Origin: Microbacterium paraoxydans
GTDB taxonomy: Bacteria; Actinomycetota; Actinomycetes; Actinomycetales; Microbacteriaceae
Direction: 5' to 3'
Assembly: GCF_020524545.1 (NCBI RefSeq)
Contig: NZ_JAIVLG010000004.1
Coordinates: forward strand, 310,001 to 374,000
DNA length: 64,000 nucleotides
The notes under the pieces are model-generated. The model saw only the letters and a list, made by a program, of their open reading frames with translations. It searched no databases and was not told the DNA's origin. A program made the position numbers and the translations under genes. Positions 1-64,000 of the stretch are shown piece by piece (the stretch's first letter is position 1; each line of letters opens with the position of its first letter).

Positions 1-439
1 GCAGGAAATTCGAGACGCCGATCTGCCGCACGACGCCGCGGGACTGTGCGTCGACGAGGGCGGTCCACGCCTGCACGTACTCGTCCTGGCTGGGGTTCGG
101 CCAGTGGATGAGGTGCAGGTCCGTGATGTCGAGTCCCAGCCGCGAGCGGCTCTCCTCGATGCTGTCGCGAGCCTTGTCCGATGGGTGATGACGGCCGGGG
201 AGCTTCGTCGTGACGATGATCTCCGAGCGGTCCACGTCCGCGGCGGCGACTCCTCGTCCGACCGAGCCTTCGTTCTCGTAGTTGAAGGCCGTGTCGACGA
301 GTCGGTATCCCGCAGCGATGCCCCCGGCGACGGCATCCGCTCCGCGATCGCCGTTGAGTCGATAGGTGCCGAGGCCGATGGCCGGGAGGACGAAGCCATT
401 GTGCGCAGTGAACGAGGGGACGACAGGTCGAGTGGTCAC
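1..439 (-). CDS. Aldo/keto reductase, N-terminal part (gene runs off the left edge)
   Basis: NADPH-dependent aldo/keto reductase, a cytosolic TIM-barrel oxidoreductase of carbonyl compounds. About 146 N-terminal residues are present and the C-terminus lies outside the window. The GTG start at 439 is preceded by AGAAGGAG. The family tetrad is readable: Asp49 and Tyr54 in DTAFNYENE, Lys79 in TTKLPGRHH and His112 in HLIHWPNP. The segment ends in VVRQIGVSNFL, which is typical of the family. The substrate cannot be told from the sequence. It is divergent from the SEC-C protein at 482. Family assignment is secure; the physiological role is unknown. Confidence 0.93.
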   Translation of the reverse strand, partial: MTTRPVVPSFTAHNGFVLPAIGLGTYRLNGDRGADAVAGGIAAGYRLVDTAFNYENEGSVGRGVAAADVDRSEIIVTTKLPGRHHPSDKARDSIEESRSRLGLDITDLHLIHWPNPSQDEYVQAWTALVDAQSRGVVRQIGVSNFL

Positions 440-469
440 GATTCTCCTTCTGGGCGTTTTCCCCGAGCG

Positions 470-475
470 TACGCT
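470..475 (+). promoter_or_regulatory. Predicted -10 element of the SEC-C protein gene
   Basis: TACGCT lies 6 nt before the ATG at 482, where a transcript would begin at or next to the start codon. GGAGG also lies in the spacer, so a short leader is possible. No convincing -35 is seen. Confidence 0.4.
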
Positions 476-481
476 GGAGGG

Positions 482-904
482 ATGACAAAGGACGCTGACA
501 CGGCGGCGGATGGCGTCTCGGTAACGGACTCTTCGCGATGCCCGTGCTCCTCCGGTGAGGTCTTCGGTCACTGCTGCGCCCCTCTGCTCGGCGGGGCACC
601 CGCTCCGACCGCGGAGCGTCTCATGCGCTCGCGCTACACGGCGTTCTGTCTCGCGGATGAGGAGTATCTGCTGCGGACCTGGCACCCGACGACGAGGCCG
701 AGGGCGGTCGAGTCGGACCCGGACCTTCGCTGGCGGCGCTTGATCGTGCTCGACCGCTCGGCGGGCGGTCCCTTCGATCGGGAGGGTGTCGTGGAGTTCG
801 AGGCGTTCTGGTGTCAGGGCGCGGAGCGAGGCTCACTGCGCGAGCGCAGCCGCTTCGTGCGCGAGGAGCGACAGTGGCTCTACGTCGACGGAGATGTCAG
901 CTGA
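482..904 (+). CDS. YchJ-like (UPF0225) SEC-C motif protein
   Basis: Small 140-residue protein of the YchJ/UPF0225 family. An N-terminal SEC-C zinc motif is visible as CPCSSGEVFGHCC around residues 21-33. It is followed by an NTF2-like domain with the family signatures LMRSRYTAF, YLLRTWHP and FEAFW. SEC-C motifs bind zinc and mediate protein contacts, for example in SecA. The function of the stand-alone family is not established. The ATG at 482 is chosen because the reading frame upstream has no family similarity and a -10-like hexamer sits just before it. The next gene starts 37 bp downstream and may have its own promoter. Confidence 0.88.
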   Translation: MTKDADTAADGVSVTDSSRCPCSSGEVFGHCCAPLLGGAPAPTAERLMRSRYTAFCLADEEYLLRTWHPTTRPRAVESDPDLRWRRLIVLDRSAGGPFDREGVVEFEAFWCQGAERGSLRERSRFVREERQWLYVDGDVS

Positions 905-927
905 TGGGCGGACGTCGCCGTTGCGAC

Positions 928-933
928 TACATT
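928..933 (+). promoter_or_regulatory. Predicted -10 element, leaderless start of the zinc-ribbon protein
   Basis: TACATT is followed by 7 nt and then the GTG at 941. There is no Shine-Dalgarno sequence in the spacer, so a leaderless transcript is predicted. Confidence 0.45.
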
Positions 934-940
934 TGAGAGC

Positions 941-1675
941 GTGAACGCCAGCCCCGAGAACCAGCGCACCCTGCTCGACATCGCCGACCTGGACCGGCGC
1001 ATCGCACAGGCGGAGCGTGCGCGAACGAAGCCGAGTCAGGCGGGCCGGATCACCGAACTCGTCGCGATCCGTCAGGAGCAGCTCCGCGAGCTGACCGCAC
1101 TGACCGGCACTCGTGACGACGTGCGTACCGAGCTGGCGCGGATCGAGTCCGATGTCGCGGTCGTCGCGGCACGTCGGAACCGCGACGCGGAGCGTCTCGC
1201 GACGGCGACGAATCCGAAGGACGCGCAGGCTCTCGAGCATGAATTGGCGAGTCTCGCCAAGCGGCAGAGCGATCTCGAAGACGCACAGCTCGACGTGATG
1301 GGCCGGCTCGAAGAGGCCGAGGCCGGTGTTGCCGCGCAGCAGGCGCTGCTGGCGACGACCACCGCGGAGGGCACGACGCTCACCGCCGAGGCGAAGGCCG
1401 ATGTCGCGGCGGCGACCGATCTGGGAAGTCAGCTCGCTCGCGACCGTGCGGCGGTGGCCGAGGGGGTGCCGCCGCAGCTGCTGGCCGAGTACACGCGCCG
1501 CGCGGCCAACAGTGCGGGCGCGGCGTTGCTCACCCGCGGAACTTGCGAAGGCTGCCGCATCCTGCTCCCCAGCACCGACCTGAATGACATCCGTCGTGCG
1601 GCGGATGACCTCGTGGTGTCGTGCCCCGAGTGCGGGTGCATCCTGGTTCGCACCGAGGAGTCCGGGCTCGCATGA
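941..1675 (+). CDS. Coiled-coil protein with C-terminal C4 zinc ribbon (DUF164 type)
   Basis: Protein of 244 residues. Residues about 5-180 are almost entirely Ala/Glu/Leu/Arg-rich heptad-like sequence, predicting a long antiparallel coiled coil. A C-terminal zinc ribbon follows, with CEGCRI and, about 24 residues on, CPECGCIL. This is the architecture of the conserved zinc-ribbon/DUF164 family common in actinobacteria, often beside Nif3-like or RNase H-like genes. No enzymatic function is established. The GTG start is supported by the -10 hexamer 7 nt upstream and by the N-terminal sequence NQRTLLDIADLD. It probably forms a unit with the polymerase gene, whose GTG lies 22 bp beyond the stop. 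Confidence 0.85.
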   Translation: MNASPENQRTLLDIADLDRRIAQAERARTKPSQAGRITELVAIRQEQLRELTALTGTRDDVRTELARIESDVAVVAARRNRDAERLATATNPKDAQALEHELASLAKRQSDLEDAQLDVMGRLEEAEAGVAAQQALLATTTAEGTTLTAEAKADVAAATDLGSQLARDRAAVAEGVPPQLLAEYTRRAANSAGAALLTRGTCEGCRILLPSTDLNDIRRAADDLVVSCPECGCILVRTEESGLA

Positions 1676-1685
1676 GCGGCGCCCG

Positions 1686-1691
1686 TACGCT
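1686..1691 (+). promoter_or_regulatory. Predicted -10 element before the polymerase gene
   Basis: TACGCT stands 6 nt before the GTG at 1698 and no Shine-Dalgarno sequence is seen. This suggests an additional leaderless start inside the unit. Confidence 0.4.
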
Positions 1692-1697
1692 CGGCTC

Positions 1698-3398
1698 GTG
1701 ACGGCGCCGGCATCGGGTGTGGAACGGCGTATCGCGCTGATCTCGGTCGGGCCGCGCGACTACGTCGCGATCGAACTCGATGCTGACGACGAAGAGCAAC
1801 GCCGCACGCCGTTGCGTGCGGACGACCTCGTGGACTGGGCGCGCTCCGTCGAGGCTTCCGATGCGCCGCGATGGGTCATGCGGTCCGCCGCGGAGATGTA
1901 TGCCCTTCTTCTCGCTGGAGGGGTGCGCGTCGCGCGCAGTCACGACCTGGTGCTCTGCCACGCGATCTTGCGCGACACCGCCTCGGTGGCGACGCCGCTG
2001 CCCGCATCCCCCGAGTGGGAGCGTCGCGAGTCGGCCACGGCGACGCCTTCGCTGTTCGATGTGTTCGAGGAGGGCCGAGGTGACGATGCGATCTCGACGA
2101 CGCTCGATCAATACCGTGCGCAGCGCCGGGTGATCGCGTCTGCCCCGGATGGACGACTGACGTTGCTGTGCGCCGCGGAGTCGGCGGGAGGGCTCATCGC
2201 TGAGGAGATGCGGGTTGCGGGATTGCCCTGGGACGAGAGCGTGCACGATGCGATCCTGACCGACACGCTCGGCACCCGTCCGGTCGCCGGAGGTGTGCCG
2301 AGTCGGATGGTCGAGCTCGGCGACCGCGTGCGCGACCTCCTGGGAGACGCATCGCTTCACCTCGACAGTCAGCAGAAGCTGCTCCGTGCGCTGCACCGCG
2401 TGGGGGTGCAGGTCGAGTCCACCAGCCGGTGGGAGCTCGCCGAGCAGGACCACCCGGTCGTCGCGCCGCTGCTCGCGTACAAGAAGCTGTCGCGGCTGCT
2501 GAGCGCCAATGGCTGGTCCTGGCTCGCAGAGTGGGTGCATGACGGGCGGTTCCGTCCGGTCTACATCCCCGGCGGCGTCGTCACCGGACGCTGGGCATCG
2601 GCGGGCGGAGGGGCGCTGCAGCTGCCGCGTAACCTTCGTCCAGCGGTGCGTGCGGATCCCGGATGGGCCCTGGTGGTGGCTGATGTGGCGCAGCTGGAGC
2701 CCCGCATGCTCGCAGCGATGGCCTCCGACGAGGAGATGGCGCTCGCGGCGCGGGGGAGCGACCTGTACGCGGGTGTCGTCGCCTCCGGTGCGGTCGCGAC
2801 TCGTGAAGAGGCGAAGTATGCGGTCCTGGGCGCGATGTACGGCGCGACGACGGGAGACAGCGGACGGTTGGTGCCGCGCTTGCGCAAGGTCTATCCGCGC
2901 GCAATGGCGCTGGTCGACGCTGCGGCACGCACGGGAGAGGACGGCGGGATCGTGTCCACCTGGCTCGGTCGATCGTCGCCACGTCCGTCGTCGGAGTGGA
3001 TGCATCTGCAGTCGGAGGCGACGGGGGCGGATGCCGATCCGACGGTCGTTTCGCTCGCCCGCCGAAGAGCACGCGATTGGGGGCGGTTCACGCGCAACTT
3101 CGTGGTGCAGGGTACCGCCGCGGAATGGTCACTCATCTGGCTCGCCGAGATTCGTCATCGCCTGCGGCAGATCCCGGAGGTGTCCACCGCGGCCACAGCC
3201 TCCGGTCCATTCGCTCGCGTGCCGCACCTCGCCTTCTTCCTCCACGACGAAGTCATCCTGCACGTCCCGCAGGAACACGCGGATTCGGCGGCCGAGGCCG
3301 TCCGGGAGGCCGCAGCCGTCGCGACGACCAGACTCTTCGGCTCGTTCCCGATCGACGTGCCCCTCGATCTGCGCGTGGCCGAGTCCGCGGAGAAGTAG
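1698..3398 (+). CDS. Family A DNA polymerase with putative 3'-5' exonuclease region (PolA-like, no 5' nuclease)
   Basis: Protein of 566 residues, much shorter than DNA polymerase I (about 900) because the 5' nuclease domain is absent. The C-terminal half carries family A polymerase motifs: motif A as DVAQLEPRM near residue 330, motif B as EEAKYAVLGAMYG near 375, and motif C as HDEVILHVP near 515. The two catalytic aspartates of motifs A and C are present. The N-terminal half aligns only loosely with a proofreading domain, and I cannot identify its metal ligands with confidence. Actinobacterial genomes usually carry this in addition to polA, so a repair or backup role is likely. It ends 35 bp before rnpB. 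Confidence 0.88.
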   Translation: MTAPASGVERRIALISVGPRDYVAIELDADDEEQRRTPLRADDLVDWARSVEASDAPRWVMRSAAEMYALLLAGGVRVARSHDLVLCHAILRDTASVATPLPASPEWERRESATATPSLFDVFEEGRGDDAISTTLDQYRAQRRVIASAPDGRLTLLCAAESAGGLIAEEMRVAGLPWDESVHDAILTDTLGTRPVAGGVPSRMVELGDRVRDLLGDASLHLDSQQKLLRALHRVGVQVESTSRWELAEQDHPVVAPLLAYKKLSRLLSANGWSWLAEWVHDGRFRPVYIPGGVVTGRWASAGGGALQLPRNLRPAVRADPGWALVVADVAQLEPRMLAAMASDEEMALAARGSDLYAGVVASGAVATREEAKYAVLGAMYGATTGDSGRLVPRLRKVYPRAMALVDAAARTGEDGGIVSTWLGRSSPRPSSEWMHLQSEATGADADPTVVSLARRRARDWGRFTRNFVVQGTAAEWSLIWLAEIRHRLRQIPEVSTAATASGPFARVPHLAFFLHDEVILHVPQEHADSAAEAVREAAAVATTRLFGSFPIDVPLDLRVAESAEK

Positions 3399-3421
3399 CG
3401 AGAGCGCTCACGGGGAGAAAG

Positions 3422-3427
3422 TAGACT
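3422..3427 (+). promoter_or_regulatory. Predicted -10 element of rnpB
   Basis: TAGACT ends 6 nt before position 3434, where the P1 helix of RNase P RNA begins. The spacing fits transcription starting at the mature 5' end. The -35 region is poor. Confidence 0.5.
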
Positions 3428-3433
3428 GGCTAC

Positions 3434-3796
3434 GCGAATGGGTCGACTGGACGGTCGCGTTGCGGGAAACCGCACCGAGGAACGTCCGGGCTCCACAGGG
3501 CAGGACGGTGGGTAACGCCCACCCGGAGCAATCCGCGAGAAAGTGCCACAGAGAGTAGACCGCCCCGCGAGGGGTAAGGGTGAAAGGGTGGTGTAAGAGA
3601 CCACCGGGGGCCATGGTGACAAGGCCCGCCAGGTAAACCTCGTCCGGAGCAAGGTCAGACAGAGGATGTTGACGCGGCTCGCCGAGTCCTCGGGTAGACC
3701 GCTAGAGTGCCACGGCAACGTGTCGCCGAGAGAGATGACCGTCGAAGGGGCGAAGAACCCCGGAACAGAACCCGGCGTACAGGTCGGCCCATTCGC
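3434..3796 (+). ncRNA. rnpB: RNase P RNA (rnpB), bacterial type A
   Basis: Catalytic RNA of ribonuclease P, which matures tRNA 5' ends. The 5' GCGAATGGG at 3434 pairs with CCCATTCGC ending at 3796 to form helix P1. The conserved core segment GAGGAACGTCCGGGCTCC begins near 3477. It is followed by CACAGGGCAGGACGGTGGGT, then AAGTGCCACAGAGAGTAGAC and, near the 3' end, the universal ACAGAACCCGGCGTACAGG. Length is about 363 nt, within the usual 350-420 range. The core block with AAC rather than AAA is as I recall it from other actinobacteria. Exact ends are inferred from P1 pairing. Confidence 0.95.
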
Positions 3797-3948
3797 ATGA
3801 ACGAGATCTGATCAGGTCTCCTTCCGCCCGGCCCCCGGCGGCGTCCCGGAGCGTTGTCTTCCGGGGAGGGAGCGCCGGCGCGCGGCGAACCGCACCGCCT
3901 AGGCTCGGAGTATGCAGCCCGGAAAGACACGCCCATGAGGTCTACTCC

Positions 3949-4626
3949 ATGAGAGATGTGACACGACGGGGTCTGGCCTTGTCCGTGGTGCTCAGCGGCG
4001 TCGCGGGCTACGTCGATGCGATCGGGTTCATCGACACAGGGGGCTTCTTCGTCTCCTTCATGAGCGGCAACTCGACCCAGGCCGGTGTGGACATCCTCGA
4101 GCAGGGACTGGGGGCGTCGCTTCTGCCTTTGACGCTGGTCGTCGCTTTCGTTCTGGGCGTCGCCGTCGGCGCGATGATCGGCGGGAACGGCCGACGGCGC
4201 GCCTGGGCGGTGGCGGCCTCCGCATCCGTCGTCGCTCTGAGCGCAGTCTTCGCTGCGGTCGTCCCGACGAGCGCGGTCCGGTTCTGGATGCTGGCTTTCG
4301 CCATGGGGGCGCTGAACACCCTGTACCTGTCAGACGGACGCGCGCGCGTCGCCATCACGTATGCGACCGGCACGTTGGTGAGTCTGGGGCTCGCGGTCGC
4401 GGAGCTGCTCACGGGGCGTTCCGCATCCGCCTGGCGCCGCCCTCTCCTGCTGTGGGGATCGCTCGCAGGCGGCGCGGTGGTCGGTGCCGCGGCGCATCGG
4501 CTCGGAAGCGGGCCCGCACTGCTCCTCGCCGCCATCGCACTCGCCGCCGCAGGTGCGGGTCTGGCGATGAAGCCCCGCGTTCGACGGGAACGGCCGGACG
4601 CGGAGACGGGTGGACGGAGGGCTTGA
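3949..4626 (+). CDS. DUF1275 (YoaK-like) integral membrane protein
   Basis: Hydrophobic protein of 225 residues with about six predicted membrane segments. The family signature sits in the first 45 residues: SGVAGYVDAIGFID followed by FVSFMSGNSTQ. DUF1275 proteins are widespread membrane proteins without a defined substrate. The ATG at 3949 has GAGG about 10 nt upstream. An earlier in-frame start is unlikely because the signature already begins close to this N-terminus. It stands alone between rnpB and the convergent ppgK gene. Confidence 0.88.
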   Translation: MRDVTRRGLALSVVLSGVAGYVDAIGFIDTGGFFVSFMSGNSTQAGVDILEQGLGASLLPLTLVVAFVLGVAVGAMIGGNGRRRAWAVAASASVVALSAVFAAVVPTSAVRFWMLAFAMGALNTLYLSDGRARVAITYATGTLVSLGLAVAELLTGRSASAWRRPLLLWGSLAGGAVVGAAAHRLGSGPALLLAAIALAAAGAGLAMKPRVRRERPDAETGGRRA

Positions 4627-4651
4627 TCTTCGGCGTCGGGACGGGAGGGGA

Positions 4652-5398
4652 TCAGTCGCCGGCGAGAGACGCCGCACCGATGATGCCCGAGTTGTTCCGA
4701 TGGATCGCCGGGACGATGGGCGTCTTCAGGTCGAGCAAGGGGAGGAAGTCCCCGGCGTTCTTCGACACGCCGCCACCGACCACGAACAGGTCGGGGCTGA
4801 ACAGGAACTCGACGTGCGAGTAGAACGCCTGGAGGCGCTCCGCCCACTCGGCCCAGCTGAGGCCTTCGCGCTCGCGTGCCGAGGTCGCGGCGTAGGTCTC
4901 CACCGACTCGTACTGGCGGAAGTTGAGGTGCCCGAGCTCGGTGTTCGGCAGCAGGATGCCGTCGTAGAGAAAGGCGGAGCCGATGCCGGTGCCGAGCGTC
5001 GTGAGCAAGGTGAAGCCGCGCACATCCCTGGCCGCACCATGGCGCGCTTCGGCGACGCCGGCCGCGTCCGCATCGTTCACGAACACGATGTTGCGGCCGA
5101 GGCCGTCGCGGAAGAACCGCTCCGCGTCGAAGTCGATCCATTCCTTCGATACGTTCGCGGCGGAGAGCGTCTTGCCCCGCTTGACGATCGCCGGAAACGC
5201 CACGCCGAGCGGAAGCGTGGACTCATGCACGTCGAGGGTCTTGAGAACCGTCTGCACCGCCACCAGCACATCTTGCGGCGATGCGCCGGCAGGAGTGGGG
5301 ACCCGCACCCGATCCGATGCCATGACACCGTGCTCGAGGTCGACGATTCCCGCTTTGATACCCGTGCCGCCGATGTCGACGCCGATCGCTTTTGCCAT
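4652..5398 (-). CDS. ppgK: Polyphosphate glucokinase (ROK family)
   Basis: Phosphorylates glucose to glucose-6-phosphate with polyphosphate and/or ATP, feeding glycolysis in the cytosol. Protein of 248 residues, the usual PPGK length. The ATP/phosphate-binding loop VDIGGTGIKAG is at residues 7-17. Glucose-site residues are seen in FVNDADAAGVAEA, and the sequence TLGTGIGSAFLYDG follows. The ROK ligand motif is replaced by the shorter GHLNFRQ, as in polyphosphate glucokinases. The ATG at 5398 is favoured over upstream in-frame codons because TAAGCT lies 7 nt before it. It is divergent from the small protein at 5467 and convergent with DUF1275. Confidence 0.93.
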   Translation of the reverse strand: MAKAIGVDIGGTGIKAGIVDLEHGVMASDRVRVPTPAGASPQDVLVAVQTVLKTLDVHESTLPLGVAFPAIVKRGKTLSAANVSKEWIDFDAERFFRDGLGRNIVFVNDADAAGVAEARHGAARDVRGFTLLTTLGTGIGSAFLYDGILLPNTELGHLNFRQYESVETYAATSAREREGLSWAEWAERLQAFYSHVEFLFSPDLFVVGGGVSKNAGDFLPLLDLKTPIVPAIHRNNSGIIGAASLAGD

Positions 5399-5405
5399 GG
5401 GCGAT

Positions 5406-5411
5406 AGCTTA
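5406..5411 (-). promoter_or_regulatory. Predicted -10 element of ppgK (leaderless)
   Basis: On the minus strand TAAGCT is followed by 7 nt and then the ATG at 5398, with no Shine-Dalgarno sequence. This also decides the start codon. Confidence 0.5.
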
Positions 5412-5466
5412 GCGACCGCGGTGCACGCCAGTAGGATCGATGACATCACGTGCAGAAGGGGCAGAC

Positions 5467-5691
5467 ATGACTGACGGTGACCACAAGTACTGGTACAACT
5501 CGCAGACCGGCGAGGTCGAGTTCGGCATGATCTCGCCCTCCATCGATCGGATCGGTCCGTTCGACACGGAGGCGGAAGCCCGCCGCGCCCCCGAGGTGCT
5601 TCGGGAGCGTTCCCGCGCGTGGGCGGAGGAAGAGGCCGTCGAACAGGGCTGGGACGTCAAGGGCGGCGCAAAGGGCCAGGGCGCGGAGTAG
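5467..5691 (+). CDS. Small conserved SPOR-like protein
   Basis: Protein of 74 residues: an aromatic N-terminus (HKYWYNSQTGEVEFG), then IGPFDTEAEARRAPE, which resembles one SPOR repeat, then a charged helix. Similar small proteins are common in actinobacteria and carry no verified function. Some are named SPOR-domain proteins or, doubtfully, methionine aminopeptidase. A TAGGAT hexamer at 5432-5437 and AGAAGGGG before the ATG support the start. It ends 2 bp before glnA2, so it probably forms an operon with glnA2-glnE. Confidence 0.75.
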   Translation: MTDGDHKYWYNSQTGEVEFGMISPSIDRIGPFDTEAEARRAPEVLRERSRAWAEEEAVEQGWDVKGGAKGQGAE

Positions 5692-5693
5692 CC

Positions 5694-7031
5694 ATGGACA
5701 AGCAGAGGGACTTCGTCCTGCGGACGATCGAAGAGCGCGGCGTCAAGTTCGTGCGGCTGTGGTTCACGGACGTCATCGGCACGCTCAAGTCGGTGGCGAT
5801 CGCTCCGGCCGAGGTCGAAGGCGCGTTCGCAGAAGGAATCGGGTTCGACGGCTCCGCCATCGAAGGGCTGACCCGTACGCAGGAGTCCGACCTGCTCGCG
5901 CAGCCTGATCCGACCACGTTCCAGACGCTGCCCTGGCGAGGCGAGATCGATCCGACGGCACGCATGTTCTGTGATCTGACCACGCCCGACGGCCAGCCGG
6001 CCGTCGCCGACCCGCGGCACGTGCTCAAGCGCACGCTCGCGAAGGCCGCGGATGCGGGCTTCACCTTCTACACGCACCCCGAGATCGAGTTCTACCTCCT
6101 CAAGTCGTCGTCGTTCGGCCCGGACGGGCCCGTCCCCGTCGACTCGGCCGGCTACTTCGACAACGTCCCCGGTGGCACCGCGCATGATTTCCGACGTCGC
6201 TCGGTGCGCATGCTGGAAGACCTGGGCATCTCCGTCGAGTTCAGCCACCACGAGGGCGGTCCCGGGCAGAACGAGATCGACCTGCGGTACGCCGATGCGC
6301 TGACGACGGCCGACAACGTGATGACCTTCCGCACCGTGATCAAGGAGGTGGCGATCGAGCAGGGCGTCTACGCGACGTTCATGCCGAAGCCGCTCAGCGG
6401 GCAGCCGGGTAGCGGCATGCACACGCACATGTCCCTCTTCGAAGGCGACCAGAACGCTTTCTACGAAGAGGGGGCCAAGTACCAGCTCTCCAAGACCGGG
6501 CGCCATTTCATCGCAGGCCTGCTGAAGCACGCCAACGAGATCTCCGCGGTCACGAACCAGTTCGTCAACTCGTACAAGCGGCTATGGGGCGGCGACGAGG
6601 CTCCGAGCTTCATCACCTGGGGACACAACAACCGCTCCGCACTCGTGCGCGTGCCCATGTACAAGCCGAACAAGGGGCAGTCGTCACGAGTCGAGTACCG
6701 TGCGCTCGATTCCGCAGCGAACCCGTACCTCGCCTACGCGCTCATGCTCGCGGCCGGGCTGAAGGGCATCGAAGAGGGCTACGAGCTCCCGCCCGAGGCA
6801 GAGGACAACGTGTGGGCGCTCAGCGATGCCGAGCGACGTGCGCTGGGCTATTCGGCTCTGCCGGCGAGCCTCGATCATGCTCTCGAGTACATGGAGGAGT
6901 CGGAGCTCGTCGCCGAGACGCTCGGCGAGCAGGTCTTCAACTATGTGCTGCTCAACAAGCGCAAGGAGTGGGAGGCCTACCGCGGGCAGGTCACCCCGCT
7001 GGAGCTGAAGAACAACCTCGAGCTGCTCTGA
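5694..7031 (+). CDS. glnA2: Glutamine synthetase, type I, GlnA2-like
   Basis: ATP-dependent condensation of ammonia with glutamate to glutamine in the cytosol. Protein of 445 residues, the length of mycobacterial GlnA2 as I recall it, with all synthetase landmarks: FTDVIGTLKSV near the start, GFDGSAIEG, EIEFYLL, the ATP-site block MPKPLSGQPGSGMHTH, and NSYKRLWGGDEAPSF. It lacks the extra segment found before the adenylylation tyrosine in the paralogue at 12291. Instead it reads GYELPPEAEDNVW, so regulation by adenylylation is doubtful. It follows the small protein by 2 bp and precedes glnE by 7 bp. A glnA2-glnE pair is conserved in actinobacteria. Confidence 0.92.
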   Translation: MDKQRDFVLRTIEERGVKFVRLWFTDVIGTLKSVAIAPAEVEGAFAEGIGFDGSAIEGLTRTQESDLLAQPDPTTFQTLPWRGEIDPTARMFCDLTTPDGQPAVADPRHVLKRTLAKAADAGFTFYTHPEIEFYLLKSSSFGPDGPVPVDSAGYFDNVPGGTAHDFRRRSVRMLEDLGISVEFSHHEGGPGQNEIDLRYADALTTADNVMTFRTVIKEVAIEQGVYATFMPKPLSGQPGSGMHTHMSLFEGDQNAFYEEGAKYQLSKTGRHFIAGLLKHANEISAVTNQFVNSYKRLWGGDEAPSFITWGHNNRSALVRVPMYKPNKGQSSRVEYRALDSAANPYLAYALMLAAGLKGIEEGYELPPEAEDNVWALSDAERRALGYSALPASLDHALEYMEESELVAETLGEQVFNYVLLNKRKEWEAYRGQVTPLELKNNLELL

Positions 7032-7038
7032 GTCGCGC

Positions 7039-10014
7039 ATGGTCCGCCCGGACGACTCCGTCTCGCTCTCTGCGCTGGCCAGGCTCGGCTTCGCAGAATT
7101 GAGCGAGGCCGCGGCTTCCCTCGCGGAACTCGCGGAGATCCTCGACCGACCTCACGGGGTACTGCTCGAGGCAGATGATGCCGCAGACCCCGATGCCGCG
7201 GTGCGCGGGTTGCTTCGAGTGGCGCGTCGGGATGCAGCACCCCTGCGGGCACTGCTCGATGACGAGGTGACCCGGCGCCAGGTGTGGCGCGTGTTCGGCG
7301 CGTCGGAAGGGCTCGCCGACTTCTTCCTCCGTCACCCCGAGCAGCTCTCGGTTCTCGACGGGCCGATCCGCGGTCTGCCCACGTCACCAGAGCTGCGCGA
7401 GAGCTTGCTCGCGTCCGTCGGCGCGCGAGAGGGATTCGCGCGGACGGGGGACGACGACGCGGTCGTCGCGCTCAGGGTCGCGTACCGCCGCAGCCTCGCG
7501 GCCGTTGCGGCCTACGATCTCACGCATCCGTCGCCGGCGACGATCGTCGCCGACGTCTCGGCTGCACTCGCCGATCTCGCCGGTGCCGCACTCGAAGCGT
7601 CGCTCGCCGTCGCGAGGACGCGTCTGCAGGAGTCGCTGAACAAGGACGAGGTCGCCGCTACGCGCCTCGCCGTCATCGGCATGGGCAAAGCGGGTGCCAG
7701 GGAACTGAACTACGTCAGTGACGTGGACGTGATCTTCGTCGGCGGCACCGACGACGAAGACATCGTGAACGAGGCGAAGGCGATGGACATCGCCACTCGA
7801 CTCGCGCGCGAGACCATGCGCAACCTGAGCGGCATCGAGGTCGAGCCGCCGCTGTGGGAAGTGGACGCCGCGCTCCGCCCCGAGGGCAAGCAAGGAGCCC
7901 TGGTTCGTTCCGTCGCCTCCCATTTGGCGTATTACGACCGTTGGGCCAAGAGCTGGGAGTTCCAGGCTCTGCTCAAGGCGCGCCCCCTCGCAGGGGACGC
8001 GGAGCTCGGCGCGGAGTACATCGCCGCCGTGCAACCGAAGATCTGGTCGAGCGCGGCGCGGCAGGACTTCGTCGAGAGCGTCCAACGCATGCGCGAGCGG
8101 GTGATGGAGCACATCGACCCCGAAGACGCGCCGTATCAGCTGAAGCTCGGCGCCGGTGGACTCCGTGACATCGAGTTCACGGTGCAGCTGTTGCAGCTCG
8201 TCCACGGCCTCACCGACGAGACCTTGCGCACCCGGGGCACGCTCGAGAGCCTCGGCGCACTGGTCGACGGGGGCTACATCGGACGCGCAGACGCTGCCAC
8301 CTTCGCCGACGACTACCGGTTGTTGCGACTCATGGAGCATCGTCTCCAGCTGCGTGAGCTCAGCCGCACGCACTTGATGCCGCGGACTCCCGCGGGGCTT
8401 CGGGTGCTCGCTCGCGGCACCGGATTGGCGGACAGCGGCGGGGCCGTCTGGGCTCGGTGGGAGAGCGTGCGGCGTGAGGTGCGAGAGATCCACACGCGAC
8501 TGTTCTACCGGCCGTTGCTCAGCGCGGTCGCCGGACTCCCGGAGGAAGAGCGCACGCTCTCGGCCGCGCAGGCTCACGACCGCCTGGCTGCGATCGGGTT
8601 CCGAGATCCGGCGGGAGCGTTGCGCCACATCGGGGCACTCACGAGCGGGCTCAGCCGCAAGGCCACCATCCAGAGGCATCTGATGCCCATCATGGTGCGC
8701 TGGTTCGCCGACGGCAGCGACCCCGACTACGCCCTCCTCGCGTTCCGGCGGATCAGCGAGCGCCTCGGTGACACGCCATGGTTCCTCCGGATGCTGCGTG
8801 ACTCCTCGGGTGCTGCCGAGAGCCTGACGCGCTTGCTCTCCTCGTCTCGCTACATCGGTGAGCTGTTGGAATGGATCCCCGAGTCGGTCGCCTGGCTCGA
8901 CAGCTCCGGACGTCTGCGGCCCCGTGGAGCCGCGGCCCTCGACGAGGAGGCGCGGGCGATCCAGACGCGTCACGAGACCATCGGCGATGCCCTGCGTGCC
9001 GTGCGTGCCCTCCGCCGCCGGGAGCTTCTCCGCACCGCGATGGGAGCGGTTCTCGGAGTCCTCACGATCGAGGAGGTGGCGACGGCGCTGACGGACATCA
9101 CCGAAGCGACCATCCAAGCCGCCCTCCGTGCCGTCCTCCGCGAGGTGGTCCCCGCGGAGGACGATGATCTGGACTTCGCCGTCATCGCGATGGGACGCTT
9201 CGGAGGCGCAGAACTCGGTTTCGGCTCGGATGCCGACATCCTCTACGTCTACGACGCGAACGGCGTCGATCCCCAGCGCGCGCAGAAGCTCGCCACGCAG
9301 ATCGTCACAGGACTCCGCGAGCACGTCACCGACCACCGGCTCCCACTCGACCTCGATGCCGATCTGCGTCCGGAGGGGCGCAACGGTCCCGTCGTTCGAT
9401 CCATCGAGGCATACGCCGAGTACTACCGTCGCTGGTCGTTGTCGTGGGAGGCGCAGGCGCTGCTCCGGGCGCGAGGCGTCGCGGGAAGCGTGAAGCTGAT
9501 CGAGAAGTTCACCGCGCTGGCGGACACGATCCGCTACCCCGAGTCGGTCGATCTCCAGAGCACGCGCGAGATCAAACGCATCAAGGCCAGGGTCGAAGGG
9601 GAACGACTGCCGCAGGGGGCGGACCCCAGGCGGCATCTGAAGCTCGGCCCGGGTACGCTCAGCGACGTCGAGTGGCTCGTGCAGATGCTCCAGCTTCAGC
9701 ACGCTCACGCGATTCCGGGGCTGCGCACGACCTCGACCCTCGGCGCGCTCGACGCCGCCGTCGATGCGGGGCTTGTGGCGCAGGATGATGCCGAGCGGCT
9801 GCACGAGGCGTGGCGCCTGTCGAGCAGACTCCGGTCGGCGATCACGCTGCTGACGGGGAAGACGAGCGATCTGCTTCCGGTGGACCGGCGGCAGCTGGAT
9901 GCGATCGGTCGTCTTCTCGGCTATCCCGACCGTGCGGCCACCGAGCTCGAAGAGGACTATCTGGGCGTCACGCGACGTGCGCGGAAGACGTTCGAGGACT
10001 TGTTCTACGGTTGA
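7039..10014 (+). CDS. glnE: Bifunctional glutamine synthetase adenylyltransferase/deadenylase
   Basis: Modifies glutamine synthetase by attaching or removing AMP, so controlling ammonium assimilation. Protein of 991 residues with two nucleotidyltransferase domains. The N-terminal one has GMGKAGARELNYVSDVDVIF (metal ligands in SDVD). The C-terminal one has AMGRFGGAELGFGSDADILY (SDAD). Each is followed by a helical domain; the segments KLGAGGLRDIEF and KLGPGTLSDVEW mark the repeated halves. The likely target is the GlnA encoded at 12291-13715, which keeps the adenylylation tyrosine, rather than the adjacent GlnA2. The ATG lies 7 bp after glnA2. Confidence 0.96.
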   Translation: MVRPDDSVSLSALARLGFAELSEAAASLAELAEILDRPHGVLLEADDAADPDAAVRGLLRVARRDAAPLRALLDDEVTRRQVWRVFGASEGLADFFLRHPEQLSVLDGPIRGLPTSPELRESLLASVGAREGFARTGDDDAVVALRVAYRRSLAAVAAYDLTHPSPATIVADVSAALADLAGAALEASLAVARTRLQESLNKDEVAATRLAVIGMGKAGARELNYVSDVDVIFVGGTDDEDIVNEAKAMDIATRLARETMRNLSGIEVEPPLWEVDAALRPEGKQGALVRSVASHLAYYDRWAKSWEFQALLKARPLAGDAELGAEYIAAVQPKIWSSAARQDFVESVQRMRERVMEHIDPEDAPYQLKLGAGGLRDIEFTVQLLQLVHGLTDETLRTRGTLESLGALVDGGYIGRADAATFADDYRLLRLMEHRLQLRELSRTHLMPRTPAGLRVLARGTGLADSGGAVWARWESVRREVREIHTRLFYRPLLSAVAGLPEEERTLSAAQAHDRLAAIGFRDPAGALRHIGALTSGLSRKATIQRHLMPIMVRWFADGSDPDYALLAFRRISERLGDTPWFLRMLRDSSGAAESLTRLLSSSRYIGELLEWIPESVAWLDSSGRLRPRGAAALDEEARAIQTRHETIGDALRAVRALRRRELLRTAMGAVLGVLTIEEVATALTDITEATIQAALRAVLREVVPAEDDDLDFAVIAMGRFGGAELGFGSDADILYVYDANGVDPQRAQKLATQIVTGLREHVTDHRLPLDLDADLRPEGRNGPVVRSIEAYAEYYRRWSLSWEAQALLRARGVAGSVKLIEKFTALADTIRYPESVDLQSTREIKRIKARVEGERLPQGADPRRHLKLGPGTLSDVEWLVQMLQLQHAHAIPGLRTTSTLGALDAAVDAGLVAQDDAERLHEAWRLSSRLRSAITLLTGKTSDLLPVDRRQLDAIGRLLGYPDRAATELEEDYLGVTRRARKTFEDLFYG

Positions 10015-10064
10015 ATCCGCCGCGCGAGTTTGCAGTATGGGGGCGCGTGTCCCAAGCTGACGAT

Positions 10065-10985
10065 ATGACTCGCGCACGCATCGGTATCGTCTGGAATCCT
10101 TCGAAGGTCGAGCAGGACGATCTGCGTGACGCGGTCGCCGGAGTCTTCGACGATTCATACGATGTCCGTTGGTGGGAGACCACTCCGGATGACCCAGGTC
10201 GAGGCATGGCTCGGGAAGCGCGCGAGGATGACCGGCACATCGTCATCGCGGTCGGCGGAGACGGCACCGTGCGCGCTGTCGCCGAATCGCTGGCAGGTTC
10301 GGAGACCATGCTCGGAATCGTTCCGCAGGGGACCGGCAATCTTCTCGCTCGCAACCTCGATGTTCCGCTGAACGATGTGACCGCAGCGCTGGAAAGAGTC
10401 CGTGACGCCGAGGCGCGTCGCATCGATCTGGGGTGGGTCTCGTATGACGGAGCCGAGCATGCCTTCGCGGTGATGGTCGGATTCGGTATCGATGCGCAGA
10501 TGCTGGTCGAGACCGACGACGACCTCAAGTCGAAGGCTGGATGGCTCGCCTACGTCGAAGCGATGGGACGTGCCCTCGCCGGTACCGAGATGACGGAGAT
10601 CACTCTCGCCATCGACGGAGAGAAGGCTGTCGCCGTGCGCGGCCACACCATGCTGATCGGCAACTGCGGGATGGTGCAGGGCGGGATCAGACTGCTGCCC
10701 GACGCCGTGCTCGACGACGGCAAGCTCGATGTGCTCATGGTCAGCGCGGACGGCGCGCTGCAATGGCTGGACACGCTGCGTTCCTTCGTCTGGGACAACG
10801 GTATCCGGCGTCTGTTCGGGGCCAGCGACGAGGCCGTCAGCACGGACTCCACACGGCATCTTCCCGTCGAGCGCATCGACGTCGAGCTGGCGACGCCGCT
10901 CATGTTCGAGATCGACGGCGAGGAGATGGGGGAAGTCTCCGCCTTCGAGGTGCGTGTGGAGCCCGGCGCCCTCCTCGTCCGGTAG
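10065..10985 (+). CDS. Diacylglycerol kinase-family lipid kinase
   Basis: Protein of 306 residues with the DAGK catalytic fold: N-terminal RIGIVWNPSKV, the nucleotide loop AVGGDGTVRAVAE near residue 65, and the GTGNLLARNL motif near residue 90. The C-terminal beta-domain has FEIDGEEMG. The family phosphorylates lipids such as diacylglycerol or sphingoid-like acceptors; the acceptor here is unknown. A second paralogue lies at 48102. The start is uncertain: the ATG at 10065 is used, but an in-frame GTG at 10047 stands behind a run of Gs and is also possible. It is followed by the stop of the convergent permease gene. Confidence 0.88.
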   Translation: MTRARIGIVWNPSKVEQDDLRDAVAGVFDDSYDVRWWETTPDDPGRGMAREAREDDRHIVIAVGGDGTVRAVAESLAGSETMLGIVPQGTGNLLARNLDVPLNDVTAALERVRDAEARRIDLGWVSYDGAEHAFAVMVGFGIDAQMLVETDDDLKSKAGWLAYVEAMGRALAGTEMTEITLAIDGEKAVAVRGHTMLIGNCGMVQGGIRLLPDAVLDDGKLDVLMVSADGALQWLDTLRSFVWDNGIRRLFGASDEAVSTDSTRHLPVERIDVELATPLMFEIDGEEMGEVSAFEVRVEPGALLVR

Positions 10986-10986
10986 G

Positions 10987-12135
10987 TCAGCGAGCGGTCT
11001 CCGGGGGGACGATCTTCTGGTCCTGTGCAGGGAACGTCACCTTCTGCACGATGATGATGATGCTCGCGGCGACCGGGATCGCGACGAGCGCTCCGAGGAT
11101 GCCGCCCAGCGTTCCACCGGCCACCGCCGCGATCACCACGAGCGCCCCCGGCACGGCAACGGCTCTGCTCATGATGCGAGGCGAGAGAACGTATGCCTCG
11201 ATCTGCATATAGATGAGGTAGTAGATGATCGCGATCAGCGCCGTCAGCGGTGAGACGAAGAGGCAGATCAGCGAGTTGATGATCGACGCGGTCAGCGTTC
11301 CGACCAGCGGGATCAGCGACCCGATGAACGCGATGAGCGCGAGCAGCGCCGGCACCGGGGCGCCGATGATGCTGAGGAAGATGAGACTCAGGATTCCGTT
11401 GACGAGCGCGAGGCTCACCTGGCCGATCACGTAGCGACCGACGGCGCCGGAGACGTCTTCGAGGAGTCCGCTGAAGGTGTCCCGCTGGTAGGCGGGTACG
11501 AAACGGGCCGCCACGTGCTTCATGCTCCGCAGCGAAGCCATGAAGTACAGGGTCAGGATCAGGACGATCGTGACCCCCGTCAGTCCGCCTGCGATCCCCG
11601 CTCCGACGGCGAAGACACCACCGCCGATGTCGAGGAAGTTGTCCGGGTCCTGAACGAAGTCGAGGACGCCCTGGACGGCGTCCGTGATGGTGGACCCGAA
11701 CTGGCCGCTGATGTCCTTGTACCAGGCGCTGGCCATGAAGTCCTCGACCATCTGCGGTCCGTCTTTGATCAGATTGCTGATCTGCTCGACCAGGAGCGGG
11801 ATGATGGCGAGGATGATGCCGGCGAACGCCAGCAGGACCGCGGCGACGACGACGGCGACGGCTGCCGGGCGGGGGAGCTTCTTCTCGATGAAGGCGACGA
11901 TGGGGTCGAGTCCGAGCGCGAGGAAGATCGCCACACCGATGTACACGAACACCGTGGCGAGCTGACCGACGACACCGCCGATCGCCAGGGCCACCAGCAC
12001 ACCGAGGGCGCCCAGCAACCCGAACATGAAGGGGTTCGTCCGCGCGTACGCGGCGACCGCGTTCGACCGCTGTGCCGCGGTGTCGTCCGGAGGGGTGCGC
12101 AGGTCGCTCTTCACGGTCACTCTTCTACGGCGCAT
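10987..12135 (-). CDS. AI-2E family permease
   Basis: Integral membrane protein of 382 residues with about eight predicted membrane segments and an N-terminal cytosolic tail of about 30 residues. Hallmarks of the AI-2E/PerM superfamily are present. A hydrophobic pair opens the protein (FGLLGALGVLVALAIGG), a central amphipathic region contains PLLVEQISNLIKDGPQMV, and the C-terminal block includes IGSLIPLVGTLTASI and PGALVVIAAVAGGTLGG. Members export varied small molecules or act as Na+/H+ antiporters; the substrate cannot be assigned. The ATG at 12135 has GGGGGAAC upstream. It lies downstream of, and is separated by a terminator from, glnA. Confidence 0.9.
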   Translation of the reverse strand: MRRRRVTVKSDLRTPPDDTAAQRSNAVAAYARTNPFMFGLLGALGVLVALAIGGVVGQLATVFVYIGVAIFLALGLDPIVAFIEKKLPRPAAVAVVVAAVLLAFAGIILAIIPLLVEQISNLIKDGPQMVEDFMASAWYKDISGQFGSTITDAVQGVLDFVQDPDNFLDIGGGVFAVGAGIAGGLTGVTIVLILTLYFMASLRSMKHVAARFVPAYQRDTFSGLLEDVSGAVGRYVIGQVSLALVNGILSLIFLSIIGAPVPALLALIAFIGSLIPLVGTLTASIINSLICLFVSPLTALIAIIYYLIYMQIEAYVLSPRIMSRAVAVPGALVVIAAVAGGTLGGILGALVAIPVAASIIIIVQKVTFPAQDQKIVPPETAR

Positions 12136-12232
12136 GGTTCCCCCGGTCGATGCTCAGACTCACAAGTTGATCACCCGGATGCCACGCGGTCAAGCGCGCC
12201 ACGGCGGGAGATCAGCGGGTGTCAGAGTGACG

Positions 12233-12270
12233 GAGGGCCCCACCGTCGCAGACGCGGCGGTGGGGCCCTC
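12233..12270 (-). terminator. Rho-independent terminator of glnA
   Basis: Perfect 13-bp inverted repeat with arms GAGGGCCCCACCG and CGGTGGGGCCCTC and a 12-nt loop, 20 bp beyond the glnA stop. There is no T-run, as is usual in high-GC actinobacteria. Confidence 0.85.
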
Positions 12271-12290
12271 TGGGTGCGGTTATGAAGCCG

Positions 12291-13715
12291 TCAGACCCCG
12301 AAGTACAGCTCGTACTCGAACGGGTGCGGGCGCTGCGCCATCGGCAGGATCTCGTTCTCGTACTTGTAGGAGATCCAGGTCTCGATGAGCTCCTTGGTGA
12401 ACACGCCGCCCTCGAGGAGGAACTGGTGGTCGGCCGCCAGCGCGTCGAGCGAGTCGAGCAGGGAGTTCGGGACCTGCGGGATGTCCTTGGCCTCCTCGGG
12501 CGGGAGCTCGTAGAGGTCCTTGTCGACCGGCTCGTGCGGCTCGATGCGGTTCTTGATCCCGTCGAGGCCGGCCATCAGCTGGGCGGCGAAGGCGAGGTAG
12601 GGGTTGCCGGAGGCATCGGGTGCGCGGAACTCGATGCGCTTGGCCTTCGGGTTGGATCCCGTGATCGGGATGCGGATCGCGGCGGAACGGTTGCCGGCCG
12701 AGTAGACCAGGTTGACCGGAGCCTCGAAGCCCTTGACCAGACGGTGGTAGCTGTTCAGGGTCGGGTTGGTGAACGCGAGCAGCGCCGGCGCGTGTGCCAG
12801 GATGCCGCCGATGTACCAGCGCGCGATGTCGCTGAGCTGACCGTAGCCGGCCTCGTCGTAGAACAGCGGCTCGCCGTCGTTCCACAGCGACTGGTGCGTG
12901 TGCATGCCCGAGCCGTTGTCACCGTAGAGAGGCTTGGGCATGAAGGTCGCGACCTTGCCCCACTCCTGCGCGGTGTTCTTGACGATGTACTTGAACTTGA
13001 GGATGTCGTCTGCCGCGTGGACCATCGTGTCGAAGCGGTAGTTGATCTCCTGCTGTCCGGCGGTTCCCACCTCGTGGTGCGAACGCTCGAGCGTGAAGCC
13101 GGACTCGATGAGCTTGAGGGTGATGTCGTCGCGCAGGTCGGCGGTCTTGTCGACCGGGCTCACCGGGAAGTAGCCGCCCTTGTAGGGAGTCTTGTTGGCG
13201 AGGTTGCCGCCCTCTTCTTCACGACCGGTGTTCCACGCCGCTTCCTCGGAGTCCACCTTGTAGAAGCTCTCACCGGCGGTGACGGAGTAGCGGACGTCGT
13301 CGAAGATGTAGAACTCCGCCTCGGGGGCGAAGAAGGCCGTGTCGGCGATACCGGTGGATGCCAGGTACTTCTCGGCCTTCTTGGCGACCTGGCGCGGGTC
13401 CTTCGAGTAGATCTCGCCGGTGCGCGGGTTGTAGATGTCGAAGAGCATGACGAGCGTGCTCGCCTCGCGGAACGGGTCGACGTACGCCGTCGTGACGTCG
13501 GGGATGAGCTGCATGTCCGACTCATGGATGCTCGCGAAGCCGCGGATCGAGGAACCGTCGAACAGCTGGCCGTCGGTGAAGAATGCCTCGTCGACCGTCG
13601 ATGCAGGAATGTTGAAGTGCTGCTGAACACCCGGGAGATCGGTGAAGCGGATGTCAAGGAACTTGACGTCGTTCTCCTTGATGTAGGTCAGTACTTCGGA
13701 CGAATCTTTGAACAT
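12291..13715 (-). CDS. glnA: Glutamine synthetase, type I-beta (main GlnA)
   Basis: Principal ammonium-assimilating glutamine synthetase, 474 residues, predicted dodecamer. Motifs: [43 protein letters not shown], the ATP site [18 protein letters not shown] and [13 protein letters not shown]. The I-beta insertion is present, and the adenylylation site reads [10 protein letters not shown] with the modifiable tyrosine, so GlnE control is expected. The ATG at 13715 is preceded by CAGGAG. A tandem GlnR-like operator lies 62-99 bp upstream (13777-13814), giving nitrogen-dependent transcription as well. A strong hairpin ends the gene. Confidence 0.97.
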
Positions 13716-13776
13716 GTACGACTCCTGTAATGCGGATCGATGGCTTCACGGCCACTCTGCAGAGTACGGACGGGGG

Positions 13777-13814
13777 ATTTCTCTACGGTATCCGCTTTGT
13801 TTCGGGCGTGTTAC
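13777..13814 (-). promoter_or_regulatory. Tandem GlnR-type operator upstream of glnA
   Basis: Read on the minus strand the order is GTAAC, 6 nt, GAAAC, 6 nt, GATAC, 6 nt, GAAAT. This fits the actinobacterial GlnR consensus of two gTnAC-n6-GaAAC units separated by 6 nt. The first unit is exact and the second has one deviation per half. It ends 62 bp before the glnA ATG. Confidence 0.7.
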
Positions 13815-13850
13815 AGGCGCGAGGTCGTCAGCGCGACTTTTCCGGCTCGG

Positions 13851-13856
13851 TAGGCT
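13851..13856 (+). promoter_or_regulatory. Predicted -10 element of the RDD gene (leaderless)
   Basis: TAGGCT is followed by 6 nt and the GTG at 13863. The spacer is only G and A residues, so a leaderless start is likely. Confidence 0.45.
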
Positions 13857-13862
13857 GGGGGA

Positions 13863-14291
13863 GTGACGGATGCTGTGAACACGTACCCCGGCGAGCGACT
13901 CGGACTTCCGGAATCGGGTACCGGGAGCATCGCCCGCCCCGGTCGGCGGATCGGCGCCCTGCTGATCGACTACGCCGCAGCGACGATCATCGCGACGGGC
14001 TTCCTCGGATATGACCAGTTCGCGCTCCCCACGGAGGCGGGTCTCACCCAGTTCGCGCCGATGCTCGTCTTCGCGGTGCTGCAGATCCTCTTCATTCCGA
14101 CCGCCGGCGGCAGCCCGGGCCACCGCATCCTCGGGATGCGTCTGGTCCGGCGAGACGGCAGCTGGGTCGGACTTTGGCGTCCTGTGGTGCGCACGCTGCT
14201 GCTGGTGGTCGTCGTACCTGCGGTCATCTGGGATACCGATCAGCGCGGCCTCCATGACAAAGCCATCGGGACGATCCTGATCCGCGCCTGA
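13863..14291 (+). CDS. RDD family membrane protein
   Basis: Protein of 142 residues. The RDD domain begins with RPGRRIGALLIDYAAA, where the Arg/Asp pair that names the family is seen, and three membrane segments follow. The typical central motif GSPGHRILGMRLVRRDGS is present. The function of RDD proteins is mostly unknown; some are linked to ion transport. The GTG at 13863 is supported by the -10 hexamer 6 nt upstream. It is divergent from glnA, so the 147-bp gap holds the glnA control region and this promoter. It is convergent with the RimB-like gene. Confidence 0.88.
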   Translation: MTDAVNTYPGERLGLPESGTGSIARPGRRIGALLIDYAAATIIATGFLGYDQFALPTEAGLTQFAPMLVFAVLQILFIPTAGGSPGHRILGMRLVRRDGSWVGLWRPVVRTLLLVVVVPAVIWDTDQRGLHDKAIGTILIRA

Positions 14292-14300
14292 GTCTCGCGC

Positions 14301-14792
14301 TCAGGCCTTCCCGCGGTTGCGTCGTCGCGCTTCGCGGGGCGCGCGGCCTCCGAGGAACGAGCGCGCCGGGTCGACGGAGAATCCCTGTCGAAGCGCCTCG
14401 CGCCCGATGAGCATGCGGAATCCCATCTCGTCGCGGTTGCTCAGTGTCACCTCGGCGAGCACTTCGCGGTCCACGAGACGGATCATCAGCTCCACCACGA
14501 GGCGCTCCTGCGCATGCCCCGAAGAGCTGCGCACGGCACGACGGTCGTGTACGGGACACTCCACGACCACGGCATCCTCCTGGCTGTCCTGCCACGGCTT
14601 GACCTTGAACCGGACCCACGTCTCGCCGTCCTGTTCGAACTCCAGGATGTCGAAAGCGTGCAACGACGAGGTGCGCGCTCCCGTGTCGATCTTGGCCTTG
14701 ATCCAGTCCACCCCGAGATCGGGCAGGCTCACCCATTCTCGCCACCCCGTAAGGGTGTTTGAATGGGGGGTAGACCTACTCACCTGATACAT
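14301..14792 (-). CDS. RimB-like retropepsin-type protease (ATP-dependent zinc protease family)
   Basis: Protein of 163 residues of the PF05618-type family, historically called ATP-dependent zinc proteases but structurally retropepsin-like. It shows WREWVSLPDLGVDWIKAKIDTGARTS in overlapping parts, with the DTG triad of aspartic proteases near residue 38 and IGREAL near the C-terminus. In pseudomonads RimB of this family works with RimK in ribosomal protein S6 modification. Here the divergent neighbour, 18 bp away, is a RimK ligase, which supports that link. The ATG at 14792 has GGAG upstream. The basic tail RAPREARRRNRGKA could touch RNA (inference). Confidence 0.82.
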   Translation of the reverse strand: MYQVSRSTPHSNTLTGWREWVSLPDLGVDWIKAKIDTGARTSSLHAFDILEFEQDGETWVRFKVKPWQDSQEDAVVVECPVHDRRAVRSSSGHAQERLVVELMIRLVDREVLAEVTLSNRDEMGFRMLIGREALRQGFSVDPARSFLGGRAPREARRRNRGKA

Positions 14793-14810
14793 CCTGGCAG
14801 GAAACTCCCC

Positions 14811-15998
14811 GTGAAGATCGCAGTGCTCTCCCGCGCGCCGCAGGCGTATTCCACACAGCGACTGCGCGCCGCGGCGCTTCAGCGCGGACACAACGTCAAG
14901 GTGCTCAACACCCTGCGGTTCGCGATCGACCTGACAGCCGACGAACCCGACCTCCACTATCGCGGACGCCAGCTGAGCGACTACGACGCCATCCTGCCGC
15001 GCATCGGCAACTCGATCACGTACTTCGGCACCGCCGTGGTGCGGCAGTTCGAGCAGATGGACGTCTACACGCCGAACACCGCCAACGGGATCTCGAGTGC
15101 CCGCGACAAGCTGCGGGCGAACCAGATCCTGTCACGTCACAACATCGCGATGCCACCGACCGCTTTCGTGCGCAACCGCGCCGACGTGCGGCCGGCGATC
15201 GAGCGGGTCGGTGGCGCCCCCGTCGTGATCAAGCTTCTGGAGGGCACGCAGGGGATCGGCGTCATCCTCGCTCCGCAGGTGAAGGTGGCGGAGGCGATCA
15301 TCGAGACGTTGCATTCCACGAAGCAGAACGTCCTGATCCAGAAGTTCATCTCCGAGAGCCGTGGGCGCGACATCCGGGCACTGGTGGTCGGTGACCGTGT
15401 GGTCGCGGCGATGCGCCGTTCGGCCGCCGGTGACGAGTTCCGTTCGAACGTGCACCGCGGCGGTTCCGTCGAGGCCGTCGAACTCGATCCCGCCTACGAG
15501 CGTGCGGCCGTGCGTTCCGCCCAGATCATGGGGCTGCGCGTCGCCGGTGTGGACATGCTCGAGGGCGACGACGGGCCCCTGATCATGGAGGTCAACTCCT
15601 CGCCGGGGCTTCAGGGCATCGAGACCGCGACGAAGCTCGACGTCGCCGGTGCGATCATCGACTACATCGCCGGGCAGGTCGCGTTCCCCGAGATCGACGT
15701 GCGGCAGCGCTTGACCGTTTCCGCGGGCTACGGCGTCGCCGAGCTCATGGTGCACGGCGCGGTCGATCTGGTCGGGAAGACCCTTGGCGAAGCCGGTCTC
15801 TGGGAGCGTGACATCACGGTCCTCACGCTCCACCGTGGTGTCAGCGTGATCCCCAATCCCCGCAAGCACGTCGTGCTGGAAGCGGACGACAGACTGTTCT
15901 GCTTCGGCAAGCTCGACGAGATGCGTTCGATGATCCCCGAGCGACGCCGTCGTCGCGCGAAGGTCCGCCGCCTGCCACGTCAGCCGCTCTCGGAATGA
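14811..15998 (+). CDS. rimK: RimK-type ATP-grasp glutamate ligase with C-terminal RCK_C domain
   Basis: Protein of 395 residues. Residues 1-295 form a RimK ATP-grasp ligase: KIAVLSRAP at the start, RIGNSITYFG, the ATP-site lysine segment PVVIKLLEGTQGIGV, EFRSNVHRGG and metal-ligand block LIMEVNSSPGLQGIE. RimK adds glutamates to ribosomal protein S6. Residues about 305-375 match an RCK_C (TrkA_C) domain: VAELMVHGAVDLVGKTLGEA, then LTLHRGVSVIPNP and LEADDRLFCFGK. Such domains bind small ligands in K+ channels and transporters and are not part of Escherichia coli RimK. The GTG at 14811 has CAGGAAA upstream. It is divergent from the RimB-like protease. Confidence 0.92.
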   Translation: MKIAVLSRAPQAYSTQRLRAAALQRGHNVKVLNTLRFAIDLTADEPDLHYRGRQLSDYDAILPRIGNSITYFGTAVVRQFEQMDVYTPNTANGISSARDKLRANQILSRHNIAMPPTAFVRNRADVRPAIERVGGAPVVIKLLEGTQGIGVILAPQVKVAEAIIETLHSTKQNVLIQKFISESRGRDIRALVVGDRVVAAMRRSAAGDEFRSNVHRGGSVEAVELDPAYERAAVRSAQIMGLRVAGVDMLEGDDGPLIMEVNSSPGLQGIETATKLDVAGAIIDYIAGQVAFPEIDVRQRLTVSAGYGVAELMVHGAVDLVGKTLGEAGLWERDITVLTLHRGVSVIPNPRKHVVLEADDRLFCFGKLDEMRSMIPERRRRRAKVRRLPRQPLSE

Positions 15999-16000
15999 GC

Positions 16001-16040
16001 GAGAACGCGGCCACCCTCGAAAGAGGACGGCCGCGTTCTT
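16001..16040. terminator. Bidirectional terminator between rimK and the DUF4191 gene
   Basis: Arms AGAACGCGGCC (16002-16012) and GGCCGCGTTCT (16029-16039) around a 16-nt loop, between two convergent genes. On the plus strand it is followed by TCGTTC. Confidence 0.8.
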
Positions 16041-16055
16041 CGTTCGGGTGTCAGA

Positions 16056-16766
16056 TCAACGCGGACGCTGGGAGCGCACCTTCGTGGGGTCGATCCCCTT
16101 CGGAATCGGCAGCGAGGACAGCGACTGCGACACGGACTCCACACGGCGGATGACGGCGGCCATGGTGGCCTTGTCGATCGCCTTGGGGATCTTCTTGATC
16201 GTCTTCGCCAGGTCGGCGATCGCGACCTCGTCTTCGCCGTGTCCGACGTAGAGCACCGTGATCGGGACACCGTGAGCGACGCGCTGTGCCTTGCTGCGCT
16301 CCTCGTTGACCAGGCGGGTCAGTCGGCCGCGCGCACCTTCCCCCACGACCACGATGCCGCCGCGGCCGATCGTACGATAGACGGCCTCCTGCGTCTTCGG
16401 GTTGATTCCGACGGGCGTCTCCGAGGCCTGCCACTTGCGCCCGAGACTGGTGCTGAGCACGTGGCCGGTGGCGCCGGGCATGCCGTCGATCTTCGCGTAC
16501 ATGGCCGACGTCGACAGGCGCGTCATGAGGAACAGGGCACCGAGGATGCCCAGCATCAGGCCGGTGATGCCCCAGAGGATGAGGGTCCAGACCTGGAAGG
16601 GCGGGATCAGATAGCCGGCGACGAGGCCGAGGAGAACGCCGCCGATCAGGATGGCGAGCTGTGCCCAGGGAAGCCATGCGTAAGCCTCGCGGGTGAACCG
16701 GAAGAGGGACTTGATCTGGGAGAAGAACCCAGGACGCTTTTCGGGTTCAGGAGCACGCTTTGCCAT
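16056..16766 (-). CDS. DUF4191 family membrane protein
   Basis: Protein of 236 residues. The cytosolic N-terminus MAKRAPEPEKRPGFFSQIKSLF is followed by two membrane segments (about residues 33-55 and 62-80) and a soluble C-terminal domain with the signatures KIDGMPGATGHVLSTSLGRK (in part) and YRTIGRGGIVVVGEG. DUF4191 is restricted to actinobacteria and has no known function. The ATG at 16766 is supported by TAGGCT 7 nt upstream on the minus strand. An in-frame GTG two codons earlier is less likely. Confidence 0.88.
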   Translation of the reverse strand: MAKRAPEPEKRPGFFSQIKSLFRFTREAYAWLPWAQLAILIGGVLLGLVAGYLIPPFQVWTLILWGITGLMLGILGALFLMTRLSTSAMYAKIDGMPGATGHVLSTSLGRKWQASETPVGINPKTQEAVYRTIGRGGIVVVGEGARGRLTRLVNEERSKAQRVAHGVPITVLYVGHGEDEVAIADLAKTIKKIPKAIDKATMAAVIRRVESVSQSLSSLPIPKGIDPTKVRSQRPR

Positions 16767-16773
16767 GAGCACC

Positions 16774-16779
16774 AGCCTA
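16774..16779 (-). promoter_or_regulatory. Predicted -10 element of the DUF4191 gene (leaderless)
   Basis: Minus-strand TAGGCT is followed by GGTGCTC (7 nt) and the ATG at 16766. Confidence 0.5.
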
Positions 16780-16842
16780 CCGAGTCAACGGGCCCCGTGA
16801 TGTCGGCGTTCGCGCGAAGCGGAGAGGATCGCACCCCTCCTG

Positions 16843-16901
16843 CACATATGTGAAAACCGGCCGACTCCATTCACATTGCCCCCGGAGGTCACACCGTGAC
16901 C
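16843..16901. promoter_or_regulatory. Two short palindromes in the gap upstream of the pseudokinase-like gene
   Basis: CACATATGTG near 16843-16852 is self-complementary. GGTCAC-ACC-GTGACC (16887-16901) is a 6-bp inverted repeat ending 23 bp before the ATG at 16925. Either could be a regulator site; neither matches an operator I recognise. Confidence 0.3.
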
Positions 16902-16924
16902 ACGCGGTGCGCTCTGATGGAGCG

Positions 16925-18442
16925 ATGGCTGAGTACGAGGCGGGCGGCGGACGACGAGCGGTGCTCCTTCCCGGGGCGCACCGGGTGGTCCGCACTCTCG
17001 ACGGCGCGGAAGGACCCTTCGCCGGTGCGCTCGTCACCGCTGGGGACGGGGTGGCCGTGCGCGTCGATGCGGCGGCACTCAGCGGGTGGGTGGGATGGCG
17101 TCATGCCGGGGCGGAGCATGTCGCCGCGCCCATCGATGTGGTGCGTCGTCGGGGAGGGCACGACGTACTGCTGCCGTGGTGCACGGACCGGGTGCTGGGG
17201 TTCCTGGTCCGTCGCGCGGCTGCGGGGGCAGCGCTGACACCTGGGGAGTGCAGCACCCTCGTCATAAGCCTGCTGCGCGGTCTCCAGGAGGTCGGGGAGG
17301 GCCCCGAGGAGACCCGCAGTGGGGAGTGGTGGGTGACCGACGGCGGCCGTCCGGTCTTCGTCCTCGGACAGGGAGCGGATGCGCGCGAGGGGGTCGGCGC
17401 CATCCTCGGGCGGCTGCGTGAGCACACCCCGGACAAGGTGGTCAGGCGGGTGCTCGAGAGCATCGGGCGAGGCGTGGAGAAGACAGCAGCGCAGCCACGC
17501 CTCCCGGTCAAGCTGCTCGCGTCGTGGGAGCAGGAGCTGCTGACCGTCGCTGCCCCGGAACCGCTCGATCTCGCGTTGCACCCCCCGGAGCGCGCTCGGG
17601 AGGTCGCGCGAGCCATCGCGTCGCAGGACGTTCGCGTGTCGGCGGGACGTGCGGAAGCGCCGCGATCGGCAGAGATCCCGCGTGATCGTCGACACCTGAG
17701 GGGGGAGAGGTCCCGCTCGCGCGATGACACGAGAAGTGCGCATCCGGTGCGGGCAGTGGGCGCCTTCGTCCGTGTGCTCGGCGGCATGGTGAGGGGACGA
17801 GCGGGGTCTGTGCCCTCAGACGCGTCGAGCCGATCGACGGAGGCCGGGGGCCGCGGGAGCATCGAGGCATCGCGACGGCGGCGTGTTCTCATCATCGCGG
17901 GTGCGGCAGCGTCGGTGGTCTTGGCAGCCGGACTGCTGTGGCCGAGTGGCGGCGACTCCGGAGAGGCAGCGGATGTCGAGGGCGGTCCGGCTTCTCCGGA
18001 GCCGTCGGCGGTCTCCCTCTCCGAGACCGGGTCGGAATCCGAAGGGGCAGCGGACACCAGACGCCCCGTCGGATCGGCCGACGCCGACGAGGAGACTTCC
18101 GAGCCGGACGAACTCGCCCCATCGGAAGCCGACCCAGCCACGGTGGCAGCGGTGCTGCTCGATGCCATCGACGGCTGCCGGGCTCAAGGCGATGCTTTGT
18201 GCCGGGAGGCCGTCGCCGAGGGGGCAACCGGTGTCATGGCTGCTCTCGACGCGGCGAAGGATGGAACACCGACGTTCGAGTTGGTCGATGAGTACGGCGA
18301 CGTCGCTGTCGTGCGCGTCAAAGTTGGCGGAGAGGGGGACGAAGAGACCGGCACGTCAGGGCATCTCATCGTCGTTCTTCTTCGCACGCCAGAGGAATGG
18401 CTGGTCCGCGACGTGTATGACGTCGCGGACCAGCCAGGGTGA
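16925..18442 (+). CDS. Membrane-anchored protein with a degenerate kinase-like N-terminal region
   Basis: Unrecognised protein of 505 residues. Residues about 15-185 follow the order of a Ser/Thr kinase without its catalytic motifs. There is a hinge-like DVLLPWCTDRVLGFLVRR, a helix with LTPGECSTLVISLLRGL, and then WWVTDGGRPVFVLGQGAD where a catalytic loop and DFG would stand. HRD and DFG are missing. Residues 200-315 are basic and low-complexity, and a single membrane helix follows at about 318-340 (VLIIAGAAASVVLAAGLLW). An acidic Ser/Glu-rich linker leads to a C-terminal outer domain (about 395-505) resembling an NTF2-like fold, with two cysteines (GCRAQGDALC). A pseudokinase sensor is my inference. 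Confidence 0.7.
   Translation: MAEYEAGGGRRAVLLPGAHRVVRTLDGAEGPFAGALVTAGDGVAVRVDAAALSGWVGWRHAGAEHVAAPIDVVRRRGGHDVLLPWCTDRVLGFLVRRAAAGAALTPGECSTLVISLLRGLQEVGEGPEETRSGEWWVTDGGRPVFVLGQGADAREGVGAILGRLREHTPDKVVRRVLESIGRGVEKTAAQPRLPVKLLASWEQELLTVAAPEPLDLALHPPERAREVARAIASQDVRVSAGRAEAPRSAEIPRDRRHLRGERSRSRDDTRSAHPVRAVGAFVRVLGGMVRGRAGSVPSDASSRSTEAGGRGSIEASRRRRVLIIAGAAASVVLAAGLLWPSGGDSGEAADVEGGPASPEPSAVSLSETGSESEGAADTRRPVGSADADEETSEPDELAPSEADPATVAAVLLDAIDGCRAQGDALCREAVAEGATGVMAALDAAKDGTPTFELVDEYGDVAVVRVKVGGEGDEETGTSGHLIVVLLRTPEEWLVRDVYDVADQPG
18398..18436. terminator. Perfect 15-bp inverted repeat inside the gene end, probable bidirectional terminator
   Basis: Arms TGGCTGGTCCGCGAC and GTCGCGGACCAGCCA with a 9-nt loop lie within the last codons of the gene ending at 18442, only 18 bp from the stop of convergent sucB. 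The intergenic gap itself is 11 bp, so termination must use coding sequence. Confidence 0.65.
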
Positions 18443-18453
18443 GTTCTCTCGGA

Positions 18454-20193
18454 TCAGGCGCCGAGCTGAGCGGCGAACTGAGCCGACTCGAGACGGGACT
18501 TGACGGCGCCCAGGAAGCGGGCCGCGTCCGCACCGTCGATGATCCGGTGGTCGTAGGAGAGCGCGAGGTACACGTACGACCGGACAGCGATGGCATCTGC
18601 GCCGCCGACCTTCACGAGACCGGGACGCTTCACGACCGTTCCCGTGCCCAGGATGGCCGACTGCGGGAGGAAGACCACCGGGGTGTCGAACAGAGCGCCG
18701 CGGGAACCCGTGTTGGTCAGCGTGAACGTTCCCCCGGCGAGCTCGTCGGGCTTCAGCTTGTTGTCGCGGGTGCGGGCGGCCAGATCAGCGATCTCGTGAG
18801 CGATCTGCGCGATGTTCTTCGATGCGGCGTCACGCAGCACGGGCGTGAGCAGCCCGCGCTCGGTGTCGACAGCGATCGACACGTTCTCGCTGGCCGGGTA
18901 CACGATGTTCTCACCGTCGACCGTGGCGTTGATGATCGGGAAAGCCTGGAGGGCCTCGGCGGTCGCCAGCGCGAAGAAGGGCAGGAAGGAGAGCTTGTCG
19001 CCCGTCTTCTCGAGGAAGGATGCCTTGACGCTGTCGCGGTACTCGGCGAGAGCCGTGACATCGACCTCGACGACCGTCGTCAGTTGAGCGGTCTGCTGCA
19101 TCGACTCGACCGCGCGCTTCGCGAGGACCTTCCGCAGACGCGACATCGGCTGAGTCGTACCGCGCAGCGGAGAGACCTCGAGCGGTGCCGGGGCGGGAGC
19201 GCCGGCCGCGGCGGGCGCAGCAGACGCGGCCTCGGCGGCCTTCAGAACGTCTTCCTTGCGGATGCGACCCCCGACGCCGGTTCCGCGGACGGATGCCAGA
19301 TCGACGCCCTGCTGTGAGGCCAGACGCCGCACGAGGGGAGTCACGTACAGGTTGTCGCTCTCCGTCGGCAGCGTGAGCTTCGGGGCGGCCGGAGCAGCGG
19401 GCGCCGGAGCAGCGGGAGCGGCAGACGGCGCTTCGGCTGCCGGTGCCGGGGTAGCAGCGGGTGCCTCGGCGGCCGGCGCCGGAGTGGCGGCGGGTGCCTC
19501 GGCGGGTGCCTCGGCGGCGGGAGCCTCCGGCGCAGAGGAGGGCGCAGGTGCTGCACCCGAACCGACGCGGGCGAGCACGGCGCCGACGGCGACGGTCTCG
19601 TCTTCGCCGGCAACGATCTCCTGCAGCACGCCGGCGACCGGCGAGGGGATCTCGGTGTCGACCTTGTCGGTGGAGATCTCCAGAAGAGCCTCGTCGACGG
19701 CGACCTCGTCACCCACCTGCTTCAGCCAGCGGGTGACGGTACCCTCGGTGACGCTCTCGCCCAATTCCGGAAGCACGATGTCGGTCGCATCGCCCGCGGG
19801 CGCCGACGGTGCGGACTCAGCGGCGGGAGCGGGTGTCTCCGCCGCAGGTGCCGCCGGCTCAGCCGGAGCGGGTGCCTCGGGTGCTGCTTCGGCGGGCGCT
19901 TCTTCCGCTGCCGGGGCGGCAGCTGCCGGGGCGTCCTCGGCCGGAGCCGCACTGCTGCCGTCGCCGATGCGGGCCAGGAGGGCGCCGACCTCGACGGTCT
20001 CGTCCTCGGCCACGAGGATCTCCTCGATCACGCCGGTGACAGGGGAGGGGATCTCGGTGTCGACCTTGTCGGTCGAGATCTCGAGCAGGCCCTCGTCCGC
20101 CTGCACGGTGTCTCCCACCTGCTTGAGCCAGCGGGTGACCGTACCCTCTGTGACGCTCTCGCCGAGAGCGGGGAGGACGACGGATGTGCTCAT
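18454..20193 (-). CDS. sucB: 2-oxo acid dehydrogenase E2 component with two lipoyl domains (SucB-type)
   Basis: Dihydrolipoamide acyltransferase, the structural core of a 2-oxo acid dehydrogenase complex, 579 residues. Two near-identical lipoyl domains (about 2-77 and 122-197) each carry the lipoylated lysine in [11 protein letters not shown]. They are joined and followed by long Ala/Pro/Glu linkers. A peripheral subunit-binding domain (about 285-320, [16 protein letters not shown]) precedes the catalytic domain, whose active site is [12 protein letters not shown] (His549). Actinobacterial proteins named SucB often serve the pyruvate complex, so substrate is open. The ATG has AAGGAG upstream. 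Gene order is pepA-lpd-sucB, with a possible own promoter before sucB. Confidence 0.94.
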
Positions 20194-20260
20194 GACTGAG
20201 TCTCCTTCAGGAAGTTGTATGACGCTTGTCTAGCTTAGTGACTCGGGCACCGGTTGGTGC

Positions 20261-21634
20261 TCAGAGGGCGTGCAGGGGCTTGCCGGCAAGAGCGAGGAAG
20301 GCCTCGCCGAGCGCCTCGCTCTGGGTCGGGTGGGCGTGGATCAGAGGAGCGATGTCCTCGGGGTGCGCTTCCCAGGCGACGGCGAGCTGCCCCTCGGTGA
20401 TGAGCTCGCCGACGCGATCGCCGAGAAGGTGCACACCGAGGACAGGACCGTCCTTGAGGCGGACGATCTTCACGAGGCCGCCGGTTCCGATGATCTCGCT
20501 CTTGCCGTTCCCGGCGAGGTTGTACTCGTAGGCGACGATCGCGTCCGCACCGTGTTCGGCGGCAGCCGCTTCTTCGGTCACGCCGACCGAGGCGACCTCG
20601 GGACTGGAGTAGGTGACCTTGGGGATTTGCACGTCGGGGATGTTCACCGGGGAGAGACCCCCGATCCGTTCGGCGACGGCAATGCCCTGCTGGAAGCCGC
20701 GATGCGCGAGCTGGAGGCCGGGGACGATATCGCCGACGGCCCAGAGCCCCGGAACCCCGGTTCGCAGGTCTTCGTCGACGGTCACGAAGCCACGGTCGAG
20801 CGTGACCCCCGCCTCCTCGAAGCCGAGGTCGGCGGTCACGGGACCTCGCCCGACGGCGACGAGCAGGTAGTCGGCGGTGAACTCCTTCCCGTCTTCGAGC
20901 GTGACGGTGACGGAGGAATCGTCCTGAACCGCGCTCTGGAACCGGGTCCCGAGAGAGTACTGGATGCCGCGGCGGCGGAACGCCCGCTCCAGACCCTTGC
21001 TGAGCGCGATGTCCTCGTTCGGGACGAGGTGGGGAAGTGCCTCGATGATCGTGACCTCCGAGCCGAAGGAACGCCATACGCTGGCGAACTCGACTCCGAT
21101 CACGCCGCCGCCCAGGATGAGGACGCGCTCCGGAATGACGTCGAGGGCGAGAGCCTGCTCGCTCGTGAGGACGCGCCCGCCGATCTCGAGGCCGGGGAGC
21201 GATCGGCTGTACGAGCCGGTAGCGAGCACGACATCTGTGCCGACGTAGACGTCGTCGCCGACGCTGACACTGCGGTCCGGGTTGAGCTTCCCGAGTCCGG
21301 CGACCGTGGTGATCCCGCGTGCCTTGACGAGCCCCTCGAGTCCCTTGAACTTCTTGGCGACGATGCCCTCACGATACGTGCGGACACCTGCCGGGTCGAC
21401 GCCCTCCAGCGTGGCCGTCACGCCGACGGAGGCTGCGTCGCGCACGTGCTCGGCGACCTCGGCCGCGTGCAGCAGCGCCTTGGTCGGGATGCATCCGCGA
21501 TGCAGACAGGTTCCGCCTACCTTGTCCTTCTCGATCAGCGCGACGGACTTGCCGAGTTCGCTTGCGCGCAATGCGGCGGCGTATCCGCCGCTCCCGCCGC
21601 CCAGGACGACGATGTCGAAGGTGTGGGTTGTCAT
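20261..21634 (-). CDS. lpd: Dihydrolipoyl dehydrogenase (E3)
   Basis: FAD-dependent disulfide reductase that reoxidises lipoamide in 2-oxo acid dehydrogenase complexes, 457 residues. The FAD-binding loop VVLGGGSGGYAAAL is at residues 9-22. The redox disulfide is Cys43-Cys48 in GGTCLHRGCIPTK. The NAD-binding loop is ILGGGVIGVEFA near 175. The C-terminal active-site motif is HAHPTQSE. The start lies 3 bp after the pepA stop, and sucB, its partner subunit, follows 67 bp downstream. Confidence 0.96.
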   Translation of the reverse strand: MTTHTFDIVVLGGGSGGYAAALRASELGKSVALIEKDKVGGTCLHRGCIPTKALLHAAEVAEHVRDAASVGVTATLEGVDPAGVRTYREGIVAKKFKGLEGLVKARGITTVAGLGKLNPDRSVSVGDDVYVGTDVVLATGSYSRSLPGLEIGGRVLTSEQALALDVIPERVLILGGGVIGVEFASVWRSFGSEVTIIEALPHLVPNEDIALSKGLERAFRRRGIQYSLGTRFQSAVQDDSSVTVTLEDGKEFTADYLLVAVGRGPVTADLGFEEAGVTLDRGFVTVDEDLRTGVPGLWAVGDIVPGLQLAHRGFQQGIAVAERIGGLSPVNIPDVQIPKVTYSSPEVASVGVTEEAAAAEHGADAIVAYEYNLAGNGKSEIIGTGGLVKIVRLKDGPVLGVHLLGDRVGELITEGQLAVAWEAHPEDIAPLIHAHPTQSEALGEAFLALAGKPLHAL

Positions 21635-21637
21635 AGG

Positions 21638-23110
21638 TCATGCCTCCTTGTGGGATGCTTCGGCGAAGGCGATGATCGATCGGACCATCGCTCCGGTGGG
21701 GCCCTTCTCAGTGAAGCCGTACGGTGCGCCGGCGTGTTCGCCGGACCCCGCGATGTCGAGGTGCACCCACGGGATACGGGGGGCGTCGTCGGCGTCCGAG
21801 GTGCGACCGACGAAGCGACGCAGGAACAGTCCTGCATAGGATGCGCCGCCCATCCGGTCGCTCATGTTCGCGTTCTGGAGATCCGCAATGGGCGACTCCA
21901 GCGACTCCTCCATATAGTCCGGCAGCGGCATGTGCCACGCGGGCTCGTCGACCTGCGCGGTCGCGGAGATGAACGAGGACACGGTCTCGACGTCGCCGAA
22001 GACTCCTGTGTGTCGGTGGCCGAGAGCGGCCACGATGGCTCCCGTGAGAGTCGCCACGTCGATGATGACGTCCGGGTTCTCTCGGCTCGCGGCGACGAGA
22101 CCGTCTGCGAGGACGAGGCGGCCTTCCGCATCGGTGTTCTGGACCTCCACCGTGGTGCCGTCAAGGATGCGGATCACATCGCCGGGGCGCAATGCTCTCC
22201 CGGAGGGCATGTTGTCGGTGATGCAGAGCCAAGCCGTCACGCGGACGGGAAGGCGGAGCGCGGCGATAGCCCGGACTGCGGCGAGAGACGTCGCGGCCCC
22301 CGCCATGTCGAACTTCATGCCGACCATCGAGGCGGCGGGCTTGAGTGAAAGACCGCCGGTGTCGAACGTGATGCCCTTGCCGACCAGCGCGATGTGGCGT
22401 TCCGCGCCGGCAGGGGAGTAGTCGAGCCGAACGAGACGCGGCGGACGGTCAGAACCCTGTCCCACGCCCAGGATTCCCCCGAAGCCCTGCTCTTCGAGAG
22501 CCTTCTCGTCGAGGATCTCGACCGTGACATCGAGATCGGCGACGCTGTCGGCCGCACTCTGCGCGAGCTGCGCGGGGCTCTGCCATTCGGCGGGGACGTT
22601 CACGAGGTCCTTGATGAGGGCGACCGCGTCGCCGATGACCTGGGCGTGCTCGGCGTCGTCGTCGTCGAGCACGGCGTGCAGGGTGATCGCGCCGGCGCGC
22701 GTCTTGCCCTTCTCGGTGCGATAACCGTCGAACTTGTGCCCACCGAGCACAGCGCCCTCCGCGGCGGCCGAGGCGAAGCCTTCGAGCCCGTCGGCGAGGG
22801 CGAGCGCGACGTGCTCGAAGCCGGTGAGCGTTCGCAGCGCCGTGCCGGCCGCATTGCGCACCGCCGCGGCATCCGGCGCGTTGCCGGCCCCGACGACGGC
22901 GAACGGCAGGGAGGTGACATCGGGTGCATACACGCGGGTGAAGGATCCGGCCGAGCCGGTGAACCCGACACCGGCCAGGGCGTCCGCGAGGCCGGGATAA
23001 CCGGCCAGTGATTCCGCCGACTCGGGGAGAGCGGCGACGACGAGCACTGCGGCATCGGCAGCGCTTCCGGGGAACTGAGCGGTGGTGTGCGAGAGCACGG
23101 GAAGCGTCAT
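21638..23110 (-). CDS. pepA: Leucyl aminopeptidase (M17 family)
   Basis: Cytosolic two-metal aminopeptidase removing N-terminal residues from peptides, 490 residues, the usual length. The C-terminal catalytic domain has GKGITFDTGGLSLKPA (metal-binding Lys and Asp) and the family signature NTDAEGRLVLADGL near residue 330. The N-terminal half is the divergent regulatory domain. The ATG at 23110 is preceded 6 nt upstream by TAGGAT, so transcription probably begins at the start codon. It is the first gene of the pepA-lpd-sucB unit; the mix of functions suggests co-transcription by position rather than pathway. Confidence 0.95.
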   Translation of the reverse strand: MTLPVLSHTTAQFPGSAADAAVLVVAALPESAESLAGYPGLADALAGVGFTGSAGSFTRVYAPDVTSLPFAVVGAGNAPDAAAVRNAAGTALRTLTGFEHVALALADGLEGFASAAAEGAVLGGHKFDGYRTEKGKTRAGAITLHAVLDDDDAEHAQVIGDAVALIKDLVNVPAEWQSPAQLAQSAADSVADLDVTVEILDEKALEEQGFGGILGVGQGSDRPPRLVRLDYSPAGAERHIALVGKGITFDTGGLSLKPAASMVGMKFDMAGAATSLAAVRAIAALRLPVRVTAWLCITDNMPSGRALRPGDVIRILDGTTVEVQNTDAEGRLVLADGLVAASRENPDVIIDVATLTGAIVAALGHRHTGVFGDVETVSSFISATAQVDEPAWHMPLPDYMEESLESPIADLQNANMSDRMGGASYAGLFLRRFVGRTSDADDAPRIPWVHLDIAGSGEHAGAPYGFTEKGPTGAMVRSIIAFAEASHKEA

Positions 23111-23116
23111 GTCTCC

Positions 23117-23122
23117 ATCCTA
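23117..23122 (-). promoter_or_regulatory. Predicted -10 element of pepA-lpd-sucB
   Basis: Minus-strand TAGGAT, then GGAGAC (6 nt), then the ATG at 23110. Confidence 0.5.
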
Positions 23123-23211
23123 GGATCTCCGCCGGTGCGGGGTGTCGCGCGTCGGATGGGTGTGTTCGCTCTCAGCGAGACGGCTCGGGGCCAGGTGCCT
23201 GGGCCTGCTCG

Positions 23212-23217
23212 TAGCAT
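23212..23217 (+). promoter_or_regulatory. Predicted -10 element of the PAC2 gene (leaderless)
   Basis: TAGCAT is followed by GGACAC (6 nt) and the ATG at 23224. Confidence 0.5.
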
Positions 23218-23223
23218 GGACAC

Positions 23224-24165
23224 ATGCCCTTCTCCGGAGAGATTCACGAACGCGTCGCGAATGCGCCGTCAGTGCCGCACGGCCTGCCACTGGTGTTGCT
23301 TCTCACCGGCTTCACGGACGCGGGCAGTGCCGTCTCCGGGCTCATCGACCACCTGCGTGCGACGGCCTCTCCGGAGCCCGTCGTCGTCTTCGACAACGAT
23401 GCTCTCCTCGACTACCGCGCTCGGCGTCCGGTGATCTCGTTCGATCAGGACCACCTCACCGAGTTCACGCCGTCGCGGCTCGAGCTTTCGCTCGCGACGG
23501 ATGCCCTCGGCCGTCCGTTCCTGCTCCTCGCCGGCTACGAGCCCGACTTCGCATGGAACCGCTTCGCGGACACCGTCCTCGCGCTGGCCGCCGAATTCGA
23601 GGTCTCCGGGTTCCACTGGGTGCATTCGATCGCCATGCCCGTTCCGCACACGCGGCCCATCGGCACGACGGTCAGCGGCAATCGCCGTGAGCTGACCGTC
23701 GCGCACTCCGTGTGGCGTCCGCGCACCCAGGTACCGGCGACCGCCGGGCACCTGCTGGAGTTCCGTTTCGTCGAGCGCGGTGACAGGGCCGTGGGTTTCG
23801 TGCTGCTGGTGCCGCATTACCTGGCCGAGACGGAGAACCCGGATGCGGTGATCGCTGCCGCCGAGCGACTGATGGCCTCGGCGGGGCTCGTGCTGATGCT
23901 GGATGAGGTGCAGGAGCGCCGCGAAGACTACGTCGCCCGCGTCGACGAGCAGGTCGCCGGGAATGACGAGCTCCAGCAGATGGTGCACAACCTCGAGCGG
24001 CGATACGACGCCTACATGGCGGGACGGAATCCCGACGACGACGCCTACGACGAGGGTGGGTTCAGCGAGCGCGATCTCCCCAGCGCCGACGAGCTGGCGG
24101 CAGAACTGGAGCGTTATCTCGCCTCCCGGCCCTCCGGTGACGAGGACAAGCCCGGCCGCGGTTGA
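23224..24165 (+). CDS. PAC2 family protein
   Basis: Protein of 313 residues with the PAC2 (proteasome assembly chaperone 2-like) fold. Features are LLLTGFTDAGSAVSGLIDHL near the start, IVFDNDALLDYRARRP-like sequence, LLLAGYEPDFAWNRF, and the C-terminal helical part LVLMLDEVQERREDYV. Homologues are conserved in actinobacteria, some with proteasomes; direct function is unproven. The C-terminal 60 residues are acidic and probably flexible. It is followed by the sigA control region and is not obviously in an operon with it. Confidence 0.88.
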   Translation: MPFSGEIHERVANAPSVPHGLPLVLLLTGFTDAGSAVSGLIDHLRATASPEPVVVFDNDALLDYRARRPVISFDQDHLTEFTPSRLELSLATDALGRPFLLLAGYEPDFAWNRFADTVLALAAEFEVSGFHWVHSIAMPVPHTRPIGTTVSGNRRELTVAHSVWRPRTQVPATAGHLLEFRFVERGDRAVGFVLLVPHYLAETENPDAVIAAAERLMASAGLVLMLDEVQERREDYVARVDEQVAGNDELQQMVHNLERRYDAYMAGRNPDDDAYDEGGFSERDLPSADELAAELERYLASRPSGDEDKPGRG

Positions 24166-24266
24166 GGTCATCCGACGACAACTTCGTCGGAATGTGCCGG
24201 CATCGTCACACGTGTGCGATACTAGGACTCTGACCCGTTGTCAATCGGCGTTTTCGAACACTGGAC

Positions 24267-24319
24267 TTGACAAGGGTCTTACTAGTGTCCGAAATGTCCC
24301 GGGGCGAGAGATTCGCCCC
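24267..24319 (+). promoter_or_regulatory. sigA leader: consensus -35 and a hairpin next to the ribosome-binding site
   Basis: TTGACA occurs at 24267-24272, but the hexamer 17 nt on (CGAAAT) is a weak -10. A 7-bp hairpin, GGGGCGA with TCGCCCC (24301-24319), ends 14 nt before the sigA GTG and just before AAAGG. It may affect translation or processing (inference). Confidence 0.35.
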
Positions 24320-24333
24320 GTGAAAGGCGAAAC

Positions 24334-25571
<1,238 letters not shown>

Positions 25572-25575
<4 letters not shown>

Positions 25576-26267
25576 GCCAGGCGAATGACGGCAAGGCACT
25601 CGAGACGAGCGTCGACGGCAGAACCTATGCGCGCATCCCTCTGCGCACTCGGGTGGTAATGCCCGAAGACGACCTGGATGCCGTCATCACGGAGTATGCG
25701 AAGGATGCGGTGCAGCCGGGAGACCTGCTGTTCGTGACCGAGAAGATCGTGGCGATCACGCAGGGGCGGTCATACCGTCTCGACGAGATCACGCCGCGAA
25801 AGCTCGCGCTCTTCCTGTCGAAGTACGTCACACGCACGCCGTACGGAATCGGACTCGGCATGCCGGAGACGATGGAGATGGCTCTTCGCGAATGCGGAAC
25901 GCCTCGAATCCTGTTCGCGTCCGCCGTGGCCGCCGTCACCAAGGCGTTCGGTCGCCGTGGTGACTTCTACCGCATCGCCGGAGACAAGGCGCGCGCCATC
26001 GACGGTCCCACCAAGCACACGATCCCGCCCTACAACGAGGCGGTCGTGCTCGGGCCCAAGGACCCGGATGGCGTCGCCCGTCGGCTGAAGGCTCTGATCG
26101 GTGGACAGGCAGAGGTCGCGGTGGTCGACATCAACGACCTCGGAGGCAACATCCTCGGCTCGACGCTCGACAAGGACGGTGAGCACCGGCTCGTGAAGAT
26201 CCTCGGAGACAACCCGCTCGGTCAGGGACTGGAGTCCACGCCGCTCGGGATCGTCCGGGCAGTCTGA
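25572..26267 (+). CDS. CofE-like (coenzyme F420-0:glutamate ligase family) protein
   Basis: Protein of 231 residues similar to the gamma-glutamyl ligase that adds glutamate to F420-0. Features are [34 protein letters not shown] (family N-terminal signature), a central [16 protein letters not shown], and [14 protein letters not shown] where metal ligands of CofE are expected. The C-terminal nitroreductase-like FMN domain of mycobacterial FbiB is absent. No other F420 biosynthesis gene is in the window, so a different acceptor is possible. The start overlaps the sigA stop by 4 bp. Confidence 0.8.
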
Positions 26268-26283
26268 CCCGCTCAGACCTGGA

Positions 26284-26323
26284 GAGAAGGCCCCGGGACG
26301 CGCATCGCGTCCGGGGCCTTCTC
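26284..26323. terminator. Bidirectional terminator
   Basis: A GC-rich stem between convergent genes: 5' arm GAGAAGGCCCCGG-ACGCG (one bulged G) pairs with CGCGTCCGGGGCCTTCTC, leaving a 3-nt loop. Confidence 0.88.
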
Positions 26324-26331
26324 CATCTGCC

Positions 26332-27348
26332 TCAGAAGCCGATGACCTCGCGGTAGCGCGGCTTGTGGCCGGTGCGGATCCCGGTCACGCTGGGCTTGTT
26401 CTCGTATACGCCGGCACCCCAGTTGCCCTCGACGAGCACGGGGCCGTCCGGCGACACCACGATGTCCCAGCCCACGTACTGCACCTGCGGTACGACGCGC
26501 GCGACGTCATCGATGAAGGCACGAACCTCGTCCATGTACGGCAACTGGAAGTCGGCGATGCGGAAGCCCGAGTCCGGATGCGTCTCGTGCACGTGCCCGT
26601 GGGAGTCGTAGCCGGCGCCGATCGCGTGTCCGTTCTGGTCGAGCATCGTGTAGAAGCCCCCGAACGTCATCTGGTCGCTGACGGCGCCGCGGCCGAACTT
26701 CTGCGCCATGGCGAGGATGTGCGCTTTCTCCCCGTCGAAGAACGCGGTGATGCGCGTCGTGTTGACGGTGCCGGGGCAGACGGCGGCGAGCGCGTCGTGC
26801 TGGCGGATCACCTCTTCGATGAGGAGCTCGCCGCGGTCCAGCAGCCCGCGATGGAACTCGTCCCAGTCCTCGATGTCCGCCGCGTGATAGCGATGCACAC
26901 CGGTTCCCGCCTGCCCGACCGGCTCTTTCGTGACGATCGTGCCGAGGCGTTCGGTCAGCTCGCGCACCGCATCGGCGTTCCCTTCCTCGACCGTCAACCA
27001 CTCGCGTTTCAGGAAGCGCGAGAACTGCTTGTCGAACTCGACCTTGTCCTGGAAGATCCAGCGGTAGTCGGGGTGGTCGAATCGCTGCGAGAGCTGATTC
27101 GAGACGGGGTGGGTCATGTACGTCTCACGCTCCGCCCTGGTGAGCATGGCGAAGTCGTAGTCGATGTAGTCCTGGAAGCCGACGTTGTGCCGTGCCGCGG
27201 ACCAGAGCATGTCTATGACGATGGCAGGAACCGCCTTGTGGTGCTGTTCCGATGCCTCTTTGGCCCGTTCCACCACCGATCCGACATCGATGCGGCGTGC
27301 ACGTCCCAGCAGATAGCGGATGCGGGGCGCGAGGGAAAGACGAGACAT
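26332..27348 (-). CDS. Sugar-transfer-associated ATP-grasp protein
   Basis: Protein of 338 residues with an ATP-grasp fold of the 'sugar-transfer associated' type (PF14397-like). Visible features are IVTKEPVGQAGTGVHRY (nucleotide-binding lysine and glycine loop), LLIEEVIRQHDAL (adenine-side segment), NTTRITAFFDG, and the metal-binding block GWDIVVSPDGPVLVEGNWGAG. Such proteins are found in cell-surface polysaccharide loci and are presumed carboxylate-amine or carboxylate-thiol ligases; the reaction is unknown. It is divergent from the racemase-like pair with an 80-bp gap that holds TAGACT on the minus strand near 27397 and TAGGGT on the plus strand. Confidence 0.82.
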   Translation of the reverse strand: MSRLSLAPRIRYLLGRARRIDVGSVVERAKEASEQHHKAVPAIVIDMLWSAARHNVGFQDYIDYDFAMLTRAERETYMTHPVSNQLSQRFDHPDYRWIFQDKVEFDKQFSRFLKREWLTVEEGNADAVRELTERLGTIVTKEPVGQAGTGVHRYHAADIEDWDEFHRGLLDRGELLIEEVIRQHDALAAVCPGTVNTTRITAFFDGEKAHILAMAQKFGRGAVSDQMTFGGFYTMLDQNGHAIGAGYDSHGHVHETHPDSGFRIADFQLPYMDEVRAFIDDVARVVPQVQYVGWDIVVSPDGPVLVEGNWGAGVYENKPSVTGIRTGHKPRYREVIGF

Positions 27349-27415
27349 GTGGCTCCAGGGTCGGGGTCTCCTCCAGTCTACGGGGGACTCGGAGGTCGAC
27401 CTGGGAGCCGGAAGC

Positions 27416-27421
27416 TAGGGT
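27416..27421 (+). promoter_or_regulatory. Predicted -10 element of the racemase-like pair (leaderless)
   Basis: TAGGGT, then GGAGGAC (7 nt), then the GTG at 27429. The GGAGG is too close to the GTG to be a normal ribosome-binding site. The hexamer supports GTG 27429 as the start. Confidence 0.45.
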
Positions 27422-27428
27422 GGAGGAC

Positions 27429-28133
27429 GTGTGTGAGACGACTTCCAGCGCCCTGCCGTTCGCGATGATCTCCCGCTCGGCGTTGGCGGCAGGAGCGTCG
27501 GCGGCTGTACAAGTCGGCGGTCGTATCGCGGATCTGCGACGCGATGCCTGGGGTCACGGAATCCTCGCGGTCGCACAGGCGGTGACCGCGGCAGGCGCCG
27601 AACGGGTGCTGGTCGACTCCGTCGGAGAGATCGAGGCGCTGCGGTTGGAGGGGATCGTCGGGGTGACCTCGGAGGAGGCGGACATCGAACCGACTCTGCT
27701 CTACGGGCTCCCGGACGAGCAGGGCGTCCTCGCGACGCAGCCGGTGATGCGCCTCAGTGGCCATGTGCTGTCCGTCAAGCGATTGCGGGCCGGGGACGCG
27801 GTGTCGTACGGGTACACATATCGTGCACCTGCAGAGACCACGGTGGCGCTGGTGACCGGCGGTTATGCGCAAGGAGTCGTCCGCGCACTCGGAAATCAGG
27901 CCCACGTCGACGTCGACGGCGTTGCGCGACCCATCATCGGACGGGTCGCCATGGACGTCTGCGTCGTCGATCTCCAAGGTTCCGATCTGGATGTCGGCTC
28001 GGAGGTCACCTACTTCGGAGGGCGAGGCACGGCGCAGGCGGGAGTCGCGCGGTGGAGCGCGATCACCGGCATGGAGGCGGCGGAGCTCGTCACGGTTGCG
28101 GGCGCACACGCTGTGCGGGGGTGGGAGGCATGA
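27429..28133 (+). CDS. Alanine racemase C-terminal-domain protein with a collapsed barrel (subunit A of a proposed split racemase)
   Basis: Protein of 234 residues. Residues 14-75 resemble the first strands of the alanine racemase barrel. The PLP-lysine segment reads DLRRDAWGHG, with Arg37 where the lysine should be. About 150 residues of barrel are then missing, and the sequence jumps to the hinge LLYGLPDEQG. The C-terminal domain (about 104-234) is intact: Tyr127 in VSYGYTY is the usual catalytic tyrosine, with Tyr146 in TGGYAQG 19 residues later as in the family, and Met175-Asp176 in GRVAMD. It cannot bind PLP alone. The stop overlaps the next start (ATGA), implying coupled synthesis with the barrel protein. 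Confidence 0.82.
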   Translation: MCETTSSALPFAMISRSALAAGASAAVQVGGRIADLRRDAWGHGILAVAQAVTAAGAERVLVDSVGEIEALRLEGIVGVTSEEADIEPTLLYGLPDEQGVLATQPVMRLSGHVLSVKRLRAGDAVSYGYTYRAPAETTVALVTGGYAQGVVRALGNQAHVDVDGVARPIIGRVAMDVCVVDLQGSDLDVGSEVTYFGGRGTAQAGVARWSAITGMEAAELVTVAGAHAVRGWEA

Positions 28134-29170
28134 CCCGGCCGCAGCTGCGGATCAGCAGTGCCGTCTTCCGCGCGAACGTCGAGGCCGTTCGAGCGCGCAT
28201 CGCACCGTCGACCCTCATGCTCGTGCTCAAGGACGATGCCTACGGTCACGGCCTGGCATGGGCGGTCGAAACGGCTTCGAAGGCGGGCATCGACTGGTTC
28301 GGGAGCTACGACATCGCAAGCGGCTCGGAGGTTCGGCGTCTCGCCGGAAGAGACGCACGCGTGTTCGCGTGGGCCACATCGACGGACGCGGAGGTCGACG
28401 ATGCCCTGCTGCACCGTATCGACCTCGGGGTCGGCACCGCCGAGTATCTGCAGCGCATCATCGCCCGCGCAGATGCGTTGGGCGCGCAAGCCCGGGTGCA
28501 CTTGAAGATCGACACCGGCCTGCACCGAAACGGCATCCTGCCGGAGGACTGGGCCGGCGTCGTCGCGGAGGCGCGGGCGGCGGAGGCCGCAGGCCTCCTC
28601 GAGCTGGAGGGCGTCTGGAGTCACATAGCCGAGGCGAGCGATGCCGAGGATGATGATGCTCAGGCGGTGTTCTTGGATGCGGTCGGTGTGGTGGGGGAGT
28701 CCGGTCCCGTTCCGCCCGCACTGCATCTGACCGCATCAGCTGCCTCGTGGTGGCGTCCGGAGATGCGTGGTTCGGTCTCGCGCATCGGCGCGTTCTGCTA
28801 CGGCATCCGATCCGCGGAGGGGCCGGACCTCGAGGGTGTTCGACCTGCGGCAAGTCTGGTGGCGACGGTGGTCGAGGTCGGCGGCGACGATGCAGTGATC
28901 TCGATCGGCAGCTTCGACGGCCTTCCATCGACGTTGCGGGGTGTCAGCGTGGGGACGCCGCGGGGGCCCCGGACGCTCACGGCCGTAGGGCACACGACCT
29001 CGATCGTCGGGCGCTGGCCGGGAGCGAGTGCGGGTGACGAGGTGACGCTGTTCGGCGCGGGCGCGCACGGGGAGTCTTCCGCGACCACGCTCGCAGAGCG
29101 CATCGACACGGTCGGCGAGGAGATCCTCACCCGGCTCACCGCGCGCGTGCGCAGGGCCGTCGTCGACTGA
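28130..29170 (+). CDS. Alanine racemase-like PLP barrel protein lacking the catalytic tyrosine segment (subunit B of a proposed split racemase)
   Basis: Protein of 346 residues. Residues 5-235 are a complete alanine racemase barrel: PLP Lys34 in LVLKDDAYGHG, HLKIDTGLHRNGI with the conserved Arg, a histidine in GVWSHIAEA, the Ser in LTASAASWW, and RIGAFCYGI. The C-terminal domain (about 240-346) is degenerate. The VSYG-type tyrosine segment is absent, the sequence passing from ATVVEVGGDDAVISIGSFDG, and the Met-Asp motif is replaced by TAVGHTTSIVG. The upstream protein has exactly the missing parts. A heterodimer with one composite active site is my inference; the substrate may be alanine or another amino acid. 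Confidence 0.85.
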   Translation: MTRPQLRISSAVFRANVEAVRARIAPSTLMLVLKDDAYGHGLAWAVETASKAGIDWFGSYDIASGSEVRRLAGRDARVFAWATSTDAEVDDALLHRIDLGVGTAEYLQRIIARADALGAQARVHLKIDTGLHRNGILPEDWAGVVAEARAAEAAGLLELEGVWSHIAEASDAEDDDAQAVFLDAVGVVGESGPVPPALHLTASAASWWRPEMRGSVSRIGAFCYGIRSAEGPDLEGVRPAASLVATVVEVGGDDAVISIGSFDGLPSTLRGVSVGTPRGPRTLTAVGHTTSIVGRWPGASAGDEVTLFGAGAHGESSATTLAERIDTVGEEILTRLTARVRRAVVD

Positions 29171-29191
29171 GGGTTCGTCCGTCGCGGGCGA

Positions 29192-29410
29192 TCAGACCGC
29201 CTCGAGGAGACGCGCGGTCTCGTCGTGCCAGCTGGTGGCGACGCTACGGAGCTTCTCCTCGTACTTGCGACCGTGGTGGGCGCAGAACAGGAGCTCGGAA
29301 CCGTTCACCTCGGCGGCGATGTACGCCTGGGCGCCGCAGGAATCACAACGATCCATGGCGGTCAGGCGGAACTCGACGGTGGAGGTGTCACGTTCGGTCG
29401 TTGCGTTCAT
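29192..29410 (-). CDS. Small zinc-binding DUF7455-type protein
   Basis: Protein of 72 residues with RCDSCGAQAYIAAEV followed by LLFCAHHGRKYEEKL. This is a CxxC plus C/HH arrangement likely to hold one zinc. It is a conserved actinobacterial small protein usually found near sigA and the second topoisomerase genes, without known function. The ATG at 29410 is preceded by GAGGAGG. It is convergent with the racemase pair, 21 bp between stops. Confidence 0.8.
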   Translation of the reverse strand: MNATTERDTSTVEFRLTAMDRCDSCGAQAYIAAEVNGSELLFCAHHGRKYEEKLRSVATSWHDETARLLEAV

Positions 29411-29577
29411 CTCGGTGCCTCCTCGGGTGTCGGCTTCGCTTCGTGATTTGGTCAATACAACCACGCTGCACCTGTGTACATGCCCGGTTTGCGGCGTGTT
29501 TCGCTCAGCGCGTACGCGTGCGCAACCGACTGGCTCCGCGTGGGGAGTGTCGGCAGCCCGAGCGGGAGCGGCGAGAA

Positions 29578-29583
29578 TAGACT
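29578..29583 (+). promoter_or_regulatory. Predicted -10 element of parE
   Basis: TAGACT, then 8 nt, then the GTG at 29592. GGAG in the spacer leaves a short leader possible. Confidence 0.45.
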
Positions 29584-29591
29584 CGGAGATT

Positions 29592-31730
29592 GTGAATGCC
29601 GAGTATTCTGCCCATCACCTCCAGGTGCTTGAAGGGCTCGAGGCTGTCCGCAAGCGCCCGGGCATGTACATCGGGTCGAACGGCTCGCCGGGGCTCATGC
29701 ACTGCCTCTGGGAGATCATCGACAACTCCGTCGACGAGGCGGTGGCCGGCAACGGCGCGAAGATCGACATCATCCTGCACGGTGACGGCAGTGTGGAAGT
29801 TCATGACCGCGGACGCGGCATCCCCGTCGACGTCGAACCCCGCACCGGTCTGACCGGCGTCGAGGTCGTCTACACGAAGCTGCACGCGGGCGGGAAGTTC
29901 GGCGGGGGCTCCTACGCCGCGTCGGGTGGCCTGCACGGCGTCGGTGCTTCGGTGGTGAATGCGCTCTCCGAGCGGCTCGACGTCGAGGTCGATCGCGGCG
30001 GCAAGACCTACGCGATGTCCTTCCACCGTGGCGAACCGGGCATATTCCAGGACTCGGGCGAGAAGCGTCCTGACGCGCCGTTCACCCCCTTCGAAGAGAA
30101 GAGTGAGCTGCGAGTCGTCGGCAAGGCCCCACGAGGTGTCACGGGCACTCGTGTGCGCTACTGGGCGGATCGTCAGATCTTCACGAAGGACGCGGCGTTC
30201 CAGCTCGCTGAGCTCGAGACCCGCGCCCGGCAGACCGCGTTCCTCGTTCCCGGTCTCGAGATCGTGGTGAAGGATGAGCGCGCGGGTGCTGCCCCCGAGG
30301 TTTCGAACGTCGCCGATGAGGAGGGAGCTGCGGCCGTCGCCGCCCCCGAATCGGTGGAGACCTCGTACCTCTACGAGGGCGGCATCTCCGAGTTCGTCGA
30401 CTACCTCGCGATCGATCCTCCGGTGACCGACACCTGGCGCATCCAGGGTGAAGGGACGTTCAAGGAGACAGTCCCGGTGCTCCAGGCCGACGGGCACATG
30501 ATCGCCACCGAAGTGGAGCGCGTGTGCGCGGTCGATATCGCGCTGCGCTGGGGAACCGGCTACGACACGCGCATCCGCTCGTTCGTCAACATCATTGCGA
30601 CGCCCAAGGGCGGAACCCATCAGCAGGGCTTCGAACAGGAGCTGCTCAAGGTCCTCCGCACCCAGGTCGAGCAGAACGCCCGCCGGCTCAAGGTCGGCAA
30701 CGACAAGCTCGAGAAGGATGATGTGCTGGCCGGGCTCACGGCGGTGCTCACCGTCAACGTTCCCGAGCCGCAGTTCGAAGGCCAGACCAAGGAGGTCCTC
30801 GGGACCCCGGCCGTGCGACAGATCGTGGCGCAGGTGATCCGCAAGGATCTCGCGCAGCGCTTCACGTCGACCAAGCGCGACGACAAGAACCAGGCATCGC
30901 AGCTCCTGGACAAGATCGTCTCCGAGATGAAGGCCCGTGTCTCGGCTCGCGCCCACAAGGAGACCCAGCGACGTAAGAATGCACTCGAATCCTCGACGCT
31001 TCCGACGAAGCTGGTCGACTGCCGCGCGAACGAGGTCGAGCGCAGCGAGTTGTTCATCGTCGAGGGTGATTCGGCTCTCGGTACGGCCAAGAACGCACGC
31101 AACAGTGAGTTCCAGGCGCTCCTCCCGATTCGCGGCAAGATTCTCAACGTGCAGAAGGCTTCCGTGGGTGACATGCTCTCGAACGCGGAGTGCGCGTCGA
31201 TCATCCAGGTGATCGGCGCCGGCTCGGGCCGTACGTTCGATCTCGGCGCGGCACGCTACGGCAAGATCATCCTGATGAGTGACGCCGACGTCGACGGCGC
31301 GCACATCCGCACGCTGTTGCTGACCCTGTTCTTCCGCTACATGCGGCCTCTGATCGAGGACGGCCGTGTCTTCGCCGCCGTCCCACCGCTGCATCGGGTG
31401 ATCGTGATGAACCCGGGCTCGAAGCCGAACGAGACGATCTACACGTACAGCGAGCAGGAGATGCAGACTCTGCTCGCCAAGCTCCGCAAGGCCGGCAAGC
31501 GCTGGCATGAGCCGATCCAGCGCTACAAGGGACTCGGCGAGATGGATGCCGAGCAGCTGGCCAATACGACCATGGACCGCTCCGGGCGTCTGCTGCGTCG
31601 TGTGCGTATGGAGGACGCGGAGGCAGCGGGTCGAATGTTCGAGCTCTTGATGGGCAACGAGGTGGCCCCGCGTCGCGAGTTCATCATCGACTCCTCCGAT
31701 CGGCTCTCGCGCGAGTCGATCGACGCCTGA
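29592..31730 (+). CDS. parE: DNA topoisomerase IV subunit B (GyrB/ParE family)
   Basis: ATPase subunit of a type IIA topoisomerase, 712 residues. The GHKL ATPase motifs are LEAVRKRPGMYIGS, IDNSVDEAVAG and GGLHGVGASVVNALS. The TOPRIM domain has FIVEGDSALGTAKNARN and ILMSDADVDGAHIRTL. The C-terminal signature is RYKGLGEMDAEQL. An extended acidic loop (EVSNVADEEGAAAVAAPESVE) interrupts the transducer domain. A gyrase is normally encoded near dnaA in these bacteria, so this is taken to be topoisomerase IV. Its partner parC lies convergently at 31787. Confidence 0.92.
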   Translation: MNAEYSAHHLQVLEGLEAVRKRPGMYIGSNGSPGLMHCLWEIIDNSVDEAVAGNGAKIDIILHGDGSVEVHDRGRGIPVDVEPRTGLTGVEVVYTKLHAGGKFGGGSYAASGGLHGVGASVVNALSERLDVEVDRGGKTYAMSFHRGEPGIFQDSGEKRPDAPFTPFEEKSELRVVGKAPRGVTGTRVRYWADRQIFTKDAAFQLAELETRARQTAFLVPGLEIVVKDERAGAAPEVSNVADEEGAAAVAAPESVETSYLYEGGISEFVDYLAIDPPVTDTWRIQGEGTFKETVPVLQADGHMIATEVERVCAVDIALRWGTGYDTRIRSFVNIIATPKGGTHQQGFEQELLKVLRTQVEQNARRLKVGNDKLEKDDVLAGLTAVLTVNVPEPQFEGQTKEVLGTPAVRQIVAQVIRKDLAQRFTSTKRDDKNQASQLLDKIVSEMKARVSARAHKETQRRKNALESSTLPTKLVDCRANEVERSELFIVEGDSALGTAKNARNSEFQALLPIRGKILNVQKASVGDMLSNAECASIIQVIGAGSGRTFDLGAARYGKIILMSDADVDGAHIRTLLLTLFFRYMRPLIEDGRVFAAVPPLHRVIVMNPGSKPNETIYTYSEQEMQTLLAKLRKAGKRWHEPIQRYKGLGEMDAEQLANTTMDRSGRLLRRVRMEDAEAAGRMFELLMGNEVAPRREFIIDSSDRLSRESIDA

Positions 31731-31749
31731 CCAGAGCGCTTCGGAGGAA

Positions 31750-31781
31750 TCCGGGAGGCCGCCGGCGACGGACCTCCCGGA
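31750..31781. terminator. Bidirectional terminator between parE and parC
   Basis: Arms TCCGGGAGG and CCTCCCGGA around a 14-nt loop in the 56-bp gap between convergent genes. Confidence 0.75.
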
Positions 31782-31786
31782 CGACG

Positions 31787-34228
31787 TCACACGATCGTGC
31801 GTCCGATGCTCCCGATCACACCGTCGATCGGCTGGCCTGAGGCGTCGCGACGGGCACCAGCCTCGGGGAGCTTGCGCACCGCACCGGTCGGATCCACCGC
31901 CTGCGCCGGAGCGGAGCCCACCCAGGCGACCGTGAGCCGATCCTCACCCTTCAAGAAGGAGTGCGCGCGAACGCCACCCGTCGCTCGCCCCTTGGCGGGG
32001 TACTCGGCGAACGACGACACCTTCGCGCGGCCCGGATCCGTCCCCGGCAGGATGCTCTCACCGCCGGATACCGTGGCGACGACCGCGTCGGTCATCGGGT
32101 CGACGACGCCGAAGAAGAGCACGGAGGTTCCCGAGCCGAGCTTCATCCCGGCCATGCCGCCGGCAGGGGCCCCCTGGGGGCGCACGGCAGACGACGGGAA
32201 ATGGAGCAGCCGGGCGTCGGTCGTGACGAACACCATCTCGGCGTCATCCGGTGCCTCTGCTGCGCCGACGACGGTGTCGCCGGCCTTCATGTTGATGACC
32301 TCGATCTCGGGACGGGTGGGGAGCGCTGAGGGAACGATGCGCTTCACCGTTCCTTGAGCGGTGCCGAGGGCGACCGGGGTATCGCTGTCGAAGCGCACGA
32401 ACCCGAGGATGCGCTCGTTCTTGGCGGTGATACCCAGGTAGTCGCGCAAGGGCGTTCCGGCCGCCAGCTGCACCGAGGAAGACGGGACCGAGGGGAGGTC
32501 GACGGGGGAGAACCGCACGACGCGTCCGAGAGTGGTCAGCGCCCCGATCTCGGCACGTACCGTGGTCTCCACCGTCGCGAGGATGGCGTCGTGCTTGCTG
32601 CGGCGCGCCGGAACGGTGAGCTCCTGGCCCTCGCCGAGATCGACGCGCACGGCTCTGCCGGTGGTCGAGAGGACGAGCACCGTGGGGGCGTCTGCGATCT
32701 GCAGGTCGACCGCGCCCTTGGTCGCCCGTGGCTTCGGAGGGGCCGCGTTCATCAGGAGCGTCCGGCGAGGTGTGCCGTAGGCGTCGGCAGCGGCGTCCAA
32801 CTCTCTGGCGACCGCCGCGCGGAGCAACACAGGGCTTCCGAGGAGTTCGCGGAGCGAGGCGATCTCGGCGAGCAGGGCGTCACGCTCGCTCTCGAGCTCG
32901 ATGCGCGAGAACTTCGTCAGGCGACGCAGCCGCAGCTCGAGGATGTACTCGGCCTGGAGCTCGCTCAGATCGAACACCGAACGCAGACGGGTCCGGGCCT
33001 GCTCCGAGTCGTCGGAGGAGCGGATGACCTGGATGACCTCGTCGATGTCGAGGATCGCGATGAGGAGGCCTTCAACGAGGTGGAGACGTTCCTCGCGACG
33101 GGCGAGGCGGTACCGGCTACGCCGTGCGATCACTTCGAGGCGGTGACCGACGTAGACGCTCAGCATCTCCTTGAGGCCGAGGGTGCGCGGCTGGCCCTCG
33201 ACGAGCGCGACATTGTTGATGCTGAAGGAGTCCTCGAGTGGAGTGAGGCGGTACAACTGCTCGAGGACGGCGTTCGGGTCGAAACCCGTCTTCACGCCGA
33301 TCGCGACGCGCAGTCCGTGGTTGCGGTCCGTGAGGTCGGTGACGTCGCTGATGCCCTGCAGCTTCTTGGACTGCACCGCATCGCGGATCTTCTCGATCAG
33401 GCGCTCGGGGCCGACCATGTACGGCAGTTCCGAGACGATGATCCCGGTGCGCCGCGGGCCGAGGGGCTCGACGGAGGTCTTTCCCCGCACCTTGAGGGCG
33501 CCGCGCCCGTTGGTGTACGCGTCCTTGACGCCGTCCAGACCCATCAGGATCCCGCCGGAGGGGAAGTCCGGCCCGGGGACGAACTCCATGAGCTCTTCCG
33601 TCGTGGCGTCCGGGTTCTCGAGCAAGTGGGTCGCGGCGGCGACGACCTCGATGAGGTTGTGCGGGGCCATGTTGGTGGCCATTCCGACCGCGATGCCGCT
33701 CGCACCGTTGACGAGGAGATTCGGGAACGCGGCCGGCAGCACTGCCGGCTGCTGGAACTGCCCGTCGTAGTTCGGGATGAAGTCGACCACGTCCTCATCG
33801 AGGTTCTCGGTGAGGGCCAGCGCCGCAGCCGCCAGGCGGGCCTCGGTGTACCGGGCAGCAGCAGGACCATCGTCCAGGGAACCGAAGTTGCCGTGACCGT
33901 CGACGAGCGGAACGCGCAGCGCCCACTCCTGCGCCAGGCGCACGAGTGCGTCGTAGATCGCGGAGTCGCCGTGGGGGTGGAGCTTGCCCATGACCTCACC
34001 GACGACGCGGGCGCTCTTCACATGGCCGCGATCCGGGCGCAGGCCCATCTCGGCCATCTGATAGAGGATGCGGCGCTGGACGGGCTTGAGGCCGTCGCGC
34101 GCGTCGGGCAGAGCCCGCGAATAGATCACCGAGTAGGCATACTCGAGGAACGAACCCTGCATCTCCGTGGAGAGGTCGATGTCCTGGATGCGCTCCTCGA
34201 CGGGCTCGGGCGGCGGAGTTTTCGGCAT
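31787..34228 (-). CDS. parC: DNA topoisomerase IV subunit A (GyrA/ParC family)
   Basis: DNA cleavage-religation subunit, 813 residues. Key parts are [20 protein letters not shown] and the quinolone-resistance region [19 protein letters not shown] with the sensitive-type Ser and Asp. The catalytic tyrosine is in [12 protein letters not shown] central coiled segment and a C-terminal beta-propeller follow. No canonical GyrA box (QRRGGKG-like) is visible in the propeller, which favours a decatenating ParC rather than gyrase. The ATG at 34228 is divergent from the phosphodiesterase gene by 44 bp. Confidence 0.92.
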
Positions 34229-34272
34229 GGACTTCCTGAGGGCGTACGGGAGCCTGTGTCAGACTGGCTCGG

Positions 34273-35394
34273 ATGTCCCTCATGCTACCGTCCGAGTCGT
34301 CGAGCGCCCGGAGCGTCGTCGGGGTGGCGGCAGACCTGTTCGCCGCGCTGCGTGGCGAGTCCGCGGTGCTTCCCCGCGCCGAATCGGTCGTCCTCGTCGT
34401 CATCGACGGCCTCGGCGCGATCAGTCTTCGCGGACACGCCGGCCACGCGCGTGCGCTGACGGGGGGCATGGCGAAGAAGGACGTCGCCCAGTCGGTGTTC
34501 CCTTCGACGACGGCGGCGGCTCTCACCAGTATCACCACCGGAGTATGGCCCGGTGAGCACGGCCTCGTGGGCTACCGTGTGCTGGATCCGAGTCGCGATG
34601 TGCTCGTCAACCAGCTGAGCGGCTGGGAGAGCGACGGCATCGACCCGCTCAGCTGGCAGACGGCACCGACGATTTTCGAGCGGGCCGGCAGCAAAGGTCA
34701 CGCGAGTTTCGCCGTGGGGCTTTCCGCCTACGCGAACAGCGGTTTCACGAAGGCGACCCTTCGCGGTGCGGAGTTCGTCGCGGCAGACACCGCGGCGGCG
34801 CGGATCGAAGCCGCCTACGCGCTCGCTCAGACCCACCCGGGGGCTCTCGTCTACTGCTACCTCCCCGAGGTCGACAAGGCCGGTCACAAGCACGGCATCG
34901 CCTCACGCGAGTGGGTGGCAGCGTTGGAGGATGTCGATGCGGCGCTCGCGGCACGGGTTCCTCCGGGGGTCGGCGTCCTCGTCGCATCCGACCACGGCAT
35001 GGTCGACGTACCGCAGAAGCGCCAGGTCGTCCTGGAGGAGGAGCATCTCGCCGGCATCCGTCATCTCGGCGGTGAACCCCGGATGCTGCACGCCTATCTC
35101 GAGCCTGATGTCGGTGCCGGTGACGTGGTCACGCGCTGGCGGTCCGACCTCCAGGGGATGGCGGATGTCGTCGCCCGGAGCGACGCGATGAACGCACGCC
35201 TCTTCGGGCCCACGGTCACCGAGGCCGCGGCATCACGGATCGGGGATGTGCTGGTGATCGCGCGCGGGACCTGGGCCGTGTACGACGGCACGGCTGCCGA
35301 CCAACGCGGTCGGGCGATGGTCGGTCAACATGGCGCGCTCACCCCGGAGGAGCGTCAGGTTCCGCTGATCAGACTCGGGGCGTTCGCTCGCTGA
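34273..35394 (+). CDS. Alkaline phosphatase superfamily protein (nucleotide pyrophosphatase/phosphodiesterase type)
   Basis: Protein of 373 residues in the NPP-like branch. The metal-binding Asp is in VVLVVIDGLGAI, the nucleophile Thr in VFPSTTAAALTSI, further metal ligands in LPEVDKAGHKHG, and Asp-His in VASDHGMVDV. The late motif is GQHGALTPEE. No signal peptide is evident, so it is probably cytosolic; members cleave phosphodiester or pyrophosphate bonds. CAGACT stands 7 nt before the ATG and could be a near-consensus -10. It is convergent with sepH. Confidence 0.9.
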   Translation: MSLMLPSESSSARSVVGVAADLFAALRGESAVLPRAESVVLVVIDGLGAISLRGHAGHARALTGGMAKKDVAQSVFPSTTAAALTSITTGVWPGEHGLVGYRVLDPSRDVLVNQLSGWESDGIDPLSWQTAPTIFERAGSKGHASFAVGLSAYANSGFTKATLRGAEFVAADTAAARIEAAYALAQTHPGALVYCYLPEVDKAGHKHGIASREWVAALEDVDAALAARVPPGVGVLVASDHGMVDVPQKRQVVLEEEHLAGIRHLGGEPRMLHAYLEPDVGAGDVVTRWRSDLQGMADVVARSDAMNARLFGPTVTEAAASRIGDVLVIARGTWAVYDGTAADQRGRAMVGQHGALTPEERQVPLIRLGAFAR

Positions 35395-35423
35395 TCACCG
35401 CGCCGCAGCGACGCGGCTCGAGA

Positions 35424-36470
35424 TCATTCGTCCGTGCGGGCACCGAAGACGATCTCGTCCCACGAAGGCATCGCGTTCCGGCGGCGTCGTCGCCCACTCG
35501 ACTCGCTCGAATCCGCAGTGGTGGTCTGTGATGATGCGGGCTGCGGCGTCTCCGGCTCGTCTTCCGGCTGTTCCAGCGCGTCGAAGAGGGAGATGGGGTC
35601 GGAGCGCTCTGCGTCCTCGGCGTCCTCGAGGAGGGGCGCTGTTTCGCGTTGTCCGCGGCGGCGGCGCAGAGCCTCGAGCAGATCAGCCGTCTCGGGGTTG
35701 GTGCTGGGGGTCGACGGTGCGCGCTTGATGGCGGCATCCTGCGCAGCGGGATCGGAGCGCTCAGGGAGGGAGGGATCTTCGAACTCCACCTCCGGGTTCG
35801 GCAGGAGACGCGGACCGAACGCGCCCGAGTCGAAGCGGCTCTCATCCTTGTAGGGCGACGTCGTGCGGTCGGCTTCGACGGCGCGCAGACGGGGGATGAG
35901 CCCCTCCGGAAGCGAGCCTTGGCGGGAGAGCTGCGTGGCGTCGGCGTTCAGAGGGGACAGTGCGCTGCGGCGAGGATCGAAGCTCCAGCGTGCGTCGTGC
36001 TCGACATCGTTGGCCGTGAACTCGAGCTTGATGGTCCACCCCGAGTCCTCCTTCCAACTGGCCCAGCGCTCGGCACTCGCCTCGATCTCGGCGAGCTTGG
36101 CGCGAACCGCGACACCGAAGGTGGGCTGAGCATCGGGTTCGACCTCGCTGCCGATCAAGACCGGCACCGCGAGCGCCTGTCCGATGATGTGCTCTCGCTC
36201 GGCGAGGACCGGACCCTCGAATCGGGCGACGTCCTCGACGCTGATGCCGAGCAGCTCGGCGACCTCCGGGGCTGTGAGTCCGGCGCGGATCTGTGCCTGG
36301 ATGTCACGAGGACTCGCCGCCAGTTTCTGGGCGGTCGGTTCGGCCTGGCGGGTGGCGCGGCGGATCTCGCGCTGCAGCATGTCGTCGATGGGCAGCGCGA
36401 ACCGCTCGCCCGACTCGGTCGCGAGTACGAGGACTCCTGCTTCTGTGCCGACGATGGTGACGTTTTCCAT
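35424..36470 (-). CDS. sepH: Septation protein SepH
   Basis: Actinobacterial cell-division regulator that binds FtsZ, 348 residues. The N-terminal DUF3071 domain (about 1-165) starts MENVTIVGTEAGVLVLA and contains the helix-turn-helix-like LTAPEVAELLGISVEDVARF. The C-terminal half is low-complexity, acidic and proline-rich, ending RRRNAMPSWDEIVFGARTDE, and is probably unstructured. The ATG at 36470 has AGAGGGG upstream. It is divergent from the DUF4193 gene by about 200 bp. Confidence 0.93.
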   Translation of the reverse strand: MENVTIVGTEAGVLVLATESGERFALPIDDMLQREIRRATRQAEPTAQKLAASPRDIQAQIRAGLTAPEVAELLGISVEDVARFEGPVLAEREHIIGQALAVPVLIGSEVEPDAQPTFGVAVRAKLAEIEASAERWASWKEDSGWTIKLEFTANDVEHDARWSFDPRRSALSPLNADATQLSRQGSLPEGLIPRLRAVEADRTTSPYKDESRFDSGAFGPRLLPNPEVEFEDPSLPERSDPAAQDAAIKRAPSTPSTNPETADLLEALRRRRGQRETAPLLEDAEDAERSDPISLFDALEQPEDEPETPQPASSQTTTADSSESSGRRRRRNAMPSWDEIVFGARTDE

Positions 36471-36575
36471 GCGAATGCCCCTCTGATGGGTGTCCGTTCA
36501 TGGTGTCACGCGAGGGGCCGCGCGGCAGGGAATAGCCTGGGCGTGCCGTGAGTTTCCTCTGTCGCACGGACGAGC

Positions 36576-36604
36576 ATTTGCGTTATGACCTCTGGTCGTG
36601 CAAA
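36576..36604 (+). promoter_or_regulatory. Probable promoter of the DUF4193 gene
   Basis: In the 198-bp divergent gap, TTGCGT is followed by a 17-nt spacer and CAAACT. Transcription would begin about 60 bp before the ATG at 36669, leaving a leader with GGAG. Apart from this and the sepH ribosome-binding region I see nothing else in the gap. Confidence 0.4.
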
Positions 36605-36668
36605 CTATGGCCGCCGAATACCCGACGGCGCACCACCCACTCGCACCATGAAAGTGGAGATCTACCGC

Positions 36669-36962
36669 ATGGCAACCGATTACGACGCCCCCCGAAAGAG
36701 CGAAGACGACTCCGAGTCGATCGAAGCCCTCAAGGAGCGTGTGCCGGACAAGAACTCCGGCTCAAGCGGGGACGAAGACTCCGACAACCCGTCGAGCTTC
36801 GACCTTCCGGGTGCCGACCTTTCCGACCTCGAGCTCGACGTCGTCGTGCTGCCCGCGCAGCAGGACGAGTTCACGTGCATGAGCTGCTTCCTCGTGAAGC
36901 ACCGTTCGCAGCTCGACCACGAGGGCGCATCCGGGCCCATCTGCAAGGAGTGCGCTGCCTAG
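36669..36962 (+). CDS. DUF4193 family protein
   Basis: Protein of 97 residues. The signature MATDYDAPRK at the N-terminus is followed by an acidic Ser/Asp-rich stretch and a C-terminal putative zinc site, FTCMSCFLVKHRSQL with GPICKECA. It is highly conserved in actinobacteria and has no known function. The ATG at 36669 has GGAG 10 nt upstream. It is convergent with the DUF3093 gene and shares a terminator with it. Confidence 0.9.
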   Translation: MATDYDAPRKSEDDSESIEALKERVPDKNSGSSGDEDSDNPSSFDLPGADLSDLELDVVVLPAQQDEFTCMSCFLVKHRSQLDHEGASGPICKECAA

Positions 36963-36985
36963 CAGCCCTTCGAGCGACGTCTCAC

Positions 36986-37014
36986 GCGCCCCCGACCATC
37001 GAGGTCAGGGGCGC
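36986..37014. terminator. Terminator overlapping the DUF3093 stop codon
   Basis: Arms GCGCCCCCGACC and GGTCAGGGGCGC (one mismatch) with a 5-nt loop. The 3' arm includes the DUF3093 stop (37005-37007), so it can serve both convergent genes. Confidence 0.65.
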
Positions 37015-37499
37015 GCTGTCGTCTCGGACCAGGTTCCGGTCTGCGCCGCGCGGATCGCCGCGGCGAGGCGGTCGGGAGTCCGGGAGGAGATGCTCCAGGC
37101 ATCGACCGGGTCGTCGGCATCGAGATTCGGGACGACCACGATGCCGTCGATCCCGCCACGGATCAGGTGCCAGCCGCGCGCCGGGAGTCCCGGCCCGCGC
37201 GCGTGACGCGCATCTTCCCCGGTCAGTGCCGCGGGATCGCCCAGATGCGCGACATCGATGTGCGCACGACCGGCGCGCAGGACGGTGCCGTCGACCGAGA
37301 CGACCGGCGTCGCCGCGACGAACGCGAGGACCAGGAACGCGGAGACCGCCGCTCCGACGACGAGTGCCACAGTCGATCCGATCGGGACGAAGACGAGCGA
37401 CACCATCGGCCCCGCCACCGCGACGGTGACCAGCAGCCACAGGCTGGGTGCGAGTCGTTCGCGATAGCGCGGGCGTGTGTCTGTGCCGGTGTTCTGCAT
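37005..37499 (-). CDS. DUF3093 family membrane protein
   Basis: Protein of 164 residues with two closely spaced membrane segments (about 16-36 and 40-58: LWLLVTVAVAGPMVSLVFV and VALVVGAAVSAFLVLAF) and a soluble C-terminal domain with GRAHIDVAHLGD, RGWHLIRGGIDGIVVV and ISSRTPDRLAAAI. DUF3093 is an actinobacterial family of unknown function, usually next to dut. An in-frame ATG three codons earlier (37508) is possible. The start is 12 bp from the divergent dut start. Confidence 0.88.
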   Translation of the reverse strand: MQNTGTDTRPRYRERLAPSLWLLVTVAVAGPMVSLVFVPIGSTVALVVGAAVSAFLVLAFVAATPVVSVDGTVLRAGRAHIDVAHLGDPAALTGEDARHARGPGLPARGWHLIRGGIDGIVVVPNLDADDPVDAWSISSRTPDRLAAAIRAAQTGTWSETTARP

Positions 37500-37505
37500 T
37501 AGCCT
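37500..37505 (+). promoter_or_regulatory. Predicted -10 element of dut (leaderless)
   Basis: TAGCCT occupies half of the 12-bp divergent gap and is followed by 6 nt and the GTG at 37512. Confidence 0.5.
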
Positions 37506-37511
37506 CATGGG

Positions 37512-37985
37512 GTGACCGATTCCGTTGATATCCCCATTATCGCCGCGACGGTGCCCGGATACGCGCATCCGGGTGATGCCGGCGCAGATCTGGTCGCGGC
37601 CGAGGCGGTGCATCTCGAGCCGGGCGAGCGCGCCCTGGTCGGCACGGGTGTGCGCATCGCCCTTCCCGACGGTTATGCCGCGTTCGTGGTCCCGCGCAGC
37701 GGTCTCGCGGCCAAGCACGGGATCTCGATCGTGAACTCGCCCGGGACCGTGGACTCCGGGTACCGAGGCGAGATCAAGGTGAGTCTGATCAACACCGATA
37801 TCCACAGCGCGTACGATGTGGCGGTCGGCGATCGAATCGCACAGCTGATCATCATGCCGGTGACTCGCGCCACGTTCCTCCCGGTCGACGAGTTGACGGA
37901 AAGTGTCCGCGGCGCCGGCGGATTCGGCTCCACCGGCTACCAGGCGGGGCGCACCCAGAACGAAGCAGGGCAGACCAATGACTGA
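37512..37985 (+). CDS. dut: dUTP diphosphatase
   Basis: Trimeric enzyme hydrolysing dUTP to dUMP and pyrophosphate, keeping uracil out of DNA. Protein of 157 residues. The five dUTPase motifs are all present: HPGDAGADL, PRSGLAAKHG, NSPGTVDSGYRGEIKV, GDRIAQLIIMP and the C-terminal RGAGGFGSTGYQ. The GTG start is supported by TAGCCT 6 nt upstream. It overlaps the next gene by 8 bp and heads a dut-DUF3710-DUF3159 unit leading to acnA. Confidence 0.97.
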   Translation: MTDSVDIPIIAATVPGYAHPGDAGADLVAAEAVHLEPGERALVGTGVRIALPDGYAAFVVPRSGLAAKHGISIVNSPGTVDSGYRGEIKVSLINTDIHSAYDVAVGDRIAQLIIMPVTRATFLPVDELTESVRGAGGFGSTGYQAGRTQNEAGQTND

Positions 37986-38565
37986 CAACAACGAGATATC
38001 CCCGAAGGCAGCGCCCGAGAATCGCGCCACAGAGGGTCCGTTCGACGACTCCGAGGCGAATCCTGTACGCCCCTACATCGATCTCGGCGGGATCAAGATC
38101 CTCCCCAGGGAGGGGCTGAATCTCCGACTCGAGGTCGAGGAGCAGACCAAGCGCATCGTCGCGGTGGGACTCGACTACGCGGACTCCTCGCTCCAGGTGC
38201 AGCCGTTCGCGGCACCGCGCTCCGGAGGCCTGTGGGACGAAACGCGCGTCCAGCTGCGCGATCAGGTCAAGGCGCAGGGCGGTCGTGTCGAAGAGCGTGA
38301 GGGTCCGCTCGGCAAGGAGCTCCTCGCCGAAGTCCCGGCCACAGCCAGCGAGGGCTCCGGTCTTCGCCTCGCGCGCTTCATCGGCATCGACGGCCCGCGC
38401 TGGTTCCTGCGCGGGGTCATCGGGGGAGCAGGTGCATCCGATCCGGAGGCGGGGGCGAAGGTCGAGGATCTCTTCCGATCGATCGTCGTCGTACGCGGCG
38501 GGTCACCGATGCCCCCTCGCGACCTCATCCCGCTGAAGATGCCGGCGACCCCGGGTTCCGCGTGA
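37978..38565 (+). CDS. DUF3710 family protein
   Basis: Protein of 195 residues. Its landmarks are ANPVRPYIDLGGIKILP near residue 30, LQVQPFAAPRSGGLWDE, and the C-terminal GPRWFLRGVIGGAGASDP and LFRSIVVVRG. It is a conserved actinobacterial soluble protein of unknown role, nearly always downstream of dut. It begins inside the end of dut and its stop overlaps the GTG of the DUF3159 gene. Confidence 0.9.
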   Translation: MTDNNEISPKAAPENRATEGPFDDSEANPVRPYIDLGGIKILPREGLNLRLEVEEQTKRIVAVGLDYADSSLQVQPFAAPRSGGLWDETRVQLRDQVKAQGGRVEEREGPLGKELLAEVPATASEGSGLRLARFIGIDGPRWFLRGVIGGAGASDPEAGAKVEDLFRSIVVVRGGSPMPPRDLIPLKMPATPGSA

Positions 38566-39296
38566 GCACCCCGGGCCAGGATCCCGAGCGAGACAAGCGC
38601 ACGTCCGAGATCCTCGGTGAGGCACTCGGCGGTGCCGCCCGCCGTGCAGGCCTCGATCCGACGGCGGGCGGGAGCACCCACAGGGTCGTTTGGTCCGCGA
38701 TGGGCGGGTGGCGGGGGGTCCTCGAGTCGGTGCTGCCCAGCCTCGCCTTCGTCATCATCTTCACGATCCGCCCCGAACCGCTGATCCTGTCGCTCGGTGT
38801 CTCCGTCGGCCTCGCGGCGATCTTCACGGTCGTCCGGCTCGTGCAGAAGTCGCCGCCGTCGGCAGCGCTCGGCGGCCTCATCGCTGCTGTGGCGGCCGCG
38901 GCCCTCGCGCTGTGGACAGGGCGAGGGGCGGACAACTTCGTTCCCGGACTGATCACGAACGCGGTGTACGGATCGGTGATCCTGGTATCGGCACTGATCG
39001 GGTGGTCGCTGATCGGCCTCGCGGTCGGATTCCTGATGGGGGAGGGCACCACGTGGCGCGGCGATCGTCGCAAGCGCCGCGCCTACTTCTGGCTCGGGAT
39101 CGCATGGGCTGCACTGTTCTTCGCGCGTCTCGCCGTGCAGCTTCCGCTGTATCTCGCGGGAGACGTCACCGCACTCGGCACGCTCAAGCTCGTGATGGGG
39201 TTGCCGCTGTTCGCTCCCCTCATCGCCGTGACCTGGCTCGTCGTCCGTGCTCTGCATCCGCGACAGCCGGCGCTCGAGGACAGCTCCGAGGCATGA
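38562..39296 (+). CDS. DUF3159 family membrane protein
   Basis: Protein of 244 residues with five or six predicted membrane helices (from about residue 50 to 235). Signatures are GGWRGVLESVLPSLAFVI, FTIRPEPLILSL, ARLAVQLPLYL and LGTLKLVMGLPLF. It is widespread in actinobacteria and of unknown function. The GTG at 38562 overlaps the preceding stop. The gene ends 3 bp before a 24-bp palindrome preceding acnA. Confidence 0.9.
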   Translation: MSTPGQDPERDKRTSEILGEALGGAARRAGLDPTAGGSTHRVVWSAMGGWRGVLESVLPSLAFVIIFTIRPEPLILSLGVSVGLAAIFTVVRLVQKSPPSAALGGLIAAVAAAALALWTGRGADNFVPGLITNAVYGSVILVSALIGWSLIGLAVGFLMGEGTTWRGDRRKRRAYFWLGIAWAALFFARLAVQLPLYLAGDVTALGTLKLVMGLPLFAPLIAVTWLVVRALHPRQPALEDSSEA

Positions 39297-39299
39297 TAG

Positions 39300-39323
39300 A
39301 TTTATCTTGACATCAAGATAAAT
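39300..39323. promoter_or_regulatory. 24-bp palindromic operator upstream of acnA
   Basis: Arms ATTTATCTTGA (39300-39310) and TCAAGATAAAT (39313-39323) are perfectly complementary with CA at the centre. The centre contains TTGACA, so a bound repressor would cover a possible -35. The AT-rich sequence stands out from the GC-rich surroundings. The regulator is unknown; a MarR-type dimer is one possibility (inference). Confidence 0.7.
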
Positions 39324-39449
39324 CGCAGGCTTTCGCCCGCGGCCTCTGCGGAGCAGACTGGTTAGGTCCGCCTTGCTAGCCGCAGGGGCTCGCTGGCGAG
39401 CAAGATGGAGGCGCCTGTCGCTTCCATCCGAATAGAAGGAGACGGATTC

Positions 39450-42284
<2,835 letters not shown>

Positions 42285-42295
42285 TCGCAGAGACG

Positions 42296-42327
42296 ATGGG
42301 GCTCGGGTCTTCGGATCCGAGCCCCAT
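42296..42327 (+). terminator. Rho-independent terminator of acnA
   Basis: Arms ATGGGGCTCGG and CCGAGCCCCAT with a 10-nt loop, followed by TGTCTTGTC, 11 bp after the stop. Confidence 0.9.
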
Positions 42328-42440
42328 TGTCTTGTCAAGGGGGTGCTCGCTCACGGGGGTCTCACGTGCGAGCGCGATAGGATCAGGTTGGCGTCGGCGC
42401 CCTGTCCGATGCTTCCGGTGAAGCCTGTGAGGAGGCGCAG

Positions 42441-44381
42441 ATGCCCATTCTTCCGAGCATCTCAGGACCCCGTGATCTGGATGCGCTCTCGACCGATCAG
42501 CTCGCAGAACTCGCTGCGGAGATCCGCACCTTCCTCGTCGAGAACGTGTCGCGAACCGGGGGACACCTCGGCCCCAACCTGGGCGTCGTCGAGCTGACCA
42601 TCGCTCTGCACCGGGTGTTCTCGTCGCCGGATGACCCGTTCATCTTCGACACCGGCCACCAGTCCTATGTGCACAAGCTGCTCACCGGGCGGCAGGACTT
42701 CTCCGGGCTCCGCGTGCGCGGCGGACTCGCCGGCTACCCGCAACGCGGCGAGAGCGACCACGACGTCGTGGAGTCGTCGCACGCATCGAGCTCCCTCAGC
42801 TGGGCGGACGGCATCTCTCGGGCGCTGACAGCGACGGGGCGCGAGGATCGTCATGTCGTCGCCGTGGTCGGTGACGGCGCGCTCACGGGCGGCATGACCT
42901 GGGAGGCGTTGAACAACATCTCCGACGACAACGATCGCAATCTGGTGATCGTCGTCAACGACAACGGACGTTCGTATGCGCCGACCATCGGCGGCATGTC
43001 ACGGTATCTCAACCGAGTTCGCACCGCCGCGGCCTACAAGGATCTCCACCGCAAGTCGGACCGGCTGTTCCGAGCCTTCGGCCCGGTGGGGCGTGCGGTG
43101 TTCCGCGGTGTCCGGGGCGGGACCCACGGGTTCCTCTCCCGGTTCGCCAACAACGAGGCGCTGTACTCGAACCTCGACATCAAGTACCTCGGCCCGGTCG
43201 ATGGCCATGATCTTCCTGCCCTCCTCGAGACGCTCGAGCTGGCGAAGTCCTATGGTGCTCCGGTCATCGTCCACACGATCACCGAGAAGGGCCGCGGCTA
43301 TCAGCCAGCGCGTGATGACGAGGCGGACCAGTTCCATGCCGTCGGCAAGATCGACCCGACGACCGGTGAGACTCTCTCGTCGGGCGGGCGCGGCTGGACC
43401 GATGTCTTCTCCGACGCTCTGGTGTCTGTGGGAGAGCGCCGGAAGGACGTCATCGCGATGACCGCCGCGATGCTGCGGCCGACGGGTCTCGCGCCGTTCG
43501 CCGAGCGGTTCCCGGATCGTGTGTACGACGTGGGCATCGCCGAGCAGCACGCGGTGGCGTCGGCGGCCGGACTCGCCTTCGGCGGGCTGCACCCCGTCGT
43601 CGCCCTGTACGCCACCTTCATGGGCCGCGCCTTCGACCAGGTTCTGATGGATGTCGCTCTCCACCGGGCGGGTGTCACGTTCGTGCTCGACCGTGCCGGC
43701 GTCACGGGTCCTGACGGCCCCAGTCACCACGGTATGTGGGACCTCGCGATGCTGCAGATCGTTCCGCACATCCGGATCGCGGCTCCTCGCGATGGTGCTC
43801 GACTGACAGAAGCGCTCGAAGAGGCCGTGCAGGTCGATGACGCACCGACGGTCATCCGGTTCCCGAAGGGCGAGGTGTCCGCGGACCTCCCGGCGCTCGA
43901 GAGACTGCGTGACGGCGTCGACGTCCTCGCTCGCGGCGAGTCCGAAGACGTGCTGATCGTGGCGATCGGGCCTTTCGCCGAGCTCGCGCTCGATGTCGCG
44001 GACCGGCTTCGGGCGCAGGGGATCGGCGCGACCGTCATCGACCCGCGCTGGGCGATCCCGGTGCAGCCGTCGATCGTCGAGCTGGCCGGGCAACATCGGC
44101 TCGTGATCACCATGGAGGACGGGATCCGTGTCGGTGGAATCGGCACGCGGGTGCGGCAGGTGCTCCGAGAGGCGGGCATCGACACGGCTGTCGACGAGCT
44201 GGGCCTGCCGGACGAGTTCATCGATCACGCGTCGCGGGACCAGATTCTCGCCGACGCGGGTCTGACGGCGCCGAAGATCGCGCAGGACATCGTCTCCCAG
44301 GTGCTCGGAACCCGCATCCCGAAGGCGCGTCACGCCGGCGAGACCGGAACCATCGATCTGCCGCTACGCGAACACCGCTGA
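42441..44381 (+). CDS. dxs: 1-deoxy-D-xylulose-5-phosphate synthase
   Basis: Thiamine-diphosphate enzyme, first step of the MEP isoprenoid pathway: pyruvate plus glyceraldehyde-3-phosphate to DXP. Protein of 646 residues. Features are GGHLGPNLGVVELTIALH, DTGHQSYVHKLLTGR, the ThDP motif VVGDGALTGGMTWEALNN with NDNGRSY, and the transketolase-like YDVGIAEQHAVASAAG. The ATG at 42441 is preceded by GTGAGGAGG. A TAGGAT hexamer at 42378-42383 may be its -10. It stands alone after the acnA terminator and is convergent with glpD. Confidence 0.96.
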   Translation: MPILPSISGPRDLDALSTDQLAELAAEIRTFLVENVSRTGGHLGPNLGVVELTIALHRVFSSPDDPFIFDTGHQSYVHKLLTGRQDFSGLRVRGGLAGYPQRGESDHDVVESSHASSSLSWADGISRALTATGREDRHVVAVVGDGALTGGMTWEALNNISDDNDRNLVIVVNDNGRSYAPTIGGMSRYLNRVRTAAAYKDLHRKSDRLFRAFGPVGRAVFRGVRGGTHGFLSRFANNEALYSNLDIKYLGPVDGHDLPALLETLELAKSYGAPVIVHTITEKGRGYQPARDDEADQFHAVGKIDPTTGETLSSGGRGWTDVFSDALVSVGERRKDVIAMTAAMLRPTGLAPFAERFPDRVYDVGIAEQHAVASAAGLAFGGLHPVVALYATFMGRAFDQVLMDVALHRAGVTFVLDRAGVTGPDGPSHHGMWDLAMLQIVPHIRIAAPRDGARLTEALEEAVQVDDAPTVIRFPKGEVSADLPALERLRDGVDVLARGESEDVLIVAIGPFAELALDVADRLRAQGIGATVIDPRWAIPVQPSIVELAGQHRLVITMEDGIRVGGIGTRVRQVLREAGIDTAVDELGLPDEFIDHASRDQILADAGLTAPKIAQDIVSQVLGTRIPKARHAGETGTIDLPLREHR

Positions 44382-44430
44382 GACCGGCGCTCGCGCACGG
44401 GAGTCAGCTCAAGGCGTCTTGCGCCGCCTC

Positions 44431-45882
44431 TCAGTCGAAGCCGGCGAGTGCGTCCGCGACGATCGGTTCGACCAACCCTCGGCAGCGTTCGCGGTCGGCG
44501 GCGACGAGACCGATGCGCGTGCGACGGTCGATGACATCCTCGACCGTCAGCGCCCCCTCGACGCCCACGGCGAACTCCACCTCAGCCCGGGTCAGGCCGG
44601 TGGGTGCGTCGATCACCTCGCCGGAGCCCGGGACGACACGGTCGACGAGCCGGAGCGAGGACGTTCCACTCGGTGGGGCTCCCAGCGCGCGGGTTCGGCT
44701 GGCGAGGTCGACGGCATCCTCGGCCATCCTCCGATACGTGGTCAGCTTGCCGCCGAGCACCGTGATGAAGCCGTCATCCGCGGTCGTGACCAGGTGTCTC
44801 CGTGAGACATCCGCCGTCGTGCGGGTTCCACTGTCGACGAGGGGGCGCAGCCCCGCGAAGGCGCCGCGCACCTGCTCGCGTCGGAGCGGCGTGGCGACGA
44901 CGCGATTGAGGCTTGCCAGCAGGAAGGCGATCTCCTGCTCCGTGGGTTCCGCGACCCGGGGTATCGGACCCGGAGCGTCCTCGTCCGTCAGGCCCACGAT
45001 CACTCGGCCGTGAGCCTGGGGCAGTGCGAAGACGTAGCGACTGATGGACCCCTCGTGCGGAATGGTGAGTGCGGCGGTCGGACTTCCGAGGTCCGCCGAG
45101 TCGAGGATGATGTGCGTTCCGCGACTCGGCCGGACGCGGATCATCTGATCGAGGGCTCCCGCCCAGACGCCCGTCGCGTTGATGACCGCACGCGCGCCGA
45201 TCTCGAATCGCTCGCCGGAGGTCGTCTCCTCGACGGAAGCGCCGTCTCCACGCAGCGCGACGGCACGGACCCGGGTGAGGATCCGGGCACCGAGCGACGC
45301 CGCCGTGCGGGCGACGACCGTCACGAGCCTGGCGTCGTCGACGAGTTGACCGTCATAGGACAGCATGCCACCACGGAGGCCGCGTGGGTCCAGCGCAGGA
45401 GCCAACCGGGTCGCGGTGCGGGCCGACACGATGGACGGGGCAGGAAGCACCGCGCGGGGCGTACGCGCCCGCATGCGAAGCAGGTCGCCCATTCCCATGC
45501 CCACCGCGCCCGCGACACGTTGATGCAGCGCGATGCGGGAAGCGAAGGGAAGGAGCTGGCCGAGAGGGCGGATCAGGTGCGGCGCGATCGTCGTCATGAG
45601 GAGATGTCGTTCGAGCGCGCTCTCCTTCGCGGTCTGGATATCACCGGTCGCGAGATAGCGCAGTCCGCCGTGCACGAGCTTGGAACTGAACCGGCTGGTC
45701 CCAAACGCCAGATCCTCTGATTCGATCAATGTGACGCGAAGACCGCGTGACGCCGCATCGAGGGCGACGCCCGCCCCGGTGATGCCGCCGCCGACCACGA
45801 GGACGTCGACGCTCTCCTCCGCGGACCGCGTCAGTTCCACGCGTCGGCGTGCGATGTTGAGCGCGGACGACTCCGGGGTCAT
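44431..45882 (-). CDS. glpD: FAD-dependent glycerol-3-phosphate dehydrogenase
   Basis: Oxidises glycerol-3-phosphate to dihydroxyacetone phosphate at the membrane, passing electrons to quinone. Protein of 483 residues, shorter than the 520-580 common for GlpD because the C-terminal domain is reduced. The FAD loop VDVLVVGGGITGAGVALDAA is near residue 25, followed by SSKLVHGGLRYL. Later motifs are AVINATGVWAG, SRGTHIILD and VLGGKLTTYRRMAEDAV. The start overlaps the stop of the tetR gene by ATGA, so the two are co-transcribed. The neighbouring divergent genes use the product or related lipids (inference). Confidence 0.92.
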   Translation of the reverse strand: MTPESSALNIARRRVELTRSAEESVDVLVVGGGITGAGVALDAASRGLRVTLIESEDLAFGTSRFSSKLVHGGLRYLATGDIQTAKESALERHLLMTTIAPHLIRPLGQLLPFASRIALHQRVAGAVGMGMGDLLRMRARTPRAVLPAPSIVSARTATRLAPALDPRGLRGGMLSYDGQLVDDARLVTVVARTAASLGARILTRVRAVALRGDGASVEETTSGERFEIGARAVINATGVWAGALDQMIRVRPSRGTHIILDSADLGSPTAALTIPHEGSISRYVFALPQAHGRVIVGLTDEDAPGPIPRVAEPTEQEIAFLLASLNRVVATPLRREQVRGAFAGLRPLVDSGTRTTADVSRRHLVTTADDGFITVLGGKLTTYRRMAEDAVDLASRTRALGAPPSGTSSLRLVDRVVPGSGEVIDAPTGLTRAEVEFAVGVEGALTVEDVIDRRTRIGLVAADRERCRGLVEPIVADALAGFD

Positions 45883-46457
45883 GGACGGAGCAGCCCATCG
45901 AGCGCAGCCCGCAATTCGCGTTCCCACGCGTCGTCGGAGATGAGCTCCGAGACCGTCCCGTGCGACAGCACCGCGGATTGGGTCACGAGCAGGAGCATGA
46001 CCGCGATCTCCGAGGGAGGCGCCACGCGGATGGAATCGTGGGTCTGAACCGTGTCGATCGCGGTGGTGAGCCACCGCAGGATCGAGTGCTGGCTCGACCC
46101 CACCCGTTCGAGCGTGTATCGCGTGAACGCCTCGGGTTCATCCGCGAGCAGGCGCGCGAAGACCGGGTCGTCGCGGAAGCGGCCCGAGAACAGCAGGATG
46201 TCGTCGACGAGTGCCGTCCGCGTGTGCACCTGCGCGGGGATCGCGCTCAGGATGTGCTCCACCCTGCGCAGAAGGGCGGAGCGGACGACATCGTCGGCGT
46301 CGGCCCAGTTGCGGTAGATCGTGGGACGACTCAGCTCGGAGCGACGCGCGAGCTCCGCGACCGTCACACCTCGCACACCGCGGCGTTCGAGGAGCCCGTC
46401 GGCGGCATCGAGGATCCGGGTCTGCGTCGCATCCCACACCGGTTGACGTTCTTCCAT
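45879..46457 (-). CDS. TetR/AcrR family regulator of the adjacent FAD-enzyme cluster
   Basis: Protein of 192 residues. The N-terminal helix-turn-helix domain reads ILDAADGLLERRGVRGVTVAELARRSELSRPTIYRNW in overlapping parts and is typical of TetR. The C-terminal ligand domain is diverse, so the effector is unknown. The 20-bp gap to the divergent alkyl-DHAP-synthase-like gene is wholly occupied by a 21-bp imperfect palindrome, which argues for autoregulation and control of both sides. No ribosome-binding site precedes the ATG at 46457, so the transcript may be leaderless or nearly so. It is coupled to glpD. Confidence 0.9.
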   Translation of the reverse strand: MEERQPVWDATQTRILDAADGLLERRGVRGVTVAELARRSELSRPTIYRNWADADDVVRSALLRRVEHILSAIPAQVHTRTALVDDILLFSGRFRDDPVFARLLADEPEAFTRYTLERVGSSQHSILRWLTTAIDTVQTHDSIRVAPPSEIAVMLLLVTQSAVLSHGTVSELISDDAWERELRAALDGLLRP

Positions 46458-46458
46458 G

Positions 46459-46479
46459 ATGTGTCACACTGTAACGCAT
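46459..46479. promoter_or_regulatory. 21-bp TetR-type operator spanning the divergent gap
   Basis: The symmetry is ATGnGTnACA-n-TGTnACnCAT; 8 of 10 base pairs are complementary. It begins 2 bp from the tetR ATG and includes the first two bases of the divergent ATG at 46478, so any promoter of either gene must be covered by a bound dimer. Confidence 0.65.
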
Positions 46480-48100
46480 GGCGCAAGGAGATGTCGTGGT
46501 CGAAGCGGACCCGTCGATGAGATGGAACGGCTGGGGGGATCCGGCGAAGGCCAAGGACCTGCCGCTGGCGGTGCGGGCGCTGCTTCCGATGCTGCTCGGG
46601 CGCGTACGCAAGCCCGAGCCCGCGGTAGAACTCGCACACGTGCAGCTGAGGCCCTCGCGGTTGACCGATGAGGACCGTGCGGCCTTCTGCGCCGCGATCG
46701 GTCCCGAGAACGTGGATGACGCCGCCGAGGCGCGTATCCGTCACGCCGGTGGGCGTTCGACACCCGACCTGCTCCGGCGCCGCGAGGTCGAGCAGGACGC
46801 GCCCGATGCCGTCCTCCGCCCCGCCGATCACGAGGAGGTCCGAGCATGTCTCGACATCGCCGTCGCTCGGGGGATCGCGGTGATCCCCTTCGGCGGCGGC
46901 ACGAGCGTCGTCGGAGCGCTTGATCCCGAACGGGGCGGGCACCACGCCGTCGTGAGTCTCGACCTGCGACGCCTCAGGGGCCTGATCCGGCTCGATGACG
47001 TCAGCCGTGACGCCGTGCTCGCTGCAGGAACGACGGGTCCCGAGGCGGAAGCGCTGCTGTCCGCCCATGGTTTCGAACTCGGTCACTTCCCGCAGAGCTT
47101 CCGCTACGCCACGATCGGAGGGTTCGCAGCGGCGCGGTCGTCGGGCCAGAATTCCGCGGGCAACGGGCGCTTCGACACGATGGTCACCGGAATCAGGGTG
47201 GCGACACCGACGGGCGACATCGAGCTCGGGCGCGCTCCCGGTTCTGCCGCGGGGCCCGATCTGATCAGGGTGTTCCTCGGCTCCGAGGGCATCTTCGGCG
47301 TGATCACCGAGGTGCGGGTGCGGGTGCATCCGATCCCACGTGACCGGGTGTTCGAGTCGTGGAGCTTCCCCGACTTCGCCAGCGGAGCCGAGGGACTGCG
47401 CAGGGTCGCACAGCAGGGCAACGGCCCCACGGTCATCCGGCTCGCGGACGAGGCGGAGACCGCGGTCACTCTCGCCCAGGTCGGCAGGATCGGCAAGGCC
47501 CTCGCGAAGGGCGCGAGCGTGGTGACCGTGTACGAGGGCGTGGACATCGCGGAGAGGCGCGCCCGCACCGCGGTCCAGCTCGCTGCGGCCGGAGGGGTCT
47601 CGGCGGGTGAAGGACCGGCGGAGGACTGGAGAAAGGGGCGATTCGACGGCCCCTATCTGCGGGATTCACTGCTCGACGCCGGGGTGTTCTGTGAGACGCT
47701 CGAGACCGCGACGACCTGGCGGAACCTGCACGCGTTGCGTTCTGCCGTCGAAGAGGCGCTCAAGGCCGGTTTCAGTCATGTTGGCGCGAAGGCGTACGTC
47801 ATGTGCCACGTGTCCCACATCTATCCGACCGGGGCATCGCTGTACTTCACCGTCCTCGCGGCGCTCCGTCCGGAGCCGCTCGACATCTGGACGGCTGTGA
47901 AGGCCCGCGTCAACGATGCCATCCTGGGGTCGGGTGGGACCATCAGCCATCACCATGCGGTGGGTAGGGATCATGCGCCCTGGCTCCGTCAGGAGATCGG
48001 CGACACCGGCATCCGCATCCTCTCCGCCATCAAGCGCGAACTCGACCCCACCGGTGTCCTCAACCCGGGTGCGGTGCTCGAGATCGAGCGGACGCGCTGA
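46478..48100 (+). CDS. Alkyldihydroxyacetonephosphate synthase-like FAD oxidase
   Basis: FAD enzyme of the vanillyl-alcohol-oxidase/AGPS family, 540 residues. The FAD-binding part has IPFGGGTSVVGALDPERGG, QSFRYATIGGFAAARSSGQNS, YGR-equivalent NGRFDTMVTGIRVATPTGD and GSEGIFGVITEV. The C-terminal part has CHVSHIYPTGASLYFTV, GGTISHHHAVGRDHAPWL (triple histidine as in AGPS) and LDPTGVLNPG. AGPS swaps the acyl chain of acyl-DHAP for a fatty alcohol in ether-lipid synthesis. The resemblance is close enough to propose that, but other hydroxy-acid oxidations remain possible. No ribosome-binding site is seen, and the operator abuts the ATG. Confidence 0.87.
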   Translation: MAQGDVVVEADPSMRWNGWGDPAKAKDLPLAVRALLPMLLGRVRKPEPAVELAHVQLRPSRLTDEDRAAFCAAIGPENVDDAAEARIRHAGGRSTPDLLRRREVEQDAPDAVLRPADHEEVRACLDIAVARGIAVIPFGGGTSVVGALDPERGGHHAVVSLDLRRLRGLIRLDDVSRDAVLAAGTTGPEAEALLSAHGFELGHFPQSFRYATIGGFAAARSSGQNSAGNGRFDTMVTGIRVATPTGDIELGRAPGSAAGPDLIRVFLGSEGIFGVITEVRVRVHPIPRDRVFESWSFPDFASGAEGLRRVAQQGNGPTVIRLADEAETAVTLAQVGRIGKALAKGASVVTVYEGVDIAERRARTAVQLAAAGGVSAGEGPAEDWRKGRFDGPYLRDSLLDAGVFCETLETATTWRNLHALRSAVEEALKAGFSHVGAKAYVMCHVSHIYPTGASLYFTVLAALRPEPLDIWTAVKARVNDAILGSGGTISHHHAVGRDHAPWLRQEIGDTGIRILSAIKRELDPTGVLNPGAVLEIERTR

Positions 48101-48101
48101 C

Positions 48102-49007
48102 ATGTCGGAGCACATCGCCGTGCTCGCGAATCCGTCATCCGGCAAGGGCAGGGGCGGGCGAGCGGCCGAAGCGGCCGTCGGGCTTCTTCGGGAACGCGGC
48201 GTCGAGGTGCGCACCTTCGTGGGGGGCTCCGCGGCGGATACCGCGCGGCTCGCCGCGGTGGCGTTGACGGACGACCCCCGCGTCCTCATGGTCGTGGGCG
48301 GTGACGGCACGCTTTCCGGCGTGCTCGAGACGGTGTGCGGCGCCACTGTCCCCATCGCCCTGGTGGCTGCGGGCACGGGGAACGATCTCGCCCGGGCTCT
48401 TGGACTCCCGCGCGGAGACGCACGCGCTGCCGCCGAACTCGCCCTGACGGGCGTGCCGCGAGGGATCGATGTCGGCGTGATCCGCACCGCGGAGGGCAGC
48501 CGGAGGTTCCTGACCATCGCGGCGCTGGGCTTCGACGCGAAGGTCAGCGATCGCACCAACCGGCTCCGCTGGCCGCACGGCGCGCCGCGCTACTACCTCG
48601 CACTGCTCATCGAGCTGATGCGACTGCAGCCGATGGACTTCACCCTCGCGGTGGACGAGGAACCCGCCAGGAGCTCGCCGGGCACGCTCATCGCAGCAGG
48701 CAGCACCTCGAGCTACGGCGGCGGAATGCCGATCTGTGCCGGGGCTGTTCCGGACGACGGGCTCCTCGACCTCGTTCACGTCGCACCGCTTCGCCGGCTG
48801 CGCCTGTTGCGTCTGTTCCCGCTGCTGCTCCGCGGCAGGCATCTCTCGCGCGGTGAGGTCGCGCATCGTCGCGCACGGTCGGTCACGGTGTCGGCCCCTG
48901 GTCTCGTGGTCTACGCCGACGGTGAGCGGATCGGCGAGGGGGAATGCACCATCTCGGTGCTTCCGAGAGCGCTCACGATGATGGTGCCGAAGGAGAGCGA
49001 TGACTGA
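48102..49007 (+). CDS. Diacylglycerol kinase-family lipid kinase
   Basis: Protein of 301 residues with the lipid-kinase fold: IAVLANPSSGKGRGG at the N-terminus, MVVGGDGTLSGVLE near residue 65, and AAGTGNDLARALGLP near residue 90. The C-terminal part has SYGGGMPICAGAVPDDGLLDLV and YADGERIGEGE. It starts 1 bp after the AGPS-like gene and overlaps the GMC oxidoreductase by 8 bp, so all three are one transcript. In this setting the acceptor may be an ether- or acyl-glycerol (inference). It is a paralogue of the gene at 10065. Confidence 0.9.
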   Translation: MSEHIAVLANPSSGKGRGGRAAEAAVGLLRERGVEVRTFVGGSAADTARLAAVALTDDPRVLMVVGGDGTLSGVLETVCGATVPIALVAAGTGNDLARALGLPRGDARAAAELALTGVPRGIDVGVIRTAEGSRRFLTIAALGFDAKVSDRTNRLRWPHGAPRYYLALLIELMRLQPMDFTLAVDEEPARSSPGTLIAAGSTSSYGGGMPICAGAVPDDGLLDLVHVAPLRRLRLLRLFPLLLRGRHLSRGEVAHRRARSVTVSAPGLVVYADGERIGEGECTISVLPRALTMMVPKESDD

Positions 49008-50631
49008 GTTCGACGAAGACGTCGTGGTCGTGGGTTCCGGGTTCGGAGGCTCGGTGGCCGCACTGCGCCTGGTGGAGAAGGGCTACCGTGTCCGCGTCTA
49101 TGAGGCGGGTCGCCGCTTCGAGGACGATGACTTCGCGAAGACCAACTGGCACGTCCGGCGCTACCTGTGGGCACCGGCTCTGGGGTGCTACGGAATTCAG
49201 CGCATCCACCGACTGCCGCATGTGATGATCCTGGCCGGGGCCGGTGTGGGAGGCGGATCGCTCAACTACGCGAACACGCTCTATCAGCCGGGTCCGGCTT
49301 TCTTCGCGGACCCGCAGTGGCGCGATATCGCGGAGTGGGAGACCGAACTCGCACCGCACTACGCCACGGCGAAGAGGATGCTCGGTGTCGTGGAGCGCTA
49401 TCCGCACACCGGTCCTGTGGAGAGGATCATGGCCGGCGCGGCGGACGACCTCGGTGTCGGCTCCACGTTCCGGCGCGCGCCGGTCGGTGTCTGGTTCGGG
49501 AGGCCGGGGGAGCGCACGCCGGACCCCTTCTTCGGCGGCGAAGGCCCGGATCGCACCGGATGCACCCTCTGCGGCAACTGCATGGTGGGCTGCCGGGTCG
49601 GCGCGAAGAACACCCTCATGAAGAACTATCTCGCTCTCGCAGAGCGTCGCGGTGTCGCGATCGAGGCGCTGCGCACGGTCAGCGAGGTGCGGGAGCTCCC
49701 GGGCGGGGGTTTCGCCGTCACCACGCAGCGCAGCGGGGCGTGGTTCCGACGTTCGCGGAGGACCGTGACCGCTCGGCAGGTGGTGCTGGCGGCCGGCACG
49801 TGGGGCACGCAGCAGTTGCTGCATCGGATGAAGGAGTCCGGGGCACTGCCTCGGATCTCGGCGTCGATCGGACGCCTCACGCGTACCAACTCGGAAGCGC
49901 TGGACGGTGCGGTCGCCACGAAGGTCCCGGAGTCGCTCCAGCTCGCCCGAGGCGTCGCGATCACGACGTCGTTCCACATCGATGAGCGCACGCACGTCGA
50001 GAACGTCCGTTATGGCCCGGGGTCGAACCTGATGGGGGTACTGGCGACCGTGATCGTCCCCGGAGGGCGGCCGCTGGGGGTGCGGCTGCGCAGCGTCGTT
50101 GCGCAGTTTCTCCGTTCCCCGCTGCGTCAATTCCGGTTGGGGAGCCTCCGCCGCTGGAGCGAGCGGGGGATCATCGCTCTGGTGATGCAGACGGCGGACA
50201 ACTCGCTCACGCTCTCGCTGCGCCGTCGCTTCGGTCGCTTGGTGATGACGAGCGCACAGGGGCACGGATCCCCTAACCCGAGCTACCTGCCCCAGGCCCA
50301 CGCGGCGACGGAGGCGATCGCTGCACGGGTCGAGGCAGAGGGAGGGATGCCCGCGGCTCCGCGCGGCTCCTGGCCGGAGGTGTTCGGCATCCCGCTCACC
50401 GCGCACTTGCTCGGCGGCGCGGTGATCTCGGCGTCGTCCGCAGAAGGGGTCATCGATGCGTATCACCGCGTCTGGGGTCATCCGGGGCTCCACGTCGTCG
50501 ACGGTGCTGCGGTGCCCGCCAATCCCGGGGTGAATCCCTCGCTCACGATCACCGCACTCGCGGAGCGGGCGCTTTCCTTCTGGCCTCGATGCGGAGAGGA
50601 CGATGCGAGGCCGATTCAGCCCGCGGATTGA
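49000..50631 (+). CDS. GMC-family (cholesterol oxidase-like) oxidoreductase
   Basis: FAD-dependent oxidoreductase of 543 residues. The FAD loop VVVVGSGFGGSVAALRL is near residue 8 and GAGVGGGSLNYANTLY near residue 83. A cysteine cluster, CTLCGNCMVGCRVGAKN, resembles a ferredoxin site and is typical of the cholesterol-oxidase-like GMC branch in actinobacteria. C-terminal substrate and FAD motifs are TAHLLGGAVI and VVDGAAVPANPGVNPSLTITALAE. The substrate is probably an alcohol, steroid or fatty alcohol. It is the last gene of the unit with the AGPS-like enzyme and overlaps the convergent membrane protein by 16 bp. Confidence 0.9.
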   Translation: MTEFDEDVVVVGSGFGGSVAALRLVEKGYRVRVYEAGRRFEDDDFAKTNWHVRRYLWAPALGCYGIQRIHRLPHVMILAGAGVGGGSLNYANTLYQPGPAFFADPQWRDIAEWETELAPHYATAKRMLGVVERYPHTGPVERIMAGAADDLGVGSTFRRAPVGVWFGRPGERTPDPFFGGEGPDRTGCTLCGNCMVGCRVGAKNTLMKNYLALAERRGVAIEALRTVSEVRELPGGGFAVTTQRSGAWFRRSRRTVTARQVVLAAGTWGTQQLLHRMKESGALPRISASIGRLTRTNSEALDGAVATKVPESLQLARGVAITTSFHIDERTHVENVRYGPGSNLMGVLATVIVPGGRPLGVRLRSVVAQFLRSPLRQFRLGSLRRWSERGIIALVMQTADNSLTLSLRRRFGRLVMTSAQGHGSPNPSYLPQAHAATEAIAARVEAEGGMPAAPRGSWPEVFGIPLTAHLLGGAVISASSAEGVIDAYHRVWGHPGLHVVDGAAVPANPGVNPSLTITALAERALSFWPRCGEDDARPIQPAD

Positions 50632-51167
50632 GTCTTGGTGAGCGGGATCGCTCGCACAGGATCCTCGCACAGCGCCCGCGACGCCGTCCGGTACCAGCCG
50701 AAGGCAACGCTGACCCCGCTCAACGCCGAGAGCGGCAGCGCGATGTACGGCTCGGTGATGTGACCCAGCAGGGTGCCGAACTCCGACGTCGCGCTCACCG
50801 GCCAGACGCCGACGAGCGCGATGACCGCACCTCCGACGATGAGACCGAGCCCTGCGAAGGAGAGAACGTGTCGGCGCATGCTCGTCACCGTTCGCAGAAG
50901 TCTCCCCAGCATGAAAGCAGCCGCGCCGCCGATGACGGTCGCCAGAACCGAGAAGGCCACGACGAAGCACAGCTGGAACCAGGCAACCAAGATCAGGATC
51001 GAGAGAACTCCCTGTACGGATCGCGACAGGATCGTGAGAACGACGGTCGTCACGAGGAGGAACAGCGCGTTGAACGTGATGCAGGCCGTGAGCGCGCCGC
51101 GCCAGAACTCCCACCGGCTGAAGGCCATCGGGTGCTCCGCCGTGCGCGGCGAGGGGCGAGACATCAT
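50616..51167 (-). CDS. Four-helix membrane protein of unknown function
   Basis: Unrecognised hydrophobic protein of 183 residues with four predicted membrane helices: LTACITFNALFLLVTTVVL, ILVAWFQLCFVVAFSVLA, HVLSFAGLGLIVGGAVIAL and ALPLSALSGVSVAFGW. It has a short basic loop after the second. No signature assigns a function. TAGCCT lies 6 nt upstream of the first of two adjacent ATGs. Its 3' end overlaps the GMC gene by 16 bp. Confidence 0.72.
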   Translation of the reverse strand: MMSRPSPRTAEHPMAFSRWEFWRGALTACITFNALFLLVTTVVLTILSRSVQGVLSILILVAWFQLCFVVAFSVLATVIGGAAAFMLGRLLRTVTSMRRHVLSFAGLGLIVGGAVIALVGVWPVSATSEFGTLLGHITEPYIALPLSALSGVSVAFGWYRTASRALCEDPVRAIPLTKTQSAG

Positions 51168-51173
51168 CGATCC

Positions 51174-51179
51174 AGGCTA
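51174..51179 (-). promoter_or_regulatory. Predicted -10 element of the four-helix membrane protein gene (leaderless)
   Basis: Minus-strand TAGCCT, then GGATCG (6 nt), then the ATG at 51167. Confidence 0.5.
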
Positions 51180-51202
51180 GGGCGTGCGGGCGCGCTGGAC
51201 GA

Positions 51203-51247
51203 CGAAGCGCCCCACCGGATTCGCTGGGAATCCCGTGGGGCGCTTCG
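51203..51247 (-). terminator. Terminator of the fadA-fadB unit
   Basis: Arms CGAAGCGCCCCAC and GTGGGGCGCTTCG, a perfect 13-bp stem with a 19-nt loop, 16 bp after the fadB-type stop. Confidence 0.85.
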
Positions 51248-51262
51248 CGTCATGGTGTGAGG

Positions 51263-53419
51263 TCAGCGGTTCTCGACGCCCCGGATCTGCGGGGTGTGGA
51301 ATGAGCCGCCGAAGGCCCGCTCGGACGCGCCCTCGCGGTCGAGGTACGGTGAGGCGCCACCGTCGATGAACGGCCAGCCGGCCCCGAGGATCAGGCACAG
51401 ATCGATGTCCTCGACCTCGGGCACGACGCCTTCGTCCAGCATCAGCTTGATCTCCTGCGCCAGGCCGTCCTGAACACGCTGCAGGATCGTCGCCGCCGAG
51501 GCGGGGGTCTTCCCGACAGCAGGCTTCAGCACCTTCTCGGCCTGCTTCGTCCAGCCGACGACACGTCCGCCCTTGTCCTTCTCCACGACCGCGTCGAGTT
51601 CTGCGAGCGCATGGAAGTTCTCGTTGGCGTAGAACCGGTCGGGGAAGGCGTGGACCATCGTGTCCTGCACATGGGCGGCGACCTTCCACCCGACCAGGTC
51701 GATCAGCTGGAACGGTCCCATCGGGAGGCCGAGCGGGCCGAACGCCTTCTCGACGTCCGCGATCGGTGTGCCCTCGTAGACCGCACGGGCGGCTTCGCCC
51801 ATGACCTTGGCCAGCAGTCGGTTCACGACGAAGCCCGGCGCGTCTGCGGTGAGTACCGCGTTCTTTCCGAGACTCTTCGCGACGACGAAAGCCGTCGACA
51901 GGGCGGCGTCGTCCGTCGCGGGTGTCTTCACGATCTCGATCAGCGGCATCACCGCGACCGGGTTGAAGAAGTGGAAGCCCACGAGACGCTCGGGGTGCGC
52001 CAGCTTGGAGCCGATCTCCTCGACGGACAGCGACGAGGTGTTGGTCGCGAGGATCGCGTCCTCGGCGATGATCTTCTCGATCTCGCCGAACACCTGCTGC
52101 TTGACGCCGACCTCTTCGAACACGGCCTCGATCACGAAGTCGCAGTCCGCGTAGAGGCTCTTGTCCGTGGTACCGGTGACGAGCGCACGCAGTTTGTTCG
52201 CGGAGTCGGAGTCCAGGCGGCCTTTCGCCTCGAGCTTGCCGATCTCCTCGTGGATGTACGCGACGCCCTTGTCGACGCGCGCCTGATCGAGGTCCGTGAT
52301 GAGCACAGGCACCTGCAGCTTGCGCACGAACAGGAGGGCGAACTGGCTCGCCATGAGGCCGGCTCCGATGATGCCGACTTTGGTGACCTTCTTCGCGAGC
52401 TGCTTGTCCGGGGCGCCGACAGGACGCTTCGCGCGCTTCTGCACGAGGTCGAAGGCGTACATGGACGCCGCGAACTGGTCGCCCGTGACGAGTTCGGCGA
52501 GCGCTTCGTCCTCGCGAGCGAAGCCGTCGGCCTTGGTCCCGGTCTTGGCCTTGTCGAGCAGGTCGAGTGCAGCGTACGGCGACTTCGGCACGGTGCCGAT
52601 CTTCGACTCGAGCATTCCGCGTGCCATCTTGATGGCGATCGGCCACTTGGTGAGGCGTTCGATCTTACCGGGCTCGTTCTTGCGCTCGACCTTCTTGCCG
52701 CCGAGAACGGCGTCCGCCCACGACAGGGAGTTCTCGAGGTAGTTCGCGGCGGGGAAGATCGCGTCGAAGATGCCCAGATCGAATGCCTGCTGAGGCTTGA
52801 GCATGCGGTTCTGCTTGAGCGGGTTGGAGATGACGACCTCGAGCGCGTTCTCGATGCCGATCAGGTTCGGCAGCAGGTACGCGCCACCCCAACCGGGGAT
52901 GATGCCGAGGAAGACCTCGGGCAGAGCGACCGCCGCGGCCGATGCGTCGACCGTGCGGTAGCTGGAGTTCAGCGCGATCTCCAGGCCGCCGCCCAGGGCG
53001 AGACCGTTCACGAAGGCGAAGGACGGGACTCCGAGGTCGCCGAGCTTGCCGAGGACCTTGTGACCGAGCTGCGCGATCAGGCGGGCGTTGTCGCGCGAGC
53101 CGACCTTGCTGATGTCGGACAAATCGGCGCCCGCGGCGAGGATGTACTGCTTCCCCGTGACGCCGACCGCGTGGATCTCGCCCGCGGCCGCGCGCACCTT
53201 GAGGCCGTCGAGTGTCTCACCCAGCTGCGTGAGGGTCGCCGGTCCCAGAGTGTTCGGACGCGTGTGATCACGGCCGTTGTCGAGTGTGATCAGGGCGAGC
53301 ACCTTGCCGGAGGCGAGACGGATGTCGCGCACCGGAGATTGTGTGATGACCTCGCCCTCGGTGAGTGCCTGGATGGGGGAGAAGTCGATCTCGTCGTAGT
53401 TGGTCACAGTGGCGCTCAC
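51263..53419 (-). CDS. Trifunctional-type beta-oxidation enzyme: enoyl-CoA hydratase/3-hydroxyacyl-CoA dehydrogenase
   Basis: Protein of 718 residues in the FadB/FadJ arrangement. The N-terminal crotonase domain (about 25-240) has YILAAGADLSDI (oxyanion hole), GLALGGGLEIALNSSYR and LPEVFLGIIPGWGGAYLLP. The NAD-binding domain starts near 343 with VGIIGAGLMASQFALLF. It contains NTSSLSVEEIG and GFHFFNPVAVMPLIEIV with the catalytic histidine, followed by the C-terminal dehydrogenase domains. It performs hydration and oxidation of enoyl-CoA in fatty-acid breakdown. The GTG at 53419 overlaps the thiolase stop (GTGA), so the two subunits of the complex are translated together. Confidence 0.93.
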   Translation of the reverse strand: MSATVTNYDEIDFSPIQALTEGEVITQSPVRDIRLASGKVLALITLDNGRDHTRPNTLGPATLTQLGETLDGLKVRAAAGEIHAVGVTGKQYILAAGADLSDISKVGSRDNARLIAQLGHKVLGKLGDLGVPSFAFVNGLALGGGLEIALNSSYRTVDASAAAVALPEVFLGIIPGWGGAYLLPNLIGIENALEVVISNPLKQNRMLKPQQAFDLGIFDAIFPAANYLENSLSWADAVLGGKKVERKNEPGKIERLTKWPIAIKMARGMLESKIGTVPKSPYAALDLLDKAKTGTKADGFAREDEALAELVTGDQFAASMYAFDLVQKRAKRPVGAPDKQLAKKVTKVGIIGAGLMASQFALLFVRKLQVPVLITDLDQARVDKGVAYIHEEIGKLEAKGRLDSDSANKLRALVTGTTDKSLYADCDFVIEAVFEEVGVKQQVFGEIEKIIAEDAILATNTSSLSVEEIGSKLAHPERLVGFHFFNPVAVMPLIEIVKTPATDDAALSTAFVVAKSLGKNAVLTADAPGFVVNRLLAKVMGEAARAVYEGTPIADVEKAFGPLGLPMGPFQLIDLVGWKVAAHVQDTMVHAFPDRFYANENFHALAELDAVVEKDKGGRVVGWTKQAEKVLKPAVGKTPASAATILQRVQDGLAQEIKLMLDEGVVPEVEDIDLCLILGAGWPFIDGGASPYLDREGASERAFGGSFHTPQIRGVENR

Positions 53420-54621
53420 TTCTTCTTCTTGCCGTCGTAGTGCGGGTTCTCCCAAATGACCGAACCGCCCTGGCCGAGGCCGACGCACATGGCGGTCAGA
53501 CCGTAACGGACGTCCGGGCGCTCAGCGAACTGAGCCGCGAGCTGGATCATCAGACGCACACCGGATGCCGCGAGCGGGTGTCCCAGCGCGATCGCGCCGC
53601 CCCACTGGTTGACCCGGGGGTCGTCATCGGCGATGCCGAAGTGGTCGAGCAGCGAGATCACCTGGATGGCGAACGCCTCGTTGAGCTCGAACAGGCCGAT
53701 GTCACCGATCGTGAGTCCGGCCTTCTTGAGGGCCTTCTCGGTCGACGGGATCGGTCCGATGCCCATGATCTCGGGCTGCACGCCGGCGAAGGCGAAGGAG
53801 ACCATCCGCATCTTCGGCGCGAGTCCGAACTCCTTCACCGCTCCGCTCCCGGCGAGCAGAGACATCGTCGCGCCGTCGGTGAGAGGAGACGACGTGCCGG
53901 CGGTCACGCGCCCGTGCGGGCGGAAGGGCGTCTTGAGCGCCGCGAGATCCTCCATCGTGGTCTGCGGGCGACGGCCCTCGTCCTCGGTCGCGAGACCCCA
54001 GGCGCCGTCCGGTCCCTTGGTCGCCACCGACACGAGGTCGGGCTGGATCTTGCCGGCGTCGTACGCGGCCTGCACCTTGTGCTGGCTGAGCATGCCGAAT
54101 CGGTCCGAGCGCTCCTTGGTCAGGTGCGGGAACCGGTCGAAGATCCGCTCCGCGGTGACGCCCATGTTGAGCGCGCCCGGGTCGACCATCTTCTCGGCGA
54201 CGAATCGCGGGTTGGGGTCGGCGTTGCCGCCGATGGGGTGGTGCCCCATGTGCTCGACGCCACCGGCGAGGGCGAAGTCGTACATGCCGACGCCGATCGA
54301 AGCGCCCATGGTCGTGACGCTCGTCATGGCGCCCGCGCACATCCGCTCCACCGCGAGCCCAGGCACGGTCTGCGGAAGACCCGCGAGGATCGCCACGGAA
54401 CGTCCGAGTGTCAGCCCCTGGTCGCCGGTCTGGCTCGTCGCGGCGATCGCGACATCATCGATGCGGTCCGCCGGGACGGCAGCGTTGCGCTCCATCAGCC
54501 CGATGGTCGCCTTGACGGCGAGGTCATCCGCGCGGGTGTTCCAGTACATGCCTTTTTCGCCGGCACGCCCGAAAGGGGTGCGTACTCCATCGACGAAGAA
54601 GACGTCCGAGATCTCGGCCAC
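53416..54621 (-). CDS. Acetyl-CoA acyltransferase (thiolase)
   Basis: Thiolase of 401 residues cleaving 3-ketoacyl-CoA in beta-oxidation. The nucleophilic cysteine is in AVERMCAGAMTSVTTM near residue 94. The catalytic His is in ALGHPLAASG, and the second Cys is in AMCVGLGQGGSVIWE. The GTG start at 54621 has GGAGG 5 nt upstream and TAACTT 9 nt upstream. It is first in a two-gene unit with the hydratase/dehydrogenase, the actinobacterial FadA-FadB pair, and ends in a lysine-rich tail. Confidence 0.93.
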   Translation of the reverse strand: MAEISDVFFVDGVRTPFGRAGEKGMYWNTRADDLAVKATIGLMERNAAVPADRIDDVAIAATSQTGDQGLTLGRSVAILAGLPQTVPGLAVERMCAGAMTSVTTMGASIGVGMYDFALAGGVEHMGHHPIGGNADPNPRFVAEKMVDPGALNMGVTAERIFDRFPHLTKERSDRFGMLSQHKVQAAYDAGKIQPDLVSVATKGPDGAWGLATEDEGRRPQTTMEDLAALKTPFRPHGRVTAGTSSPLTDGATMSLLAGSGAVKEFGLAPKMRMVSFAFAGVQPEIMGIGPIPSTEKALKKAGLTIGDIGLFELNEAFAIQVISLLDHFGIADDDPRVNQWGGAIALGHPLAASGVRLMIQLAAQFAERPDVRYGLTAMCVGLGQGGSVIWENPHYDGKKKK

Positions 54622-54693
54622 TCTGCCTCCAAGTTAGTGCGTGGCTTCAGTCTACGAAGCGCGTGAAACCGGGAGGAATCGGTTGGATCGAAC

Positions 54694-55887
54694 CTACGAA
54701 GCCGTCGTGGGGGTCGCGTCGGGCGTTTGAGCGGCCTCTACAAAGGCCGCAGCGATCTTCTGTGCAGTCTGTGCAATCTGCCACGGGCGGGCTCCCAGCG
54801 CGGCCAGAGCAGCGCCGATCTCCTCCGGCGTCTCTCCGGGCAGATCCCAGGCCACGCGGCGCAGATACTCGGGAGTGAGGAGGTTCTCGGTCGGCATCCT
54901 CAGCTCTTCGGCGGTCGCCTCGACGACGGGTCGCGCAGCCTTGAGCCGCGCATCCGCTTCCGGATTCCGGTCTGCCCACGCGCGAGGAGGGGGAAGGCTG
55001 TCGCTCGGCACGCGTTCGCGGGGAAGGTCCTCCGAGGCCCTGCCCTCGACGATCGCCTGCCACCAGCGGTCGAGTTGCGTGCGACTGGCGCGCCCCTGGA
55101 ACTCCTTGACACCGGCCAGCGCCTGCTTCGACGGAGGGTTCGCGATCACCGCAGCCACCAGCGAGCGGTCCGGCACCAGTCGTCCAGGGGAGACGTCCTG
55201 GTCTTGAGCGAACGCCTCGCGAGCCTGCCACAGAGCACGGGCGACCGCGAGATTCCTCGCGCCGCGAACCTGATGCAAGCCGCTGAGCCGCCGCCAGGGG
55301 TCTTCGCGCGGTGGTTTGGGTGCGCGCGTCAGGGTGGCGGCGAACTCCTCCGCGGCGAACTCCGTCTTGCCTTGCTCCTCGAGTTCGAGAACGAGGATGT
55401 CGCGGACGTCGATCAGGTGCAAGACGTCGAGCGCGGCGTATTCGAGCCAGGAGTCTGGGAGCGGGCGCGTGGACCAGTCGGCGGCGGAATGCTCTTTCTT
55501 GAGCGCGATGCCCAGCGTGTCCTCCACGACCGCCCCGAGTCCCACGCGCTCGTGGCCGAGCAGGCGGGAGGCGAGTTCGGTGTCGAAGATCGTCGGTGGT
55601 TCGAGGCGGAGCTCGCGCAGGGAAGGAAGGTCCTGGCTCGCGGCATGCAGCACCCATTCCACGTCGCCGATGGCGTTCTGGAGGGCTGCGAAGTCTCCGA
55701 TCGCCGGAGGGTCGAACAAGAAGACCCCGGCATCGCGACGGAACACCTGCACCAGGTAGGCGCGTTGCGAGTAGCGGAAACCGGACGCGCGCTCCACGTC
55801 CACCGCCACGGGCCCGGTACCGGCGGCGAGCGCGGCGCATGCCGCTCGGAACTCCTCAGCGTCCGAGATCACGGAGTATTCAGTCAC
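54694..55887 (-). CDS. rnd: HRDC-domain ribonuclease D-type 3'-5' exoribonuclease
   Basis: Protein of 397 residues. The N-terminal DEDD exonuclease domain has VAVDVERASGFRYSQ (Asp and Glu ligands), WVLHAASQDLPSL with the second Asp, and YAALDVLHLIDVRD near residue 150. A central HRDC domain covers about residues 210-290 (VRGARNLAVARALWQAREAFAQ in parts), and a C-terminal helical HRDC-like region follows. RNase D trims stable RNA 3' ends. The gene overlaps the upstream DUF3000 gene by 8 bp, an arrangement conserved in actinobacteria. Confidence 0.92.
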   Translation of the reverse strand: MTEYSVISDAEEFRAACAALAAGTGPVAVDVERASGFRYSQRAYLVQVFRRDAGVFLFDPPAIGDFAALQNAIGDVEWVLHAASQDLPSLRELRLEPPTIFDTELASRLLGHERVGLGAVVEDTLGIALKKEHSAADWSTRPLPDSWLEYAALDVLHLIDVRDILVLELEEQGKTEFAAEEFAATLTRAPKPPREDPWRRLSGLHQVRGARNLAVARALWQAREAFAQDQDVSPGRLVPDRSLVAAVIANPPSKQALAGVKEFQGRASRTQLDRWWQAIVEGRASEDLPRERVPSDSLPPPRAWADRNPEADARLKAARPVVEATAEELRMPTENLLTPEYLRRVAWDLPGETPEEIGAALAALGARPWQIAQTAQKIAAAFVEAAQTPDATPTTAS

Positions 55888-56461
55888 GTACAGCCTTTCG
55901 CGCGCCGATCACGGCGATGCCCTCGGAGCCGGGCGGAAGCCCCGCCAGCATTCCGACCAGCTCGGCCCATGCTTCGACGTGGGGTCGGAACGGGCCTTCC
56001 GGAGTCCAGGACGCACGCAATTCTATCTGGGCGCCGTCGCCCTCGACGGCGAGCCCGCCGAATCCCTTCGACAGCGTCTTGGTCGACGTGCCCGATTCCG
56101 AGTGATAGATGGCCTGGCGGGAGTCGAGCGCATCGACCAGCCAGGACCACGTCACGTCGGCCAGGAGGGGATCGGTGCCTATCTCGGTCTCGAGCGGGGC
56201 CTGCGCGAAGATGACGATGCGCCAGGAGCCGCCCCAGGCGCCGGGCTCGTCCGGATCGTGAAGCAGGATGAACCTGCCGGTGCCGTACACCGACTCGCCG
56301 TCACTCTCCGGGCGGACGTCGGCAGCGAGGGCGATCGCGAAGGGCGCGAGGCCCTGCGGTGTGGCGATCTCGCGCACCGTGATGTCATCGCGGAACTCGG
56401 TCTCGCGCAGTTCGGCCACGGCGCCTTCGAAGGGCGTCCCGGCTTCGGGGGGTGCGGTCAC
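55880..56461 (-). CDS. DUF3000 family protein
   Basis: Protein of 193 residues. Its signatures are FEGAVAELRETEFRDDITVREI, APFAIALAADVRP, SWRIVIFAQAPLETEIGTDP and LSKGFGGLAVEGDGAQIELR (in parts). Conserved in actinobacteria upstream of RNase D; the function is unknown. The start is GTG, with TAGCCT 6 nt upstream on the minus strand. It is coupled to rnd by an 8-bp overlap and divergent from the alpha/beta hydrolase. Confidence 0.9.
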   Translation of the reverse strand: MTAPPEAGTPFEGAVAELRETEFRDDITVREIATPQGLAPFAIALAADVRPESDGESVYGTGRFILLHDPDEPGAWGGSWRIVIFAQAPLETEIGTDPLLADVTWSWLVDALDSRQAIYHSESGTSTKTLSKGFGGLAVEGDGAQIELRASWTPEGPFRPHVEAWAELVGMLAGLPPGSEGIAVIGARKAVRD

Positions 56462-56467
56462 GGCAAC

Positions 56468-56477
56468 AGGCTAGAGT
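56468..56477. promoter_or_regulatory. Overlapping divergent -10 elements
   Basis: TAGCCT (minus, 56468-56473) lies 6 nt from the DUF3000 GTG. TAGAGT (plus, 56472-56477) lies 9 nt from the ATG at 56487. The hexamers share two bases, so the two promoters should exclude each other. Confidence 0.5.
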
Positions 56478-56486
56478 CAGGAAGCG

Positions 56487-57641
56487 ATGAAGAGTCTCAG
56501 GCACGCCGTTACCCTCCTTGTCCCCGCCCTGTTCGCTTTCGGGGCGGCGTTCGCTCTCGTCGTGTTCGCCGTGGCCCGGCGAGTGGTCACGCCTGTGCGG
56601 CGCGCGACGGATACCGAGATCCTCGCCGTCGACACCGGCGCGCAGACGATTGAACTGCAGCGCACGCTGGACACCGAGCTTCCCGGTCGCTACGGCTTGT
56701 TCACGACGGGCACCTACGGATATGTCAAGCTCGGCGCCGTGCTCAGTGCGGATGGGGCGACCGTGCGTCGCAAGCTCCTCACTCAGATCGAGCCCGGTGC
56801 TCGCGTCGACCGTTCAGCATCCTTCAGCGGCTACTACTATTCCTCGCCGAGTGAGCTTCATCTACGTTGGGAGAACCTGCTCATCGGTTCGCCCGCGGGG
56901 CCGTGCCCGGCCTGGTTCTTCCCGGCGTCGTCGTCGACCTGGGTGATCCAGGTGCACGGACGGGGCGCGACCCGCGCGGAGTGTCTCCGTGCGGTCCCGG
57001 CGCTTCATGCCGCAGGCCTCCCCAACCTGGTCGTCTCCTATCGCAACGACGGTGAGGCCCCGCGAACGAGGGCGGGGGCTTACGCGCTCGGCGCCTCGGA
57101 GTGGCGTGACGTCGACGCAGCGATCGCCTATGCGCTGCGACACGGTGCCGAACGAGTCATCCTGATGGGGTGGTCGATGGGAGGCGCGGTGTCACTCCAG
57201 GCAGCGGTCACCTCCGGCCATCGCGATCGCATCGCCGGGATCATCCTCGAATCGCCCGTCGTCGACTGGCGCACGGTGCTGCGATTCCAGGCGAGGCTCG
57301 CCGGCGTGCGTGCGCCGCTTCCGGAATTGGCCATGGGCGCGCTGGAGATGCCGCTCACGGCACGCCTCAGCGGAGCGGAGGCGCCGATCCCGTTCGACCG
57401 GCTGGACATGGTCGCTCGTGCGGACGAACTCACCGCGCCGGTGCTGATCCTGCACAGTGACGACGACGGTTTCGTGCCGGCGGATTCCTCGCACGCGCTG
57501 CAGGAGGCACGTCCCGATCTCGTGACCATGCCGAGGTTCACAGTGGCACGCCACACGAAGCTGTGGAACTACGACCAGGTCGCCTGGACGACGGCGATCA
57601 CCGACTGGCTCGAGGCTCAGGGCTTCAGCGCTTGTGCGTGA
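56487..57641 (+). CDS. Membrane-anchored alpha/beta hydrolase
   Basis: Protein of 384 residues. An uncleaved signal anchor (about 8-30, LLVPALFAFGAAFALVVFAV) precedes an outer domain. The catalytic domain begins near residue 150 (STWVIQVHGRGATR) and has the nucleophile elbow LMGWSMGGAVS, the acid in LILHSDDDGFVP, and a late His in VARHTKLWNYD. The substrate is unknown; esterase or peptidase activity is possible. It overlaps the sufE 3' end by 17 bp on the opposite strand. CAGGAAG precedes the ATG. Confidence 0.87.
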   Translation: MKSLRHAVTLLVPALFAFGAAFALVVFAVARRVVTPVRRATDTEILAVDTGAQTIELQRTLDTELPGRYGLFTTGTYGYVKLGAVLSADGATVRRKLLTQIEPGARVDRSASFSGYYYSSPSELHLRWENLLIGSPAGPCPAWFFPASSSTWVIQVHGRGATRAECLRAVPALHAAGLPNLVVSYRNDGEAPRTRAGAYALGASEWRDVDAAIAYALRHGAERVILMGWSMGGAVSLQAAVTSGHRDRIAGIILESPVVDWRTVLRFQARLAGVRAPLPELAMGALEMPLTARLSGAEAPIPFDRLDMVARADELTAPVLILHSDDDGFVPADSSHALQEARPDLVTMPRFTVARHTKLWNYDQVAWTTAITDWLEAQGFSACA

Positions 57642-58056
57642 CCTGGTTCTTCGCCCGCATGAGCATGCCGGTCATGCCCCCGATGCGCAACGGCGATACG
57701 GCCTTCGTGAGTCCGATCGACTGCGGGTAGTCGTTCGGTATCGCGAGCACCTCGTCGGTGGTGAGACCGGTCAGTCCCTGGACCAGGATGCTCGCGAACC
57801 CGCGCGTCGTGGGAGCCTCGGGCGGCGCTGAGGCGTGCATGGTGACGATGTCGTCGTGAACCTCGACGTGGATGTACACCGGTGACTGGCATTCTGCGAT
57901 CCGTTCGTACATCTCCGGGTGGGCCGCGACCTCGTCGGAGACGTCGGGGAGTTCGTCCGAGAACTCGAGCAGCAGCAGGAGACGGTCGGATTCGGGAATC
58001 TCCAGGAAACCGTCGCGGATCTCGGCGAGGGCTTCAGGAACGTCGCTTGTGCTCAT
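57625..58056 (-). CDS. sufE: SufE-like sulfur acceptor protein
   Basis: Protein of about 143 residues of the SufE/YgdK fold, accepting persulfide sulfur from a cysteine desulfurase for Fe-S cluster assembly. The reactive cysteine is in IAECQSPVYIHVEV, and GFASILVQGLTGLTTDEVL and QSIGLTKAVSPLRIGG are characteristic. The start is uncertain: ATG 58056 (MSTSDVP) is used, with GTG 58071 and ATG 58065 also in frame. It lies about 19 bp after the rhodanese stop, forming a sulfur-handling pair. Confidence 0.88.
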   Translation of the reverse strand: MSTSDVPEALAEIRDGFLEIPESDRLLLLLEFSDELPDVSDEVAAHPEMYERIAECQSPVYIHVEVHDDIVTMHASAPPEAPTTRGFASILVQGLTGLTTDEVLAIPNDYPQSIGLTKAVSPLRIGGMTGMLMRAKNQVTHKR

Positions 58057-58075
58057 CCCTGTCATTGTCACATGT

Positions 58076-58969
58076 TCAGAGCGTGCCGGGTTCGGATCCC
58101 GTCACGATGGGAACGCGCACAGCGCTGCCCCACTCGGTCCAGGAGCCGTCGTAGTTGCGCACGTTCTCGAATCCCAGGAGATGCTTGAGGACGAACCAGG
58201 TGTGACTGGACCGCTCGCCGATGCGGCAGTAGGCGACGATGTCGTCGCCATCGCTCAGACCAGCTCCGTCACGGTAGATCGCATCGAGCTCGGAGCGGCT
58301 GCGGAAGCCACCGTCCTCGGCCACCGCCTTCGCCCAGGGAACGCTCTGCGCGGTCGGAATGTGGCCGGCGCGTAGCGAACCCTCCTCGGGGTATGCGGGT
58401 GCGGTGGTGCGCTCTCCGCTGTATTCCTCGGGGGACCGGACGTCGATCAACGGGCTGCCGATGTGGGCGAGCACGTCTTCCTTGTAGGCGCGGAGCACCG
58501 AGTCGTCGCGCTCGACCACCGGGTATTCGGTCGCCGGACGGCTGGTCGCCTCGCGGGTGATCTCCCGCCCCTCGGCGATCCAGCGGTCGCGTCCGCCGTC
58601 GAGAAGGCGGACGTCTTCATGGCCGAACAGCGAGAAGACCCAGAGAGCGTAGGCCGCCCACCAGTTGTTCTTGTCGCCGTAGATCACGACGGTGTCGTCG
58701 CGCGAGATTCCCTTGCGGCTCAGCAGCTTCGCGAAGCCCTCGCCATCGACGTAGTCGCGCACGACAGGGTCGTTGAGCTCGGTGTGCCAGTCGACCTTCA
58801 CCGCGCCCGGGATGTGGCCCGTCTCGTACAGGAGGACGTCTTCGTCGGACTCGACGACGACGAGCCCGGGGGTTCCGAGCCGTTCGGCGAGCCACTCCGT
58901 CGTCACGAGGCGGCCGGGTTCGGCGTACTCGGCGAACTTGGGGGAGGAGGAATCGAACTCGATGGCCAT
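58076..58969 (-). CDS. sseA: Two-domain rhodanese-type sulfurtransferase
   Basis: Protein of 297 residues with two rhodanese domains. The first (about 15-135) is inactive and contains [15 protein letters not shown] and [14 protein letters not shown]. The second (about 160-285) has [13 protein letters not shown] and the active loop [14 protein letters not shown], whose cysteine carries the persulfide. CRIGERS fits the actinobacterial SseA/thiosulfate sulfurtransferase type. The ATG at 58969 has GGAG 5 nt upstream. It precedes sufE, suggesting sulfur delivery to Fe-S or thiocofactor synthesis (inference). Confidence 0.92.
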
Positions 58970-59115
58970 GGGATCTCCGAAGCGTGTGAGCGGACGAGGG
59001 GGTGAGGGCGGACGGCGTAGTGTTGATCCGTCCCTTCGACGATAGATCCCCGCCGAGCACCCTGCGCCCGAATCGTAAGACTTCGACACAGGCCAGCACC
59101 CGATTCAGGACCGTG

Positions 59116-60141
59116 ATGACCGACACGACCAGCCGCACCGTGCACCTCACCGATCGTCAGCCGACGGTCACCGGACCCGAGATGTTGGCGAGCCTTGTGC
59201 CCCCGCCCCAGTTCGACACGGCGACTTTCGACAGCTATCGCGCGGATCCGGCCTATCCGTCGCAGGAGGAGGCGAAGGACACGCTGATGCGTTTCGCGGG
59301 GCGCGGCACCGCGGTGAAGCGCGGCGGCCTCTTCAGCCGCGCGAAGAAGGAACCCGAGCTCAAACCCGGTGTCTATCTCGACGGAGGCTTCGGCGTTGGC
59401 AAGACGCACTTGCTCGCTTCGATCTACCACGCGATGCCGGCCCGCCGGAAGTACTTCGGTTCGTTCATCGAGTACACCGCATTGGTGGGGGCACTCGGAT
59501 ACAAGAACACCGTCGACCTGCTCAAGGGTGCGGACCTGCTCTGCATCGACGAGTTCGAGCTCGACGATCCGGGTGACACCATGGTCATGACCCGCCTCAT
59601 CGGAGAACTCGTTCCCACGGGGACCCGCCTGGCAGCGACTTCCAACACCCCGCCGAACGCACTCGGCGAGGGGCGCTTCGCCGCGCAGGACTTCCTTCGC
59701 GAGATCCACGCCATGTCCGACAGCTTCCAGACCCTGCGCATCGACGGAGTGGACTTCCGGCAGCGGGCGATCGACGGACAGGCCGTGGTGCTGGATGCCG
59801 AGGCGTATGAAGCAGCGGCGGCGAAGGCCGAAGGCATGGCATCCGACGACCGATTCGAGGACGTGATCCGTCACCTCGCGCAGGTGCACCCGTCGCGGTA
59901 CATCCGCATGATCGAGGGTCTCGACCAGGTCGGGCTGCGCGACGTGCATCAGCTCACCGATCAGTCCGAGGCTCTGCGTTTCGTCGCCTTCGTCGACCGG
60001 GTGTACGACGCCCAGATCCCCGTCATCGCAACCGGGCTCGGGCTCGACTCGGTGTTCTCCGAGGAGATGCTGGCCGGCGGATACCGCAAGAAGTACCTGC
60101 GCGCCGTCTCTCGGCTCAACGCCTTGACGCATTCTGCGTAA
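59116..60141 (+). CDS. zapE: ZapE/AFG1-type cell-division ATPase
   Basis: P-loop ATPase of the AFG1/ZapE family, 341 residues. Walker A is GGFGVGKTHLL near residue 98, Walker B is LLCIDEFELDDPGD near 140, and sensor-1 is RLAATSNTPPNALGEG. Escherichia coli ZapE modulates the FtsZ ring; the actinobacterial role is unverified. The C-terminal half has MIEGLDQVGLRDVHQL and FVDRVYDAQIPV, conserved in the family. The ATG at 59116 has AGGA at 5 nt. It is divergent from the rhodanese gene across 146 bp containing a TAGTGT hexamer. Confidence 0.9.
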   Translation: MTDTTSRTVHLTDRQPTVTGPEMLASLVPPPQFDTATFDSYRADPAYPSQEEAKDTLMRFAGRGTAVKRGGLFSRAKKEPELKPGVYLDGGFGVGKTHLLASIYHAMPARRKYFGSFIEYTALVGALGYKNTVDLLKGADLLCIDEFELDDPGDTMVMTRLIGELVPTGTRLAATSNTPPNALGEGRFAAQDFLREIHAMSDSFQTLRIDGVDFRQRAIDGQAVVLDAEAYEAAAAKAEGMASDDRFEDVIRHLAQVHPSRYIRMIEGLDQVGLRDVHQLTDQSEALRFVAFVDRVYDAQIPVIATGLGLDSVFSEEMLAGGYRKKYLRAVSRLNALTHSA

Positions 60142-60155
60142 CCCCGAAGGGCGGC

Positions 60156-60202
60156 GTAACGCGATGTTCACACCAGGAGCCGCGCTGTAACAGCGGGGAA
60201 AC
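60156..60202 (+). promoter_or_regulatory. GlnR-type box(es) upstream of amt
   Basis: GTAAC, 6 nt, GAAAC at 60187-60202 is an exact match to gTnAC-n6-GaAAC. A weaker unit, GTAAC, 6 nt, TTCAC, lies 31 bp upstream at 60156-60171. The strong box ends 73 bp before the amt ATG. Confidence 0.65.
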
Positions 60203-60275
60203 AAACCTCACGCATGCGCGAAACGGCGCGTCGTCACACTGAAGCTCTCAATTACTTCGGATGTGAGGTTTTCCT

Positions 60276-61514
60276 ATGGATGCTCCCGGCAACATCTCGT
60301 GGGCGATAACCGCGACAGCGCTCGTTCTGCTCATGACGCCCGGCGTCGCCTTCTTCTACGGAGGTCTCGTCAAGGCGAAGAGCGTCGTCAGCATGATGAT
60401 GATGAGCTTCGGCTCGATCGGACTTGTCGCCGTGCTGTGGATTCTCTTCGGCTTCTCGATGAGCGCCGTCGACAGCCCGACTGCCTTCGCAGGCAACCCC
60501 TTCGCCGACTTCGGGCTGTCCAGCCTGGCGTCCGGTGAAGGATCGAACGTCGCACTCCTGGGGGTCGCCTACGGAGCGACCTTCGCGATCATCACGGTCG
60601 CGCTGATCTCCGGAGCGATCGCCGATCGTGCCAAGTTCGGCAGCTGGCTGATCTTCGCGGGTATCTTTGCCACGGTCGGCTACTTCCCGGTCGCCGCGTG
60701 GGTCTGGGGCGGTGGCTGGATCATGAACCTCGGCACGACGCTGTTCGGTGAGGACAGCGGCATCGGCGTGATCGACTACGCCGGCGGTACCGCCGTCCAC
60801 ATCAACGCCGGTGCAGCCGCACTCGCGCTCGCCCTGGTCCTCGGAAAGCGCATCGGCTTCCAGAAGGGCATCCTGAAGCCGCACAACGTGCCGCTGACGC
60901 TGCTCGGCGCCGCGCTGCTGTGGTTCGGCTGGTTCGGCTTCAACGCCGGTGCGGAGTGGCTCGCAGAGGACATGGGCGGAGTCGGTCTCATCGGGCTGAA
61001 CACCCTCGGAGCCACTGCGGCCGCCATCTTGGGTTGGATCCTCGTCGAGAAGATCAAGGACGGCAAGCCCACCTCGGTCGGAGCCGCCTCGGGTGCCGTC
61101 GCCGGTCTCGTTGCGATCACCCCGGCCTGCGCCAACCTCACGCCCGGCTGGGCCCTGCTGCTCGGTGCCATCGCCGGTGTCGTGTGCGCCCTCGCGATCG
61201 AGCTGAAGTTCCGTCTCGGCTTCGACGACTCGCTCGACGTGGTCGGCATCCACCTCGTCGGTGGTCTCATCGGAACCCTGTACCTCGGCTTCTTCGCCAC
61301 CGAGACCGGCCTGTTCGTGGGCGGAGACGCTCGCCAGCTCGCCGTTCAGGTCATCGCCGCACTCGGTGTGTTGATCTACTCCTTCGTCGTGGCCTTCATC
61401 ATCGGCTTCGCGATCCAGAAGACGATCGGCTTCCGCGTGACCAACGAGGACGAGATCGCCGGCGTGGACCAGGTCGTCCACGGCGAGGAGGGCTACGCAC
61501 TCGCTGACGCGTGA
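60276..61514 (+). CDS. amt: Ammonium transporter
   Basis: Amt/Rh-family channel moving ammonium across the membrane, 412 residues with eleven predicted helices and no signal peptide. Signatures are TPGVAFFYGGLVKAKS, the family motif DYAGGTAVHINAGAAALALAL with the first pore histidine, LLWFGWFGFNAGAEW, and GIHLVGGLIGTLYLG with the second pore histidine. The ATG at 60276 has GTGAGG upstream. The exact GlnR-like box upstream predicts induction in nitrogen limitation. Unlike many actinobacteria, no glnK or glnD follows; the next gene is a MazF-like protein. Confidence 0.96.
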   Translation: MDAPGNISWAITATALVLLMTPGVAFFYGGLVKAKSVVSMMMMSFGSIGLVAVLWILFGFSMSAVDSPTAFAGNPFADFGLSSLASGEGSNVALLGVAYGATFAIITVALISGAIADRAKFGSWLIFAGIFATVGYFPVAAWVWGGGWIMNLGTTLFGEDSGIGVIDYAGGTAVHINAGAAALALALVLGKRIGFQKGILKPHNVPLTLLGAALLWFGWFGFNAGAEWLAEDMGGVGLIGLNTLGATAAAILGWILVEKIKDGKPTSVGAASGAVAGLVAITPACANLTPGWALLLGAIAGVVCALAIELKFRLGFDDSLDVVGIHLVGGLIGTLYLGFFATETGLFVGGDARQLAVQVIAALGVLIYSFVVAFIIGFAIQKTIGFRVTNEDEIAGVDQVVHGEEGYALADA

Positions 61515-61522
61515 ACTGCGGT

Positions 61523-61528
61523 TAGGGT
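61523..61528 (+). promoter_or_regulatory. Predicted -10 element of the MazF-like gene (leaderless)
   Basis: TAGGGT, then GACCGA (6 nt), then the GTG at 61535. Confidence 0.5.
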
Positions 61529-61534
61529 GACCGA

Positions 61535-62083
61535 GTGGGCAAGAGCAACAGCATCCTGACATCACTCGTCGGTATCCTTCGCAAGGCAGTCGGTTCACCC
61601 CGGGCGCCTCGGACAACAGCTCCGAGGCGCCCGGTGGCGTCTTCCGCGATCGACCGTGGACGGAGGAGCGGCAGCGAGACCGTTCGGGTCGATCCGGACC
61701 GGATCGCGGACCTGGAGGTGTCCTATGCACCGCAGCGGGACGGGGCACCGGATGCCGGTGAGATCGTCTGGACCTGGGTGCCGTACGAGGAGAACGACGG
61801 ACGCGGCAAGGATCGTCCCGTCCTCGTTATCGGGCGTGAATCCCCGGAGCGCGTGTACGCCGTGCGCATGACGAGCAGGCCCCATGACGGCGACCGTGAC
61901 TACATCTCGATCGGTACAGGCGGGTGGGACACGCAGAGACGCGAGTCCTGGGTGGACATCGAACAGTTGTACAGCGTGCACGAGCGGGGGCTCCGTCGCG
62001 AAGCCGCTGTGCTCGGCCGCCCTCGTTACGACCGCGTCGGTGCCGCTCTCGAGCGACGCTATGGGTGGTCGGCGGCGAGATGA
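61535..62083 (+). CDS. PemK/MazF-like protein with N-terminal extension, no adjacent antitoxin
   Basis: Protein of 182 residues. The first 60 residues are basic and low-complexity (SPRAPRTTAPRRPVASS). From about residue 50 the sequence resembles the PemK/MazF barrel: DAGEIVWTWVPYEENDGRGKDRPVLVIG, with a YISIGTGGWD segment and a C-terminal helix. MazF family members cleave mRNA, but here there is no small antitoxin gene before or after, and the start looks leaderless and separate from amt. A housekeeping RNA-binding role is as likely as a toxin. Confidence 0.75.
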   Translation: MGKSNSILTSLVGILRKAVGSPRAPRTTAPRRPVASSAIDRGRRSGSETVRVDPDRIADLEVSYAPQRDGAPDAGEIVWTWVPYEENDGRGKDRPVLVIGRESPERVYAVRMTSRPHDGDRDYISIGTGGWDTQRRESWVDIEQLYSVHERGLRREAAVLGRPRYDRVGAALERRYGWSAAR

Positions 62084-62164
62084 GGGGGAGACAGGCAATC
62101 CGATGAGCGCAGGGCTTCGAACCAGTGGTGAGTCGCGTTCAGCGGCGCCACACAAGGAGGAATC

Positions 62165-62551
62165 ATGCGTTTCATCCCCACCAAGGTCCACGGAGCTCTC
62201 GACTACATCGTCGGCATCGCCCTGATCGCCGCGCCCTGGCTGTTCGGGTTCGCGAACATGGGCGGACCAGCGGTCATCATCCCGATCGTCCTCGGCATCG
62301 GGCTCATCGTCTACAGCCTGTTCACGAAGTACGAATGGGGTCCGTTCGGCTTCATCCCGATGCCCGTGCACCTGGTGTTCGACATCGTCGCGAGCCTGTT
62401 CCTCGCGCTGTCGCCCTGGATCTTCGGCTTCTCCGGAGAGGCGCTCAACGTCTGGCTGCCGCACGTCGTGGTGGGTGCAGCGGTGATCGTCGTCGTCCTC
62501 TTCTCGCAGCCGGAGCCGGCGAACGCGCGCGGACGCGCAGCCACGGCCTGA
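62165..62551 (+). CDS. SPW-repeat-type small membrane protein
   Basis: Protein of 128 residues with four predicted helices arranged as two similar halves. VHGALDYIVGIALIAAPWLFGF is echoed by VHLVFDIVASLFLALSPWIFGF, the second with the SPW motif. This is the pattern of SPW-repeat proteins, whose function is unknown. The ATG has AAGGAGG at 5 nt. It ends before a strong bidirectional terminator shared with the GIY-YIG gene. The 81-bp gap upstream holds nothing further I can recognise. Confidence 0.75.
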   Translation: MRFIPTKVHGALDYIVGIALIAAPWLFGFANMGGPAVIIPIVLGIGLIVYSLFTKYEWGPFGFIPMPVHLVFDIVASLFLALSPWIFGFSGEALNVWLPHVVVGAAVIVVVLFSQPEPANARGRAATA

Positions 62552-62569
62552 TCACGGCCCGATACGCGG

Positions 62570-62607
62570 TGCCGGGCGACTGGACTTCCCGAAGCAGTCG
62601 CCCGGCA
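62570..62607. terminator. Bidirectional terminator
   Basis: Perfect 13-bp stem TGCCGGGCGACTG / CAGTCGCCCGGCA with a 12-nt loop between convergent genes. Confidence 0.88.
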
Positions 62608-62610
62608 TCG

Positions 62611-63063
62611 TCATGTGTCGGTGCCCCAGTGGTCATCGTCTCCTCGTAGCGCTCCGCTCAGCCAACGGGCATACTGCACCCAAGGTTCGCCCTGATGGCG
62701 GAGCTGCGAGACGTGCATGCGTAGCGCGGGGGTGAAGGTGAACCACTCGCCGCCCTCGCGGATCGACGCGAACTCACGGTGGCGCTGCTGCTCCAGCGCC
62801 CGTCCTCCGCGCTCGAAGGCGAGGAGCTCATCGTGCCGGAGCGCGGCGAGACGTTGGCGGGGTCGGCTGCTCGTCCCGATCTTCACCCGTTCGTCGAATC
62901 GGATGTAGTAGACGATGTCGATGCGAGGGAGCGGGAGGTCGGCGTCCGGCACGTCGCCGTAGCGCCAACCGCACGCCGCGCAGCACCAGTGCTCGTCGGT
63001 GCGGAGGCCTGCTTCGCTGCCGCAGAGCGCGCAAGGACCGGGGAGGGCGTGAGGCGTCGACAC
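62611..63063 (-). CDS. Zinc-ribbon plus GIY-YIG nuclease-family protein
   Basis: Protein of 150 residues. A putative zinc ribbon (about 10-35) is PCALCGSEAG with EHWCCAACGWRYG. A GIY-YIG domain (about 48-125) follows, with IDIVYYIRFDERVKIGTSSRPRQRLAAL and a later Glu/His-rich helix EQQRHREF and EGGEWF. GIY-YIG domains cleave DNA; here the first motif is IVYYIRF instead of GIY, seen in small actinobacterial and phage proteins, so activity is uncertain. The start is GTG at 63063, supported by TATCCT 6 nt upstream. Confidence 0.8.
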   Translation of the reverse strand: MSTPHALPGPCALCGSEAGLRTDEHWCCAACGWRYGDVPDADLPLPRIDIVYYIRFDERVKIGTSSRPRQRLAALRHDELLAFERGGRALEQQRHREFASIREGGEWFTFTPALRMHVSQLRHQGEPWVQYARWLSGALRGDDDHWGTDT

Positions 63064-63069
63064 CGGGGC

Positions 63070-63075
63070 AGGATA
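63070..63075 (-). promoter_or_regulatory. Predicted -10 element of the GIY-YIG gene (leaderless)
   Basis: Minus-strand TATCCT, then GCCCCG (6 nt), then the GTG at 63063. Confidence 0.5.
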
Positions 63076-63191
63076 CGCACAGGGGCGGACACTCCGGAGG
63101 GGCGCGACCGAGAATCGGCGGTTCGGGGCTTCTGCCGGAGCGAGCGTGCGCCTAGCCTCGATGAGAAGCGGACGGCGCGGAAGGAGCGGTG

Positions 63192-64000
63192 ATGGGGTCA
63201 AAGGCGCGGACCGTCCTGCACGCAGTGCTTGTCGTGACGCTCATGTCGGCTGCTCTGAGCGCCTGCACGCCGACGCCTCAAGGTGGCTCAGCCGGCGGCG
63301 CTCCGGGGGAGGTCTCGACGGTCGTCGAAGGCCTCGCCGCGCCGTGGTCCATCGCTTTCCATGAGGGAGCGGCGCTGATCAGCGAGCGCGACACGGCGCG
63401 GGTTCTGGAGGTCTCGGACGACGGGGATGTGCGGGAGATCGCGGTGCTCGACGGTGTGGAGCCACGAGGCGAAGGAGGTCTCCTGGGGATCGCCGTCCAC
63501 GATGGATGGCTCTACGCCTACTCGACGGCGGCGGACGAGAACCGTGTACAGCGGTTCCTCCTATCCGGCTCCCCGGGATCGCTCGAGCTCGGTGAACCTG
63601 ACACGGTTCTGTCGGGACTCGCGGCCGCGACGAATCACAACGGAGGCCGCATCGCGTTCGGGCCGGATGGCATGCTCTACATCACCGTGGGTGACGCCGG
63701 AGATCGCGAGAGGGCGCAGGACGAGACGAGTCTTTCGGGGAAGATCCTCCGCCTCTCGCCGGACGGTGGTGTACCCGAGGGCAACCCGATCGACGGCTCG
63801 CCCGTCTACAGCCTCGGTCACCGCAATCCGCAGGGGCTGGCCTGGGACGATCGGGGCACGATGTACGCGAGCGAGTTCGGCCAGGACGCCTGGGATGAGC
63901 TGAACGTCATCGAGGCAGGCGGCAACTACGGTTGGCCGGAGGTGGAGGGCGTCGGAGACCGTGGCACCTTCATCGATCCGGTGCAGCAGTGGGCCCCAGA
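63192..64000 (+). CDS. Lipoprotein PQQ-type sugar dehydrogenase, N-terminal part (runs off the right edge)
   Basis: About 269 residues are present and the C-terminus is outside the window. A lipoprotein signal (TVLHAVLVVTLMSAALSAC, lipobox LSAC with the modified Cys at about 24) predicts anchoring on the outer face of the membrane. The mature part is a glucose/sorbosone dehydrogenase beta-propeller. It shows GLAAPWSIAF-like sequence, EGGLLGIAVH, NHNGGRIAFGPDGMLYITVGDAG, GKILRLSPDG, GHRNPQGLAWD and EFGQDAWDELNVI. The cofactor would be PQQ; the sugar is unknown. ATG 63192 has AAGGAG upstream, with TAGCCT at 63153-63158 as a possible -10. Confidence 0.92.
   Translation, partial: MGSKARTVLHAVLVVTLMSAALSACTPTPQGGSAGGAPGEVSTVVEGLAAPWSIAFHEGAALISERDTARVLEVSDDGDVREIAVLDGVEPRGEGGLLGIAVHDGWLYAYSTAADENRVQRFLLSGSPGSLELGEPDTVLSGLAAATNHNGGRIAFGPDGMLYITVGDAGDRERAQDETSLSGKILRLSPDGGVPEGNPIDGSPVYSLGHRNPQGLAWDDRGTMYASEFGQDAWDELNVIEAGGNYGWPEVEGVGDRGTFIDPVQQWAP

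Follow-up and report, generated by a model that had tools for sequence, protein, structure and literature searches.

A gene pair of Microbacteriaceae predicted to encode a one-site heterodimeric racemase of the alanine racemase fold, probably acting on a diamino acid

Alanine racemase is the textbook homodimer and an antibacterial target, and a locus where two overlapping genes each resemble a part of it raises the question of whether the two products form one enzyme and, if they do, what that enzyme is for. We examined such a locus within a 64,000 nucleotide stretch of the Microbacterium paraoxydans genome (assembly GCF_020524545.1, contig NZ_JAIVLG010000004.1, positions 310,001 to 374,000 of the forward strand), termed here the window, whose own numbering is used for all coordinates below; the two genes and all of their residues lie on its + strand. 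Gene A (27429..28133, 234 aa) encodes an alanine racemase C-terminal domain with a barrel stub, and gene B (28130..29170) encodes a barrel that carries the lysine. The GTG start of gene A at 27429 was assigned from its conservation among relatives; an alternative ATG is at 27465. The stop of A and the start of B overlap by 4 nt (ATGA, 28130..28133), as was the case for 100 of 108 pairs; within the genus a 4 nt overlap (ATGA or GTGA) was seen for 26 of 28 pairs, the other two showing TGATG (G004) or a start at -13 (G030). A sequence-only reading of the window had given these coordinates, frames and overlap, all of which were reproduced, and had proposed that A and B are the complementary halves of one alanine racemase.

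Protein A matched only PF00842, the C-terminal domain (102 bits); protein B matched PF01168 (146 bits) along with a partial PF00842 beginning at profile position 35 (34 bits). Scored against the equivalog model TIGR00492, A reached 105.3 bits and B 120.9 bits, neither attaining the cut-off of 168. The AF2 monomer models had pLDDT values of 90.8 (A) and 94.4 (B), and Foldseek ranked alanine racemases at the top for both. The B model aligned to a Streptomyces alanine racemase with a TM of 0.91 (by query). The best 50 PDB matches listed for the A model were racemases or engineered relatives, the best of them by E-value having a TM of 0.50 by target length and 0.76 by query; A spans only about half of one racemase chain.

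Two partial matches lying end to end could be the remnants of a frameshifted gene or a pair of decaying pseudogenes, and the 4 nt overlap, the broken or short B frame at three of the 108 pairs (L104, L134, L150) and the broken frame of an ordinary alr in the draft genome G066 would all fit such an origin. It is nonetheless contradicted by the data, and we assign it a negligible probability. The two are not pieces of one gene split by a frameshift, because B has a C-terminal domain of its own besides that of A; nor are they a pseudogene pair, since pairwise dN/dS over seven genomes was 0.13–0.28 for A and 0.15–0.37 for B, showing that both are under purifying selection, and since the arrangement is kept across the family.

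The known alanine racemase has two sites, and each combines the Lys39 of a subunit with the Tyr265 of its partner (PMC3485190, PMC3245724). The distribution of these and the neighboring residues was counted for 108 A–B pairs, jointly aligned with seven full-length racemases. The pairs came from 109 loci, made up of 80 loci from named genomes (the best 80 of 419, of which 78 were titled Microbacterium) and 29 loci (L073–L101) from the family search, the window's own included; species are shared between these two sets, so the 108 pairs are not all independent. The catalytic tyrosine, Tyr265 of the B. stearothermophilus enzyme, was found in 108/108 A proteins (Tyr127, 27807..27809) and in none of the B proteins, where its column is a gap throughout and the approximate place of the missing loop is 28880..28894. 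Conversely, the PLP lysine was found in 107/108 B proteins (Lys34, the Lys39 equivalent, 28229..28231), the one gap being the broken frame of L150, and in none of the A proteins, which have Arg in 99, Asp in 5, Ala in 3 and Ser in 1 at this place (Arg37, 27537..27539, in the window). Protein A also keeps Tyr146 (Tyr284 equivalent, 27864..27866; Tyr in 103 and Phe in 5 of 108) and Met175-Asp176 (Met312-Asp313 equivalents, 27951..27956; Met in 108 and Asp in 106 of 108), and at these last two columns B has Met in 2/108 and Asp in 23/108. Protein B keeps Arg133 (Arg136 equivalent, 28526..28528) and His165 (His166 equivalent, 28622..28624) in 108/108, and Arg218 (Arg219 equivalent, 28781..28783) in 107/108, the exception being L104 with its broken frame. 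The same result came from a broader set of 41 pairs that shares 25 with the 108: tyrosine 41/41 and lysine 0/41 in A, lysine 41/41 and tyrosine 0/41 in B. With respect to the features of TIGR00492, the PLP lysine was on B only and the catalytic tyrosine on A only, and never on one polypeptide that exceeds the cut-off. The alignment bears out what had been described from the window's letters, namely an A that keeps Tyr127, Tyr146 and the Met-Asp motif with Arg37 replacing the PLP lysine, and a B that keeps Lys34, Arg133 and Arg218 with the tyrosine segment and the Met-Asp motif gone; the complementarity across the 108 pairs supports the idea of two racemase halves.

Since each site of the known enzyme takes its lysine from one subunit and its tyrosine from the other, A and B would hold between them one complete site and one empty site. 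B would hold PLP on Lys34 with Arg133, His165 and Arg218, and A would reach across with Tyr127, Met175 and Asp176, like the second subunit of the homodimer; the opposite site would be dead, because A lacks both the PLP lysine and an intact barrel, and B the tyrosine loop. We infer from this pattern, with high confidence, that A and B pair as an obligate heterodimer with the alanine racemase fold, in which the chains share one composite active site. B might instead be an enzyme by itself, perhaps as a homodimer that employs another base, with A as a dead regulatory partner in the manner of a prozyme, and dead paralogues that activate their partners have been described (PMC5201418); yet A keeps the very tyrosine, methionine and aspartate that a partner subunit donates, and B is without the tyrosine and the methionine in the comparison of 108 pairs, which makes a self-sufficient B very improbable.

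If the heterodimer is obligate, the two genes should travel together, and the sequence-only reading had proposed their adjacency in related genomes as a check. In the genus sample of 35 genomes (G000–G034), 28 carried A and B together, adjacent in each and always with A before B; this co-occurrence rules out that they are chance neighbors. The same search took in 23 genomes from other families, and among their listed matches no A–B neighbor pair was seen. Neither gene was found in the remaining seven of the 35 Microbacterium genomes (G008, G012, G013, G015, G018, G025, G031); for five of these (G008, G013, G015, G025, G031) the alr was read and was an ordinary full-length gene with Tyr354. B stood beside A on the same strand at 108 of the 109 loci, the exception (L149) being at a contig end. 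Apart from L149, A occurred alone only in G069, likewise at a contig end, and a single B-profile match without a nearby A-profile match, in G114 (C1), had an internal stop. Neither half was regularly found by itself, and the co-occurrence in 28/28 carriers, the adjacency at 108/109 loci and the fusions described below agree with a permanent partnership.

The survey was extended to 84 further genera of the family, each represented by one genome, using both profiles and sorting the coordinates by script. An A-then-B neighbor pair was found in 25 of the 84 (G058, G063, G065, G072, G085, G087, G090, G093, G094, G095, G098, G101, G110, G111, G112, G114, G115, G123, G124, G126, G130, G133, G134, G137 and G141; those of G126 and G134 from coordinates only), A alone in one (G069), and a B-A fusion only in two (G077 and G106). 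Nine genera had tandem full-length racemases (G061, G064, G068, G083, G088, G091, G092, G097 and G128), eight of these tandems being read in sequence and that of G128 by coordinates. The sampled genomes of the other 47 genera had no pair, tandem or fusion, so that the D-diamino acids of the family need not all come from an A–B system. Outside the family no A-type gene was seen among 198 order-wide genomes (Microbacterium-only profile, E 1e-30), and four A-like partial matches in the order sample proved on inspection to be full-length ordinary genes. In G066 (L253), which belongs to the 47 genera without these arrangements, the barrel and the C-terminal domain of an ordinary alr are in different frames, a simple break unlike the A–B pairs.

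Tandems, intermediates and fusions provide a view of how the halves may have arisen. In the tandems read from eight genera, the gene with Tyr354 was first and the gene with an acidic residue at 354 was second (8/8), and both genes keep the lysine and the tyrosine; the labels "ordinary" and "acidic" as used here for tandem genes are defined by the residue at 354 itself. Intermediate states included a full-length A in G065 with the PLP lysine changed from K to T, nearly full-length A proteins at L081 and L085 with K changed to D, and a B in G094 that keeps the length of the tyrosine loop without its tyrosine. Natural B-A fusions, each a single ORF, were found in G077, G349, G130, G192 and, with a minimal A part, G106. 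G130 and G134 each have a second composite in B-A order besides their A–B pair, fused in G130 and of two genes in G134. In all six B-A composites (the five fusions and that of G134) the lysine is in the B part, which is without the tyrosine loop, and the A part shows the opposite; 6/6 B parts retain Tyr354. Of the evidence at hand, such natural joining of the halves speaks most strongly for A and B working as one enzyme. The racemase frames of L258 (G106), L239 (G091) and L243 (G064) were seen by eye to run on into TsaE-like sequence, the B-A-TsaE open frame of G106 being 789 aa.

In a tree of the barrels, 41 B proteins and 8 full-length acidic-354 enzymes formed one clade (support 98/80), with the full-length enzymes nested among the B proteins; in a tree of the C-terminal domains, the acidic-354 enzymes formed a clade (98/87) that took in two other rows but none of the A proteins. 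Bootstraps were unsettled in both trees, the C-terminal domain tree had few columns, and the long A barrels were unplaced. In AU tests, a grouping of A with the acidic paralogue clade was weakly rejected (p 0.03; the group was named after seeing the tree), a grouping of A with the ordinary, Tyr354 paralogue was not rejected (p 0.13), and neither was a single clade of all A proteins (p 0.13). A single origin of all B proteins was rejected (p 0.004; this group, too, was named after seeing the tree), and the A/B split has therefore probably arisen more than once. The order of the genes agrees with the C-terminal domain tests, the ordinary gene being first (now A) and the acidic gene second (now B). 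The B-A composite of G134 has a B-type barrel outside the acidic clade and an A-type C-terminal domain inside it.

The starting point would have been an older tandem pair of full-length racemases, the ordinary one with Tyr354 followed by one with Glu or Asp at 354, which then decayed in a complementary manner, its first gene becoming A and its second B. A descent of A from the ordinary and B from the acidic tandem gene, with a mirrored outcome in G134, is likely on these comparisons, albeit not proven. The sequence-only reading had proposed duplication and complementary decay: the decay is upheld by the residues, the intermediates and the fusions, and the duplication is better replaced by an older tandem of already different racemases. 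A broader proposal, that one-site racemase heterodimers evolved repeatedly as a two-site tandem ancestor was resolved in opposite ways, seems to us evenly poised between right and wrong. The ordinary racemase and its acidic-354 paralogue would have been able to pair with each other; in the A–B lineages the first gene would have lost the lysine and the second the tyrosine, leaving one diamino-acid site, and in the B-A lineages (most clearly G134) the first would have lost the tyrosine and the second the lysine, leaving one alanine site, with the two products joined in a single chain in some genera.

The residue at 354 bears on the substrate. According to PMC3485190, the pocket of alanine racemase is lined by Tyr354, which limits it to alanine; lysine racemases have another residue at this place, and in a docked model of one of them that residue contacts the side-chain nitrogen of lysine. 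The five solved alanine racemases shown have Tyr at this place. Of the 106 B proteins that were readable here (gaps at L104 and L134), 92 had Glu, 14 had Asp and none had Tyr; the window's B has Glu330 (29117..29119). The seven full-length racemases used for comparison had Tyr in five, the other two being paralogues from the window's own genome, with Asp on C12 (L004/L008) and His on C6 (L002/L006). An acidic residue at 354 would suit a basic side chain, and because the B pocket has a conserved Glu or Asp there, the most likely substrate is a basic diamino acid, an assignment that we hold to be quite probable. The new substrate that had been guessed at from the window is to this extent supported, and remains a reasoned guess from sequence. 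Such a substrate does not require the split, since full-length acidic-354 enzymes with both catalytic residues also exist.

The single-site heterodimer could also be an ordinary alanine racemase that serves as a second source of D-alanine. In the reduced genome G072 (one contig, 927,303 bp; L244) no Alr-like gene other than the pair was found at the thresholds used, which counts against the diamino-acid substrate: although its B appears acidic at 354 by eye, the pair may have to supply D-alanine there. In G077 and G106 the Tyr354-keeping B-A fusion is the only match at these thresholds. However, the window's genome has three further full-length alr-like genes, on C2, C6 and C12, which answers the question raised by the sequence-only reading of whether such a gene exists elsewhere, and an ordinary alr with Tyr354 is present; a further match besides the pair was found in 26 of the 28 genus carriers (none in G003, 94% complete, or G030, 77% complete); B is acidic at 354 in every readable case; and full-length relatives of B sit in tandem with an ordinary racemase in 8 genera. 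Taken together, we think it unlikely that the A–B pair is a D-alanine enzyme.

To return to the diamino-acid reading, taxonomists have recorded D-ornithine and D-diaminobutyrate in the walls of Microbacteriaceae, the D residue being located in the cross-bridge of type B peptidoglycan. We found no gene for either in the open-access literature, and the A–B pair is a concrete candidate for the enzyme that supplies D-ornithine (or D-diaminobutyrate) to this peptidoglycan. D-ornithine was reported for M. sufflavum, M. galbinum and the related type strains compared with them in PMC10757982, and both named species are in our list of A–B carriers; the same source has L-lysine instead of D-ornithine in some Microbacterium species, and L-lysine species may be the origin of the seven genomes that lack the pair. 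The link is one-sided, being drawn from D-ornithine carriers. That A–B makes D-ornithine for the wall we judge to have an even chance of being correct. For the reading as a whole, we infer a one-site heterodimer that is probably an ornithine (diamino-acid) racemase for peptidoglycan, and we favor it with some reserve. The prediction is open to test within one genus, with species that differ in this amino acid.

MurE was considered as a marker of wall type and was rejected, its motif not separating 14 genomes with the pair from 8 without it. In most of the genomes read the MurE substrate motif was HHPR or QHPR, the exceptions being DNPY in G004 and DNPA in an additional MurE of G018 (the loci noted were L206 in G018, L207 in G004 and L211 in G000), and these differing motifs could mark different third-position residues.

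Divergent from A is a gene for an ATP-grasp protein (PF14397; 26332..27348, - strand), which is a possible ligase using the D-amino acid, but it is absent beside several pairs. At 79 named pair loci it was opposite to A at 53, on the same strand at 9, and not found in the fetched flank at 17, and genomes without the A–B pair have ATP-grasp homologues; it was accordingly rejected as an obligate member of the locus. Between sigA and the ATP-grasp gene is a short F420 gamma-glutamyl-ligase-like protein (PF01996; 25572..26267, + strand) that scores under the NCBIfam cut-offs and was present in the flank at 56 of the 79 named loci.

A full-text search of the open-access literature for phrases describing a split or heterodimeric alanine racemase returned no match, and no such enzyme was seen among the matches listed, going by their titles and the starts of their abstracts. 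The A–B pair is widespread in this family as a variation on a known fold, and has probably evolved repeatedly. With the two catalytic bases on different gene products, and with intermediates and fusions persisting in one family, it offers a case study for a homodimer turning into an obligate heterodimer. Compared to Alr (TIGR00492, PF01168 plus PF00842), A and B combined have the same fold and the same catalytic and PLP-binding residues, Tyr354 excepted; they differ in that these residues are on two polypeptides with one predicted site instead of two, that Tyr354 is replaced by Glu, and that neither half reaches the equivalog cut-off (105 bits for A and 121 for B, against 168). Serine palmitoyltransferase LCB1/LCB2, a eukaryotic PLP enzyme, pairs a live subunit with a dead paralogue; in this it resembles A and B, whereas its PLP fold is another one. 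The racemases Lyr and Bar (PDB 4dza, 4dyj), which prefer lysine, are like B in having the Alr fold with a substitution at the Tyr354 place, Thr391 in Lyr and Ala393 in Bar, which is thought to make room for larger substrates; as described in PMC3485190 they are homodimers with Thr or Ala, whereas A–B is split and B has Glu or Asp. The trypanosome AdoMetDC and its prozyme also form a working complex with a catalytically dead paralogue; that prozyme relieves autoinhibition, according to PMC5201418, whereas A would instead donate a catalytic residue to the site of its partner.
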